A stretch of DNA of 64,000 nucleotides from an uncultured SAR86 cluster bacterium (GTDB taxonomy: Bacteria; Pseudomonadota; Gammaproteobacteria; Magnimaribacterales; AG-339-G14): assembly GCA_902632605.1 (NCBI GenBank), contig CACPDB010000005.1, forward strand, positions 62,001-126,000, read 5' to 3'. Positions 1 to 64,000 of this stretch are shown in pieces (within the stretch, counting starts at the first letter, position 1; every line of letters begins with the position of its first letter). The translations under genes and the position numbers were made by a program. The notes beneath the pieces were generated by a model. That model did no database searches and was not told where the DNA came from. It saw only the letters and a program-made list of their open reading frames with translations.

Positions 1-726
1 ATGATAGAAAACTCCTCCAGAGATGGTGAGCGTTAGAGCAGGTGATTTTTTTAAAGCATTAACCAAGATTGTCATTACTTCCGAGAAAGATAGTTTCTCT
101 TCTTGGGCTTCGATTAAATTTTGACTTTCAACTCTTTTTTTATCTTTAAAGAGCAACATGCAAAGTCCTAAAAAGACACCTAGGATTCCTAACATATAAA
201 AACATCCACGCCACCCAATCGTCTCTCCAAGTAAGCCTTCTAAAAAAATTGGCGATTTTATATCCGCAACAAATCCAACCAATAAAAGACTTATCGCAAC
301 ACCCAAGGGAACTCCTAAGTAATAAAATCCAGCAGCAAACCCCATCCTTTTAGGTGGGAAGGCATCGCCCAAGAGAGACATTGATGTTGGGGTTATGATT
401 GATTCACCGACACCAATAAACATTCTCGGCAGAGCTAAAGTAATAAATCCTTTGGCTGCACCTGAGGCCATTGTGAAAACACTCCAAAGCACCACTCCAA
501 AAGCAATCAACTTAGATCTATTTACACGATCAGCTAGAGCTCCCATGAACAGACCCATTATTGAGTAAAAGAAAATAAAAGCCAAAGAGGTAAGCAGTCC
601 AAATTGCCAACCTGTAAGCTCTAGTTCCGGAACAATGTAGTTGGCAAAACTTGCGATTAATTGTCTATCTGTAATATTGAGAAGATTTAATACAGTCAGA
701 AAAAAAAGAAGTCTATATGGATTCAT
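1..726 (-). CDS. MFS transporter (spinster-like), partial, runs off left edge
   Basis: Manual reverse translation from ATG at 726: MNPYRLLFFLTVLNLLNITDRQLIASFANYIVPELELTGWQFGLLTSLAFIFFYSIMGLFMGALADRVNRSKLIA...; open to the window edge; typical MFS TM segments and GxLADRxxR loop. Confidence 0.8.
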   Translation of the reverse strand, partial: MNPYRLLFFLTVLNLLNITDRQLIASFANYIVPELELTGWQFGLLTSLAFIFFYSIMGLFMGALADRVNRSKLIAFGVVLWSVFTMASGAAKGFITLALPRMFIGVGESIITPTSMSLLGDAFPPKRMGFAAGFYYLGVPLGVAISLLLVGFVADIKSPIFLEGLLGETIGWRGCFYMLGILGVFLGLCMLLFKDKKRVESQNLIEAQEEKLSFSEVMTILVNALKKSPALTLTISGGVFYH

Positions 727-785
727 ACTTATAGGATATTGTGAAAGAATTATCATAGTATAGGATTTTTAAAAAAATATAAAAA

Positions 786-1385
786 ATGTTTGTTTTGGGC
801 GTAACAGGTGGAATTGGGTCTGGCAAATCAGCAGCAACTGATATTTTTTCCTCTCTGGGAATTAAGATAGTTGATGCCGATGTTTTATCTAGAGTCCCTG
901 TTCAAAAAGGAGAAGCAGGCCTTTTTGAGATAGAAAAAAGATATGGTTCTGAAATTCTTCTTGCTACAGGTGAACTGGATAGAAAAAAATTAAGAGAAAT
1001 AATATTTGAAAAAGAAGAGGAAAAAGATTGGTTAGAAAATTTACTTCATCCTTTAATAGCGGATTTAATAAAAGAGGAATTAAAGTCATCTACTTCCAAG
1101 TATACAATCCTTGCCTCGCCATTGTTGTTCGAAACTAAACAGTCCGATTATTGCGATGAAGTACTGGTTATTGATGTATCTGAGGAAACTCAAATTTTAA
1201 GAACAAAGACGCGAGACGATGTTCCTGAAGAACAAGTGAAAACTATAATTCTTTCGCAAATCAATCGTTCTGAAAGACTCAGATTAGCAACTCATATCAT
1301 AGAAAACGAAAATACTTTAGATGATCTAAAAAAAGCTGTAACAGAATTACATCAAAAAATAATTACTCAAATTGAAACCAAATGA
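786..1385 (+). CDS. coaE: Dephospho-CoA kinase
   Basis: P-loop GVTGGIGSGKSAATDIF, family length and DADVLSR motif. Confidence 0.95.
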   Translation: MFVLGVTGGIGSGKSAATDIFSSLGIKIVDADVLSRVPVQKGEAGLFEIEKRYGSEILLATGELDRKKLREIIFEKEEEKDWLENLLHPLIADLIKEELKSSTSKYTILASPLLFETKQSDYCDEVLVIDVSEETQILRTKTRDDVPEEQVKTIILSQINRSERLRLATHIIENENTLDDLKKAVTELHQKIITQIETK

Positions 1386-1534
1386 AATGTCCAAGTTGTA
1401 AAGAAGAAATTTCAGAAAGCGCTGATAAAAAATTTAGACCTTTCTGCTCAGAAAGATGCCGCTCTTTGGACCTGTCAGATTGGCTTAACGAAAGAAATGT
1501 TATTTCTTCGGACTTATCTCATTCAGAAGATTGA
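1382..1534 (+). CDS. yacG: DNA gyrase inhibitor YacG-like zinc protein (50 aa)
   Basis: Manual translation MKCPSCKEEISESADKKFRPFCSERCRSLDLSDWLNERNVISSDLSHSED; CPxC...FCSERCRxxDLxxWL; directly after coaE; below the ORF track cutoff. Confidence 0.9.
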   Translation: MKCPSCKEEISESADKKFRPFCSERCRSLDLSDWLNERNVISSDLSHSED

Positions 1535-2061
1535 AAAAATCCACTTATACCTGCAATACCTTGAGCACCATTTTCTTGTGCAATTCTAAGGTCGTCTTGC
1601 TTTAAACCTCCCAAAGCAAAACTCGGCCCTGGAAATAGCTTAGCCAGTTTTGAAAATTTCTCCCAGCCCAATGCAGGATTTTTATTAACAACATTTTTTA
1701 TTGGAGAGATAAATATATAATCCAGCCCAAGTTGTGCAGCTTTAATAACTTCTTTTTTATTATGACAGGAAGCACCGGTCAAAGAGGAACTCAACTGATT
1801 TGTTTCTATCAAATCTCTGGAGGTTAGATGTAGGCTTTCATGACCGGAAATATTTTTTACCAATCCTGAATTCAAAATTACTTTGCCTCCCTTATTTTCG
1901 TAAATTTCTTTGGTTTTATTCCAATGCTCTGATGAAAAATCTATTACATCTACTCTGTAGATCAAGTACTTAGAAGTATCAGATAGTTTTTCAATTAGAG
2001 AAAAGAAGTTTTCTGGAATTTTTTTTGGAGTTATTGGAATAAAACTAGCTTCTGTAATCAC
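1519..2061 (-). CDS. Thiamine-phosphate-synthase-like protein (C-terminal half of the MutT fusion type), no Nudix domain
   Basis: GASCHNKKEVIKAAQLGLDYIFISPIKNV...LGWEKF...FALGGL...GAQGIAGISGFF; follows argJ. Confidence 0.75.
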   Translation of the reverse strand: MITEASFIPITPKKIPENFFSLIEKLSDTSKYLIYRVDVIDFSSEHWNKTKEIYENKGGKVILNSGLVKNISGHESLHLTSRDLIETNQLSSSLTGASCHNKKEVIKAAQLGLDYIFISPIKNVVNKNPALGWEKFSKLAKLFPGPSFALGGLKQDDLRIAQENGAQGIAGISGFFQSSE

Positions 2062-3220
2062 TATTGATTGATATGTACTCTGGGGATAGGTCTGAAGTCA
2101 TGACAAGAGCCGATTGTTTAGATTTTCCAAGATTGATTTCAATATTGATTGTTTTTTTTCTAAATTCCTTTTTGCCTTTTGCTTCGGAATATTTTGGACT
2201 TAGATTTCCATTGACTAAAACCGGATGACCTCCAATTTTTAGTGATAGATTTTTCATATCAAACTCTTTTTCATCAGCATTTCCTGCAGCAGTAATAATT
2301 CTGCCCCAATTGGGATCTTCACCGTATGCGGCTGTTTTAACCAGAGGAGAGTTTGCAACTTTTAAAGCAACTTTCTTAGAAGCTTTATAAGAGCTTAATC
2401 CCGAAACTTTAATTTTAATGAGTTTGGTCGCACCTTCTCCATCTAAAACCATCTTTTCAGCTAATTCTCTAAAGACCTCAAAAAAGTTATTCTTAATTTT
2501 TTTGTGATATTTCTTAAAGTCACTTTTTTTCTCTGAGGTTGTTGCAAAAATACTGGAATCGCTCGGAGATTGATCTCCATCAATGGAGATGGCATTAAAT
2601 GTTTGATCGCAAATATCCCTGTGTAATTTCTTCAACTGAATTTTTGAAATTTTTAGATCCGTAAAAATAAAACTCAGGGTAGTTGCCATATTCGGTTCAA
2701 TCATCCCAACTCCTTTTGCAACTCCGATTACATTAATTTTTTGACTCCCTAGTTTAAATTCCTTTTTTACTACTTTATGTCGAGTGTCTGTAGTCATTAT
2801 TGCATTAGCAAAGTCTTCCCAAGAATTTTTGCCTAACTGATTGGTACATTTTTTAAACGCTTGAGAAAGCTTTTTAGTGTCAAGCAATTCTCCTACCACG
2901 CCAGTAGAAAAGGGCAAGATATTGTCTTTGGATACATTTAATGAAGAGGAAACATGCTCAATGAGTTTCTCAGAGTCTTTTTTTCCTTTCTTGCCAGTTG
3001 CAGCATTTGCATTTCCAGCATTGACCATCAAGATTTTTGGTTCCGAAATATTTTTATTTATTTTTTCCAAACATATTTCAACAGGTGCAGACTTAAATTT
3101 ATTTGAGGTAAACAAGCCAGACCAAATTGCTTTCTTCTCAAGTTTTACTATTGAGGTATCCAATCTAGTTCCATACTTCGTCTTGGAGGATGCGCAACCA
3201 ATTTTTATATCTTTCAACAT
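2045..3220 (-). CDS. argJ: Bifunctional glutamate N-acetyltransferase/amino-acid acetyltransferase
   Basis: Full-length ArgJ-like sequence with the ATTL-type autoproteolysis region (MIEPNMATTLSFIFTD) and NSPLVKTAAYGEDPNWGRI. Confidence 0.95.
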   Translation of the reverse strand: MLKDIKIGCASSKTKYGTRLDTSIVKLEKKAIWSGLFTSNKFKSAPVEICLEKINKNISEPKILMVNAGNANAATGKKGKKDSEKLIEHVSSSLNVSKDNILPFSTGVVGELLDTKKLSQAFKKCTNQLGKNSWEDFANAIMTTDTRHKVVKKEFKLGSQKINVIGVAKGVGMIEPNMATTLSFIFTDLKISKIQLKKLHRDICDQTFNAISIDGDQSPSDSSIFATTSEKKSDFKKYHKKIKNNFFEVFRELAEKMVLDGEGATKLIKIKVSGLSSYKASKKVALKVANSPLVKTAAYGEDPNWGRIITAAGNADEKEFDMKNLSLKIGGHPVLVNGNLSPKYSEAKGKKEFRKKTINIEINLGKSKQSALVMTSDLSPEYISINSDYRS

Positions 3221-5853
3221 TATCTTTTCTTCTTTTTTCTGTTAGCTTTTGCTTGTAGTCTTCTTAGACGTCTATTTCCTTCTACTGGTTGATCGTTATT
3301 AGATGCTTGTTGGTTAGACACAGAGTTATCCATAAATGCTGATGGAGAATTTTCATGCACTGTTTTAGTTTTTTCTAAGACCTCTCTAGATTTCATCTTT
3401 TCAATTTCTTGTTCGTCTTCAGGTTTTACTTCGACGCGGCAAAGGAATCTTGTAGATTCTTTTTTTATTGTTTCAAGAAGTTGTTCAAACATCTCAAACG
3501 CTTCTCTTTTATATTCAAGACGCGGATCTTTTCCTGCATAACTTCGAAACCCAATGTTTTGTCTAAGCGAATCAAGTTGATTGATATGATTCTTCCAACT
3601 TTGATCAATAACTTGGAGGATGATTTGATTTTCCAATTGAGAATAAACGTCTGAAAATTTATTTCTTTTTTCTAAGTAAATTTTGTCAGCAAAATCCAAA
3701 AGCTTATTCAACACCTCTTGCGTGTTGGATTCACTATTTTCTAATTCAGCTTTTAAATTAAATTGCAAATTAAATTCAGATTCTAGGATATTTGTTAGTT
3801 CATCAACTTTCCAATTGGTTTCTATTTCATATTCAGGAATATGAGCTTCAAAAATCGAGCTCAAAACATCAGCTCGCATATTTGAAATTAAGTCGTCTAA
3901 TTCTTTGTCTTCTAATATTTCTTTTCTTTGCTTATAAATTACCTGTCTTTGTTCATTCAAGACATCGTCAAATTCTAGAATTCTTTTCCGAATGTCAAAA
4001 TTCCTACCTTCAACTCGTCGTTGAGCTCGTTCTATAGAATTGGTTAACATTTTATGTTCTATCGATTCTCCTTTTTTCATTCCGCCGAAGGATTGCATAA
4101 GAGCTTTCATTCGGTCAGGAGCAAATATTTTGAGCAAGCCATCATCAAGTGATAAGAAAAACTGGGAAGAACCGGGGTCACCTTGCCGTCCTGACCTACC
4201 TCTCAACTGATTATCAATTCTTCGAGATTCATGTCTTTCGGTACCGATGACATGCAATCCTCCCAATTCAACAATTTCCTTTCTGGCTGCTGCAGATTCA
4301 GGGAACCCTCCAAGGACAATATCTGTTCCTCTTCCAGCCATATTTGTAGCTATGGTTACAGCTTTTTCTTTTCCAGCTTGAGAAATTATTTCTGCTTCTT
4401 GTTGATTTTGTTTGGCGTTTAAAACACGATGAGGAATATTTAATGTATCCAGTTTTTTTGACAAAACTTCAGAGTTTTCAACAGATATGGTGCCAACAAG
4501 AATGGGATTACCTTTTTCGTGATAAGTTTTTATCTCATCTATGATGGCATCATTTTTTTCATCCTCTGTGAGATAAATTTTATCGTTTTTGTCTTCTCTG
4601 ACCATTGGAAGATTTGTGGGAATAGAAATTGCCTGCAAAGAATAAATTTCATCAAATTCTCTAGCTTCTGTTTTGGCAGTTCCTGTCATGCCTGACAGCT
4701 TTTCAAACATTCTAAAGAAGTTTTGAAAAGTAGTAGACGCAAGTGTTTGACTTTCAACTTGAATATCCAAATTTTCTTTTAATTCTAGAGCTTGATGCAC
4801 TCCATCAGAAAGTCTTCTGCCTGGCATCGCTCGACCTGAATTGGTATCAATTAAGATGACTTTTCCATTTTGAACTATGTAATCGGTATTTTTTTCAAAC
4901 AGAGTTTCAGCCCTAACAAGAGCTTGGACCATATTCAGAAGTTTTAAGTTTTCACTAGCATACAAACTCACAGAATCCTCGAGGAGGTCATTTTGCTTGA
5001 GATAATTTTCTATTTTTTCATGCCCATTTTCGGTAATTTCTATTGATCTGGATTGCAGATCTATAGTGAAGTCTCCTGCTTTCACGACTTCTTCTTTTTC
5101 AAAATCAAACTCTTCCTCAGTAAGACTTTTCACTACCGGCTTAAGCTTTCTGTAGAGAGGTCCATTATCTTCAGCAACACCACTTATAATAAGAGGAGTT
5201 CTGGCTTCATCGATTAATATCGAATCCACTTCGTCTACCACCACAAAATAAGGATCTCTTTGAAGACGATCTTCCTCTCTGAGAACCATATTGTCCCTGA
5301 GGTAATCAAACCCCAGTTCATTGTTTGTGGCATAAACGACATTTTTGGCATAGTTTTCTTTTTTCTCTAAAGGATTAAGTTCTGAAGTGATATATCCAAC
5401 ATTCATTCCCAAGCCTTCAAAAATTGGCGCCATCCAGTTTGCATCTCTTTTAGCCAAGTATTCATTTGCAGTAACCACAATGACACTTTTTCCAGTAAGT
5501 GCATTGAGATAACAGGGTAAGGTTGCAACCAATGTCTTTCCTTCTCCCGTTGCCATTTCGGCAATCATGCCTTCATTCAAAATGGCACCACCAATCAATT
5601 GACAATCGTAGTGACGAAGTCCTATAAATCTTTTGCTTGATTCTCTTACAGCTGCAAACGCCTCTGGCATGATGTCTTCTAAACTTGAACCTTCGGAAAG
5701 TCTTTCTTTTAATTTACTAGTTGTATTTTTAAGTTCTTCGTTTGTAAAAGAATCAAAGTTTTGTTCTAAATCATTTATTGAATTTACAACGCTTCCGAGT
5801 TTACGTAAAACTCGCTTATCTTTGTTTCCAAATAAGAATGACAATATGGACAT
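3220..5853 (-). CDS. secA: Preprotein translocase ATPase SecA
   Basis: ATGEGKTLVATLP, DEVDSILIDEARTPLIISG, TNMAGRGTDI, RGRSGRQGDPGSS; C-terminal zinc tail absent. Confidence 0.97.
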   Translation of the reverse strand: MSILSFLFGNKDKRVLRKLGSVVNSINDLEQNFDSFTNEELKNTTSKLKERLSEGSSLEDIMPEAFAAVRESSKRFIGLRHYDCQLIGGAILNEGMIAEMATGEGKTLVATLPCYLNALTGKSVIVVTANEYLAKRDANWMAPIFEGLGMNVGYITSELNPLEKKENYAKNVVYATNNELGFDYLRDNMVLREEDRLQRDPYFVVVDEVDSILIDEARTPLIISGVAEDNGPLYRKLKPVVKSLTEEEFDFEKEEVVKAGDFTIDLQSRSIEITENGHEKIENYLKQNDLLEDSVSLYASENLKLLNMVQALVRAETLFEKNTDYIVQNGKVILIDTNSGRAMPGRRLSDGVHQALELKENLDIQVESQTLASTTFQNFFRMFEKLSGMTGTAKTEAREFDEIYSLQAISIPTNLPMVREDKNDKIYLTEDEKNDAIIDEIKTYHEKGNPILVGTISVENSEVLSKKLDTLNIPHRVLNAKQNQQEAEIISQAGKEKAVTIATNMAGRGTDIVLGGFPESAAARKEIVELGGLHVIGTERHESRRIDNQLRGRSGRQGDPGSSQFFLSLDDGLLKIFAPDRMKALMQSFGGMKKGESIEHKMLTNSIERAQRRVEGRNFDIRKRILEFDDVLNEQRQVIYKQRKEILEDKELDDLISNMRADVLSSIFEAHIPEYEIETNWKVDELTNILESEFNLQFNLKAELENSESNTQEVLNKLLDFADKIYLEKRNKFSDVYSQLENQIILQVIDQSWKNHINQLDSLRQNIGFRSYAGKDPRLEYKREAFEMFEQLLETIKKESTRFLCRVEVKPEDEQEIEKMKSREVLEKTKTVHENSPSAFMDNSVSNQQASNNDQPVEGNRRLRRLQAKANRKKKKR

Positions 5854-5855
5854 GT

Positions 5856-6776
5856 TTATCCAAGACTAGGGTCGATGATCGGTTCTATATAATCAATAAT
5901 AGGATTATCACTTTCAGAGGAAATGAGCTCCCATGAATCTGGAACTTCAATTAATTTTCTTAAAAGCAAGTTGTTTTGTGTATGTCCAGATTTATATCCC
6001 TCAAATTCTCCAATAAGATTATGTTGCAATAAATATAAGTCTCCGATTACATCCAAAATTTTATGTTTAACCAACTCATCTTTAGATCGCAAACCTTCTT
6101 CGTTTAAGATTTCATTATCTTTGATAGCGATAGCATTTTTTTGACTAGCCCCCAGCGAAAGAGAATTCTTTTTTGCTGCTTCAAGATCTTCCATAAAGCC
6201 ATAAGTCCTTGATCTTGAAATTTCTTTTAAATACGTCGTTGAATTAAAATCAACTGTGGTTTTTCTGGATAAACCTTTCCTAACTTCGTCGTCATAAACA
6301 AGTGAATGAGTCACTTTGAAACCATCGTAGGGAGAAAGTTTTGCCCAAGCACCATTATCTGTGAATATCGAAACTTCCTTTTTAATTTTTATAAACTTTT
6401 TTGGTTTTGTTTGTTCTTTTATGCCTGCAGACTGAATTAAGAAGACAAAAGGACTGGCGCTACCATCCATAATTGGAACTTCTCTGTCATTTATTTCGAC
6501 AGTTACGTTATCTATGCCAAGCCCAGCAAAAGCAGACATCAAGTGTTCAACAGTAGCTATTTCAATTTCACCGAATTTAAGTGTTGTTGCCAGAGTAGTT
6601 GGCCCAACATTTTCTACAACTGCCTTAATTTCAACATGGGGATCTAAATCTACTCTTCTGAAAACAATACCTTGATCTTCTTCGGCTGGGAGAAGATTAA
6701 TTACAATTTTTCTTCCTGAATGAACGCCAATTCCCGTTGCTTTTATTGGATTTGTAAGTGTTCGTTGTACTAACAT
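5856..6776 (-). CDS. lpxC: UDP-3-O-acyl-N-acetylglucosamine deacetylase
   Basis: QRTLTNPIKATGIGVHSGRK, TVEHLMSAFAGLGIDN, KHKILDVIGDLYLL, GHTQNNLLLRKL. Confidence 0.97.
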   Translation of the reverse strand: MLVQRTLTNPIKATGIGVHSGRKIVINLLPAEEDQGIVFRRVDLDPHVEIKAVVENVGPTTLATTLKFGEIEIATVEHLMSAFAGLGIDNVTVEINDREVPIMDGSASPFVFLIQSAGIKEQTKPKKFIKIKKEVSIFTDNGAWAKLSPYDGFKVTHSLVYDDEVRKGLSRKTTVDFNSTTYLKEISRSRTYGFMEDLEAAKKNSLSLGASQKNAIAIKDNEILNEEGLRSKDELVKHKILDVIGDLYLLQHNLIGEFEGYKSGHTQNNLLLRKLIEVPDSWELISSESDNPIIDYIEPIIDPSLG

Positions 6777-7480
6777 TGCTCTTTAATTCTTTGTTTTCTA
6801 GCTTCAAATAGGATAACAGAACAAGCATTAGATACGTTAAGACTTTCTATTTGATCATTCATAGGAATTCTTATCATTTCGTCTATATCTTTTTTTAGAT
6901 TTGGTTTTATGCCTTTGCCTTCGGAACCCATTATAATAGCCGTAGGCAAGTTATAATCACACTCATAATATTTTTTTTCAGCAGTTCCATCGCATCCAAG
7001 AATATTGAAATTTAAAGTTTTAAGATTCTTTAGTAGATACTTAATATTGTTAACAATAACAAAAGGTATTATCTCTGAAGCACCTTTGGAAACTTTTCTT
7101 ACTGTTTCGGTAAGATGACATGCTCTATTTTTGCTAACTATTACCGCATCTACATTTGCAGCTAAAGCAGTTCTTAATATCGAACCTACATTTTGTGGAT
7201 CCATGACATGATCCAAAATCAGTAGAAGTGAATTCTCTTTTTGACTAATCAACTTTTCTAAAAAATTAATATCTTTTATTTGTGATGGTTTGAAAATAGC
7301 TGATAGTTTTTTATCTTTGTTAAATGAGATAGCTAAATCCTTTTCCTCTGCGAGTGAAATCAATTCCAAAGTTTTTTTATTATTTTTATCCTTTGGAACA
7401 GAAAGTTCTTCGATATTTTGAGGGATGTTATCAAGTAAAGTTTTGATAAAGTTTTGATCAATAGTTTCCAACTTTTTCAT
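6770..7480 (-). CDS. rlmB: 23S rRNA (guanosine-2'-O-)-methyltransferase, SpoU/TrmH family
   Basis: LDHVMDPQNVGSILRTALA, IIMGSEGKGIKPNL, IPMNDQIESLNVSNACSVILFEARKQR; next to rnr. Confidence 0.92.
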   Translation of the reverse strand: MKKLETIDQNFIKTLLDNIPQNIEELSVPKDKNNKKTLELISLAEEKDLAISFNKDKKLSAIFKPSQIKDINFLEKLISQKENSLLLILDHVMDPQNVGSILRTALAANVDAVIVSKNRACHLTETVRKVSKGASEIIPFVIVNNIKYLLKNLKTLNFNILGCDGTAEKKYYECDYNLPTAIIMGSEGKGIKPNLKKDIDEMIRIPMNDQIESLNVSNACSVILFEARKQRIKEQC

Positions 7481-7482
7481 TT

Positions 7483-9363
7483 CTAATTAATAGCTTTCAA
7501 ATCAATCCTCTTTCTAGAAGTTTCCACAGATTTTATTTTAATTTTGAATTTATCACCCAACGCATAAATATTATTTTTATTTGCTGAAGTAAGAGAATGA
7601 GATGTAGCATCATGAACATAATAAGGTGATCTTTTAAGATTTTTTATGTGACAAAACCCTTCAATATTAAGTCCATCGATGTGCATAAATACTCCAAATT
7701 CCAATACTGCCACAACTTCTCCATCGAATTCCTTTCCAATGTGTTCTTCGGCACACTTACAACTTAGATATTTAGAAGATTCCCTCACGATTTTCTCTGC
7801 TTCTCTGTCTTTATCACTACAAATTGTAGCAATTCCATCTATTTCATCTTGAGAATAAGAGCTTCCTTTTTTTTCAATAATCGACTTAATAACTCTATGC
7901 GTTACCAGATCTGAATACCTTCTTATTGGAGATGTAAAATGACAGTATTCTTTGAGTCCAAGAGCAAAATGATTGCTTTCTTTTCCTGAATAAACAGCAA
8001 GTTTCATGCTTCTTAAAATCTGATATGTCAAAGAAAAAGATTTTTCTTTTTGTTTGATCTCCTTTAGCCAAGCGTTGAGTTTCTCTCTAGGATTGGATTC
8101 AGTCATACCTTCACGGAGGCCTCTCGCTTTTAGAAATTCTTTTAGCTTTTCCAATTCATTGTAATCCGGGTTATCGTGGTGTCGGAATGGGATAGGTTTT
8201 TTAAGTTTTTTAGTTAATTTTGCCGCACAAATATTTGCCAGAATCATAGATTCTTCTATGACTTCGTTTGCTAATAAATGATTTATAGATTTGAACTTAA
8301 TTATTTTGTTATCTTTGCCAACTGGCCTGTATTCAGGGAGATAAAAATCTATCGCCTTCCTTTCTTCTCTTATTTTTCTTCTCAAAGCATGTATTTTTTT
8401 TAAGGTACTTAAATTAGACACAATATCACTTGGAAGGGTGGTTTGACCTTTTTGATAAAATTTTTCAACCTCATCATAGGTAAGACGATTCTTAGAACAG
8501 ATAACAGAATTGAAAAATTCAAAGGATTTTATTTCTCCTTCTCTATCTAGATAAATTTCACAAGTTAAAACCAACTTATCCTCGTTAGGCCTCAACGAAC
8601 AAAGTTTATTTGATATAAGTTCTGGCAGCATAGGGATTACTTTTTTTTCAAAATAAACCGAGGTTGCTCTAGACAAAGCTTCTTTATCTAGCGCAGAATC
8701 TTGAAGTACATATTCGGAAACGTCTGCTATTGCTACGTATAAAAGAAAGCCATCGGAACTTTCTTCAGCATACACAGCATCATCAAAATCTTTAGCGTTG
8801 CTTCCATCAATCGTCACAAAATTTAAACTCCTCAGATCTTTTCTGGACTTAACATCCTGTGCTGAAATATCTCTTTTAATCTTGTTACATTCGTTTATAA
8901 CAGATTTGGACCATTTGGTAGAAAGCTCGGTTCCATTGGTAGCAAAAATAAAAGCTTCCTCAAATACATCATTGCTTTTTAAGGTTTTTATTGGTTTTGC
9001 TTTAGGTTTGTACTTTAGAGATGGTTGAGATGTTATTTTTACCTCACAAATATCATTTGATTTGAAATTCTTCAAATTCTTGCCCTCTAGTAGGATATCG
9101 AGATGAAAACTTTTGTCTAGACTGGTTAGATAAGTCTTGCCTTTATACTTCCTAACAATGCCCGTAAGCTCACTGGTATTTCTTTTCAAAACTTCCTTAA
9201 TTTTTGCCTTACTTCCAGGCATTTTTTGACAAACAACTTCGTCTCCTGGAAAAACTTTGAACATTTCTCTATTCGATAAAGAAAGAAATTCATCCTCTGA
9301 ATACTTTACCCTCCCTCTGCCTGATTTATTTAAAAATACCTTGGCCTTAAAATTCTTTTTCAT
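7483..9363 (-). CDS. rnr: Ribonuclease R-type exoribonuclease, short form
   Basis: RNB motif DGSNAKDFDDAVYAE, cold-shock and S1-like domains; 626 aa. Confidence 0.9.
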   Translation of the reverse strand: MKKNFKAKVFLNKSGRGRVKYSEDEFLSLSNREMFKVFPGDEVVCQKMPGSKAKIKEVLKRNTSELTGIVRKYKGKTYLTSLDKSFHLDILLEGKNLKNFKSNDICEVKITSQPSLKYKPKAKPIKTLKSNDVFEEAFIFATNGTELSTKWSKSVINECNKIKRDISAQDVKSRKDLRSLNFVTIDGSNAKDFDDAVYAEESSDGFLLYVAIADVSEYVLQDSALDKEALSRATSVYFEKKVIPMLPELISNKLCSLRPNEDKLVLTCEIYLDREGEIKSFEFFNSVICSKNRLTYDEVEKFYQKGQTTLPSDIVSNLSTLKKIHALRRKIREERKAIDFYLPEYRPVGKDNKIIKFKSINHLLANEVIEESMILANICAAKLTKKLKKPIPFRHHDNPDYNELEKLKEFLKARGLREGMTESNPREKLNAWLKEIKQKEKSFSLTYQILRSMKLAVYSGKESNHFALGLKEYCHFTSPIRRYSDLVTHRVIKSIIEKKGSSYSQDEIDGIATICSDKDREAEKIVRESSKYLSCKCAEEHIGKEFDGEVVAVLEFGVFMHIDGLNIEGFCHIKNLKRSPYYVHDATSHSLTSANKNNIYALGDKFKIKIKSVETSRKRIDLKAIN

Positions 9364-9433
9364 TTTTTAAATTATACTGTCCTTGATAATCTATAAAGCG
9401 ATTTAATTTTTTAATGTATATTGATAGAAATAT

Positions 9434-9910
9434 ATGACCACCCCAGACTTAAGTGATAAGTACCCCCACGTAAATTTTTTGAATTTGCAGTTTACGAATT
9501 TTGGCAAAAAAGGTTTTTTTTCAGGAAAAATTGAAACTGTAATTTGTCCTGACGATAATTCAAAAGTTAAGCAAGTTCTAGGTGAAGAGGGCGATGGAAA
9601 AATTTTGATCGTAGATGGTCAAGGCAGTACCAGAGTTGCCTTAATGGGAGATATGATTGCAGAGTCTGCGGAAAAGAATAATTGGCAAGCGGTCATAATA
9701 AATGGCTGCGTGAGAGATGTTGAGGCCCTGTCTAATTTCAAGATCGGAATATTTGCTTTGGGCTCAGTTCCAAAAAAAAGTGAAAAAAAAGATCGAGGTG
9801 AAATAGGAATTAATATTAAATTTGGAGGCATCTCAATTGAATCTGGAAATTGGGCTTATGCTGATGAAAGCGGGATATTAGTTTCTAAAGAACAGTTAGA
9901 TTTAGATTAG
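9434..9910 (+). CDS. rraA: RraA-like regulator of ribonuclease activity
   Basis: VINGCVRDVEALSNFKIGIFALGSVPKKSEKKDRGE signature, 158 aa. Confidence 0.85.
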   Translation: MTTPDLSDKYPHVNFLNLQFTNFGKKGFFSGKIETVICPDDNSKVKQVLGEEGDGKILIVDGQGSTRVALMGDMIAESAEKNNWQAVIINGCVRDVEALSNFKIGIFALGSVPKKSEKKDRGEIGINIKFGGISIESGNWAYADESGILVSKEQLDLD

Positions 9911-12342
9911 ATTTTTATCTCTTCCGTAATTGAAATATCTTTTACAGAGGTCCCTATATGAATGACGTAATCCCCCTTAGCAATTTCCCATTTAGAATTG
10001 TTTACGTCCCATTCTGAGAGATCTCTTTTAGAAACTTTTAAAGTTAATGTCTTAGATTTGTTTTTTGTAATTTTTAGCTTTTTAAAATCTACGAGTTTCT
10101 TTTTTGGCGTTCCTGCCTTCACTGCCTTTCTTTCTAGATAACACTGCACAGTTTCAAAAGTGGAAAAGTCACCAATATTTTTAAGTTTTACTTTAATTTT
10201 GATTTCGTGTTTCTTCTTTGTAACAGAAATCTTTTTTAATTTAAATTTTGAGTAAGACAAACCGTGACCGAAAGGAAAAAGAGGTTCAATTTTCTTCTTG
10301 TCGTACCATTTATAGCCAACTAATAATTTTTCTTTGTAGTCCATTTGCAAGTCTTTACCTGGATAAGAAGAATATGCCGGCGTATCAGAAAGTTTTTTGG
10401 GGTAAGTTGTAGGCAACTTGCCACTTGGACTTTCTTTGCCAAATAATATTTCTGCTAAAGCATTTCCAAATTCTTGTCCTGGAAACCAAGTTTGTAAAAT
10501 TGCTGGGCATGCTTTTATCCAGGGCATGCTTACAGGAGATCCAGTATTTATAACTAAAACCGTATTTTTATTTGTAGCTAAAATCCTTTTTATAAGAGCA
10601 TCCTGCTCGCCTGGAAGGCTTAAACTTTTTCTATCATTACCTTCAGTTTCCCAATCTGAATTTGTGCCAACAACTAGAACTACTGCATCAGATTTCTTTG
10701 CAACTTTGACTGCTTCTTCAAGCAAATTTTTTGGGTCAGGCGGTCTACAGCCAAATTGTATGGCAGGAAATCTCCCTTCAAATTCATACTCAACCTCTAC
10801 TAGATATTTTCTTCCTTTAGAAAGTTTTATTTTGTTTCTCTTTGGAGCACATGCAAAACCGAAAAAAGCTTCTCCTTTTTTTTGAGACGACCAATTATCA
10901 ACTAACTCCTTTCCGTTGATTTTGATTCTGGATAAACCAATACTAAAAACCTCAAACTCAAATTCTCCTGAAATCTCTGGTTTATAAGTAGTAGAAAATT
11001 TAACAGATAATTCTGGCCTTTCCTTTTCATCCAAAAACTCTCTTGCAAATCCTTGCAAGGCCCAAAACCTATTTCCACTTAAAACTTGTCTTGCTATTAG
11101 TTCTCCATCAAAAGTTTTTCCTCTAAAAAACTCAACTTCAAATCCGTTTTCTTTTTTTCCTGGAACATAAGAGTTTTCTTTTTCTAAAGGAGGAAGATAT
11201 TTATCAACATGGCAACCTTTTGCATAATTTATTTTTACTTTTTCTTCCTTTAAGAAATTTGAAATTCCCTCCAAGGGATGAACTTCGTAATGAGGTTTCA
11301 AACCTGCGCTTCCGCCACCAATAATCTGACTATCTTTAACGTTTGGGCCGATTAGAGCAATTTTAGAAATTTTAGTTTTATCAAAAGGTAATACTTCTTC
11401 ATTCTTTAAAAGAACCATACCTTCAGTAGCAGTTTTTTTAATAAGTTCACGATGAGACTTTTTATCAATGCTTTTCTCTGCAACTCTTCTTTTATTAAAC
11501 CTATTTGTGAACTTTGCAACGTTGAGAATTCTCTTTACTTTCTCGTCAATCGTTCCTTCTTCAACAAGTCCATCTTTAACTGCTTCGACAAGGTTTTTTC
11601 CCCAAGTTTTCGCTGGCCCAGGCATTTCTAAATCTAGACCGCCATTGGCATTTTCCACGGTTTCTAATGCAGCTCCCCAGTCGCTTACAACATAACCACT
11701 AAATTTCCATTCTTTTTTCAAAATTTTATTTATTAATTCATCGTGAGAACTGCAATAAATATTATTTACTTTGTTATAGGCCGACATTACTACTTTAGCT
11801 TTGGCTTTTTTTATTCCCATTTCAAAAGGATATAAATAAAGTTCTCTTAATGTTTTTTCATCTATGTTGGAACTAACAAGGTGTCTTTCAAATTCAGTAT
11901 CGTTTCCAGCAAAATGCTTCAAACAAGCAGCAACCCCCTTACTTTGAACGCCTGAGACATAAGAGCAGGCAATTTTTGAAGTTAAAACAGGATCTTCTGA
12001 ATAACACTCAAAATGACGACCCCCAAGCGGGTGACGATGTAAATTTATAGTAGGGGCTAAGAGAACATCAACATCCTTAAAAAGGGCTTCCTCGCCTGTA
12101 GCCGAACCAATTTTTTTAATTAGTTTTTCATTCCAAGTTGCTCCCAAAAGAATAGGGCTGGGAAAACAAGCTGAAGTTTGAGGAGTACTGGAGTCTCCTC
12201 TTACTCCGTTTGGACCATCGGACATTTTTATTTTCGGTATTCCATATCTTTTAATATCAGGGGTATGCCAGTTATCAAAACCTGACAACAAAGAAACTTT
12301 TTCTTCAAGAGAAAGCTTGGAAATTATTTTTTTTAATTTCAT
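9907..12342 (-). CDS. Glycoside hydrolase family 3 beta-glucosidase with inserted PA14-like domain
   Basis: KMSDGPNGVRG, KHFAGNDTE, GYVVSDWGA catalytic region; VLVVGTNSDWETEGNDRKSLSLPGEQDALI; insert NGFEVEFFRGKTFDGELIARQ resembles PA14. Confidence 0.9.
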   Translation of the reverse strand: MKLKKIISKLSLEEKVSLLSGFDNWHTPDIKRYGIPKIKMSDGPNGVRGDSSTPQTSACFPSPILLGATWNEKLIKKIGSATGEEALFKDVDVLLAPTINLHRHPLGGRHFECYSEDPVLTSKIACSYVSGVQSKGVAACLKHFAGNDTEFERHLVSSNIDEKTLRELYLYPFEMGIKKAKAKVVMSAYNKVNNIYCSSHDELINKILKKEWKFSGYVVSDWGAALETVENANGGLDLEMPGPAKTWGKNLVEAVKDGLVEEGTIDEKVKRILNVAKFTNRFNKRRVAEKSIDKKSHRELIKKTATEGMVLLKNEEVLPFDKTKISKIALIGPNVKDSQIIGGGSAGLKPHYEVHPLEGISNFLKEEKVKINYAKGCHVDKYLPPLEKENSYVPGKKENGFEVEFFRGKTFDGELIARQVLSGNRFWALQGFAREFLDEKERPELSVKFSTTYKPEISGEFEFEVFSIGLSRIKINGKELVDNWSSQKKGEAFFGFACAPKRNKIKLSKGRKYLVEVEYEFEGRFPAIQFGCRPPDPKNLLEEAVKVAKKSDAVVLVVGTNSDWETEGNDRKSLSLPGEQDALIKRILATNKNTVLVINTGSPVSMPWIKACPAILQTWFPGQEFGNALAEILFGKESPSGKLPTTYPKKLSDTPAYSSYPGKDLQMDYKEKLLVGYKWYDKKKIEPLFPFGHGLSYSKFKLKKISVTKKKHEIKIKVKLKNIGDFSTFETVQCYLERKAVKAGTPKKKLVDFKKLKITKNKSKTLTLKVSKRDLSEWDVNNSKWEIAKGDYVIHIGTSVKDISITEEIKI

Positions 12343-12377
12343 AACAGACTTAAGAGTATACTTTGTAAAATTGCTAT

Positions 12378-12743
12378 TTGAGAATGCCTTTTTTTATTGT
12401 TTTATTTTTTTACATCACAATTTCCATCTATCAGATCAGCGCCGTCACAGATGCTTTAAAACTTATCTTTATGGTTCAAAGCACTTTTCTGGAAGGTATT
12501 TTATTTATCATCTCTCTCTTTCTTACCTTTACTCCTTTATTAGGTCCAATTTTAGGCATCATAGGAGCAACATTTATCTGGGAGTGGAATATTTTATTTT
12601 CCGCATTACTTTTTTTCTGGCCATATTTAATTGGATTTGTATTTTTATCCTTAAGAAAAAAAAGTTCAGAAAGAAAGAGTCCAAAAGACAAAGCTTCAGA
12701 TATAGAGGATGCTCAAATAATTGAGGAAGAAAAATTCAAATAA
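12378..12743 (+). CDS. Small hypothetical membrane protein (121 aa)
   Basis: Several hydrophobic segments and a charged C-terminus; preferred over the overlapping 12317 ORF. Confidence 0.6.
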   Translation: MRMPFFIVLFFYITISIYQISAVTDALKLIFMVQSTFLEGILFIISLFLTFTPLLGPILGIIGATFIWEWNILFSALLFFWPYLIGFVFLSLRKKSSERKSPKDKASDIEDAQIIEEEKFK

Positions 12744-12746
12744 CAT

Positions 12747-12822
12747 TGGAGCTGGCGATTGGATTCGAACCAACGACCGCCTGATTACAAATCAGGAGCT
12801 CTACCAACTGAGCTACGCCAGC
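12747..12822 (-). tRNA. tRNA-Thr (anticodon TGT), CCA encoded
   Basis: Reverse complement GCTGGCGTAGCTCAGTTGGTAGAGCTCCTGATTTGTAATCAGG...GGTTCGAATCC...CGCCAGCTCCA folds as a cloverleaf. Confidence 0.97.
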
Positions 12823-12866
12823 AAATCAAGAGAAGATGATATATTAATTAAAAAATAAATTGCAGA

Positions 12867-13655
12867 TTAATTTATATTTATCGAAACCTCTCCAGAAGAT
12901 ACCTTTTTTGTTTTATTACCTATTCTGACATTTAGAGATCCATCGGAATTAATATCCAAAGCAGTTCCTTCTTTACTAATTGAATTTGAGAGAAAAACTT
13001 TTTTGTCCTTCAAAAAATTCAAGTTATTGAAATCTTTTACAAAGTCATTAAAACCTTTTTTTTCAAAATTTGATTTCAATGATAAAACTTCATTTGCTAT
13101 TTTGGATATTATTTCGTTTCTATCGATTTTGATATTCTCAAATTCTAATTTAAGAGAAGTCCAGTCTCTCTCAATTTTTGAATTGTTTTCCATAAAAACA
13201 TTTAAGCCAATTCCTACAACAATTAAATTTTCCCTACCTCTTGCAAAAGTTTCTATTAAGATTCCTCCGACTTTCTTTTTATTTAAGTAAATATCATTAG
13301 GCCATTTAATTTCAGTAAAAATATTTTGCTTCATTAAAACATTATGTACAGCAAGAGCTGACACTAGACTAAAAGAGCTGAAATTTTTCAATTCATGATT
13401 AGTAGAAAAACTAAGAGACATGTAAATATTTTCATACTTTGGACTTTGCCATTTTTTCAAATTTCTTCCCCTACCTTTTGTTTGGCTTTCCGCTACGCAG
13501 AGAGAGTATTTATAAGGATTTGCAAACTGAATAAGGTAATCATTAGTTGATTCTAGTTCTTCAAAAAGCGATAAATGCCACTCAAAATCGAGGTTTTTTT
13601 CAAGAAAATTCAAGATTTTTTCTTCTTTTAATGTATTTTGTTTGACATCTTTCAT
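12867..13655 (-). CDS. birA: Biotin--[acetyl-CoA-carboxylase] ligase
   Basis: ESQTKGRGRNLKKWQSP, IKWPNDIYLNKKKVGGILIE, GIGLNV; no N-terminal HTH. Confidence 0.93.
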   Translation of the reverse strand: MKDVKQNTLKEEKILNFLEKNLDFEWHLSLFEELESTNDYLIQFANPYKYSLCVAESQTKGRGRNLKKWQSPKYENIYMSLSFSTNHELKNFSSFSLVSALAVHNVLMKQNIFTEIKWPNDIYLNKKKVGGILIETFARGRENLIVVGIGLNVFMENNSKIERDWTSLKLEFENIKIDRNEIISKIANEVLSLKSNFEKKGFNDFVKDFNNLNFLKDKKVFLSNSISKEGTALDINSDGSLNVRIGNKTKKVSSGEVSININ

Positions 13656-13670
13656 GTGTACTCAGAGAAT
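13642..13670 (+). promoter_or_regulatory. Putative sigma70-type promoter for the tRNA-Tyr/tRNA-Thr/tuf unit
   Basis: TTGACA (13642-13647), 17-nt spacer, GAGAAT (13665-13670), 13 nt before the tRNA-Tyr 5' end. Confidence 0.5.
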
Positions 13671-13683
13671 ACACAACTCTATA

Positions 13684-13767
13684 GGAGGGGTTGGGGAGCG
13701 GTCAAACCCATCTGACTGTAAATCAGACGCTTCGGCTTCGCAGGTTCGAATCCTGCCCCCTCCACCA
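13684..13767 (+). tRNA. tRNA-Tyr (anticodon GTA), CCA encoded
   Basis: GGAGGGG...CTGACTGTAAATCAG...long variable arm...GGTTCGAATCC...CCCCTCCACCA. Confidence 0.97.
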
Positions 13768-13881
13768 AAAGTGTTGCATTTAAAGCAAAATTTAAGTATA
13801 AAGCCGTTCGGAGCATCGGGTGTTGAGGGTTATTTTATTTTCTACTTTTCTTATACCGTCTCCTAAGATATTAAAGGAATT

Positions 13882-13957
<76 letters not shown>

Positions 13958-13987
13958 TTAAAAAAGTTTTTTAAAGAGGAATAAAAA

Positions 13988-15181
13988 ATGGCAAAAGAAA
14001 AATTCGAAAGAACCAAACCGCATTTAAACGTGGGAACTATTGGTCACGTAGATCATGGTAAAACAACTTTAACTGCTGCTTTAACTAAAGTGTGTGCCGA
14101 AGCTCAGGGTACTGGTGAAGCAATTGCTTTTGATGGTATCGATAATGCTCCTGAAGAAAGAGAGAGGGGGATTACGATTGCAACATCTCACGTAGAGTAT
14201 GATTCTAATGCAAGACACTACGCTCATGTAGACTGTCCAGGCCACGCCGACTACATTAAGAATATGATTACAGGAGCTGCACAAATGGATGGAGCCATTC
14301 TTGTGGTTAATTGTGCAGATGGTCCAATGCCTCAAACAAGAGAGCATATTCTTCTTGCCAGACAAGTGGGCGTTCCTTACATTGTTGTTTATCTTAATAA
14401 GGCTGATCAAGTTGATGATGCAGAACTTATTGAGCTTGTAGAGGTAGAGGTCAGAGATTTATTGAATGAATATGAATTTCCTGGAGATGATACACCTATT
14501 ATTATAGGTTCGGCTCTTAAAGCTCTTGAAGGAGAAGATTCAGAACATGGGGTTCAATCTGTTCAAAAGCTTGTTGAAGCTCTTGACTCTTACATTCCAG
14601 AGCCAACTAGAGAAACTGACAAGCCTTTCCTAATGCCAATTGAAGATATCTTTTCAATTCAAGGAAGGGGGACTGTTGTTACAGGAAGAATTGAAAGAGG
14701 AGAAGTCAAAGTTAACGACGAAATGGAAATAGTAGGTATCAAGGATACTGAAAAAACCGTATGCACCGGAGTTGAAATGTTTAGAAAGCTTTTGGATGAA
14801 GGAAAAGCTGGAGAAAACGTAGGAGTACTTTTAAGAGGTACAAAAAGAGAAGATGTAGAAAGGGGACAAGTTCTTTCTGCGCCCGGTTCAATTACTCCTC
14901 ATACAAAGTTTGAAGCTCAAGTATATGTTCTTAGCAAAGAAGAGGGAGGAAGACATACTCCTTTCTTTAAAGGGTACAGACCCCAATTCTATGTAAGAAC
15001 TACTGATGTGACTGGTGAAGTGACTCTTCCCGATGGTGTAGAAATGGTTATGCCTGGAGATGATGTTGCAGTAACTGTAGAACTTATTTCTCCAGTAGCA
15101 ATGGAAGATGGTATGAAGTTCGCTATCCGTGAAGGTGGAAGAACTGTTGGTGCCGGAGTAGTTTCTAAAATTATTCAATAG
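13988..15181 (+). CDS. tuf: Elongation factor Tu
   Basis: [40 protein letters not shown]; full length 397 aa. Confidence 0.99.
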
Positions 15182-15255
15182 GCCAGTAGCTCAATTGGTA
15201 GAGCGGCGGTCTCCAAAACCGCAGGTTGGGGGTTCAATTCCCTCCTGGCCTGCCA
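15180..15255 (+). tRNA. tRNA-Trp (anticodon CCA), CCA encoded; overlaps tuf stop codon by 2 nt
   Basis: AGGCCAG...GAGC G GCGGT CTCCAAA ACCGC...GGGGGTTCAATTCCCTC CTGGCCT G CCA; acceptor stem A1-U72 to G7-C66 fully paired. Confidence 0.95.
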
Positions 15256-15301
15256 GAAAGAGAAGCCCTCTTTTTAAAGAGCATGGTTTAAGAGGAATTA
15301 G

Positions 15302-15643
15302 ATGATTCTAAGTAAAGGTCTTTGGTTAGTAGGATTGGCAATTATTGCTGCCGCAGTATGGGGCAACTCCTACTATAGTGATTTTGGTCTTCTTTATAGA
15401 GTTATAGGAGTAATAGCTTTATTTTCATTAGGCCTATTTGTATTAAGATTTACCGAGTTTGGATCCATTGCTTTCCAAACTATAAAACAGTCTACGACTG
15501 AAATCCGCAAGGTAGTTTGGCCAAATAGAACGGAGACAACTCAAACTACTCTTATCGTTGTAGGCGTAGTGATCTTAGCTGCTCTTATTTTGTGGGGCTT
15601 AGATTCCTTTTTTTCTTTTGCAATGAGTTTAATCTTAGGGTGA
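15302..15643 (+). CDS. secE: Preprotein translocase subunit SecE
   Basis: EIRKVVWPNRTETTQTTLIV signature; between tuf and nusG. Confidence 0.95.
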   Translation: MILSKGLWLVGLAIIAAAVWGNSYYSDFGLLYRVIGVIALFSLGLFVLRFTEFGSIAFQTIKQSTTEIRKVVWPNRTETTQTTLIVVGVVILAALILWGLDSFFSFAMSLILG

Positions 15644-15646
15644 TAA

Positions 15647-16180
15647 ATGTCTAAAGCTTGGTACATCATAAATTCTTATTCCAACTACGAAAATAAAGCT
15701 AAAGAGCAACTTTTAGAGAGAATTAAATTGGAAAAAATGGAAGATCATTTTGGAAGGATAGAAATACCCGTTCATGAAGTTGTTGAATTAAAAGGAGGAA
15801 AAGAAAAGATTACAGAAAAAAAATTCTTCCCCGGATACATTTTAGTTGAAATGGAAATGAATGATGAAACATGGCATTTGGTTAAAGAGACTCCTAGAGT
15901 GCTTGGTTTTATAGGTGGAACGAAAAATAACCCTAAGCCTATTTCGGATGCCGAAGCAGCAAAGATTTTAAATCAAATGGAATACGGAATAGAGGAGACA
16001 TCTCAAGGAACTGTTTATGAGCCTGGAGAAATGATTAGAGTAATAGACGGTCCATTTAATGACTTCAGTGGCGTCGTTGAAGAAGCTGATAATCAAAAAG
16101 GCAAAGTAAAAGTTGCTGTAATGATATTTGGGAGATCCACTCCTGTTGAATTGGACTTTTCTCAAATTGAAAGAGGGTAA
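15647..16180 (+). CDS. nusG: Transcription termination/antitermination protein NusG
   Basis: [21 protein letters not shown] domain [12 protein letters not shown]. Confidence 0.98.
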
Positions 16181-16182
16181 AT

Positions 16183-16611
16183 ATGGCTGAAAAAAAAATA
16201 ATGACTTACATTAAATTACAAGTTCCTGCAGGGGCTGCATCCCCAAGCCCTCCAGTTGGTCCTGCTTTAGGACAACATGGAGTAAATTTAATGGACTTTT
16301 GTAACGCATTTAATTCTAAAACCAATGAGTTGGAAAAAAATCTACCTGTACCAGTAGTCATTACTGTTTACGAAGATAGGAGCTTTGATTTCATTGTAAA
16401 AACGACTCCGGCAAGTGTTCTTTTAAAAAAAGCAGCAGGACTCTCTAAAGGAAGTCCAACACCAAACTCAGAAAAAGTTGGAAAAGTCTCAAGAAAACAA
16501 TTAGAAGAAATTGCAGAGGCTAAAATGGCTGATTTAAATGCTACTGATATGGACCAAGCTGTAAAAATTATTGAAGGAAGCGCCAGAAGCATGGGAATAG
16601 AGGTAATTTAA
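16183..16611 (+). CDS. rplK: 50S ribosomal protein L11
   Basis: [34 protein letters not shown]. Confidence 0.99.
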
Positions 16612-17267
16612 TGTCTCAGGAAACTAAAAAATATTTGATTGAAGAAGCTTTGAGCGAACTTAATTCTAAAGCTTCAAAAAAATTTACTGAATCGTTGGAT
16701 GTTTCAGTTAACTTAGGAATTGATGCTTCCAAATCAGACCAGAATGTTAGGGGAGCTTCAAATCTTCCTCATGGAAACGGAAAATCTTTTAAAGTTGCAG
16801 TATTTGCTGACGGAGATGAAGCAACTCAAGCAAAAGAAGCAGGGGCAGATAAAGTAGGTATGGAAGATCTGGCAGAAGAAATAAAAGCGGGCAACATGGA
16901 TTTTGATGTTGTGATTGCTACACCAGACACCATGAGAGTAGTTTCTCCCCTAGGACAAATTCTCGGACCGAAGGGGCTGATGCCAAATCCAAAATCAGAA
17001 ACTGTTACTAAGGATATTCCAAATACAGTAAAAAACGCTAAATCAGGACAAATTAGGTACAAATCAGATAAACAAGGTATAATCCACGCCCGTATTGGAC
17101 AGATAGGTTATACAGAAGAACAATTGAAAGATAATTTAGAAGCTTTTTTAACAGATGTTAAGAAGGCAAAACCCCCTTCGGCAAAAGGGATTTATATTTC
17201 AAAAGTAACTCTTTCTTCCACAATGGGCAAAGGGTTTGAAATTGATACTGCAAAACTTAATTTTTAA
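16611..17267 (+). CDS. rplA: 50S ribosomal protein L1
   Basis: [16 protein letters not shown] and family length. Confidence 0.98.
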
Positions 17268-17299
17268 TTTATAGATGAGTTTGTTTGAAAAAATAAGAA

Positions 17300-17454
17300 T
17301 TTTAAGCTGTTGTAACTTCGTTACAACCGTCTTAGACCGTAGGAGTTTTACTTCATTAAACTTAATGTTTCCTACGCAGATAGTTCAAAAAGATTTTTCT
17401 TTTTGGATAAAAGGTTCCTCTTTTGAAAATTTTATCAAAGGAGGGTTTTAATTA
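17300..17454 (+). promoter_or_regulatory. Putative L10 (rplJL) leader / autoregulatory RNA
   Basis: 187-nt gap before rplJ with hairpin GTTGTAAC..GTTACAAC (17309-17327), long-range stem CGTAGGA/TCCTACG (17338-17344/17370-17376) and nested CATTA/TAATG. Confidence 0.6.
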
Positions 17455-17973
17455 ATGTCACGCTTAGATACTAAGAAAGTTCTAGTTGAGGATTTGAACA
17501 AGATTGCTCAAGAAGCGTTTTCTGTGATCGCTGTTGATTATCGAGGAACTAACGTTCCAGGTCTTACTCAACTTAGAAAGGAAGCTAAATCACAGTCTGT
17601 GCAATTAAAAGTTATAAAAAATACTTTAGCAAAAAGAGCTTTAGAGAATACAAAATTTGATTCTCTAAATGAAATTCTCACTGGTCCAACTTTGTTGGCT
17701 TTTTCTATGAACGACTTTCAAAGTGCAGCAAAGCTTCTGAAGGACTTTGCAGCAAAAGAAGAGTCATTCGAAGTAAAAGGACTTTCCATAGGAGAAGGTT
17801 TTCTTGAGCCAAACGAGCTTAAAGCTTTAGCTTCTCTTCCGTCAAAAGAAGAAGCAATTTCTATGCTCTTAGGATTAATGCAAGCTCCACTTAATAAACT
17901 AGCCGGAACCTTAAATGAGGTACCGTCACAGTTAGTAAGAACTGTTAACGCAGTGAGCCAAACTAAATCTTAA
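17455..17973 (+). CDS. rplJ: 50S ribosomal protein L10
   Basis: Family sequence and position. Confidence 0.98.
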   Translation: MSRLDTKKVLVEDLNKIAQEAFSVIAVDYRGTNVPGLTQLRKEAKSQSVQLKVIKNTLAKRALENTKFDSLNEILTGPTLLAFSMNDFQSAAKLLKDFAAKEESFEVKGLSIGEGFLEPNELKALASLPSKEEAISMLLGLMQAPLNKLAGTLNEVPSQLVRTVNAVSQTKS

Positions 17974-17999
17974 TAATCTAGGCATAACGGAGAAAAATA

Positions 18000-18380
18000 A
18001 TGGCTATTACTAAAGAAGAAATACTAGATGCGATATCAGAAATGAGCGTTATGGATGTAGTTGATTTGGTAAAACTTATGGAAGAAAAATTTGGTGTCAC
18101 TGCTGCAGCTCCAGTTGCTGCTGCTGCTGCTCCTGCCGCAGCTGGCGAAGCCGCTGCCGCTGAAGAGCAAAGTGAATTTGAAATTTTCTTAGCTGATGTT
18201 GGTGAAAAGAAAATCGATGTCATCAAAGCTGTGAGAGCAATTACTGGCTTAGGCTTGAAAGAAGCAAAAGCAATAGTTGATGGCGCTCCTGCTTCTGTTA
18301 AAGAAGGCGCAAACAAAGATGAGGCTGAGCAAGCTAAGTCTCAACTTGAAGAAGCTGGCGCAAAAGTAGAACTAAAATAA
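18000..18380 (+). CDS. rplL: 50S ribosomal protein L7/L12
   Basis: Ala-rich hinge; [27 protein letters not shown]. Confidence 0.99.
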
Positions 18381-18403
18381 CATCATTTATAGGCTAAATT
18401 CAT

Positions 18404-21400
18404 ATGGCAAGCACATACTCATTCGCAGAGAAAAAAAGAATAAGAAAAAGTTTTGAAAAAATTTCTAGTGCGATGTCACTACCTGACATTCTGGAAATTC
18501 AAACGAATTCGTATGATTATTTTTTACAAAATATTCCTGATGCTACGAAAAGAAAAAATCAAGGTTTAGAAAATGTTTTCCAATCGATTTTTCCAATCGA
18601 AAGTGCCTCTGGAAATGCAAGGATCGAGTATAAAGGGTACAAATTAAAAGACCCTGAGTTTGAAGTTCAAGAATGCCTTCCTCGAGGAAAAACTTATGAA
18701 GCGGCTCTTAAAATTACTTGTAGGATTATCTTTATCGATAAAACTACAGGAGAGGAAAATTTAAAAGAAGCTCGAGATCAAGAAGTTTACATGGGAACCA
18801 TTCCTCTCATGACAGATCATGGAACTTTTGTAATCAACGGTACTGAAAGAGTAGTTGTTTCGCAGCTTCATAGATCTCCTGGTTTGATATTCGATAATGA
18901 TAAGGGTAAGTCTCATTCTTCAGGAAAACTCTTATACTCTTCCAGAATCATTCCTTATAGAGGTTCTTGGCTAGACTTTGAATTTGATCATAAAGATCTT
19001 GTTTACATTCGTATCGATAGAAGAAAAAAACTCTATGCGACCATTTTACTTAGAGCATTGGGCTTTACTTCTCAAGAGATATTAGAAAAATTCTATGAAA
19101 AAGAAACTTATCTTATAGGTTCAAATAATTATTCTCTAAAAGTAATTCCTAGAAGAATGGTTGGAAAGATTGCTCCATTGGACGTTAAAGGTAAAGACGG
19201 AGTTATCATCGAAGCAGGTAAAAGGATTACCGCTAGACATATAAGACTTATTGAATCAAGCAAGATTAAAACCCTAGAAGTTCCAAAACAAAGTCTTTTT
19301 AATCAAACAATTGCTGAAGATATTATAGATCCTTCGACTGGAGAAATCGCAATAGCTTGTAACACTTTAATTGATGAAGATGTTCTTCTAAAGCTTAATG
19401 AGCTCAAATTAAAAGAAGTCAATGTTCTTTACATAAATGAACTTGAATCAGGTCCATATATTTCAGAAACCCTAAGGTCAGATACTACATCGAATTCACT
19501 TGAAGCTCTTGCTGAAATATATCGAATGATGAGACCAGGTGAGCCACCTACTAAAGATGCTGCAATAGAATTATTTAAGAGTTTATTCTTCAAAGAAGAA
19601 AAATATAACCTTTCTGAAGTTGGAAGGATGAAATTTAACAAAAGATTAGGAAGAGAAGAGTTAACAGGTAAAAACATTTTAGATAATGATGATATTTTGG
19701 ATGTTTTAAAAACCTTAGTGGATATCAGAAATGGAAAGCAAAATTGTGACGATATAGATCATCTGGGAAATCGAAGGATCAAATCAGTCGGAGAAATGGT
19801 TGCTAATCAAGTTAGAGTAGGTTTGGCGAGAGTAGAAAGAGCCGTAAGAGAAAGATTAAACATTGCAGAAGCAGAAGAACTGGGACCAGCAGATTTAATT
19901 AATGCAAAACCAATAACCGCAGCCATAAATGAGTTTTTTGGATCAAGTCAGTTATCTCAATTCATGGACCAAAATAATCCTCTATCCGAAGTAACTCACA
20001 AAAGACGCGTGTCGGCATTGGGTCCTGGAGGACTTACTCGTGAAAGAGCTGGTTTTGAAGTTAGAGATGTTCATCCTTCTCATTACGGAAGAGTTTGTCC
20101 AATTGAAACTCCTGAAGGACCGAATATTGGCTTAATAAATTCATTGTCAGTATATGCACAAGTCAATGATTTCGGCTTTATTGAAACTCCTTACAGGAAA
20201 GTTGAAAAAGGCAAGGTAACTGATGAAATTCAGTATGTATCTGCAATCGAAGAAGGTGAATTTGTTATTGCACAAGCCTCTGTTAAGTTGGATAAGAATA
20301 ATAAATTTGTGGAAGAGCTTGTACCAGTTCGTTACAGAAATGAATTTGAGCTGATGACTGTAGATAGAGTTGATCTTATGGATGTTTCTCCTCAGCAGGT
20401 AGTCTCAATTGCTGCAGCGTTAATACCGTTTTTAGAACATGACGATGCTAACAGGGCTTTGATGGGATCAAACATGCAACGTCAGGCAGTTCCAACGTTA
20501 TCTACAGAAGCTCCCCTAGTTGGTACTGGTATGGAAAGACTGGTAGCGCAATATTCTGGAGATTGTATTATTGCCAAAAATTCTGGAACGGTTGAAAAAG
20601 TTGATTCAGGGAAGATAGTCGTTAGAAAAAACCTTAAAGAGATAAGTGCGACAGACTCCGCCGTTGATATTTATAATCTGATCAAATATACAAGATCAAA
20701 TCAAAATACTTGTATCAACCAAAGACCTATTGTAAGTGAGGGAGACAAGATTTCTGCTGGAGATATTTTGGCAGACGGCTCTTCCATTGATTTAGGAGAA
20801 TTAGCTCTTGGACAAAACATAAAAGTTGCTTTCATGGCATGGCATGGATATAACTTTGAAGATTCAATCTTAATTTCGGATAAATTAGTCAAAGAAGACA
20901 AGCTTACAAGTGTTCATATTATAGAAGAAACTTGTACTGCAAGAGATACAAAGCTTGGACCAGATGAGATCACAGCAGATATTCCTAACGTTGGCGAGTC
21001 TGCACTATCTAAGCTTGATGAATGTGGAATAGTACATATTGGGGCTGAAGTAAATGCAGGAGACATCCTAGTTGGCAAAGTAACACCTAAAGGTGAAACA
21101 CAACTATCCCCAGAAGAAAAACTTTTAAGAGCTATATTTGGAGAAAAAGCGTCTGACGTAAAAGATACCTCATTAAGGGTAAAAGCTGGACAAGATGGAA
21201 CTGTTATTGATGTTCAGGTATATACCAGAGAAGGCTTAGAAAAAAATTCTCGTGCTGAAGTGATTGAATCAGTTTCTTTAGCAGAGATTCAAAAAGATAT
21301 TGATCAAGAACTCAGCATTGTCTCTGAAGCTAGCATCAACTCTCTCTTACCATCTCTTGAAGGTAAAAAAGTTATAAGCGGAAGAGGTATCTCTAAAGGA

Positions 21401-22480
21401 GAATCTTTGACTAAAGATTTCTTAAAAAGCTTACCTTCTTCTGAATGGTTTAAGTTGAGAATGCAAGATGAAAAACTCAACGATTTGATTAAAGAATCAA
21501 AAGACAAAAAAAATAAATATGAGGATATGCTCAAAAAAAGATTTGAGGATAAAAAAAGGAAAATAGTGTCTGGCGATGATTTGCCTCCAGGAGTTCAGCA
21601 AGTTATTAAAGTTTACCTTGCTGTTAAGAGAAAAATTCAACCTGGGGATAAACTTGCTGGAAGACATGGAAATAAAGGTGTAATTTCAGTAGTCATGCCT
21701 GTCGAGGATATGCCTTATGATGAAAACGGAGAACCAGTTGATTTAGTTCTAAATCCTTTAGGAGTTCCTTCAAGAATGAATGTAGGACAACTTCTTGAAG
21801 TTCACCTAGGTTGGGCTTCAAAAGAACTAGGAAAAAAAATAGGTGAACTTGTCGAAAAAACTAAAAACCTTTCCGAAGTAAAATCTTTTGTTGAAAAAGT
21901 TTATTGTTCCACAGGAAAAAAAGAAGAGCTTGAAAAACTTTCTGATAAAGAGTTTAAAGAGCTTTGTGAAAACTTAAAATCCGGAGTACCAATGGCTACT
22001 CCAGTTTTTGACGGAGCATCAGAAGAAGAAATTAAAAAGATGCTTGAACTAGCTGATTTACCTTCATCTGGTCAAACCAGACTTTATGATGGAAGAACAG
22101 GGGACGCTTTTGATAGATTAGTGACGATTGGATACATGTATATCCTTAAATTAAATCATTTAATCGAAGATAAAATGCATGCTAGGTCTACCGGGTCATA
22201 CAGTCTTGTTACTCAACAACCCCTCGGAGGGAAAGCTCAATTTGGAGGTCAGAGACTTGGCGAAATGGAAGTATGGGCATTAGAAGCTTATGGTGCCGCA
22301 AACACCTTACAAGAAATGTTAACTGTAAAATCGGATGATGTAGCTGGAAGAACAAAAGTTTACAAAAACATTGTAGACGGTACCTATGAAATGGAAGCTG
22401 GTATTCCAGAATCCTATAACGTTTTAACCAAAGAAGTTAGATCTCTAGGAATAGATATTGACTTCGATGAGGTAGATTGA
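18404..22480 (+). CDS. rpoB: DNA-directed RNA polymerase subunit beta
   Basis: Full-length Rpo[35 protein letters not shown]. Confidence 0.99.
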
Positions 22481-22484
22481 ATAT

Positions 22485-25400
22485 ATGAAAGATTTATTAA
22501 AACTTTTCAAACAAGAAGAAGAAAATAATTTTAATGCTATAAAAGCCGGATTGGCATCTAGCCAGCAAATCAGGTCCTGGTCTTTTGGAGAAGTTAAAAA
22601 ACCTGAAACCATAAACTATAGAACTTTCAAACCTGAAAGAGATGGTTTATTTTGCGCAAAAATATTTGGACCAGTTAAGGACTACGAATGTATTTGTGGA
22701 AAATATAAAAGAATGAAACACAGAGGAGTTGTCTGTGAGAAATGTGGCGTAGAAGTTACTCTAGCTAAAGTCAGAAGAGAAAGAATGGGTCATATTGAAC
22801 TTGCAGCCCCGGTTGCACACATATGGTTTTTAAAATCTCTTCCATCCAGAATATCATTACTTTTAAACAAAACATTAAGAGAAGTAGAAAGAATTTTGTA
22901 CTTTGAATCTTTCGTGGTTACAGACCCAGGTATGACCGACCTTGATAAAGGTCAGATTTTAGATGAAGAAGAATATTTTGATAAACTCGAGGAGTTTGGA
23001 GAAGAATTTTCTGCTGGCATGGGCGCAGAATCGGTAAAAACTCTTCTTTCTGAGATGAATTTGGACAATGAAATATCGGAAGTACAAGAACAAATAGATT
23101 CCACAAATAGTGATGCCAAGAAAAAGAAGCTTTCCAAAAGATTAAAAATTCTTAAAGCTTTTACTTCCTCTAACAACAAGCCAGAGTGGATGATCTTGGA
23201 CGTATTACCTGTCTTACCTCCGGATTTAAGGCCTTTGGTTCCTCTTGAAGGGGGAAGGTTTGCAACTTCTGACCTTAATGATCTCTATAGGAGAGTTATT
23301 AATCGTAATAACAGACTTAAAAGATTAATAGAACTTAATGCTCCTGAGATTATAGTTAGAAATGAAAAGAGAATGCTTCAAGAATCGGTAGACGCATTAC
23401 TTGATAACGGAAGAAGGGGTAGAGCTATTACTGCTTCAGGTTCAAGCAAAAGACCTTTGAAATCATTGGCAGATATGATTAAAGGAAAACAAGGCAGATT
23501 CAGACAAAATCTACTTGGTAAAAGAGTAGACTATTCTGGAAGATCTGTAATTGTTGTAGGTCCAACCTTAAAACTGCACCAGTGTGGTTTACCCAAGAAA
23601 ATGGCTTTGGAGCTTTTCAAACCATTTGTTTTTGGAAAACTCCAACAAAAAGAATTAGCAACAACTATCAAAGGTGCTAAAAGAATGGTCGAAAGAGAAG
23701 AGCCAGTAGTTTGGGATATTTTAGCTGATGTAATTAGAGAACATCCTATACTTCTAAATAGAGCGCCAACTTTACACAGACTTGGAATTCAAGCTTTTGA
23801 GCCAACCTTAATTGAAGGAAAAGCTATTCAACTCCATCCTCTAGTTTGCAAAGCTTACAATGCAGATTTTGATGGCGACCAAATGGCTGTGCATGTTCCT
23901 CTAACTTTAGGAGCTCAACTAGAATGCAGAGCTTTAATGATGGCAAGTAATAATATTCTTTCACCCTCAAATGGAAAACCAATAATCGATCCCTCACAAG
24001 ATGTTGTTCTTGGAATCTATTACATGACCAGAGAAAAGGTTTCAGCAAAAGGAGAAGGCTCTATTTTTGCTGATATAAACGAAGTTCACAGAGCATATGA
24101 CAGTGGAAATGTTGACCTTCAGGCAAAAGTAAAAGTCAGATTGGCAAATAAAGAATCAGAGTTAAATCTTGTTGATACTACTGTTGGAAGAGCAATTCTT
24201 TCTGGGATACTTCCTAAGGAACTTGATTTTGAACTCATAAATAAACCTTTAGATAGTAAAGCAATTTCTTCTCTCATTAATATGGCATACAGACACAGCG
24301 GCTTAAAAGAAACAGTAATATTTGCAGACAAATTAATGTATTTGGGATACGAGTACTCTACCAAATCCGGCTCATCGATTTGTGTTGATGATTGTCAAAT
24401 TCCTATAGATAAAGAGGAAATCATTTCAAGTGCTGAGTCTGAAGTAAAAGATATTGAATCTCAGTATTCATCTGGTCTAGTAACACAAGGTGAAAAGTAC
24501 AATAAAGTTATTGATATTTGGTCAAGAGCAAATGAAAAAGTTGCAAAATCATTAATGGATACAATTTCAACCGAAAAAGTTGAGGACAGTGAAGGAAATT
24601 CTGTAGATCAGAAATCCTTCAATTCAGTATTTATGTACTTGGATTCTGGTGCTAGGAGTTCACCAGCGCAAGTCAGACAGCTTGCAGGAATGCGAGGACT
24701 CATGGCTAAACCAGACGGTTCGATTATTGAGACTCCTATTACGGCAAACTTCAGAGAGGGGTTAACAGTCCTACAGTATTTCACTTCTACTCATGGAGCT
24801 AGAAAAGGTCTAGCAGATACTGCTTTGAAAACAGCTAATTCAGGCTATCTAACAAGAAGATTAGTCGATGTTGCACAAGATTTAGTCATTAGGGAAGAAG
24901 ATTGTGAAACAAAAGAAGGTATAGAATTAAGATCAATTATTGAAGGAGGTGAAGTTGTTCAACATCTAGAAGATAGAATTTTGGGTAGAGTTTTAGCTGA
25001 ACCGTTGTCTTCAAAAGATGGGTCTTTCAAAATCCCAAAAGGTACCTTAATTGATGAAGCATTGTCTGAACAAATTGGGCAAAACAACATAGATATTGCA
25101 AGAGTAAGATCTCCAATAACTTGTGAAACTAGCTTTGGAATTTGTTCAAAATGCTATGGAAGAGATTTGGGAAGAGGAAATCTAGTAGATCCTGGAGAAG
25201 CCGTTGGCATAGTAGCTGCTCAATCTATTGGAGAACCTGGAACTCAACTTACAATGAGAACCTTCCACATTGGAGGAGCTGCTTCTAGATCTTCAGAGGA
25301 AGACAGAATTCAAGCTAAGTATGACGGGACAGCGAAATTTATAAATCTGAATTCACTTCAAAATAAATCTAAAAAACAAGTTTGTATTTCTAGATCAGCT

Positions 25401-26663
25401 GAATTGGTTCTTTTTGATGAAAACGAATCTGAAAAAGAAAGATACAAAATTCCTTATGGAGCAGAAATTAATGTTAATGAAGGTGCTGCTATAAAATCAG
25501 GAGAATTGTTGGCAACTTGGGATCCATTAAATCATCCGATAATTTCTGAAGTTAAGGGTAAGGTAAATCTTAAAGATATGGAAAATGGTATAACTATCAG
25601 AGAAGTAACTGATGAGTTAACAGGTTTATCAAGCGTGGAGATATTGGATGCGTCTGAGAGAACTTCTGCCGGGAAAGATATGGTTCCTATGGTAATCATA
25701 ACAGATGCTAAAGGGAAAGAAGTTATGCTTCCTGGAGGTAAAAGACCTGCTGAATACAAGTTAGAACAAAAATCTCTCGTGAATGTAACCGATGGACAAT
25801 CTATTGAAATAGGTGATGTTCTTGCAAGAATTCCTAAAGAATCTTCCAAAACAAGAGATATTACTGGAGGACTACCCAGAGTTGCTGCCTTGTTTGAAGC
25901 AAGAGAGGAAAAAGAAGTTGCTATTCTTGCTAAAATAAGTGGTGTAGTTTCCTGGGGAAAAGAGACCAAAGGAAAAAGAAGACTTGTATTAACTGGAAAG
26001 GAAGGTAAAGAAGAGATTGTTGAGGAAGAATTAATACCTAAAACAAGAAGTATTAATGTCTTTGAAGGAGAAGCAGTCACCAAAGGAGATGTAATAAGTG
26101 AAGGCCCCTTGAGTCCTCACGATATTCTCTCTTTAAAAGGAGTTGAGGAATTAACAAAGTATGTGGTTAATGAAATTCAAGATGTCTATCGATTACAAGG
26201 TGTTGAAATAAGTGATAAACACATAGAGTGTATCCTCAGACAAATGCTCAGAAAAGTTGAGATTACTGAGTCTGGAAATACAGATTTAATCATAGGTGAT
26301 CAAATGGAACTTTCGGAGGTAATTCAACAGAATAAAAAAGTCTCTTCAGATGGTGGAATTCCAGCTAAATTCAAGCGTCTTTTATTAGGAATTACCAAAG
26401 CAGCTCTTGCTACAGAGTCTTTTGTTTCAGCTGCATCTTTTCAAGAAACTACAAGAGTTCTTACTGAAGCTTCCGTAACTGGAAAGATAGATAAGTTAAG
26501 AGGTCTAAAAGAAAACGTTGTAATAGGAAGACTTATTCCTGCTGGAACTGGATATGGAGCTTCTCAAGGACAAGCAGATTTAGTTTCAGATATGGAATCT
26601 AAGTTAAGCGAAGTAATCGCTGATACTGAATCAGATGAAAGTGAAGCTGCAAGCGAAGAATAG
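22485..26663 (+). CDS. rpoC: DNA-directed RNA polymerase subunit beta'
   Basis: [15 protein letters not shown] catalytic motif, N-terminal zinc ribbon [22 protein letters not shown]. Confidence 0.99.
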
Positions 26664-26706
26664 TTTGACCAAATGACAATGTCTCATTAAAATCGCCCAC
26701 TTAATT

Positions 26707-27078
26707 ATGGCAAGAGTAAATCAACTAATAAGAAAACCAAGAAAGGTTAAGAAGGCTAAAAGCGATGTTCCAGCATTGGTAGGTTCTCCGCAAAAAAGAG
26801 GAGTTTGTACTAGGGTTTATACAACTACTCCAAAAAAACCTAATTCGGCTTTAAGAAAAGTTTGTAAAGTAAGATTAACTTCAGGATATGAAGTTATTTC
26901 CTACATCGGTGGAGAAGGGCATAATCTTCAAGAACACTCTGTTGTTTTAATTAGAGGCGGTCGAGTCAAAGACCTTCCGGGTGTTAGATATCATACTGTT
27001 AGAGGTACGCTAGATACTACGGGTGTCGAAGACAGAAAACAACGTAGGTCTAAATATGGATCCAAGAGGCCTAAGTAA
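26707..27078 (+). CDS. rpsL: 30S ribosomal protein S12
   Basis: [21 protein letters not shown]. Confidence 0.99.
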
Positions 27079-27548
27079 TGCCTAGAAAAGGACCAGTCCC
27101 AAAAAGAGAAGTAATCCCTGATCCGAAATATGGGAATGTAAAACTTGCAAAGTTTGTAAATAACCTCATGCAAAGAGGAAAAAAGAGTACCGCTGAAAAA
27201 ATCATCTACTCTGCTCTAGATCAAGTTTCTTCTAAATCAAAGAGAGATCCGCTTGAAGTTTTCGAAGAAGCATTAGATCAAGTTGGCCCTCAAGTTGAAG
27301 TTAAATCGAGAAGAGTTGGCGGTGCTACTTATCAAGTCCCTTTAGAAGTAAAAACCTCAAGACGTCTTGCTTTAGCTATGAGATGGATTGTTTCAAGTGC
27401 CAAGAAAAGGTCTGAAAAAAATATGTCTACAAAATTGGCTGGAGAATTGATTGATGCTGCTGATGGAAGAGGAGAGGCAGTAAAAAAACGTCAGGACACT
27501 CATAAAATGGCCGAAGCAAACAAAGCTTTCTCCCACTTTAGATTTTGA
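27078..27548 (+). CDS. rpsG: 30S ribosomal protein S7
   Basis: [20 protein letters not shown]; family length. Confidence 0.99.
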
Positions 27549-27551
27549 TCA

Positions 27552-29666
27552 ATGTCTACAAGAAAAGTTCCTTTAAATCTTTATAGAAACATTGGCATCT
27601 GCGCGCACGTAGATGCTGGTAAGACTACAACAACTGAAAGAGTACTTTTTTATACTGGAATATCTCACAAAATAGGTGAAGTTCATGATGGCGCCGCCAC
27701 AATGGATTGGATGGAACAAGAACAAGAGAGAGGCATTACTATTACTTCAGCTGCTACGACTTGCTTTTGGAAAGGTATGAGAAGCCAATTTAATGAACAT
27801 AGAATAAATATAATAGATACTCCAGGTCACGTTGATTTTACGATTGAAGTAGAAAGATCGTTAAGAGTTTTGGATGGCGCTGTAGTTGTTTTTTGTGGAA
27901 GCTCTGGTGTAGAACCTCAATCTGAAACTGTTTGGAGACAAGCAAACAGATACAAAGTCCCTAGAATAGCTTTTGTTAATAAAATGGATAGAGCTGGAGC
28001 TGATTTTTTAAGAGTTGTTGGTCAAATTAAAGATAGGTTAGGCGCAACTCCTGTTCCAATACAACTTCCTATAGGAGCGGAAGATGATTTCAAAGGAATC
28101 ATTGATTTAATGAGAATGAAAGCTCTCTATTGGGATGGAGATGATATGGGAACATCTTATAGAGAAGAGGATATTCCATCAGACCTTCTTGGGCAATCTA
28201 ACGAATATAGGGAAGCAATGCTTGAGTCAGTTGCAGAAGCAAGTGAAGAATTAATGGAAAAATATCTGGAGAATGGTGATTTAACTCTTGAAGAGATAAT
28301 TCAAGGTATAAGGATTAGAACTTTGAACAATGAAATTGTTCCTACTATATGTGGTTCTGCCTTCAAGAATAAAGGCGTCCAACCAATGCTGGATTGCGTA
28401 ATAGATTTCCTTCCTTCGCCTGATGAAGTTGAAGCAATACAGGGTATTTTGGAAGATGAAGAAACAACCGATCAAAGATCATCTAGTGATGAAGAACCTT
28501 TTTCTGCTTTGGCCTTCAAAATTGCCACAGACCCGTTTGTTGGAACCTTAACATTTGTAAGAGTTTATTCAGGTGTTTTAAATTCTGGAGATGCAGTTTA
28601 TTCTCCTGCTAAAAGATCTAAAGAGAGAATAGGAAGAATGCTTCAAATGCATGCCAACAACAGAAGTGAAATATCAGAAGTAAGAGCAGGGGACATAGCT
28701 GCAGTTATTGGTTTAAAGGACGTAACAACAGGAGATACTTTGTGCGATCTTAAGAAACCAATTATCTTGGAAAAAATGACTTTCCCTGAACCTGTTATTT
28801 CAGTTGCGGTTGAACCTAAAACAAAAACAGACCAAGAAAAAATGTCAACTGCTTTGGGAAGACTTGCTCAAGAAGATCCGTCTTTTAGGGTTAATTCTGA
28901 CGAAGAGTCGGGCCAGACAATAATCTCAGGTATGGGAGAACTTCATCTAGATGTACTTGTTGACAGGATGAAAAGGGAATTTGATGTTGAAGCTAATATA
29001 GGTAAACCTCAAGTTGCTTACAGAGAAACAATAAAGAAAGATGTTGAGTCTGAAGGAAAGTTTGTCAGACAATCTGGAGGAAAGGGTCAATATGGTCATG
29101 TTTGGTTAAAAATAGAGCCTTTAGCAGAAGCTGAAAAAGAAGACGAAAACGAAGTATTCCAGTTTGTGAATAAAATAGTTGGAGGAACTATTCCAAGAGA
29201 ATTCATTCCAGCCGTTGAAAAAGGTGCCTTCGAGCAAATGCAATCAGGAATATTAGGCGGCTATCCTCTGATAGATGTAAAAGTAACAGTTTATGATGGA
29301 TCTTTTCATGATGTAGATTCTTCAGAGATTGCTTTTAAGGTTGCTTCCTCGATGGCTTTAAAAGATGGTGCACTAAAAGCTAATCCAGTCATACTTGAAC
29401 CAATAATGAAGCTGGAAGTTGTAACTCCAGAAGAGTATATGGGCGATGTTGTAGGAGATTTGAATAGAAGAAGAGGAATAGTACAAGGCATGAATGATAT
29501 TCATGCAGGAAAGGTTCTAGATGGAGAAGTTCCACTTGCAGAAATGTTTGGTTATGCAACTGATTTGAGGTCTGCCACTCAAGGAAGAGCAACTTTCACC
29601 ATGGAACCTTTAAAGTATTCAGAAGTCCCTGCAAATGTTGCAGAAGCACTTATAAATAAAGGTTAA
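27552..29666 (+). CDS. fusA: Elongation factor G
   Basis: [49 protein letters not shown]. Confidence 0.99.
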
Positions 29667-29673
29667 TTTCTTA

Positions 29674-29702
29674 TTGACAGTCTCTAAGGGCAGGCATAGA
29701 AT
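29674..29702 (+). promoter_or_regulatory. Putative sigma70-type promoter for the S10 operon
   Basis: TTGACA (29674-29679), 17-nt spacer, TAGAAT (29697-29702), in the fusA-rpsJ gap. Confidence 0.6.
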
Positions 29703-29788
29703 TGCCGCTCTTTTGCGTATTTATATGTGAAAGACCGATTTTATCGGGATGTTCTTTAAAAATTTTGTTGTTTAAATAGAGGTAAGCT

Positions 29789-30109
29789 TTGCAAAGCCAA
29801 AATATAAGAATTCGTCTAAAAGCTTTTGATAACAAGCTAATAGATAAGTCTGCTAAAGAGATTGTAGAAACCGTTAAAAGGACTGGCGCAGTTGTAAAAG
29901 GACCTATTCCCATGCCTGTGAGAAAAAGGCAAACAACAATTTTAATTTCTCCCCACAAAGATAAGGATGCTCGTGATCAATACGAGATTAGAACTTATAA
30001 ACGAATTATGGACATAATCAAACCCACTGAAAAAACTGTGGATGCGCTAATGAAACTAGATCTTTCTGCCGGTGTAGACGTACAAATATCTCTGGATGAA
30101 CTCAACTAA
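29789..30109 (+). CDS. rpsJ: 30S ribosomal protein S10 (TTG start)
   Basis: (M)[24 protein letters not shown] at 29789 aligns with the initiator Met of homologues, GAGG upstream. Confidence 0.97.
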
Positions 30110-30112
30110 AAA

Positions 30113-30748
30113 ATGATTGGATTAATTGCAAGAAAAGAAGGAATGAGCAGGGTTTTCACTGAGGAAGGGAAATCTGTTCCTGTGACAATTTTGAAAATTC
30201 ATACTAATGTAATTTCTCAGATTAAAACTTCTGAAAAAGATGGCTATGATGCCATTCAAATATCAGCAGTAGATAAATCAGAAAAAAATAAATCTAAAGC
30301 TGAAATAGGTCATTTGAAAAAAAACAATATTTCCTTCAAAAAAATTTCTCAAGAATTTTCTTTAAATAGAACAGAAGAAGAAAATCTTGATATAGGTTCT
30401 GAGATAAAAGCCGATATATTCGAGGAAGGTCAATTCGTTGACGTTATAGGAACGACAAAAGGAAAAGGTTTTGCGGGCACAGTCAAAAGATGGAATTTCG
30501 CAACTCAAGATGCTACTCACGGAAACTCTCTTGCACATAGAAAACCAGGATCAATCGGACAATGTCAAACTCCTGGAAGAGTTTGGAAAGGTAAAAAAAT
30601 GTCAGGACACATGGGTAACGTAAGACAAACTACACAAAATTTAAGAGTCCAAAAAATTGATTTGGAAAATAACTTCATTTTAATCAAGGGAGCTGTTCCT
30701 GGTCCAAATGGAACAGAAGTTACTATTAAACCGGCAATTAAAAAATAA
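30113..30748 (+). CDS. rplC: 50S ribosomal protein L3
   Basis: MIGLIARKEGMSRVFTEEG; KGKGFAGTVKRWNF. Confidence 0.98.
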   Translation: MIGLIARKEGMSRVFTEEGKSVPVTILKIHTNVISQIKTSEKDGYDAIQISAVDKSEKNKSKAEIGHLKKNNISFKKISQEFSLNRTEEENLDIGSEIKADIFEEGQFVDVIGTTKGKGFAGTVKRWNFATQDATHGNSLAHRKPGSIGQCQTPGRVWKGKKMSGHMGNVRQTTQNLRVQKIDLENNFILIKGAVPGPNGTEVTIKPAIKK

Positions 30749-31362
30749 TGAAATTACCTTTTTTAAAATCTTCTAAAACAACTGAGCTTGAAGTCTCAGA
30801 AAAAATCTTTGGAGTTGAGATTAATAAAGATCTTATTGCTCAACTCATTAAAGTCTATATTGAAAATAGCCATCCCGGCACAAAATCTCAAAAAAACAGA
30901 TCTGCCGTTAGAGGTGGTGGAAAAAAACCATGGCGTCAAAAAGGAACAGGAAGAGCTAGAGCAGGAACATCTAGAAGTCCTCTCTGGCGCGGAGGAGGGG
31001 TTGTATTTCCTGCTTCAACTAAGTCAGCAAAACCAAAAAAACTAAATAAGAAAATGTATAAACTAGCAATGCGTTCAATTTTTTCGTCTCTTGCAAAAGA
31101 TAATAGAGTTTTTTTGTCTGACCAAATAAACATAGAAAATCCAAAGACCAAGGATTTTGTAGATTTTTTAAAGAAAAACGAACTTAAAGAGGGTCTTTTT
31201 ATTGTTGATGAGATTTCACACAATCTTAATTTAGCTTCGAGAAATTTACCAAACGTAAATGTAACCAACTTGAATTCTTTGAATCCTGTTAATTTATTGA
31301 AGTTTAACTCAATAGTGATTTCTGAAAACTGTCTTAACCTTATTGAAGAGAAATTGTCGTGA
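30748..31362 (+). CDS. rplD: 50S ribosomal protein L4
   Basis: GGGKKPWRQKGTGRARAGTSRSPLWRGGG. Confidence 0.98.
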   Translation: MKLPFLKSSKTTELEVSEKIFGVEINKDLIAQLIKVYIENSHPGTKSQKNRSAVRGGGKKPWRQKGTGRARAGTSRSPLWRGGGVVFPASTKSAKPKKLNKKMYKLAMRSIFSSLAKDNRVFLSDQINIENPKTKDFVDFLKKNELKEGLFIVDEISHNLNLASRNLPNVNVTNLNSLNPVNLLKFNSIVISENCLNLIEEKLS

Positions 31363-31661
31363 GTACTGTGATTCCAAATAAAATTATCGAATCAGCTTTA
31401 GTTTCTGAGAAATCCTCTTTGGTTGGACAAAACGCAAACACATATGTATTTAAAGTGAATACTTCAGCTACAAAGAATCAGGTAAAAAAAGCTATAGAAG
31501 CAAAATTTGATGTAAATGTAACAAAAGTAAATATTTTGAATGTTAAAGGAAAGACAAAAAGAATGATGAATCTCAGAGGCAAGATTAGAAAAAAATCTGA
31601 TTGGAAAAAAGCTTACGTTTCTTTAAAACCAGAACAACGAATCGAGATTATTCAAGAATAA
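31359..31661 (+). CDS. rplW: 50S ribosomal protein L23 (GTG start)
   Basis: [19 protein letters not shown]; position. Confidence 0.96.
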
Positions 31662-31662
31662 A

Positions 31663-32487
31663 ATGACTGTAGTAAGGGCAAAACCAACGTCACCAGGAAG
31701 AAGATTTAGAAGTCTTCAGACCGGAAAAAATTTATATAAAGGCAGACCTTTGTCTTCACTTGTAACCAAAAAAAGCAAAACAGGCGGCAGAAATAATGCG
31801 GGAAGAATTACAACACGCCACATTGGTGGAGGACATAAGCAACACTATAGGATTATTGATTTTAAAAGAAATAAAGATAACATCCCCGCAAAAGTAGAAA
31901 GAATTGAGTACGATCCTAACCGTTCAGCTTTTATAGCTTTGCTGCTTTATAATGATGGCGAAAGAAGATACATAATTGCTCCCAAAAACCTAAAAGTAAA
32001 TGACGAAGTGCTTTCTGGAGAAAAGGCATCGGTAAATATCGGAAATACCCTAGTTTTGAATGATATTCCCGTTGGAACAATTCTCCACTGTGTAGAACTA
32101 AAACCTGGAAAAGGAGCGCAACTCGCAAGAAGTGCAGGAACCTATGTGCAATTTGTTGCCAAAGAAGGTCAGTATGCAACTTTAAGACTTAAAAGTGGTG
32201 AGGTCAGAAAAGTATTGACTGAATGCAGGGCGACAATTGGAGAGGTCTCAAACCAAGAGCATTCACTAAAATCCTTAGGTAAAGCTGGCGCCAAAAGATG
32301 GATCGGAGTCAGACCCACCGTTAGAGGTGTGGCAATGAATCCAATTGATCATCCTCACGGAGGTGGAGAAGGAAAGACATCTGGAGGGAGACATCCTGTT
32401 TCTCCATGGGGAGTTCCTACTAAAGGATACAGAACTAGAAGTAATAAAAGAACAGATTCACTAATTGTTAGAAGAAGGAAGAAGTAA
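31663..32487 (+). CDS. rplB: 50S ribosomal protein L2
   Basis: [50 protein letters not shown]. Confidence 0.99.
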
Positions 32488-32759
32488 TGGTTAGATCGGT
32501 AAAAAAAGGTCCTTTTGTAGATCATCATCTTGAAGAGAAAGTTCAAAAGGCGATTGAAGAAAAGAGCAAAAGACCAATAAAAACTTGGTCAAGGAGATCA
32601 ATGATTACGCCTGAAATGGTGAATTTGACTATTGCAGTCCACAATGGCCGTGCTCATGTACCAATTCTCATTAAAGAAGACATGGTTGGACATAAGTTGG
32701 GTGAATTCGTCCCTACAAGAACATTCAAAATGCATTCGGGAGATAGACAAGCAGGCTAA
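32487..32759 (+). CDS. rpsS: 30S ribosomal protein S19
   Basis: [15 protein letters not shown]; family length. Confidence 0.99.
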
Positions 32760-32761
32760 CT

Positions 32762-33103
32762 ATGACTGAGGTAAAAGCAAAGCTTAGTAAATTGACTGTT
32801 TCACCTTACAAAGTAAGGTTGGTAGCTGATCAAATCAGAGGTAAGAGAGTCGAAGAGGCAATAGACATATTATCCTTCAGCAAAAAATCTTCTGCGTCAA
32901 ATGTACTTAAGCTTTTGGAATCAGCAATAGCCAATGCCGAAAATAATAAAGGTTTGGATATCGATAATCTTTTTGTTTCAGAAATTAAAGTTGATGAATC
33001 TTTTATTCTAAAAAGAATCCAAGCAAGAGCCAGGGGAAGAGCAGACAGAATTCAAAAACGCAGTTGTCATGTCAACATAACTTTAGGGAGTGAGAAAAAC
33101 TAA
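32762..33103 (+). CDS. rplV: 50S ribosomal protein L22
   Basis: [38 protein letters not shown]. Confidence 0.98.
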
Positions 33104-33754
33104 ATGGGACAAAAAGTAAATCCGATAGGAATACGATTAGGAATTTCACGGAAGCATAATTCAACTTGGTATGCTGAAAAAGATAAGTATCAAGAACTTT
33201 TGCTTAATGATTTTGCTGTTAGAGAGTTCCTTAAAAAAGAACTTGATAATTCTTTTGTAAGCAAAATTGAAATTGAACGTCCTTCACAAAGTGGAAAAGT
33301 AACCATCCATACCTCAAGACCAGGAATGATCATTGGAAAAAAAGGTGAGGATATAGATCGTCTAAGAGATGAGCTTACAAAGTTAATGGAAGTTCCAGTT
33401 AGCTTAAACATTCAGGAAATAAGAAAACCCGATTTAGATGCTCAACTGGTTGCTGCAAATATTGCGGTTCAACTTGAAAGACGTGCGATGTTTAGAAGAG
33501 TAATTAAAAGAGCGGCACAAAACACTATGCGTCAAGGCGCCCAAGGAGTAAAAGTTAGAGTTGCAGGAAGATTGGGTGGTGCAGAAATTGCGAGAGCCGA
33601 ATGGCATAAAGAAGGGAGAGTACCTCTTCATACCCTCAGAGCAGATATAGATTATGGCCTTGCAGAAGCAAAAACAACCTATGGAATCATTGGAGTAAAA
33701 GTTTGGATTTGTAGAGGTGAAATATCTTCTAAACCTAAAAAAACTGATAACTAA
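33104..33754 (+). CDS. rpsC: 30S ribosomal protein S3
   Basis: [26 protein letters not shown] region [11 protein letters not shown]. Confidence 0.99.
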
Positions 33755-33759
33755 GAATT

Positions 33760-34173
33760 ATGTTTCAACCTAAAAGAACAAAATATAGAAAACAGATGAA
33801 GGGTCGCAATAGAGGCCTTGCTCAGAAGGGCAATTCTTTAGATTTTGGTGCTTTTGGTCTCAAAGCCACGTCTCGAGGACAAATTACTTCAAGACAAATT
33901 GAAGCTGCTAGAAGAGCTATGACAAGGCATGTTAAAAGAGGAGCAAAAATTTGGATAAGAATCTTTCCTGATAAACCAATTACAAAAAAACCTCTTGAAG
34001 TTAGACAAGGTAAAGGTAAAGGAAATGTTGAGTATTGGGTTTGTCCTATAAAACCTGGGAGAATTCTTTATGAGATGGAAGGAGTTGATGAATCAATTGC
34101 AAGAGAAGCTTTAACTTTAGCAGCTGCAAAATTACCTGTAGGAACAAAATTTGTTCAAAGGAGATCGGTTTAA
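33760..34173 (+). CDS. rplP: 50S ribosomal protein L16
   Basis: [24 protein letters not shown]. Confidence 0.99.
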
Positions 34174-34343
34174 TGGCTAAGAAAAAAACAAACTTATCAG
34201 AAATCGAAAAACTCAATATGGAGTATCTAGATTTGAAATTAAAAAATAGTTCGGGCTCGCTTAAAGATACTCACAAACTTTCGGAATTAAGAAAAGATAT
34301 AGCTAGGTTAAAGACTAAAGAAAGAATGGGAATAGAAAAATGA
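34173..34343 (+). CDS. rpmC: 50S ribosomal protein L29 (56 aa)
   Basis: Manual translation [56 protein letters not shown]; between rplP and rpsQ; below ORF track cutoff. Confidence 0.93.
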   Translation: MAKKKTNLSEIEKLNMEYLDLKLKNSSGSLKDTHKLSELRKDIARLKTKERMGIEK

Positions 34344-34603
34344 GCGAAGCAATCGAAAGAACTTTAGTTGGATCGGTAGTTAGTATTTCTGGAAATAAGT
34401 CCAGGGTAGCCCTTATTCAAAGAAGTGTAAAACATAAAACACTGGGTAAAATTATAAAACGCTCTTCAAAAATTAGCTTCCATGATGAAGATAATTCGAG
34501 CAATTTAGGAGATAAGGTAAAAATTATGGAGTGCAAGCCTTACTCTAAATCTAAATCCTGGAAACTTGTTGAAGTTCTAAGGGTATTTGAGGGGGTTGAA
34601 TAA
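34340..34603 (+). CDS. rpsQ: 30S ribosomal protein S17
   Basis: [31 protein letters not shown]. Confidence 0.97.
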
Positions 34604-34605
34604 AA

Positions 34606-34974
34606 ATGATCCAAACTCAGACCATTCTAGAAATTGCAGATAATAGCGGAGCAAGGAAAGTTATGTGTATAAAAGTTCTTGGCGGATCAAAAAGAAGATA
34701 CGCTCGAGTTGGAGACATAATCAAGGTTGCCATAAAAGAAGCTATTCCAACTGGAAGAGTAAAAAAGGGTCAGGTTGCTGAAGCAGTCGTAGTAAGAACT
34801 AAAAAAGATATTAAAAGAGAAGATGGTTCGAGCATAAGATTTGATGATAATGCAGCAGTTTTAGTTAACACTCAAAAACAGCCAATTGGTACTAGAATTT
34901 TTGGTCCTGTATCAAGAGAACTTAGAAGTAAAGATTTCATGAGGATTATTTCTCTTGCTCCGGAGGTCATTTAA
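34606..34974 (+). CDS. rplN: 50S ribosomal protein L14
   Basis: [27 protein letters not shown]. Confidence 0.99.
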
Positions 34975-34976
34975 TT

Positions 34977-35288
34977 ATGAAAAAACTTAGAACTGGAGAC
35001 GAGGTTATTGTGATATCTGGAAAAGATACCGGGAAAACTGGAACTCTTTCTAAATTTATCTCAGAAACAAAATGTATTGTCTCTGGAGTTAAAATTGTTA
35101 AGAAGCATCAGAAGCCTAATCCTCAACTTAATATTCAAGGAGGTATTCTTGAAAAAGAATCACCAATTGATGTTTCTAACTTAGCCATCTATAACAAGAA
35201 ATCAAAAAAAGCAGACAAGATTAATATTGAAATTAAAAAGGATAAAAAAATAAGAGTATTTAAATCGGATGGAAAAGAGGTCAAATGA
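34977..35288 (+). CDS. rplX: 50S ribosomal protein L24
   Basis: KOW motif [16 protein letters not shown]; position. Confidence 0.97.
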
Positions 35289-35833
35289 GCACTTCAATTT
35301 TAAAGAAAACTTATCTTGAAAAGGCTGTTCCAAACTTAAAGGAATCTTTAGGTTTAAATTCTAATATGGCAGTACCCAAAATTATTAAAGTAACTCTTAA
35401 CATGGGTTTAGGACCAGATGCAGTAAACGATAGAAAAGTTATTGATACTGCAATAGAGGATTTAAGACTTATATCTGGTCAACAGCCAGTTAAAACATTG
35501 GTAAGAAAGTCTGTAGCAAGTTTTAAAATTAGAGATGGATATCCTATAGGTTGTAAAGTTACCCTAAGAGGAGAAAGAATGTTCGATTTCTTAGATAGAC
35601 TCTTGAATATCGCAATCCCAAGAGAAAGGGACTTTAGAGGACTAAGTATCAAATCTTTTGATGGACAAGGCAATTACACTATGGGAATAAAAGAGCATAT
35701 TATTTTCCCAGAAATAGACTACGACAAAGTCCAAAAAATTAGAGGCATGGATATAAGTATTACTACTTCTGCAAAAAATGATGAAGAAGGCTTGTCCCTA
35801 CTTAAAGAACTAAATTTTCCATTTGTTAGTTGA
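35285..35833 (+). CDS. rplE: 50S ribosomal protein L5
   Basis: KITLNMGLG-like segment, [14 protein letters not shown]. Confidence 0.98.
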
Positions 35834-35840
35834 GGTAAGA

Positions 35841-36146
35841 ATGGCGAAAAAATCAATGATAGCAAGAGAAATAAAAAGACAGAAAACAGTTGAACGCTTT
35901 GCTGCAAAAAGGGCAGAGTTAAAAAAGATAATTGCTGATTCTAAATCTTCTGAAGAAGATAAGTTTGCTGCTAGAGAAAAATTGCAAAAACTCCCAAGGA
36001 ATGCAAATCCAATCCGTCTTCAGAGAAGATGTCAAATCACGGGAAGACCTCATGCTGTTTACAGAAAGTTTGGTCTTTCAAGAAATAAATTAAGAGAATT
36101 AGCTATGAGAGGTGATGTTCCAGGATTAGTAAAATCAAGCTGGTAA
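35841..36146 (+). CDS. rpsN: 30S ribosomal protein S14 (start set to ATG 35841)
   Basis: [63 protein letters not shown] track start 35823 is extended. Confidence 0.96.
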
Positions 36147-36151
36147 GAATT

Positions 36152-36547
36152 ATGAGTATGCAAGATCCAATTTCAGACATGATCGCAAGAATCAAAAATG
36201 CCCAATCTAGAGGTCACAAAGAAGTACTTTTTGATTCCTCTAAAATTAAGTTTGGTATATGTAAAGTCCTAGAAACAGAAGGTTACATTCAAAAAGTTGA
36301 GTTAGTTGGAGACCAACCCAAGCAGGAAATTAAAATAACTCTCAAGTATTTTGAGGATTTACCTGTTATCAAAGAATTTGATAGAGCAAGCAAGCCAGGG
36401 CTTCGCAAATACTTTTCCTTTGATCAAATTCCTCCCGTTAAAGGAGGTTTGGGTACAGCTATTATGACCACAAGTAAGGGAATTATTACCAGCGACCAAG
36501 CAAAAAAAGAAAAAGTAGGTGGAGAACTAATCTGTACGGTATTTTAA
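36152..36547 (+). CDS. rpsH: 30S ribosomal protein S8
   Basis: MSMQDPISDMIARIKNAQSRG. Confidence 0.98.
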   Translation: MSMQDPISDMIARIKNAQSRGHKEVLFDSSKIKFGICKVLETEGYIQKVELVGDQPKQEIKITLKYFEDLPVIKEFDRASKPGLRKYFSFDQIPPVKGGLGTAIMTTSKGIITSDQAKKEKVGGELICTVF

Positions 36548-36548
36548 A

Positions 36549-37088
36549 ATGGCAAGAAATATAAATAGAAAATTAACACTTTCTGATGGAGCAAAGGCGT
36601 CAATAGCTGAAGATGTTCTGTCTATTTCCGGCTCGAAGGGAGAGCTATCTCTTAATGTGCACGATACCGTGAAAGTTTCTTTAGAAGAGGATTCAATTCT
36701 CTTCAATCCAAAGGACTTGGAGAATAAAACCTCTATTTCAATGACAAGCACTATGAGGTCTCTTGCATTGAACATGATAGAAGGAGTCACCAAAGGTTTT
36801 GAGAAAAAACTTGAAATTAATGGTGTTGGTTACAGGGTAAAAGTTTCAGGAGCTAATCTTGAACTCTCACTTGGCTATTCTCATCCAATTAGCTACAAAC
36901 TACCTGATGGAGTTACCGCCGAAGCTCCCACCAATACAGAATTAGTACTGACATCAACGAATAAACAACTTCTAGGTGATACAGCCTCAGAGATAAGAGC
37001 TTTTAGACCTCCAGAACCCTATAAAGGTAAGGGAGTTAAATATTCCGATGAACATATAAAAAGAAAAGAATCTAAGAAGACCGCTTAA
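36549..37088 (+). CDS. rplF: 50S ribosomal protein L6
   Basis: [40 protein letters not shown]. Confidence 0.98.
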
Positions 37089-37089
37089 G

Positions 37090-37437
37090 ATGAAAAAGAT
37101 TGAAGCAAGAAATAGAAGATCGAGAAAACTAAGAAGTTTATCTGAAGGGCTTAAAGTTAATAGACTAGCTATATTCAGATCGGCAAGACACATTTACGCA
37201 CAAGTATTCTCAATTGACGGAAAACAAATACTTGCACAAGCTTCCTCACTCGATAAAGAGTTAAAAGTTACTAATGGCGGAAATATAGAAGCAGCTGAAA
37301 AAGTTGGAGAATTAGTTGCAAAAAGGGCAATTGAGCAAGGAATAAAGAAAGTTACTTTTGATAGATCCGGTTATAAATATCATGGAAGAGTAAAGTCTCT
37401 TGCTGATGGCGCTAGGTCTCAAGGATTAGAATTTTAG
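37090..37437 (+). CDS. rplR: 50S ribosomal protein L18
   Basis: [37 protein letters not shown]. Confidence 0.98.
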
Positions 37438-37445
37438 AGAAGAAT

Positions 37446-37928
37446 ATGGAAGAAAATTTTGAACAAACCACAGAAGTTTTAGAAGAAAAACTAGTTGGCG
37501 TCAATAGAGTTGCCAAAGTAGTTAAAGGAGGAAGACTATTCGGTTTTACTGCCTTAACCGTAGTTGGTGATGGAAAAGGGAAAGTAGGATTTGGTAGAGG
37601 CAAAGCAAGGGAAGTACCTATAGCAATTCAAAAAGCATTAGAAAGCGCTAGAAGAAATATGGTTAATGTCGACCTAAATGGATCAACCATTCATTATGCA
37701 GTTAAAGCAAAACATGGATCGGCAACTGTTTACATGCAACCTGCTTCACCAGGGACAGGAATTATCGCTGGAGGAGCAATGCGAGCGGTTTTGGAGCTTG
37801 CTGGTGTAAAAGACGTGTTAGCTAAGTCGTATGGCTCTACAAATCAAATTAACGTTGTAAGAGCCACATTCAAAGGTTTATCGGAAATAGAATCACCAGA
37901 AAAAGTTGCATTAAGAAGATCAAAATAA
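37446..37928 (+). CDS. rpsE: 30S ribosomal protein S5
   Basis: [40 protein letters not shown]. Confidence 0.99.
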
Positions 37929-37930
37929 TC

Positions 37931-38119
37931 ATGGCTGAAGAAAAAACAATTTCTGTAAAACAAATTAAAAGCGTAACTGGTTCTAAAAGAAACCAGAGAC
38001 TCTCTTTAAGGGGATTGGGCTTAAAAAAAATCAATCACGTGGTACAAGTTAAAAGCACAAAAGAGAATCTTGGCATGATAAATAAGTGCAGGCATTTGAT
38101 AGAGGTAATCGAGGAATAA
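37931..38119 (+). CDS. rpmD: 50S ribosomal protein L30
   Basis: VKQIKSVTGSKRNQRLSLRGLGLKKINH. Confidence 0.97.
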   Translation: MAEEKTISVKQIKSVTGSKRNQRLSLRGLGLKKINHVVQVKSTKENLGMINKCRHLIEVIEE

Positions 38120-38547
38120 TGAAGCTTAACGAATTAAATCCTAAAATAAAAAACAAACCTACTAAAAGAGTCGGTCGAGGAGCAGGTTCTGGTTTAGGAA
38201 AAACTTCTGGAAAAGGGCACAAAGGTCAAAAAGCAAGATCTGGTGGAAAGGTTCGTCCCGGATTTGAAGGTGGGCAAATGCCAATTCAACAAAGATTACC
38301 TAAATTTGGCTTTACTTCAAGATCATCAAAATATAAAACACACATCAAGCTTGGTGATTTGAACAATTTATCTGAAGACATCATTGATTTAAATGTCTTG
38401 AAAGCAAATAAACTAATTTCAAGAATAACAAAAGAAGTTAAAGTAATTAATTCTGGCGAGCTAAATAAAGCCATCAAAATAAAAGGTCTAAAAATTTCAA
38501 AAACTGCTTCAGAAGAAGTCAAAAAATCTGGAGGAGAGGTAGGTTAA
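38119..38547 (+). CDS. rplO: 50S ribosomal protein L15 (start set to ATG 38119)
   Basis: MKLNELNPK...RVGRGAGSGLGKTSGKGHKGQKARSGG. Confidence 0.97.
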   Translation: MKLNELNPKIKNKPTKRVGRGAGSGLGKTSGKGHKGQKARSGGKVRPGFEGGQMPIQQRLPKFGFTSRSSKYKTHIKLGDLNNLSEDIIDLNVLKANKLISRITKEVKVINSGELNKAIKIKGLKISKTASEEVKKSGGEVG

Positions 38548-39851
38548 TGGCTGCTATTAATCCAAAATCATCCGGTCTTTCCGAACTTTGGTCTAGACTG
38601 AGATTTGTCTTACTAGCACTTATCATTTATAGGATTGGAACACATATACCTGTTCCTGGAATAGATCCTGTCAAAATCTCCTCTTTATTTGATCAAAATC
38701 AAGGAACCTTGCTTGGCCTGTTCAATATGTTTTCCGGGGGTGCTTTAGAAAGAATGAGCATCATGGCTCTTAACGTCGTTCCATATATCACTGCGGCTAT
38801 TGTGATGAATCTTTTAGAAGCCACTACTCCGAGTTTAAAGAAAATGTTCAGACAAGAAGGAGAACAAGGTAGAAGAAAAAGAACTCACTATGTACGTTTA
38901 GGAACTTTGCTTCTAGCAATATTTCAATCTATGGGTTTTGCTATAGCACTTTCTTCTCAAGGAATGGCAATAGACCCTGGTACTATGTTCATTTTCACTG
39001 CGGTGGTTTCTTTCGTAACAGGTACAATGTTTTTAGTTTGGCTTGGAGAGCAAGTTAATGAAAGAGGAATTGGAAATGGTATTTCTCTAATTATTTTCGC
39101 AAGTATCGTATCTGGTTTGCCAAGTGCAATTGGACAATCCTTTGAAGGAGCGAGACAAGGTGAAATAAGTCTAATTTTACTTCTTACAGTAGCTTTTATG
39201 GCAATACTTGCTATTTCTTTCATAGTTTGGGTAGAAAGGGCACAAAGAAGAGTAACTGTAAATTATGCTAGAAGAAATCCTAACCAAATGGCTATGGGAC
39301 AAGCTTCGCACGTTCCATTAAAAGTAAACATGTCAGGAGTGATTCCTGCTATTTTCGCTAGCAGTATAGTTCTGTTCCCAGCGTCAATTAGTTCTTGGTT
39401 TGGACAAAGCGAAGGTATGGAATGGCTTCAAGAAGTTTCTCTAGCACTTAGTCCTGGACAACCCTTATATGTAGTTGTGTTTTCTATTTTGATTGCCTAT
39501 TTTTGTTTTTTTTACACTGCAATACAGTTTCCGGCAAAAGATATTTCAGATAATTTGAAAAGATCTGGTGGCTTCCTTCCTGGAATAAGACCTGGAGGTC
39601 ATACGGAAGAATACATTGATAATGTTATGTCTAGACTGACAGTTTGGGGATCCATATATATGATCATGATTTGTTTGTTACCCCAATTTTTAATTGTTTC
39701 CGCGAATGTTCCTTTTTATCTTGGAGGAACTTCACTTTTAATTGCAGTAGTAGTGGTAATGGACTTCATGGCTCAGGTACAATCACACCTTTTATCGAGT
39801 CAGTACCAGTCTTTGATGAAGAAAGCTAATTTAAAAGGATTTAAGAGATAA
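38547..39851 (+). CDS. secY: Preprotein translocase subunit SecY
   Basis: Polytopic; [25 protein letters not shown]; full length. Confidence 0.99.
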
Positions 39852-39852
39852 A

Positions 39853-39969
39853 ATGAAAGTAAGAGCATCAGTAAAAAAAATATGCAAAGATTGCAAACTC
39901 GTTAAGAGGAGAGGCACAGTTTACGTAATCTGCAAAACTGATCAAAAACATAAACAGAGGCAAGGATAA
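39853..39969 (+). CDS. rpmJ: 50S ribosomal protein L36 (38 aa, zinc-ribbon form)
   Basis: Manual translation [38 protein letters not shown]; CxxC...C...H; between secY and rpsM. Confidence 0.96.
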
Positions 39970-40325
39970 TGGCAAGGGTAGCTGGAGTTAACATACCTGA
40001 TAAAAAGCAGGCTTGGATATCATTAACACATATTTTTGGAATTGGCAGGACTACGGCCCTCAAAATCTGTGAAACCACAGGTATTAGGTTTGATACAAAA
40101 ATTTCAGCTTTAAATGAGCAAGAATTAGAGAAGTTAAGAAAAGAAGTAGGTAATTTTCTTGTAGAAGGAGACTTAAGAAGAGAGGTAAGCACTAACATCA
40201 AAAGATTAATGGACCTTGGCACCTTAAGAGGTATAAGGCACAGAAAAAGACTTCCAGTAAGAGGTCAAAGAACAAAGACAAACGCTAGGACTAGAAAGGG
40301 TCCTAGAAAACCAATTAGAAGATAA
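39969..40325 (+). CDS. rpsM: 30S ribosomal protein S13
   Basis: [30 protein letters not shown]. Confidence 0.99.
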
Positions 40326-40327
40326 TA

Positions 40328-40717
40328 ATGGCAAAAGAAAAATCAAAGAAAACAAAAAATTCTAAGTCTGTTGCAAGCGAGGGCGTAGCTCATATTCTTG
40401 CAACTTTTAATAATACGATTATTAATATTACAGATAAAAAAGGAAATACCATTTCTTGGTCAAGCTCTGGGGCAAATGGATTTAAGGGCTCAAGAAAAAG
40501 CACACCTTTCGCTGCCCAAATCGCTGCAACTAAAGCTGGAGAACAAGCAATGAATTTAGGTCTGTCAGAAGTAGAAGTGGAAGTTTCAGGTCCTGGATCT
40601 GGTAGAGAGTCAGCGGTAAGAGCTCTAAATGGTTGTGGTCTAAGAATTACAAAAATTTCAGATGTCACGCCAATTCCTCATAATGGTTGTAGACCGCCTA
40701 AAAAGAGAAGAGTGTAA
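40328..40717 (+). CDS. rpsK: 30S ribosomal protein S11
   Basis: [36 protein letters not shown]. Confidence 0.99.
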
Positions 40718-40719
40718 TT

Positions 40720-41340
40720 ATGGCAAGATATATAGGACCAAAAATTAAGCTTTCTAGAAGAGAAGGCACCGATCTACAGCTTAAAAGTGGATACAGATCT
40801 TATGAATCTAAAGCTAGGTCAGAAAACCCTCCTGGTGTTCATGGATTAAGGAGGGGTAGGCTTTCTGATTACGGTATGCAATTAAGAGAAAAGCAGAAAG
40901 TAAAAAGAATGTATGGTGTCTTGGAAAAACAGTTCAGAAATTATTATAAAAGAGCAGCACGTCAGAAGGGTGAAACCGGCACTAACTTGTTACTTTTCTT
41001 AGAGGCAAGACTTGATAACGTTCTTTATAGACTTGGCTTTGCATCAACTAGAGCCGAGGCAAGACAGCTTGTCAGCCATAAATCCATCTTAGTAAATGGA
41101 AAAACAGTAAATATCCCTTCTTATCAAGTTGCTGAAGGCGATGAGATCTCTATAGCAGAAAAATCACAGTCGCAAAAAAGAATTACGCAGGCTTTATCTT
41201 TAAGTGAACAAAGAGAAGAATGTGAATGGGTATCAGTAGATAAATCTAAATTTACTGGTACTTTTAAAAATTTACCTACGAGAGAGTTGCTAAGTAGTGA
41301 AATAAATGAGAACTACATAGTAGAGCTTTATTCAAGGTAA
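40720..41340 (+). CDS. rpsD: 30S ribosomal protein S4
   Basis: [20 protein letters not shown]4 domain. Confidence 0.99.
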
Positions 41341-41362
41341 AAAATCTAAATTTGAGGATCAT

Positions 41363-42355
41363 ATGACAGACAATTTTGACATTATCAAGGACTTCTTAAC
41401 TCCAAAAGAAATTATTGTGGAGGAAGTTAATCCCAATCATTCAAAAATTATATTAGAGCCTTTGGAAAGAGGATTTGGCCACACATTAGGAAATGCTTTA
41501 AGAAGAATTATTTTATCTTCTATACCCGGTTCTTGTGTTGTTGAAGCAAAGATTGATGGGGTATTGCATGAATTCTCAACAATTGATGGGGTTGCAGAAG
41601 ACGTAATAAATATACTTTTAAATTTAAAAGGTATAGCTGTGCGAATGATGGATGTTGAAGAGGCAGAATTATCAGTCGAGAAATCTGGAACAGGAAAGTT
41701 AACTGCAGGAGATTTTGAACTTCCTGCCGGGATAGAAATCATTAACCCAGATCACCAGATTGCAACTCTTGCTGACAACGGCAGTATAAAAATGTCAATC
41801 AAAGTCAAAAAGGGTAGAGGTTACGATCCAGTGATAATTAGTGCTACTGAGGAAGAGGAAAGTAAAGAAGTTGGTCTGTTAAGGTTAGATGCTTCTTATT
41901 CACCAATACAAAAAGTGGCTTATCAAGTTGAAAATACAAGGGTCGAAAATAGAACAGATTTAGATAAGCTTATTTTAGATGTTCATACTAATGGCACAAT
42001 TGATCCAGAAGAAATTTTAAGATTAGCAGCAACTATTTTACAAAGACAGCTCATTGCATTTGCTGAACTAGGTTTTGAAACTGAAGAGGAAGAAGAAGAA
42101 GAAATTCCTCCAGTCGATCCAATTATGCTTCGTCCTGTTGATGAATTAGAGCTTACTGTTAGATCAGCAAACTGTTTGAAAGTAGAGAAAATTTATTACA
42201 TTGGTGATCTTGTTACTAGAAAAGAATCTGATTTATTAAAGACACCAAATCTAGGAAGAAAGTCCCTAAATGAAATTAAAGATGTATTGGCCGCTAGGGG
42301 ATTATCCTTGGGATTGGAATTAGAAAACTGGCCGCCTTCAAATATAGAAAGTTAA
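41363..42355 (+). CDS. rpoA: DNA-directed RNA polymerase subunit alpha
   Basis: [26 protein letters not shown]; alpha-[20 protein letters not shown]. Confidence 0.99.
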
Positions 42356-42762
42356 TGAGTAATTTAAAAAGAGGCAGAACCTTTGGCAGAAATAGCTCTA
42401 GAAGAAAGGCGCTATTTAAAGCTTTAGCTATTTCTTTAATAGAACATGAAGGAATTAAAACAACTTTGCCTAAAGCCAAAGAATTAAGGTCTTTCATTGA
42501 ACCTCTGATAACCCTTGCTAAAGATGATTCTGTAAGTAATCGAAGACTTGCTTTTAAAAAGATAAGAAATAAGTCTGCGGTAGGAAAACTTTTTTCTGAT
42601 TTAGGTCCTAGATTTAAAGACAGGCCTGGAGGCTATTCCAGAATAATAAAGATTGGTTTTAGAAAAGGAGATGCTGCTCCAATTGCCTTTATTGAACTCC
42701 TAGATAGAACTGCAGAAGATGAAACTGTTGTTGCTGATGCAGTAGAGCCTGAAAAGCTTTAA
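42355..42762 (+). CDS. rplQ: 50S ribosomal protein L17
   Basis: [37 protein letters not shown]. Confidence 0.98.
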
Positions 42763-42773
42763 ATGTAGCTTTT

Positions 42774-45575
42774 TTATAAAAACTTTCCGGTATAGGACTT
42801 TTTGCATTTAGCTAGCTGACTTGTATTTCCTGCGGCAACTATTTCTCCTCCGCCATTTCCACCTTCGGGTCCAATGTCAATAATCCAATCAGAGTTTTTA
42901 ATTACATCTAAATTATGTTCAATCACAACGATTGTGTTTCCCTGAGAATTTAGTTTTTGTAAAACATCCATGAGCAGCTGGACATCATGAAAATGTAAAC
43001 CTGTCGTTGGTTCGTCTAATAAATAGATTGTTTTTCCCGTAGACGTTTTGGAAAGTTCTTTAGCTAACTTAACTCTTTGAGCTTCTCCTCCAGATAAAGT
43101 AGTAGCTGGCTGTCCTAGCCGCAAATAGCCTAGTCCGACTTGATTCAAAGTATCGAGTTTTTTCTTAATTTTTGGGACGGCTTCAAAAAATATAGTTGCC
43201 TGTTCAACAGTCATATTTAAAACTTCTGAGATATTTTTTCCTTTAAATTTAACCGTTAAGGTTTCATTGTTGTATCTCTTTCCATTACATACATCACACT
43301 TAACATAAACATCTGGGAGAAAGTGCATTTCTACTTTTATCATTCCATCTCCTTCACAAGCTTCGCACCTCCCCCCTCTAACATTGAAACTAAACCTTCC
43401 AGGTTTGTATCCTTTTGCTCTAGCCTCTTGTGTTTCAGCAAAAAGTTCTCTTATTGGAGTAAAGATGCCCGTATAAGTTACTGGGTTAGATCGCGGAGTT
43501 CTACCGATGGGACTTTGACTTATTTCGATTACCTTATCGACAAATTCCGTTCCTTCTATTTTTTCAAAAGCTTCAGTTTTCATGGAACTTTTGCTTAAAA
43601 TATTCGATAGGGCAGGATAAAGCGTTTGATTTATCAGGGTAGATTTTCCTGAACCAGAGACTCCTGTAATAGAAATTATATTCCCTAGAGGAATTTCTAA
43701 ATCTATATTTTTAAGGTTATTTCCTGTACAACCTGATAACTTAATTTTTCCTTTATCTGCAATTTTTTTCTTTTTTTCTATTTGAATTCTTTTTTTCCCA
43801 AATACATATTGAGAAGTGAGAGAATTTTTTGCCTTTTTAAGAGATTCAACATTTCCGGAGAAACAAACCTCTCCTCCATGAACTCCTGCTTTCGGTCCTA
43901 TATCTATGATGTGGTCTGCTTCTTCAATAGTTTCTTGATCATGCTCTACAACTATTACAGTGTTGCCAAGTTCTTTAAGTCTTTTAAGAGTAGATAAAAG
44001 TTTTTTATTGTCTCTTTGATGTAAGCCTATAGAAGGTTCATCAAGTATATAGGTAACACCCACTAGACCCGCACCAATTTGAGAGGCAAGTCTTATTCTT
44101 TGTGCTTCACCTCCACTCAAAGTTTCAGCACTTCTAGAAAGAGTTAGATAATTAAGTCCAACATCAGAAAGGAAAGTTAAGCGTTCTTTTATTTCTTTGA
44201 TAATTTTAAATGCTATTTCTCCTTTTACCCCAGTTAGAGTTAACTTTTTAAAAAAACTGAGAGCATCACCAATTGTCATGCCTACAATCTCAGGTAAAGA
44301 AAATTTATTTATAAAGACACTTCTTGCTTCTAAATTTAACCTTGTTCCATTGCATTCATCGCAGAGAGTATTCGTCATAAACTTTGCATAATATTCTCGT
44401 CTAAAGTTTGAATCTGTATCTCCAAGTCTCCTTTCAATATTTCTTACGACACCTTCAAAAGGCTTAAATATCTCTCTTTTAAAACCTCTTTTGGAAACAT
44501 AACTAAAATCAACTTCATCATTACTTCCATAAAGGATAATTTCTTTTTCTTTTTCTAAAAGGTCTTCGAAAGGCGTATCAAGAGAAAACCCAAAAGTCTG
44601 ACTGACTCTGTTTAAAAGGTATCTATTATGATAAGTGTGACTTGCATCCCAGTCTTTTATAGCGCCCTGATTAAGACTTAGTTCTGGTCTTACAATCAAT
44701 TTCGAAAGATCTATTTTAGATTTATATCCTAAGCCATCACAGGATGGACAAGCGCCTGATGGACTATTAAAAGAAAACAATCTTGGCTCTAATTCTTGAA
44801 TACTAAATCCACATTTAGGACAGGCCATTTTAGTCGAAAATGCATCAAAGCTTTTTTCATTATCCATATCCTGTATTTCTACCAATCCATTTGATTCTGA
44901 AACACAAGTTTCTAAAGATTGTATGAGACGACTATTGTTTTTTGAATCAATAGTGAGTCGATCCACCACAATCGATATTGAGTGTTTCTTATTTTTATCT
45001 AGTTTGATTTGTTCGCTTAAATCATAGACTGTTCCATTTACGGTTACTCTTACATATCCTTTCATAAGCAGGTCATTAAATAAGTTTAAATGCTCACCTT
45101 TTTGTTCTTTAACTACAGGAGCTAATACAAAAACTCTTTTTTTATTAAAAGTTTTTAGTATTTTTTTTGCTATTTGATCAATGGTTTGACCTTCGAGAGA
45201 GATATTATGATCTAAGCATTTTGCACTACCTGATCGCGCATAAAGCAGTCTTAGATAATCATAAATTTCTGTCACAGTTCCAACTGTAGACCTAGGATTA
45301 TGAGATGTTGACTTTTGCTCAATGGAAATCGCAGGAGACAAGCCTTCTATGGTATCGACCTCCGGTTTATCCATTACAGAAAGGAACTGTCTAGCATAAG
45401 CAGAAAGAGATTCTACATATCTTCTCTGTCCTTCGGCATATAAAGTATCAAAAGCAAGTGAAGATTTTCCAGAACCCGATAAGCCAGTTATAACAGTCAA
45501 TTTATCTCTAGGGATATCTAAATCAATATTCTTAAGATTATGCTGCTTGGCACCTTTAACATGAATAAATTTCAT
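42774..45575 (-). CDS. uvrA: Excinuclease ABC subunit A
   Basis: [39 protein letters not shown]; zinc fingers; ABC signatures. Confidence 0.99.
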
Positions 45576-45622
45576 TTATTTAATTTTTCTTTTAGATTAG
45601 ACTAACTTATCAGATAACAATT

Positions 45623-46066
45623 ATGGCTCAAAGCGGAATAAATAAGGTTATATTACTTGGAAATTTAGGGGCGGATCCTGAAGTAAGATATACAGCTGGA
45701 GGGGTACCAATAGCAAATGTATCCATTGCTACATCAAATAGCTGGAAGGATAAAAATTCTGGAGAGACCGTTGAGCAGACAGAATGGCATAAAATTGTTT
45801 TTTTTAATCGTCTAGCAGAAATCGTTGAGCAATATCTTAAGAAAGGTTCAAAAATCTATGTAGAAGGACAATTGAGAACTAACAGCTGGGAAGATAAGAA
45901 TACTGGCGAGAAGAAATATAGTACCCAGATTGTTGCAAGAGAAATGCAGATGCTCACACCTAGAGGTGAATTAAGTCAACAAAGTCAAGATTCAGGCTTT
46001 AACCAATCAACCCAAAATTCTCAACAAGAAGACCCACCTTGGGAAGACGAAGACATTCCGTTTTAA
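45623..46066 (+). CDS. ssb: Single-stranded DNA-binding protein
   Basis: [20 protein letters not shown]; acidic tail DEDIPF. Confidence 0.98.
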
Positions 46067-47286
46067 TTCTCGTATTTAGAAAGAACCAAACTTACATTAG
46101 TTCCACCAAATCCAAAACTATTACTCATAAAAGAACTAAATTCTTTTTCCAAAGATTTTTCTGGAATATTTATGCCTTCTGCTTCTGGAATAGGATTAGT
46201 TAAATTTTTATTTCCAGCAATGAAATTACCATTCATCATAAGAATGCTGTAGATGCATTCTTGTACACCTGCAGCCCCTAAAGTATGTCCAGTAAGGGAC
46301 TTTGTTGAGCTTACAACCGGAACATCATCTTTGAAAACCGATTTTATAGCATTCAACTCGATAGGATCTCCAGCAGGAGTAGAGGTTCCATGAGCATTAA
46401 GATATTCAATAGATTTTAGACCACTCATTTCAAGAGATTTCTTCATACAATTTTTTGCTCCTTCTCCGGAAGGCGCAACCATATCGTCTCCATCGGATGT
46501 TGCTGAGTATCCTTTTATTTCTGCGTATATTTTAGCTTTTCTTGATAAGGCATGTTCTAGCTCTTCAACTATCAAAATTCCTCCTCCACCTGAAATTACA
46601 AAACCATCTCTATTTTCGTCAAAGGGCCTAGACGCTTCAGTTGGATTTTCGTTGAAATTACTAGATAAAGCCCCCATTGCATCGAACAATCCAGATTGTG
46701 TCCAATGCTCATCTTCTGCTCCACCTGCAATTATTACATCTTGATTACCAAGTTGGATCTGTTCCCAAGCAGAACCAATGCAGTGAGCGCTGGTTGAACA
46801 AGCTGAAGAGATTGAGAAATTTACTCCTTTGATTTTCAAAGAAGTTGCTAGGCATGCAGAAACTGTACTACCCATAGTTTGAGTTACGCGGTAAGGACCA
46901 ACTCTTTTAACTCCTTTTTCTCTTAAAATATCTGCTGCATCAACTTGACTTCGAGAGGATGCTCCCCCCGAGCCTGCAATTACTCCAATTCTGTCTGTTT
47001 CAAAGATGCTTTCTGGTAAATCTGAATCTTTTATCGCATCTAAAGCACTTAGATAAGAGTAAGCTGCAGCTTCCCCCATGAATCTAAATAATTTTCTGTC
47101 AATTAAATCTTTAAGATTTATGGATATTGACCCTGAAATTTTGCTTCTAAACCCTAAATCATTATATTCTTCGTTCTTAGAAATTCCTGAGATGCCATTT
47201 CTTAGTGAAGTAGATATTTCTTCTATATTATTCCCAATACATGAGATTGAACCCATACCCGTGATAACTGCTCTTTTTTTAGACAT
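46063..47286 (-). CDS. fabB: 3-oxoacyl-ACP synthase I
   Basis: [14 protein letters not shown] active site, [11 protein letters not shown]; FabB length; downstream of fabA. Confidence 0.96.
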
Positions 47287-47807
47287 CAGAAATTTTGAGG
47301 ATCTTCAAACAATCCAACTCTTAAATCTTTTGCAGAATAAATTTCTTTACCATCGACAAACATTAATCCATCGGCAAAACCTATAACAAGCTTTTGCTTT
47401 CTAACTTTTTTTATACTAATTTTATATTCAACTAATTTAGCTTTAGGCAGAACTTGACCATAAAATTTTACTTGGCCTGAACCTAGGGCTCTGCCAATAC
47501 CACTGTTACCTTCCCATAAAAGATAAAAACCTAATAACTGCCACATCGCATCAAGCCCCAAACAACCGGGCATTACTGGGTCAGTTGAAAAGTGACAGTC
47601 AAAAAACCATAGCTCAGGAGTAATATCCAATTCACCTTGAATTTCTCCGTTATTGTAATCACCTAAAGAATCATTAATTTCAATAATTCTATCCATCATT
47701 AGCATTTCATTATTTGGCAATCTTCCATTTTTAGGTCCAAATAAATCACCATTAGAGCAAGCTACTAGCTCATCTTTAGAAAAACTGTTTTTGTTTTTTA
47801 AATCCAT
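47286..47807 (-). CDS. fabA: 3-hydroxydecanoyl-ACP dehydratase/isomerase
   Basis: [44 protein letters not shown]. Confidence 0.97.
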
Positions 47808-47893
47808 TACTTATTAATTATCATACCTTTCTTAAGGATTGCGAGGAAAGACTTTATCCTATACTATTCGCTTCTATTTTGTAATTTGTAAAG

Positions 47894-48211
47894 ATGTACG
47901 CAGTAATAAAAAGCGGTGGAAAGCAACATAAAGTTTCAGAAGGCGAGGAAATTCTTCTTGAAAAGATATCTTTAGGCGAAGGAGAAATAATAGAATTTTC
48001 AGAGGTTTTAGCTGTAAATAAGGATGGTACTTTAAACGTTGGAAAACCACTTTTAGAGGGAGCAGTCGTAAAGGGCAAGATAATAAATCACCTTAAGACA
48101 AAAAAAATCTCAGTTATAAAAATGAAAAGAAGAAAAGACTACAGAAAAAAACAAGGACATAGGCAGAATTTAACAAAAGTAAAAATCGAATCTATAAGTT
48201 ATGGCGCATAA
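47894..48211 (+). CDS. rplU: 50S ribosomal protein L21
   Basis: [35 protein letters not shown]. Confidence 0.98.
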
Positions 48212-48461
48212 GAAAGCAGGCGGAAGCTCAAGAAACGGAAGAGATTCTGAGTCGAAAAGACTTGGCGTTAAAAGGTATGGTGGTCAAGTAGTAGCTGCTG
48301 GGGAAATACTCGTAAGACAAAGAGGAACAAAATTTCATCCGGGACAGAACGTTGGTATCGGAAAAGATCATACTCTTTTTGCAAAATGTGATGGCAAAGT
48401 CTTCTTTAACAAAAAAGGAAAAAACCTTAAGCAATTTGTCAATATAGAATCTACTTCATAA
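48201..48461 (+). CDS. rpmA: 50S ribosomal protein L27
   Basis: [29 protein letters not shown]. Confidence 0.99.
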
Positions 48462-48465
48462 AATC

Positions 48466-49476
48466 ATGCGCTTCATTGATGAAGCAGTTATAGAAATTTC
48501 ATCCGGAGATGGTGGCAATGGCTGCCTGAGCTTCCGTAGAGAGAAATTCATTCCCAAAGGAGGACCGGATGGAGGCGATGGAGGTAAAGGCGGCAGTATA
48601 AATTTTATTGCAAAAGAATCTTTGCATACCTTGCAAGATTTTAAACTCAAAAGAAAATACAAAGCCCAAAATGGGCGACAAGGAAAAGGGAAAAATATGC
48701 ATGGAAAAGATGGTGAGGATACCATCTTAGAAGTCCCATTAGGAACCCTATTAATAAATGACGAAACGGATGAACTGCTTTGCGATCTTACTGATGCTAA
48801 TCAGGAATACACCGCTGTAATAGGAGGGAAAGGCGGTCTTGGTAATGCTAGGTTTAAGACATCTACCAATAGAGCGCCTAGAAAAACCACAGAAGGAAAG
48901 TTAGGCGAAATAATAAGTGTGAGACTAGAATTAAAAGTCTTAGCAGATGTAGGGCTTTTAGGGAAACCAAACGCAGGTAAGTCAACTTTAATTTCAAAAA
49001 TATCTTCAGCTAAACCCAAAATAGCTGATTATCCATTCACAACATTAAGTCCCAATTTAGGAGTGGTAAAGTTAAATAGTTATTCAAGCTTTGTTATAGC
49101 TGATATACCCGGATTAATTCCGGGGGCATCAGAAGGTATTGGATTAGGAATAGATTTTTTGAAGCATCTTTCCAGAGTAGAAATACTTTTGCATTTAATC
49201 GATGTTGAAGAAGGTAATCTAGAAGAAATCAAAAAAAATTATGACAACATTAATAAAGAGCTGAAAGCATTTAGCAACGAGCTAAATCAAAAAGAACAAT
49301 GGGTTGTGATTAGTAAAATTGATAAAATTTCTGATGACAAAATAAATTATTTAAAAAAACAAGCTCAGAAACTTTTCAGCAAAAAAAATGTCTTTTATGT
49401 ATCATCGATTTCTGGAGCAGGTTTAGAAAACCTAATTCAAAGCATAGGAAATAGACTAGCAAGTGAAAAAAATTAA
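48466..49476 (+). CDS. obg: GTPase Obg/CgtA
   Basis: Gly-rich Obg fold GGDGGKGGSINF; GKPNAGKSTLIS, DIPGLIPGASEGIGLG. Confidence 0.98.
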   Translation: MRFIDEAVIEISSGDGGNGCLSFRREKFIPKGGPDGGDGGKGGSINFIAKESLHTLQDFKLKRKYKAQNGRQGKGKNMHGKDGEDTILEVPLGTLLINDETDELLCDLTDANQEYTAVIGGKGGLGNARFKTSTNRAPRKTTEGKLGEIISVRLELKVLADVGLLGKPNAGKSTLISKISSAKPKIADYPFTTLSPNLGVVKLNSYSSFVIADIPGLIPGASEGIGLGIDFLKHLSRVEILLHLIDVEEGNLEEIKKNYDNINKELKAFSNELNQKEQWVVISKIDKISDDKINYLKKQAQKLFSKKNVFYVSSISGAGLENLIQSIGNRLASEKN

Positions 49477-50248
49477 ATCTGAAAAATTGATCGTTATTAA
49501 AGCTGGATCAAGCCTAACTACTTTGGAGTCTGGGCTGCCTAATTTGAGATTTATAAAATCTATTTCTGAACAAATATCCATGCTCTACAAAAAGGGATTT
49601 CATATCGTTTTGGTTTCTTCGGGAGCAATTGCTCAGGGAATGAAAATATGGAATTTATCCTCCAAACCCAAGTCTGTAGATTTCCTACAGGCCTTATCCG
49701 CAACCGGTCAGATTGAATTGATAAATAATTACCAAAAGGAATTTAAAAGGTTTGACTTAATTGCTGCACAAGTTTTACTAAGTCATTCAGATTTCGGCGT
49801 TAAAAGCCGTTCTGAAAATGCTAAAAATAGTATTTCTAATCTCATCGCGTTGGGCGCCATTCCGATAATTAATGAAAATGATTCTATATCGACTGAAGAG
49901 ATCTTAAATGGAGACAATGACAGGTTGAGTGGAAAAGTTGCAACTTTACTAAGTTCAAAAAAATTATTTATTCTGACAGATCAAAATGGACTATATGATA
50001 AAAATCCTGATCAACACATTGACGCCAAAATAATAAGTAAAGTAAATCTTAATGAATTTAATTTCAAAGAAGTGTCTTTTGGTGATTCAGGTATTTTGGG
50101 AAGAGGAGGAATGACGACAAAAATAAAAGCTGCAAAGGATTACCTCAAAAAAAGCAATGAGGTTTGGATACTAAATGGAAATGATAAAGGGATATTAGAA
50201 AAAGCTGTCCAAAAAAAGGGGGTTGGAACTATGATTTATTTATCCTAA
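49463..50248 (+). CDS. proB: Glutamate 5-kinase, without PUA domain
   Basis: IVIKAGSSL, VLVSSGAIAQGM, INENDSIST, NDRLSGKVATLL, GRGGMTTKIKAAK; ends at 261 aa. Confidence 0.95.
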   Translation: MKKIKSEKLIVIKAGSSLTTLESGLPNLRFIKSISEQISMLYKKGFHIVLVSSGAIAQGMKIWNLSSKPKSVDFLQALSATGQIELINNYQKEFKRFDLIAAQVLLSHSDFGVKSRSENAKNSISNLIALGAIPIINENDSISTEEILNGDNDRLSGKVATLLSSKKLFILTDQNGLYDKNPDQHIDAKIISKVNLNEFNFKEVSFGDSGILGRGGMTTKIKAAKDYLKKSNEVWILNGNDKGILEKAVQKKGVGTMIYLS

Positions 50249-50503
50249 TTTTTTAATAGATTTAATTAGTCTAGATTTTTGACGAGCAACTGCATTTTTT
50301 GGAAGAACCTTTTTATTAGCTAACTTATCTAAAACTTTTTGAGTTGAAACAAATAAGTCTTTGGCTTTGGAAACATCACTTTCATTGATAGCTTCTTCAA
50401 CGTTTCTAACCATTGTTCTTACAGATGCTCTTTGTGAACTTTTTAAAGAGTTTCTAGAATTTGCTTGTCTAGACCTTTTTTTTGCTGATTGGATATTCGC
50501 CAT
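50240..50503 (-). CDS. rpsT: 30S ribosomal protein S20
   Basis: MANIQSAKKRSRQANSRNSLKSSQRASVRTMVRNV. Confidence 0.98.
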   Translation of the reverse strand: MANIQSAKKRSRQANSRNSLKSSQRASVRTMVRNVEEAINESDVSKAKDLFVSTQKVLDKLANKKVLPKNAVARQKSRLIKSIKKLG

Positions 50504-50536
50504 AGGTGGCGATGATGAAGATTATTTAGTTTATTG

Positions 50537-51304
50537 TCAACTTTCTATTTTAATTTTTACAAAAATAAACAGTTTATAAAATAATCTTGTTAGTTCATTT
50601 AGTATTCTATAGGGCGCCATAATCCAATATCTTTTATAGAGGGGAAACTTGAATTCACTCTTTGCTTGAATATAAGAGTTTCCCAAATGCAATTCTTCCT
50701 TAAGGTGAACCGGGGATGGAGTAATACATAATGATCTTAGGTTTAAGGCCCAGTCCCTATCCATTGCATGATCTATGGGAAGGCTCATTACCCTCATTTT
50801 CTCTAAAAGGTTTTTAGCAGCAAATCTGTTGATCAGATAACACCCAGTTCCAGATTTAAATCCAAAATTCAAAGCAATATAGAATTCTTTATGAATTTTC
50901 TTTAATTTAACAGGCATACCTTTTTCTTTTGTTCTATCACTTCCTCCGCTAAGCCTTAATAAATCAAAATTAATTCCAGAACGTATTGCACAATTGATAA
51001 TTTCAACTATATCTTCTTCAAACTCAATGTCATCTTCACAAACTAAAGCAAAATCTTCTTTGGTATCTAAAAATTTTTTTAAAACATTCAGGTGGCTAAA
51101 ATAACAACCTAATTCTCCAAGATTAGTTCTTTTGCCATGCAGCAAATTATATTTAAGTTCTGAATAATTTTGATGAGGTAAAGATATTTTCTTGCCATCT
51201 ACGGCGACTTCCAATTCAAATTCTATGCCAATTTTCTTGAAGCTCTCTGTTGCAGAAACCAATCTATCATTTGCCCTTTCAAGATTAATTAAATAAACAA
51301 TCAC
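50537..51304 (-). CDS. Glycosyltransferase family 25 (LOS biosynthesis type)
   Basis: IVYLINLERANDRL, LGELGCYFSHLNVLKKFL, FALVCEDDIEFEED. Confidence 0.88.
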   Translation of the reverse strand: MIVYLINLERANDRLVSATESFKKIGIEFELEVAVDGKKISLPHQNYSELKYNLLHGKRTNLGELGCYFSHLNVLKKFLDTKEDFALVCEDDIEFEEDIVEIINCAIRSGINFDLLRLSGGSDRTKEKGMPVKLKKIHKEFYIALNFGFKSGTGCYLINRFAAKNLLEKMRVMSLPIDHAMDRDWALNLRSLCITPSPVHLKEELHLGNSYIQAKSEFKFPLYKRYWIMAPYRILNELTRLFYKLFIFVKIKIES

Positions 51305-51341
51305 TCAAGAAGTATACATGTATACATTGCTCAACTTCTGG

Positions 51342-52949
51342 TTAAGAAGGTAAAAATGCTAACTTCGTTGTCTTTTGAGGATTGTTTGTATCCTGACTAG
51401 CCATATCAACCATACCTCCGACTCCTCTAGCTAGAAGCCACCAAGCAAATAAAGGCCCAAACAGCAAAGCCCATGACAATCTAGAAACCAACTTCACCCC
51501 TGAATCACCCATTACCTGAAAGAAAACCTTTTCAAGTAGTTCTTTAGTAATTCGTCTTCGCAAATAAGCCATTACAAAAGGCCATAATGCAGCAAAAGTA
51601 CTCATGGTTACTCCTCCAACAACTACCTCTTTTGCATTAATAGGCTCCATTTGAGAAATAAGAACTTGTAATTTTTCGTCTGTTATTTCCTCTAAATCTT
51701 TGTTTGTAAAACCACTTCCAAAGACATTAGGATTACCGATGTATAGATCTGCTACTTCATCAGTACTCATAATAGGTAAATCTGGATACTTTGCTAAAGC
51801 ATCTTCAATAATATAGGAGTTATCTGTCGAGATAGCCTTGAGTGAAACTTCTAGTTGCTCATTATTCTCAAAATTATGAAAAGTGATATCTGATCCCGGA
51901 AAAGACTCATCTTTATGCATTTCTGCAGTCCAGTTATCGTTATCAAAATTCTCTTGATCTGATACTAAAATTTCAAACATCTTTCCTTTGATGGTGTTTG
52001 CAGCACCTTCTAACTGTTGACCATCATATTGTTGAAAATGTTCTGATATTTCATCAATCGTTGCTGTTTCACCTAATTGAGCTGACCAACGAAGTCTTAT
52101 GGCTTGAATAAATGTTTCTCCCAATGGACCTTCAAGCTTTTCATGTTGTCCAGCTATGAGGTATGCCATTGCCACAGTGCTAAAAACTTCCCCATTTACT
52201 ATCTTTTGATCTACAGGGAAATCTCCAGTTAAAAAATCTTTTATTCTATTTCCAACAACCTTGAGATTATCTATATTGGCAATATTCTTGATTAAATTCC
52301 ATTGGTGACTAGTGAGATTCTTGGTGTAAGAAAATAATCTATAGAGTTTAATGTCTTGAAAACTCTTAGCGTGAAGTAAATTTTCAAAACCAAACAGAAA
52401 TATTAAACCGAGCATATTTGTCACAAATAACTCAGCAAATATTATTGGGCTATATGGCCACAATACTGAAATCCAAGAAATCAAAATTCCAATCGCTATT
52501 TTAAATATCTCTAAAATTGACAGGATAGTTCCTGCGACCAGACCAAGATAACGGGCAACATCTGTATAGGATTTTATTTCTTTCAAACCAACATATTGCG
52601 CAATCTTGAAGGCCATCCAGAACTCAAAAGCAATTGAAACAAATACTCCTATGCCTAACTTACCAGGAAGGCCTGCTAACACCATATTAATTACAGCTAC
52701 TTTAGTTATTACCCCATAAATATCTGATTCAATTAAATCGTATTTAGTTTTAAAAACACCTTCAAAGGGTTCAAAGACAAACTTTGATACCGGAGTATCA
52801 GAAATTAACTGTTTAACTTTATTGAGATTTTTTTTTAGCCAATCAAAAGCTTCTTTATGAGCCCCTTCATCGTTATAATTCTCAAACTTGCTATCAAAAG
52901 TGTCTTCATATTCAAAGCCACTTTTTTTGCTATTTTCATTTTTAGCCAT
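51342..52949 (-). CDS. Hypothetical multi-TM protein with soluble middle domain (535 aa)
   Basis: Long intact ORF with clusters of hydrophobic segments at both ends; no family recognised by eye. Confidence 0.8.
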   Translation of the reverse strand: MAKNENSKKSGFEYEDTFDSKFENYNDEGAHKEAFDWLKKNLNKVKQLISDTPVSKFVFEPFEGVFKTKYDLIESDIYGVITKVAVINMVLAGLPGKLGIGVFVSIAFEFWMAFKIAQYVGLKEIKSYTDVARYLGLVAGTILSILEIFKIAIGILISWISVLWPYSPIIFAELFVTNMLGLIFLFGFENLLHAKSFQDIKLYRLFSYTKNLTSHQWNLIKNIANIDNLKVVGNRIKDFLTGDFPVDQKIVNGEVFSTVAMAYLIAGQHEKLEGPLGETFIQAIRLRWSAQLGETATIDEISEHFQQYDGQQLEGAANTIKGKMFEILVSDQENFDNDNWTAEMHKDESFPGSDITFHNFENNEQLEVSLKAISTDNSYIIEDALAKYPDLPIMSTDEVADLYIGNPNVFGSGFTNKDLEEITDEKLQVLISQMEPINAKEVVVGGVTMSTFAALWPFVMAYLRRRITKELLEKVFFQVMGDSGVKLVSRLSWALLFGPLFAWWLLARGVGGMVDMASQDTNNPQKTTKLAFLPS

Positions 52950-53027
52950 CTTTAACCTTATTTATAACTTAGAATTTATTCTATGCCATACAGGCTTTTA
53001 AGCAATCCATTAAGGGAAAAGAGAAAA

Positions 53028-53379
53028 TGGTGGAGGCGGCGGGTATCGAACCCGCGTCCATCGATCTATTCCTATCAGCTCTACATGTTTAGATTCATCT
53101 TTTAGTTTCCTATTTTAAATCTCCGATGAGCAGGATAGATAAAAAGTATTCTGTAAAAACTTTTTAGAAAAATCACAGAAAAATTTTCCTAAGCAACCTA
53201 TTGGTCGACTTTCTATTACCTTAATAGGTATGGGGTAAAGAAAGCTAGCCTATTTAAGCGGCTAGAGCGTAGTTTGCTTTATTGCCAACTAATTTTTTTG
53301 AAACTTATTTTTACGAGCAAGTTACAAGCTCGACATGCACTTTAAGTTCAAAAATAGATGTCTAATCCATTTCGCCCCC
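53028..53379 (-). ncRNA. ssrA: tmRNA
   Basis: 5' GGGGGCGAAATGGATTAGACA and 3' GGGTTCGATACCCGCCGCCTCCACCA form the tRNA-like end; tag frame GGC AAT AAA GCA AAC TAC GCT CTA GCC GCT TAA at 53254-53286 = GNKANYALAA; adjacent to smpB. Confidence 0.96.
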
Positions 53380-53404
53380 AAAAGGGACTTCTATTCTAAT
53401 GAAA

Positions 53405-53881
53405 TTATGAAAAGTTGCTATTTAGTTTTGAGGTTTTGGCTTTTTCTTTTTTCCACTCTTTTTGTTTTATGCTCTCTCTTTTATCAAACTTAGATTTTCC
53501 TTTTCCTAAACTTATTTTTAATTTAACTAAATTATCTTTCCAGAAAATTTTTACAGGAAGACAGGTTAAACCTTTCTCTTGAGTGCCCTTAAATATTTTT
53601 GATAATTCTGATTTAGTTAGAAGCAGTTTTTTTGTTCGAAGGGGATCTACTTCATGCGTTACTTCATTAAGCGGTGAAACAGACATTCCAATTAGCCAAG
53701 CCTCTCCTTTTTTCATTAATACGTAACTATCTTTTATATCAACTCTAGCAGCTCTGATTGATTTCACTTCCCAACCTAATAAAGAGATTCCAGCTTCAAA
53801 ACTCTCGCCTAATTCGTAATTAAATTTAGCCTGTCTATTTTCTATGATTGGTTTTTTTGAAAGTTTGTTGTTTTTAACCAT
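53405..53881 (-). CDS. smpB: SsrA-binding protein SmpB (start set to ATG 53881)
   Basis: ENRQAKFNYELGESFEAGISLLGWEVKSIRAARVDIKDSYV; ORF track start 53947 likely extended. Confidence 0.96.
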   Translation of the reverse strand: MVKNNKLSKKPIIENRQAKFNYELGESFEAGISLLGWEVKSIRAARVDIKDSYVLMKKGEAWLIGMSVSPLNEVTHEVDPLRTKKLLLTKSELSKIFKGTQEKGLTCLPVKIFWKDNLVKLKISLGKGKSKFDKRESIKQKEWKKEKAKTSKLNSNFS

Positions 53882-53923
53882 CGATTTAGTATAACTTGTA
53901 AAGCTTAAATAAAATATTTTGCT

Positions 53924-55261
53924 ATGAGTGCTAATAAAATTTGGCAAGGAAATACAACATTCATCTTAGCAGCTGCAGGATCTGCAGTTGGGTTAGGTAA
54001 CATATGGAAATTTCCATATATGGTTGGCTCAAATGGCGGAAGTGCTTTTGTATTTATTTATTTGATTTGTATCTTTGCAATTGGGTTTCCAGTAATGGTT
54101 TCAGAAATTTTAATAGGGAAATATGGTAGAAAAAGCCCAATAAATTCTTTAAAAAAACTATCTGTTGAGTTTAATTTAAGTTCCTACTGGAAGTATTTAG
54201 GTATTCTTGGAGCATTTGCTGGAGTGATAATACTTTCTTACTATAGTGTTTTTGCAGGAATGGCATTTTCATATATTTTTAATGTATTTCCTTCAGGCTT
54301 GGAAAACCCTTCGCAATATTCGACAAATTATTTTACAAATTTTTCTTCCTCTCCCTTCGATTTAATTTTTTGGCATAGTTTATTTATTATTTTGACCTCT
54401 TTGATAGTTGGTTTTGGAGTAGTTAAGGGTATAGGTAGATCGGTAAATGTCTTAATGCCATTTCTTTTTCTCTTTATAATTTTGGTGTCGATTTATTCTT
54501 CGTTTGTTGGCGACTTCCTAAGCACAATCTATTTTTTATTCAAACCTGATTTTTCAGTTATTACTCCACAAATAGTGATAAGCGCCATGGGACAAGCTTT
54601 TTTCTCTTTATCAATTGGGATGGGAGCAATAATGGCTTATGGGGCATATATGCCAGAGAAACAAATGATTGGAAAAACTGTCATCACAATTATCTTCCTA
54701 GATACTTTTGTTGCCCTTTCCGCGGGACTAGCTATTTTTCCAATAGTTTTTAGTAATCCATTTTTAGCAATTAATGCTGGCCCAGGGCTAATTTTTGAGA
54801 CTCTTCCCGTAGCGTTTTACTCACTTCCCCTAGGAAGTTTTTTTTCTATTATTTTTTTCATCTTAATTTCAATTGCTGCTTTAAGTTCTTCAATATCTCT
54901 TCTTGAGCCATTTACAGCTTGGATGGAAGAAAAAGAAAAATTTAAAAGACCCGTTTTAGTAGCTGTTCTTGGTATTTCGATCTGGTTTTTAGGATTGGGA
55001 AGCATTTTCTCTTTCAATATTTGGTCAGACCTCAGGTTATTTGGCTTTAATTTTTTAGAGCTTATGGACTATCTTACAAACAACATCATGCTCCCTCTTG
55101 GAGGACTCTTTGTTGCAGTTTTAGTAGGTTGGCTTGTGCCAGAGAAATTTCTTGAGAAAAATTTAAATTTATCTAAGTATAAATTTAAAGCTTTTTATTT
55201 TTTCTTGAGATTTGTTGCTCCAGTTTCAATTACTCTGGTATTTCTTTACTTAGTTTTTTAG
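53924..55261 (+). CDS. Neurotransmitter:sodium symporter (NSS/SNF) family transporter
   Basis: WQGNTTFILAAAGSAVGLGNIWKFPYMVGSNGGSAFV; polytopic. Confidence 0.95.
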   Translation: MSANKIWQGNTTFILAAAGSAVGLGNIWKFPYMVGSNGGSAFVFIYLICIFAIGFPVMVSEILIGKYGRKSPINSLKKLSVEFNLSSYWKYLGILGAFAGVIILSYYSVFAGMAFSYIFNVFPSGLENPSQYSTNYFTNFSSSPFDLIFWHSLFIILTSLIVGFGVVKGIGRSVNVLMPFLFLFIILVSIYSSFVGDFLSTIYFLFKPDFSVITPQIVISAMGQAFFSLSIGMGAIMAYGAYMPEKQMIGKTVITIIFLDTFVALSAGLAIFPIVFSNPFLAINAGPGLIFETLPVAFYSLPLGSFFSIIFFILISIAALSSSISLLEPFTAWMEEKEKFKRPVLVAVLGISIWFLGLGSIFSFNIWSDLRLFGFNFLELMDYLTNNIMLPLGGLFVAVLVGWLVPEKFLEKNLNLSKYKFKAFYFFLRFVAPVSITLVFLYLVF

Positions 55262-55601
55262 ACTCTTCCAGAGCATTATCATTAACTTCAGTATCAACTT
55301 CCTTTTTCCAATCTACCAATTTATTTTTTTCAAAATAAAGAGAGTGATGAACTTCACGAAATACCTCATCACCTATAATTTCAAAACCTATGTAATCCCA
55401 CCTTGATGAATTAAAAGGATCCTTAATTGATGGAGTTCCCATAATATATTGAACCTGGGCTTTAGTCAGTCCAGTTTCCAACTTGGAGATCATATCTAAG
55501 CTGATAATATTTCCTTGAGATACTGGAACTTGGTAAAAATCATTAGCACAAGAAATAATAAAAAAAGAAGATATAATAATCGGCAAATGGGAAATTTTCA
55601 C
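55230..55601 (-). CDS. bamE: Outer membrane assembly lipoprotein BamE (SmpA/OmlA), GTG start proposed at 55601
   Basis: Signal peptide with lipobox IISC; VSQGNIISLDMISKLETGLTKAQVQYIMGTPSIKDPF; divergent from fur. Confidence 0.9.
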   Translation of the reverse strand: MKISHLPIIISSFFIISCANDFYQVPVSQGNIISLDMISKLETGLTKAQVQYIMGTPSIKDPFNSSRWDYIGFEIIGDEVFREVHHSLYFEKNKLVDWKKEVDTEVNDNALEESKKLSKEIPE

Positions 55602-55627
55602 ACTGAGATTTAAGCATAGTTTTAAAA

Positions 55628-56041
55628 ATGAGCGAAGATAAAAATTTAAGAAAAGCCGGTTTAAAGGTAACTCTTCCAAGAGTCAGAATCTTAGAGATTT
55701 TTGAAAACTCATCTGAAAGACATTTAAGCGCTGAAGACATATACAATAAAATAAGAGAGGGGGGAGATGAAGTTGGTTTGGCAACGGTCTACCGAGTTCT
55801 CACTCAATTTGAATCGGCTGGAATTTTAATGAAACAAAATTTTGAAGATAATTTTTCAGTCTATGAGCTTGTTTCCGATGATCATCATGATCATATGGTT
55901 TGCATTGATTCCGGCGAAGTAATTGAGTTCAAGAATGATGTAATCGAAAATGAACAGGATAAGATTGCAAAAGAACATGGTTATAAAATTGTTGATCATA
56001 AATTAGTTTTATATGTGAAGCCTTTGAATGGTAAAAAATAA
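55628..56041 (+). CDS. fur: Ferric uptake regulator Fur
   Basis: LRKAGLKVTLPRVRILEIFE, GLATVYRVLTQFESAGI, HHDHMVC. Confidence 0.95.
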   Translation: MSEDKNLRKAGLKVTLPRVRILEIFENSSERHLSAEDIYNKIREGGDEVGLATVYRVLTQFESAGILMKQNFEDNFSVYELVSDDHHDHMVCIDSGEVIEFKNDVIENEQDKIAKEHGYKIVDHKLVLYVKPLNGKK

Positions 56042-56558
56042 AGATAAAAAATCAAAATTAGACTTAGACGAAACTCCTAAAAGTAGTCAAGAAGAAAAAG
56101 ACATCGATACCTCTCTTGAGGAAGAAAATGTGGTTTTATCAGAGTTGGTAAAATCCCTAGAAGAAAAAATCCTGAGGGCTCAGGCTGAAATAGAAAATGT
56201 AAGAAAAACATCTCAAAAGGAGATATTGAAAGCAAGAATTTATGCCTCAGAATCATTAGCAAAAGAACTTCTATCGCCTATTGATAATCTCCAAAGAGCT
56301 TTAGAGCATTCCGATCAGGATGTTCCTAAGTCCTTGCTAGAATTAGTTTTAAAGGAGATTAATCAAGCTTTTTCTAATAATGATGTGAAAGAAATTAATC
56401 CCATAGGCGAAAAATTTAATCCTAATTTTCATGAGGCACTCTCAGTACTAGAGGATCAGAAAAAGGGTCCAGATGAAGTTATAGAAGTCATTCAAAAAGG
56501 ATACATGATAGAAGATAGAGTAATCAGACCCGCTCTCGTTGTTGTAAATAAAGTTTAG
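56028..56558 (+). CDS. grpE: Nucleotide exchange factor GrpE
   Basis: RAQAEIENVRKTSQKEI, LLSPIDNLQRAL; upstream of dnaK. Confidence 0.93.
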   Translation: MVKNKDKKSKLDLDETPKSSQEEKDIDTSLEEENVVLSELVKSLEEKILRAQAEIENVRKTSQKEILKARIYASESLAKELLSPIDNLQRALEHSDQDVPKSLLELVLKEINQAFSNNDVKEINPIGEKFNPNFHEALSVLEDQKKGPDEVIEVIQKGYMIEDRVIRPALVVVNKV

Positions 56559-56565
56559 TTTTTTA

Positions 56566-56593
56566 CTTGTTTTTTTTTGTTTAGCCCCTATTT
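56566..56593 (+). promoter_or_regulatory. Putative sigma32-type heat-shock promoter upstream of dnaK
   Basis: CTTGTTT (56566-56572), 12-nt spacer, CCCCTATTT starting 56585. Confidence 0.4.
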
Positions 56594-56622
56594 AAGGTTA
56601 AAGAATATATTAAGGAGTAAAA

Positions 56623-58545
56623 ATGTCTAAAATAATTGGTATTGATTTAGGTACAACTAATTCTTGTGTATCTGTCTTAGAAAGTGGTCAACCAAAAATT
56701 ATAGAAAATGCTGAGGGTGACAGAACAACCCCGTCAGTGGTTGCATACACTGATGGAGAAATCCTAGTAGGTCAAAGCGCTAAAAGGCAAGCTGTAACAA
56801 ATCCAGAAAATACTCTTTATGCAATTAAGAGACTTATAGGAAGAAAGTTTGATGGAGAAATCAAAAAAGAATCGGAAGTAGCACCATATAAAGTTATTAA
56901 AGCTGATAATGGAGATGCTTGGGTGGAGGTAAAAGGAGAAAAACTCGCTCCACAACAAATTTCTGCACAAGTTTTAACAAAAATGAAAAAATCCGCTGAG
57001 GATTACTTAGGTCATGAGGTTAAGGATGCAGTTATAACTGTACCTGCATATTTTAATGATTCGCAAAGACAAGCAACCAAAGATGCTGGCAAAATCGCTG
57101 GCCTTGAGGTTAAAAGAATTATTAATGAACCGACAGCAGCTGCTCTTGCCTTTGGAATGGATAAAAAAACCGGAGATCAAAAAGTAGCAGTTTATGACTT
57201 GGGTGGAGGTACTTTTGATATCTCAATTATAGAGTTAGCTGAAATTGATGGGGAGAAACAGTTTGAAGTTCTGTCTACTAATGGAGATACTTCTTTAGGT
57301 GGCGAAGACTTCGATAATGTATTAATAGACCATCTTGTTGATGAATTTAAAAAAGAACAGAATTTTGATTTAACTCAAGACTCATCTGCAATCCAAAGGT
57401 TAAAAGAGGCAGCTGAAAAGGCAAAAATTGAGCTTTCCTCCAATCAGCAAACGGAAATAAATTTACCTTACATCACAGCAGATTCATCAGGTCCAAAACA
57501 CCTTCTTTTGAAGCTAACAAGAGCAAAATTAGAATCTCTTGTAGGAGATCTTGTTTCCAAAACTTTAACGCCGGTCGATGTAGCTCTTAAAGATGCAAAA
57601 TTATCCACTTCAGAAATAAGTGATGTAATTTTAGTAGGAGGGCAAACAAGAATGCCTCTTGTACAAGAAAAAGTAAAAGAATTTTTTGGTAAAGAACCAA
57701 GAAAGGACATAAACCCTGATGAGGCTGTAGCTGCTGGAGCTGCGATTCAAGGGGCGGTTCTATCAGGAGATGTTACAGACATTCTTCTATTAGATGTGAC
57801 TCCACTGACTCTAGGAATTGAAACAATGGGCGGAGTAATGACTCCTCTGATAGAAAAAAATACAACGATACCGACAAATAAATCTCAAATTTTCTCTACA
57901 GCAGAAGATAATCAAACCGCCGTTACAGTAAATGTAGTGCAAGGCGAAAGAAAGCAAGCCAAAGATAATAAACAACTAGGTTTATTTAACCTAGATGGAA
58001 TTCCTGCTGCTCCAAGAGGAATGCCTCAAATAGAAGTCTCTTTCGATATAGATGCAAATGGCATATTGAATGTATCAGCAAAAGATAAGGCAACAAATAA
58101 AGAGCAATCAATAACTATCCAAGCATCAAGCGGTCTTTCTGAGGAAGAAATAGAAAAAATGGTCCAGGATGCTGAAGCCAACGCAGAGGATGACAAAAAA
58201 TTTGAAGAACTTGTGCAGGCAAGAAATGCTGCGGATACTCTTATTCATGGATGTAAAAAAACTCTTGACGAGTCTGCAGATAAAGTCGAGCCTTCAGAGA
58301 AAGATAGTATTGAAGCTGCTATTGTAGATTTAGAAGAAGCTTTAAAAGGTGAAGATAAAAATCAGATAGAGGAAAAAACTAAATCTTTAGCTGACGCATC
58401 ATCTTCTTTGGCTCAAAGGCTTTATGCGGAACAACAGCAAGAAGCTCAAGCAAATGAAAATAATACTGAATCTGACTCTAGCAATTCTGCAAATGACGAA
58501 GTTGTCGATGCAGATTTTGAAGAAGTAAAAGAAGAGAAAAATTAA
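56623..58545 (+). CDS. dnaK: Chaperone DnaK
   Basis: [16 protein letters not shown]; full length. Confidence 0.99.
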
Positions 58546-58567
58546 TTTTTCTATTTCTTAAAACATC

Positions 58568-59641
58568 ATGAGCAAGAGAGATTATTATGATGTTTTGGGA
58601 GTTCCTAAGGATGTTTCAAAAGACGCACTTAAAAAGGCTTATCGTAAGCTAGCTATGAAGTATCATCCGGATAGAAATCCTGATGATGACAAAGCGGCTG
58701 AAAAATTCAAAGAGCTTTCTGAAGCATATGAGATTCTTTCAGATGATCAGAAAAGACAAACTTATAATAGTTTTGGCCATGATGGTGTAAATTCTTCATT
58801 TACAAATTCACAAGGTGCTGCAGATGCATTTAGTGATATTTTTGGAGATATTTTTTCTGACATATTTGGAGGAGCTTCTTCGAGGAATTCTTCAAGAGGA
58901 AGAGATTTAAGCTATAACTTAGAGGTAGATTTAGAGGAGGCAGTATTTGGTAAATCCTTAAGTATAGAGATTCCTTCAAAAGAAAGATGCAATGGTTTAT
59001 GGAATAGATGTTCATATTGTGGCGGTTCTGGGGTAATAAGACAGCAACAAGGTTTCTTTTCAATGCAACAAACCTGTCCTCATTGCAGAGGCGAAGGAGA
59101 AATTCATGACCAAAATTGTTCCAATTGCAATGGAGTTGGTTTTATAAGTAAAGATAAGAAATTGTCGGTAAAAATTCCCGCTGGAGTTGATGACGGAGAT
59201 AGAATCAGGTTATCTGGAGAAGGAGAACTTGGGAGAGGAGGTTCTCGGGGAGATCTTTATATTTCTATAAATGTAAAAAAACATAAAATCTTCGAGAGAG
59301 ATGGCAAACATCTTTATTGTGAAGTTCCTTTGGATTTTGCTGATGCTGCTCTGGGGGGATCAATAGAAGTGCCAACACTAGTTGGAAAAGCAAAGATAAA
59401 AATTCCATCAGGAACTCAAAGCCATAAAATATTTAGACTCAACGGAAAGGGTATCAAACCTTTGAGAGGTGGCAGAGTAGGAGATATCTTGGTTAGAGTA
59501 ATTGTTGAGGTTCCAGTAAACTTAAACTCAAAACAGAAAGATTTATTGAACGATTTCAAAGCAAATATGTCTCATAAAGATAACTCACCTTTAATGAGCT
59601 CTTGGCTAAACTCAGCAAAGGATTTTTTTAAAAATTTATGA
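58568..59641 (+). CDS. dnaJ: Chaperone DnaJ with reduced zinc-finger region
   Basis: J domain with HPD (YHPDRNPDD); three intact CxxCxGxG repeats instead of four. Confidence 0.96.
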
Positions 59642-60441
59642 CAACTCCTATACCTCCTGAGCAACGTATAAAATTTATTTTAGTAGGAGCAACTGGAAAG
59701 TTAGGAAGATCAATTTCATCTCATAATGCTTATATCACTTATGGTATTTGCTCGAAAGACAATCCTCATTTGGGAGAGGTAATAAGTGGCATTCAGGAAC
59801 CTTTAATCTCTTCTTTATCAGAAGTAAGTCTTGAGATTGCTAACATTCCCTTGGTAGTTGATGCATCGTATCCAGAAAATTTTGATAACATTTATGATTT
59901 TTGTTATCAAAATAAAATTCCTTTAGTGCTTGCTTCTACAGGCCACACCCAAGAACAGCTCAGAAAGTTAGACAAATTAGCAAAAAAAGTTGCCGTTTTA
60001 AAAGCACCTAACTTAAGTGAAGGAATCGCTTTCTTTAAAAAAATGATATTAAAACCCATAATCAGTCTTATTAATTCTAAGACAAACCTTGGAGCTATAA
60101 GTATCCAGAACGAGTATGATATTTCGGATGTAAAAATTAAAATTATTGAAACACACCACGATAAAAAGAAAGACGCCCCTTCAGGAACAGCTATTGATTT
60201 GAAAAATTACATTAAAAAAGGTCTAGGTCATATGGATTCAGAAATAGAAATCAAGTCCATTCGAGATAAGTCATCTGTAGGAAAACATGAAGTTATTTTT
60301 ACACTGAAAAATGAGGAATTTTCTGTTTCTCATAATGCTTTTAATAGAGACATATTTGGTCAAGGAATTTCACTTGCTGTGGATATTTTGGATAAAAAGC
60401 CTGGTATTTATTCCATGACAGAATTACTAGAAGGTCGATAA
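59638..60441 (+). CDS. dapB: 4-hydroxy-tetrahydrodipicolinate reductase
   Basis: [25 protein letters not shown]. Confidence 0.95.
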
Positions 60442-60479
60442 TTTTTTCTAGCATAAACTCTTTATTCTACTTTTGTAAT

Positions 60480-60630
60480 GTGTTCTAATTCGCGTTCTGT
60501 TTTTGTACAGAAATAAACACGCACTCGATTGGATAGAGTATTAGGGTGCTGATATTGCTCAATATCAGTTTAATGCTTAGCCACGAGGAGGAATAACCCA
60601 GCCCTAGGGCTACAAAAAAGGAGCATTCAA
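60480..60630 (+). promoter_or_regulatory. Putative rpsB (S2) leader
   Basis: Long structured gap: inverted repeat CTGATATTG/CAATATCAG and 12-nt palindrome AGCCCTAGGGCT (60600-60611) before rpsB. Confidence 0.4.
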
Positions 60631-61440
60631 ATGGAAATATCCATTGAACAAATGTTAAAGGCCGGAGTACATTTTGGTCATCAAACCAAATTTTGGAATC
60701 CCAAAATGCAGCCATATATTTTTGGCGATAGAAAAAAAGTTCATATTATTAATTTAGAGAAAACTCTTGAGTGCTTAGAGCCAGCCATTGAATTTTGTAA
60801 AAAACTTTCCGCATCTAATAATAGAATTCTTTTTGTAGGCACTAAAAGAGCTGCAAGAAGAGTCATAAAAGAGGAAGCCGAAAGGTGTAATATGCCTTAC
60901 ATTAATCATAGGTGGCTCGGAGGGATGTTAACCAATTACAAAACTGTAAGGTCGTCAATCAGGAGGCTGGAGATTCTTAATTCACAAGAAGAGGAAGGGA
61001 AGTTTGAAGATCTTACTAAAAAAGAAGTTCTAGGCATCAAAAGAGAAATGGAAAAGCTTGAACGCTCTATTGGAGGCATAAAAAATATTGGAGGTCTCCC
61101 AGAAGCTCTATTCGTTATTGATGTTGAAAATGAAAAAATTGCTGTGGCTGAAGCAAAAAAAATGGGAATACCAATAATTGGAATCGTTGATACAAATTCA
61201 AACCCAGACGATATCGACTTCGTTATTCCTGGAAATGATGACGCGATAAGATCTATATCTCTTATATCAAGAATAGTTTCAAATGCTTGCTTGGAGGGCT
61301 TTGAAACATCTGGTATATCGAGACAAACAAAAGATGGTCCAATTGTTGTTAAAAAATCTACTTTAAATGACGAACAAACTTCTGAATCTAGTGAAGATGA
61401 AAAATCTCTAGAAATCAAAGAAGAGATTAAGGAGGATTAA
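60631..61440 (+). CDS. rpsB: 30S ribosomal protein S2
   Basis: [25 protein letters not shown]. Confidence 0.99.
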
Positions 61441-62295
61441 ATGGCAATTAAAGCAGCTGACGTAAAAAATCTAAGAGAAAAAACTGGCTTAGGAATGATG
61501 GAGTGTAAAAAAGCTCTTGAAGAAGCAGGAGGAAATCTTGAAGAAGCAATTACAAATTTAAGAAAAAGTAGTGTTTTAAAAGCAGAAAAGAAAGCTTCGA
61601 GGACCGCAGTTGAAGGAATAATTCTTTCAAAAAAAATAGATTCAGATACCCTCTTTGTAGAAGTTAATTGCGAAACAGATTTTGTAGCTAAAGATGAAAG
61701 CTTTCTAGAGTTTTGCCAACAAATCCTTAACTTCGCTTGTGATAATAGATCTTTTGACAACATATTTGAAAAAGTATGCAACGGTATGGAGGAGCAAAGA
61801 ATGTCTTTGGTTCAAAAAATTGGAGAAAATATAGTCATAAGAAAAGTAGTAAAACTTTCGGGCAATATCTCAGAATTTTATATTCATTCAAATAAAAAGA
61901 TTGCCTCAGGAGTATCTTTAAAAAAAGGAAATGAAGAAATTGCCAAGGAAATAGCAATGCATGTTGCAGCATCAAATCCTTTAGTATTATCTCCTGAGCA
62001 TTTAGGGGAAGACTACATTCAAAAAGAGAGAGAAATATTTAAATCTCAAGTGGAGAAAGAAAATAAATCACCTGAAATCCTCGAAAAGATGATTGAAGGC
62101 AAATTAAATAAACAGCTGTCTGATGTAAGCTTATTGAAACAGCCTTTTGTCAAAGATCCTTCAATAAAAATTGAAAATTATTTATCTCAAGCAGATGCAG
62201 AAATAGAATCATTTGTGAGACTCGAGGTAGGTGAGGGCATAGAGGTCGAAAAAAAGGATTTTGCTGAAGAGGTCAAATCTCAATTGGAAAGTTAG
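61441..62295 (+). CDS. tsf: Elongation factor Ts
   Basis: VKNLREKTGLGMMECKKALEEAGGNLEEAI; VNCETDFVAKDE. Confidence 0.99.
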   Translation: MAIKAADVKNLREKTGLGMMECKKALEEAGGNLEEAITNLRKSSVLKAEKKASRTAVEGIILSKKIDSDTLFVEVNCETDFVAKDESFLEFCQQILNFACDNRSFDNIFEKVCNGMEEQRMSLVQKIGENIVIRKVVKLSGNISEFYIHSNKKIASGVSLKKGNEEIAKEIAMHVAASNPLVLSPEHLGEDYIQKEREIFKSQVEKENKSPEILEKMIEGKLNKQLSDVSLLKQPFVKDPSIKIENYLSQADAEIESFVRLEVGEGIEVEKKDFAEEVKSQLES

Positions 62296-62298
62296 ACA

Positions 62299-62395
62299 AT
62301 GTCAACATCAAATATAGTTCTTCTCGTGTTAAGTGGAAATTATTTTGATCTCAGCAACCAAAGGAATAGAAATAGGAATATTGGTAAATAATTAA
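62299..62395 (+). pseudogene. pyrH: Possible degenerate pyrH (UMP kinase) remnant
   Basis: Frame 1: MSTSNIVLLVLSGNYFDLS (cf. RILLKLSGE at the PyrH N-terminus); another frame: ISATKGIEIGILVNN (cf. LGIQVGVVIGGGN); between tsf and frr where pyrH normally lies. Confidence 0.45.
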
Positions 62396-62953
62396 ATGAT
62401 TAGTGAAACCGAATTAGAAACTAAAGTGCAGATGGAAAAAACAATAGTTTCTTTAGAAAAGAAATTACAAAGAATTAGAACTGGCAGAGCAAATCCATCA
62501 ATCCTAGATTCAGTTGAAGTAGATTATTACGGATCCAATACCCCGGTAAGTCAAATGAGCAATATTTCCATTGAAGATGCACGGACCTTATCAATTGTTC
62601 CTTGGGAAAAGGATCAGGTTCAAAATATTGAAAAAGCCATTCAATCTTCAGATATTGGGCTTCAACCTGCAACATCTGGAGATGTTATTCGAGTAATAAT
62701 TCCAGAATTAACTGAAGAAACAAGAAAAGACCTTATAAAAGTAGCTAAATCAGAGGCAGAAAATTCCAAAGTTGCAATAAGAAATCAAAGAAGAGACGCT
62801 AACGCTCTTCTTAAGGAATTTTTAAATGAGAAAGAAATTTCTCAAGATGATTTAAGGCGCGGAGAAGAATTAATTCAAAAAATTACTGATGATTTTATAA
62901 ACAAGATAGATTTCCTTTTGGAAAAGAAGGAAAAAGATCTTTTAGAAATATAA
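62396..62953 (+). CDS. frr: Ribosome recycling factor
   Basis: LQRIRTGRANPSILDSVEVDYYGSNTPVSQMSNISIEDART. Confidence 0.98.
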   Translation: MISETELETKVQMEKTIVSLEKKLQRIRTGRANPSILDSVEVDYYGSNTPVSQMSNISIEDARTLSIVPWEKDQVQNIEKAIQSSDIGLQPATSGDVIRVIIPELTEETRKDLIKVAKSEAENSKVAIRNQRRDANALLKEFLNEKEISQDDLRRGEELIQKITDDFINKIDFLLEKKEKDLLEI

Positions 62954-62954
62954 A

Positions 62955-63653
62955 ATGAATCCAGACCTAAACCATGTGGCAATCATCATGGATGGTAATA
63001 CTAGATGGGCAGCTAAAAGAGATTTACCCTCTAAAAATGGTCATAAAGAAGGAGTAAAAAAAGCAAGAGAGGCCGTAGAATTTGCTTTAGAAAATAAAAT
63101 CCCTTATTTAACTTTATTTGCTTTTAGTACAGAAAATTGGCTTAGAGACGAAATTGAAGTAAAAGATTTAATATCTATATTTTTTGAAGCTTTAGAAGAT
63201 CAAACTCCCGAACTAATAAATGAGCAAGTAAAACTCAATTTCATTGGAGATATCACAAGGTTTAGTAAAAGATTGATAAATAAAATAGATAAATCTTCAA
63301 AAGCAACTGAAATAAATAATCCCAAGCTTAATTTGATAATTGCTGTTAGTTATGGTGGTAAATGGGATATCGTGAATGCAGTAAATAAAAGCAATTCAAA
63401 AAGCAATCAGAAGACAAAATTTACTGAAAAAGACTTAGAAGAAAACCTAGAAACTTCAGACTTTCCAAATCCAGATCTGATTATAAGAACCGGCGGTGAA
63501 AAAAGATTGAGTAATTTCTATTTATGGCAATCATCATATTCTGAACTTTATTTTTCAAATAGACTTTGGCCTGACTTTACAAAAAAAGATTTAAAAAAAG
63601 CTATCGAAGACTTTTTCAATAGAAAACGTAAGTTTGGTATTGAGACAGGGTAA
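62955..63653 (+). CDS. uppS: Di-trans,poly-cis-undecaprenyl-diphosphate synthase
   Basis: HVAIIMDGNTRWAAKR; LFAFSTENW; RTGGEKRLSNFYLWQ. Confidence 0.97.
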   Translation: MNPDLNHVAIIMDGNTRWAAKRDLPSKNGHKEGVKKAREAVEFALENKIPYLTLFAFSTENWLRDEIEVKDLISIFFEALEDQTPELINEQVKLNFIGDITRFSKRLINKIDKSSKATEINNPKLNLIIAVSYGGKWDIVNAVNKSNSKSNQKTKFTEKDLEENLETSDFPNPDLIIRTGGEKRLSNFYLWQSSYSELYFSNRLWPDFTKKDLKKAIEDFFNRKRKFGIETG

Positions 63654-63661
63654 CCATAGGT

Positions 63662-64000
63662 ATGAAAAGAGTTATTACGGGAATTACATTAGGGCTTGCT
63701 GCTCTATGTTTTGTTTTCCTGACATCAAACTTTTTTTTGCAACTTGTTTTATATAGCATCTTAATAATTTCATCTATCGAACTATTAAGACAAAAAAATA
63801 AAAATAATATATTCGTTTGGATAATCTTGGCTGTGGTTTTAGTGAATATTTTACTTGTGAAAACTATTACCGAAGATTTTTCACGAAGTTTCTTTTTTAC
63901 AGTTCTGTTAATTTCTGTTTTAACAGATGTCTTGGCTTTGGTTTTTGGAAAATTGATTGGGCATATCAAAATTGTTCCTACTATAAGCCCAAACAAAACT
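63662..64000 (+). CDS. cdsA: Phosphatidate cytidylyltransferase, partial at right edge
   Basis: Manual translation MKRVITGITLGLAALCFVFL...LISVLTDVLALVFGKLIGHIKIVPTISPNKT; CdsA-type FGK...SPxKT; after uppS. Confidence 0.9.
   Translation, partial: MKRVITGITLGLAALCFVFLTSNFFLQLVLYSILIISSIELLRQKNKNNIFVWIILAVVLVNILLVKTITEDFSRSFFFTVLLISVLTDVLALVFGKLIGHIKIVPTISPNKT

Follow-up and report, generated by a model that had tools for sequence, protein, structure and literature searches.

The gene behind ssrA and the extent of the insertion

The window, that is, the whole stretch of 64,000 nucleotides of a SAR86 cluster contig analysed here, contains on its minus strand a gene for a 535-aa membrane protein just past the 3′ end of ssrA, as the original prediction had placed it (Table 1). 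The gene starts with an ATG codon, is co-directional with ssrA and begins 78 bp from the mature ssrA 3′ end; the tmRNA itself carries the tag peptide GNKANYALAA. In the genus, rpsT, a gene for a GT25 glycosyltransferase, ssrA and smpB follow each other in direct succession. When the rpsT–ssrA region was compared by blastn with that of 17 relatives, which places the ends of the segment to within a few bases, the 535-aa gene was found to be missing in all 14 congeners with a readable junction, and is thus accessory rather than conserved in this interval. Congener homology in most cases reaches 51304–51320 on the GT25 side and resumes at 53027/53028. At the empty site of most congeners, 0–17 bp separate the homology next to GT25 from the 3′ end of ssrA. 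The inserted segment of about 1.7 kb carries the 535-aa gene only, and a profile search recovered the full-length protein in one of the 203 genomes of the order. The 535-aa gene is a single-gene insertion located exactly behind ssrA and was probably acquired laterally.

The locus had been proposed to be an accessory island at the tmRNA gene, with the GT25 gene as part of it. The insertion does abut the ssrA 3′ end, and relatives lack it, but it consists of one gene and is not an island of the integrase type. Since the GT25 gene is kept at the same site by 13 of the 15 other genomes of the genus, it belongs to the genus core and is not accessory, and the inserted part is only about 51320–53027; in the two congeners without GT25 (L027 and L028), rpsT adjoins ssrA. 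The inserted segment holds no integrase gene. A search for direct repeats found the ssrA 3′-end stretch 'ggtggaggcggcgggtatcgaacccgcgtcc' once in the window and its 25-base version once in the whole 1.2-Mb assembly, so that there is no duplicated att site, in line with what had been noted at the outset; the insertion junction shares just about two bases (TG). Base composition gave no indication of a foreign origin, the gene being unusual neither in GC content (34.5% vs 35.0% for the window) nor in dinucleotides (distance at the 74th percentile). The rpsT–ssrA interval of other genera in the family contains different genes (L030:1800-3821, L031:1092-3236 and L032:1094-1837), for M3-peptidase-like (673 aa), prolyl-oligopeptidase-like (714 aa) and TetR-like proteins as judged by eye, and the interval is therefore a flexible spot at the genus level.

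Table 1. Features of the ssrA locus, in coordinates of the window
Feature	Coordinates	Strand	Basis
535-aa membrane protein gene with PDC-M72B / PD-(D/E)xK-like domain	51342..52949	minus	ORF list, PADLOC, full-length homologs
N-terminal membrane module, residues 75-195, four hydrophobic helices, LAGLPGK-GIG motif	52365..52727	minus	hydropathy, AF2, conservation
PD-(D/E)xK-like domain, residues about 262-434, modelled separately	51648..52166	minus	AF2, Foldseek
E326 codon, first helix of core	51972..51974	minus	E in 29/30 homologs, D in one
D354 codon, 'PD' aspartate	51888..51890	minus	D in 30/30 homologs
S369-L370-K371 codons, position of D/E/Q-x-K motif	51837..51845	minus	homolog alignment
C-terminal hydrophobic region, residues 441-519, two or three helices	51393..51629	minus	hydropathy; AF2 (low confidence here)
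ssrA (tmRNA gene), intact, single copy; 3′ end borders insertion	53028..53379	minus	
Whole inserted segment, about 1.7 kb vs empty ssrA-GT25 junction of congeners	51320..53027		blastn and junction reading
GT25 glycosyltransferase gene, genus-core neighbour, outside insertion	50537..51304	minus	PF01755, E=1.2e-23

Protein layout and the predicted nuclease-fold domain

Hydrophobic clusters near both termini of the protein had been recognized from the start, and hydropathy and the full-length AF2 model both bear them out, with four hydrophobic helices ahead of the PD-(D/E)xK-like domain (75–93, 98–120, 128–163 and 168–194 in the AF2 model) and two or three after it. Because the full-length model is weak (pLDDT 62), the topology of the protein is one that we infer. 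The protein has no fitting family in Pfam, PHROG or NCBIfam, and the weak PHROG and Pfam matches that it and its relatives do give were rejected as being at chance level.

Between the membrane parts lie the motifs GKMFEILV (322–329), PGSDITF (351–357) and LEVSLKA (366–372), from which a PD-(D/E)xK-like pattern had been suggested speculatively. A separate AF2 model of residues 262–434 reached a pLDDT of 82.8 and shows the order alpha-beta-beta-beta-alpha-beta, with helices at 310–335 and 379–387 and strands at 340–344, 355–359, 365–371 and 393–395. It places E326 on the first helix, D354 immediately ahead of strand two and K371 where strand three ends, and among 30 diverged homologs K371, like D354, is invariant. 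Foldseek searches with this domain against the PDB returned mostly PD-(D/E)xK nucleases as top matches, at weak E-values (best 0.024); neighbours include Ecl18kI, Bax1 (probability 0.96), PaqCI (0.87), Hjc, HindIII, influenza PA and Can2. Against viral models the best match was a 'restriction endonuclease' (E=9.1e-4, probability 1.00), and VRR-NUC and further PD-(D/E)xK proteins came next; searches with the full-length model were uninformative apart from nuclease matches. Residues 262–434 or thereabouts very probably adopt a PD-(D/E)xK fold, to judge from the model, and the pattern first suggested has gained substance, as fold model and Foldseek neighbours agree and its acidic and Lys positions are conserved. 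Position 369 is Q in 23 of the 30 homologs, N in two and S in five, namely the window protein and four others that include its closest relatives, and this Ser together with a net charge of −22 calls for caution in assuming nuclease activity. Every one of the 30 homologs has a negative net charge in this domain (51648–52127 in the window), ranging from −6 to −28, which is unexpected for a domain that cuts DNA.

Homologs and their genomic positions

PADLOC matched residues 291–432 to PDC-M72B (PDLC04784, E=2.3e-17, profile positions 17–151 of 193), and a second profile, PDLC04785, also matched the protein (E=1.9e-12); on sequence similarity, the central domain is almost certainly homologous to PDC-M72B. 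The protein had been called an orphan of unrecognised family, which holds with respect to Pfam and NCBIfam but not in view of the PDC-M72B match and of full-length relatives in three phyla. These relatives were found with a profile built from the window protein and one SAR11 homolog; a scan of genome contigs with a single sequence as query had given no match. Full-length homologs show 32–50% identity, and over the best segment identity amounts to 51% for a Gracilibacteria MAG, 49% for a gammaproteobacterial MAG, 48% for an Arcobacteraceae MAG and 34–35% for Pelagibacteraceae. Since the relatives come from MAG or single-cell contigs, some contig may be mis-binned, above all the 3.9-kb one assigned to Gracilibacteria. 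Among the sampled genomes, 9 of 397 from the SAR11 family and 8 of 369 from the window's class had a match, and tblastn located the domain on two alphaproteobacterial plasmids. In a tree, the window protein clusters with its relatives from Gracilibacteria, Arcobacteraceae and the other gammaproteobacterium (100/100), and the SAR11 proteins stand apart, a pattern at odds with species descent. A phage origin is not supported, since a viral scan with the profile found no relative and no phage record matched; one IMG/VR match (L002) was discarded as due to chance, being antisense to phage genes. One homolog (G858; L072:118-1723) is split into two overlapping ORFs, by a frameshift or an assembly error.

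Several lone copies have a tRNA or tmRNA gene no more than about 130 bp away: at the 3′ end of ssrA in the window, at that of tRNA-Met in G508, at that of tRNA-Thr in AG-313-A04/G560, and upstream of tRNA-Leu in AG-333-I10, G776 and G802. A genome of the window's own order (G1318) encodes a lone 470-aa M72B protein with another membrane module (L079:5330-6742), 127 bp downstream of the tRNA-Phe 3′ end. The overall pattern looks like that of a single-gene cargo swapped where the genome is flexible, next to genes for structural RNAs. Full-length SAR11 homologs also recur in one accessory region, from tRNA-Leu(taa) to tRNA-Thr(tgt)/rlmB/tuf (L037, L061, L063, L064 and L065).

Membrane partners and neighbouring defence genes

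Membrane modules of no fewer than three kinds are combined with the M72B domain, either fused to it or encoded by the adjacent gene. In the window protein it is fused between the N-terminal four-helix module and the C-terminal hydrophobic region. Elsewhere a PDC-M09A-like glycine-zipper membrane protein stands ahead of it, either fused, as in Yoonia (L004) and G086 (L007), or encoded by the preceding gene, as in Sulfitobacter (L003), G174 (L008) and G872 (L071). Yet another module is fused ahead of it in L067, L068 and L079 and encoded by a preceding, overlapping gene in L074; by eye, that of L067, L068 and L074 had appeared DUF697-like, a resemblance dropped when Pfam gave no such match for L067 and L068. 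The ankyrin partner M72A accompanies M72B at L005 only, with an ankyrin gene likewise beside it at L006, and no M72A is present next to the window gene. Both ankyrin-paired versions are devoid of the N-terminal membrane module and keep the same E, D and K residues. That a nuclease-like domain is combined with interchangeable membrane parts, as in SNIPE, supports the idea that the membrane matters to function. A distant M72B domain was in addition encountered in the middle of a three-gene cassette (about 85, 333 and 316 aa) in two genomes (L076:6308-8491 and L077:1273-3453), which is a candidate for a separate system.

A number of homologs have defence genes as neighbours. In one SAR11 genome (G398; L011), genes for a DrmMII-type methyltransferase, a 906-aa protein, a NERD-UvrD helicase and DrmA come immediately after that for the full-length homolog, a DISARM-like arrangement. 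Further homologs are accompanied by a type II restriction enzyme and methyltransferase (G500), by a type III restriction enzyme, a methyltransferase and PDC-S11 (G802), by two C5 methyltransferases and an HNH restriction enzyme (G454), or by a type II CBASS cyclase, E1-E2 and 2TM effector (G086), and the copy on the Sulfitobacter plasmid adjoins DzbA of Dazbog. The nine homolog-bearing SAR11 genomes together contain five C5 methyltransferases (PF00145), four of which, distributed over three genomes, have the homolog no more than about 5 kb away; the rough chance of such proximity at three of four sites is about 4e-6, a figure to be read with the knowledge that the PF00145 family was picked after the loci had been seen. 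The window copy has no defence gene nearby, its neighbours being GT25, rpsT, ssrA and smpB, and L034, L036 and G776 are among several homologs with no defence genes in the flanks that were read. PDCs are candidates identified through co-location ('guilt by embedding'), most of them not validated by experiment (PMC12988326), and in the literature no paper text names PDC-M72. We consider it probable that the 535-aa protein has a defence function. The 906-aa protein (L011:13509-16229), which has no PADLOC match, may be a new DISARM-like component.

Interpretation

Our best reading of the 535-aa protein is that of a stand-alone membrane-tethered defence nuclease, similar to SNIPE in the way it works without being a member of that family; its topology, DNA target, cleavage and defence role are all what we infer. 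Tethering to the membrane would keep the nuclease domain away from the chromosome. DNA delivered at the membrane by a phage or another element would be cut once the domain has been recruited to it or set free to reach it, as has been shown for the unrelated membrane nuclease SNIPE. We see an even chance that the gene is a laterally acquired, single-gene anti-phage system consisting of a membrane-tethered PDC-M72B nuclease-fold protein, and a chance somewhat under even that the protein acts as a membrane-tethered nuclease on incoming DNA. This reading is favoured by the fold model and its Foldseek neighbours, the conservation of E326, D354 and K371, the PADLOC match to PDC-M72B, the defence neighbours, the modular partners, the mobility of the gene and the SNIPE precedent. 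It is weakened by the Ser at 369, the acidic domain, the weak PDB E-values and the poor full-length model, as well as by the window copy and several homologs having no defence neighbours and by PDC-M72B being itself an unvalidated candidate.

It could also be that the protein is an abortive-infection effector, in which the membrane module kills, as a pore or depolariser, once a degenerate and non-cutting PD-(D/E)xK-fold domain has sensed a phage product or DNA end and triggered it. This is the main alternative, and one that we consider rather unlikely. Membrane module and nuclease core are equally conserved (0.44 mean pairwise identity each), the domain is strongly acidic with Ser at 369, and the partner in some relatives is a pore-like glycine-zipper protein matching PDC-M09A, all of which would suit an effector of this kind. 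However, conservation of E326, D354 and K371 in 29–30 of 30 homologs goes beyond the needs of a dead sensor fold, and the same residues are retained at L005 and L006 although the N-terminal membrane module is missing there. The two plasmid-borne relatives, one of which adjoins relaxase and coupling-protein genes, would fit a protein that acts on DNA but is not directed against phages, for instance a barrier to plasmids and conjugation or a device of competition between mobile elements carried as cargo; such a role appears improbable, most relatives being chromosomal and located at tRNA or tmRNA genes or in islands that also carry genes of restriction, CBASS and DISARM-like systems. A membrane protein outside defence, with for example an envelope or stress function, might likewise have hitch-hiked in flexible spots, where island clustering would account for the defence neighbours. 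That the window copy has none of these nearby, and that the PDC label is itself based on co-location (PMC12988326), is in keeping with such a hitch-hiker, but defence neighbours recur in genomes with very few methyltransferases, the distribution over phyla is patchy and the fold is of nuclease type, and we therefore regard it, too, as having little likelihood.

Returning to the membrane-tethered nuclease, one could go further and propose, with more hesitation than for that reading itself, that the members of the family are stand-alone, membrane-tethered defence nucleases of the PD-(D/E)xK kind and form a new class, which attacks entering DNA, has an origin independent of SNIPE, combines a conserved nuclease-fold domain with interchangeable membrane modules and spreads between phyla as one-gene cargo at the tRNA and tmRNA genes of streamlined marine bacteria. 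Such bacteria, SAR11 and its small-genome neighbours among them, have few known defence genes. If the proposal is true, a compact one-gene system common to SAR11, a 1.2-Mb gammaproteobacterium, Gracilibacteria and Arcobacteraceae would help to explain the phage resistance of minimal genomes, and the strategy of cleaving phage DNA at the membrane, discovered recently, would have been reached a second time by an independent route. It also gives the unvalidated candidate PDC-M72B a concrete, testable function.

Comparison with known systems

With PD-(D/E)xK nucleases of the Mrr, Ecl18kI and Bax1 type, which are its top structural neighbours, the domain shares the predicted order of core elements, the D-x14-[S/Q]-x-K spacing and a helix-borne E; it differs in having no detectable sequence similarity to them, Ser at the D/E/Q position in the window protein, a strongly acidic character and a membrane-embedded context. 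Kiwa and Zorya, membrane-embedded systems that target DNA (reviewed in PMC12904381), similarly combine a membrane part with a DNA-acting part, but they are multi-gene systems with other folds, and neither gave a PADLOC match in the window protein. SNIPE is a membrane-bound anti-phage nuclease whose nuclease is the most conserved part and whose membrane-targeting N-terminus is variable (PMC13190303). The window protein resembles it in that a single gene is predicted to encode an inner-membrane protein that has a nuclease-fold domain and membrane regions that vary across the family. In contrast, the nuclease of SNIPE is of the GIY-YIG type and is accompanied by DUF4041 and, as a rule, by just one TM helix; neither GIY-YIG nor DUF4041 gave a Pfam match in the window protein at E<=1, and the fold differs as well. 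The glycine-zipper membrane protein PDC-M09A, with which M72B is paired in Yoonia, Sulfitobacter, G086, G174 and G872, is different from the window module, which does not match it. A likeness in sequence exists to PDC-M72, composed of the ankyrin protein M72A and of M72B, through the M72B match at residues 291–432 with the same E-D-K pattern; whereas PDC-M72 includes M72A, the window locus does without the ankyrin protein and has the domain fused between membrane parts in one 535-aa protein.
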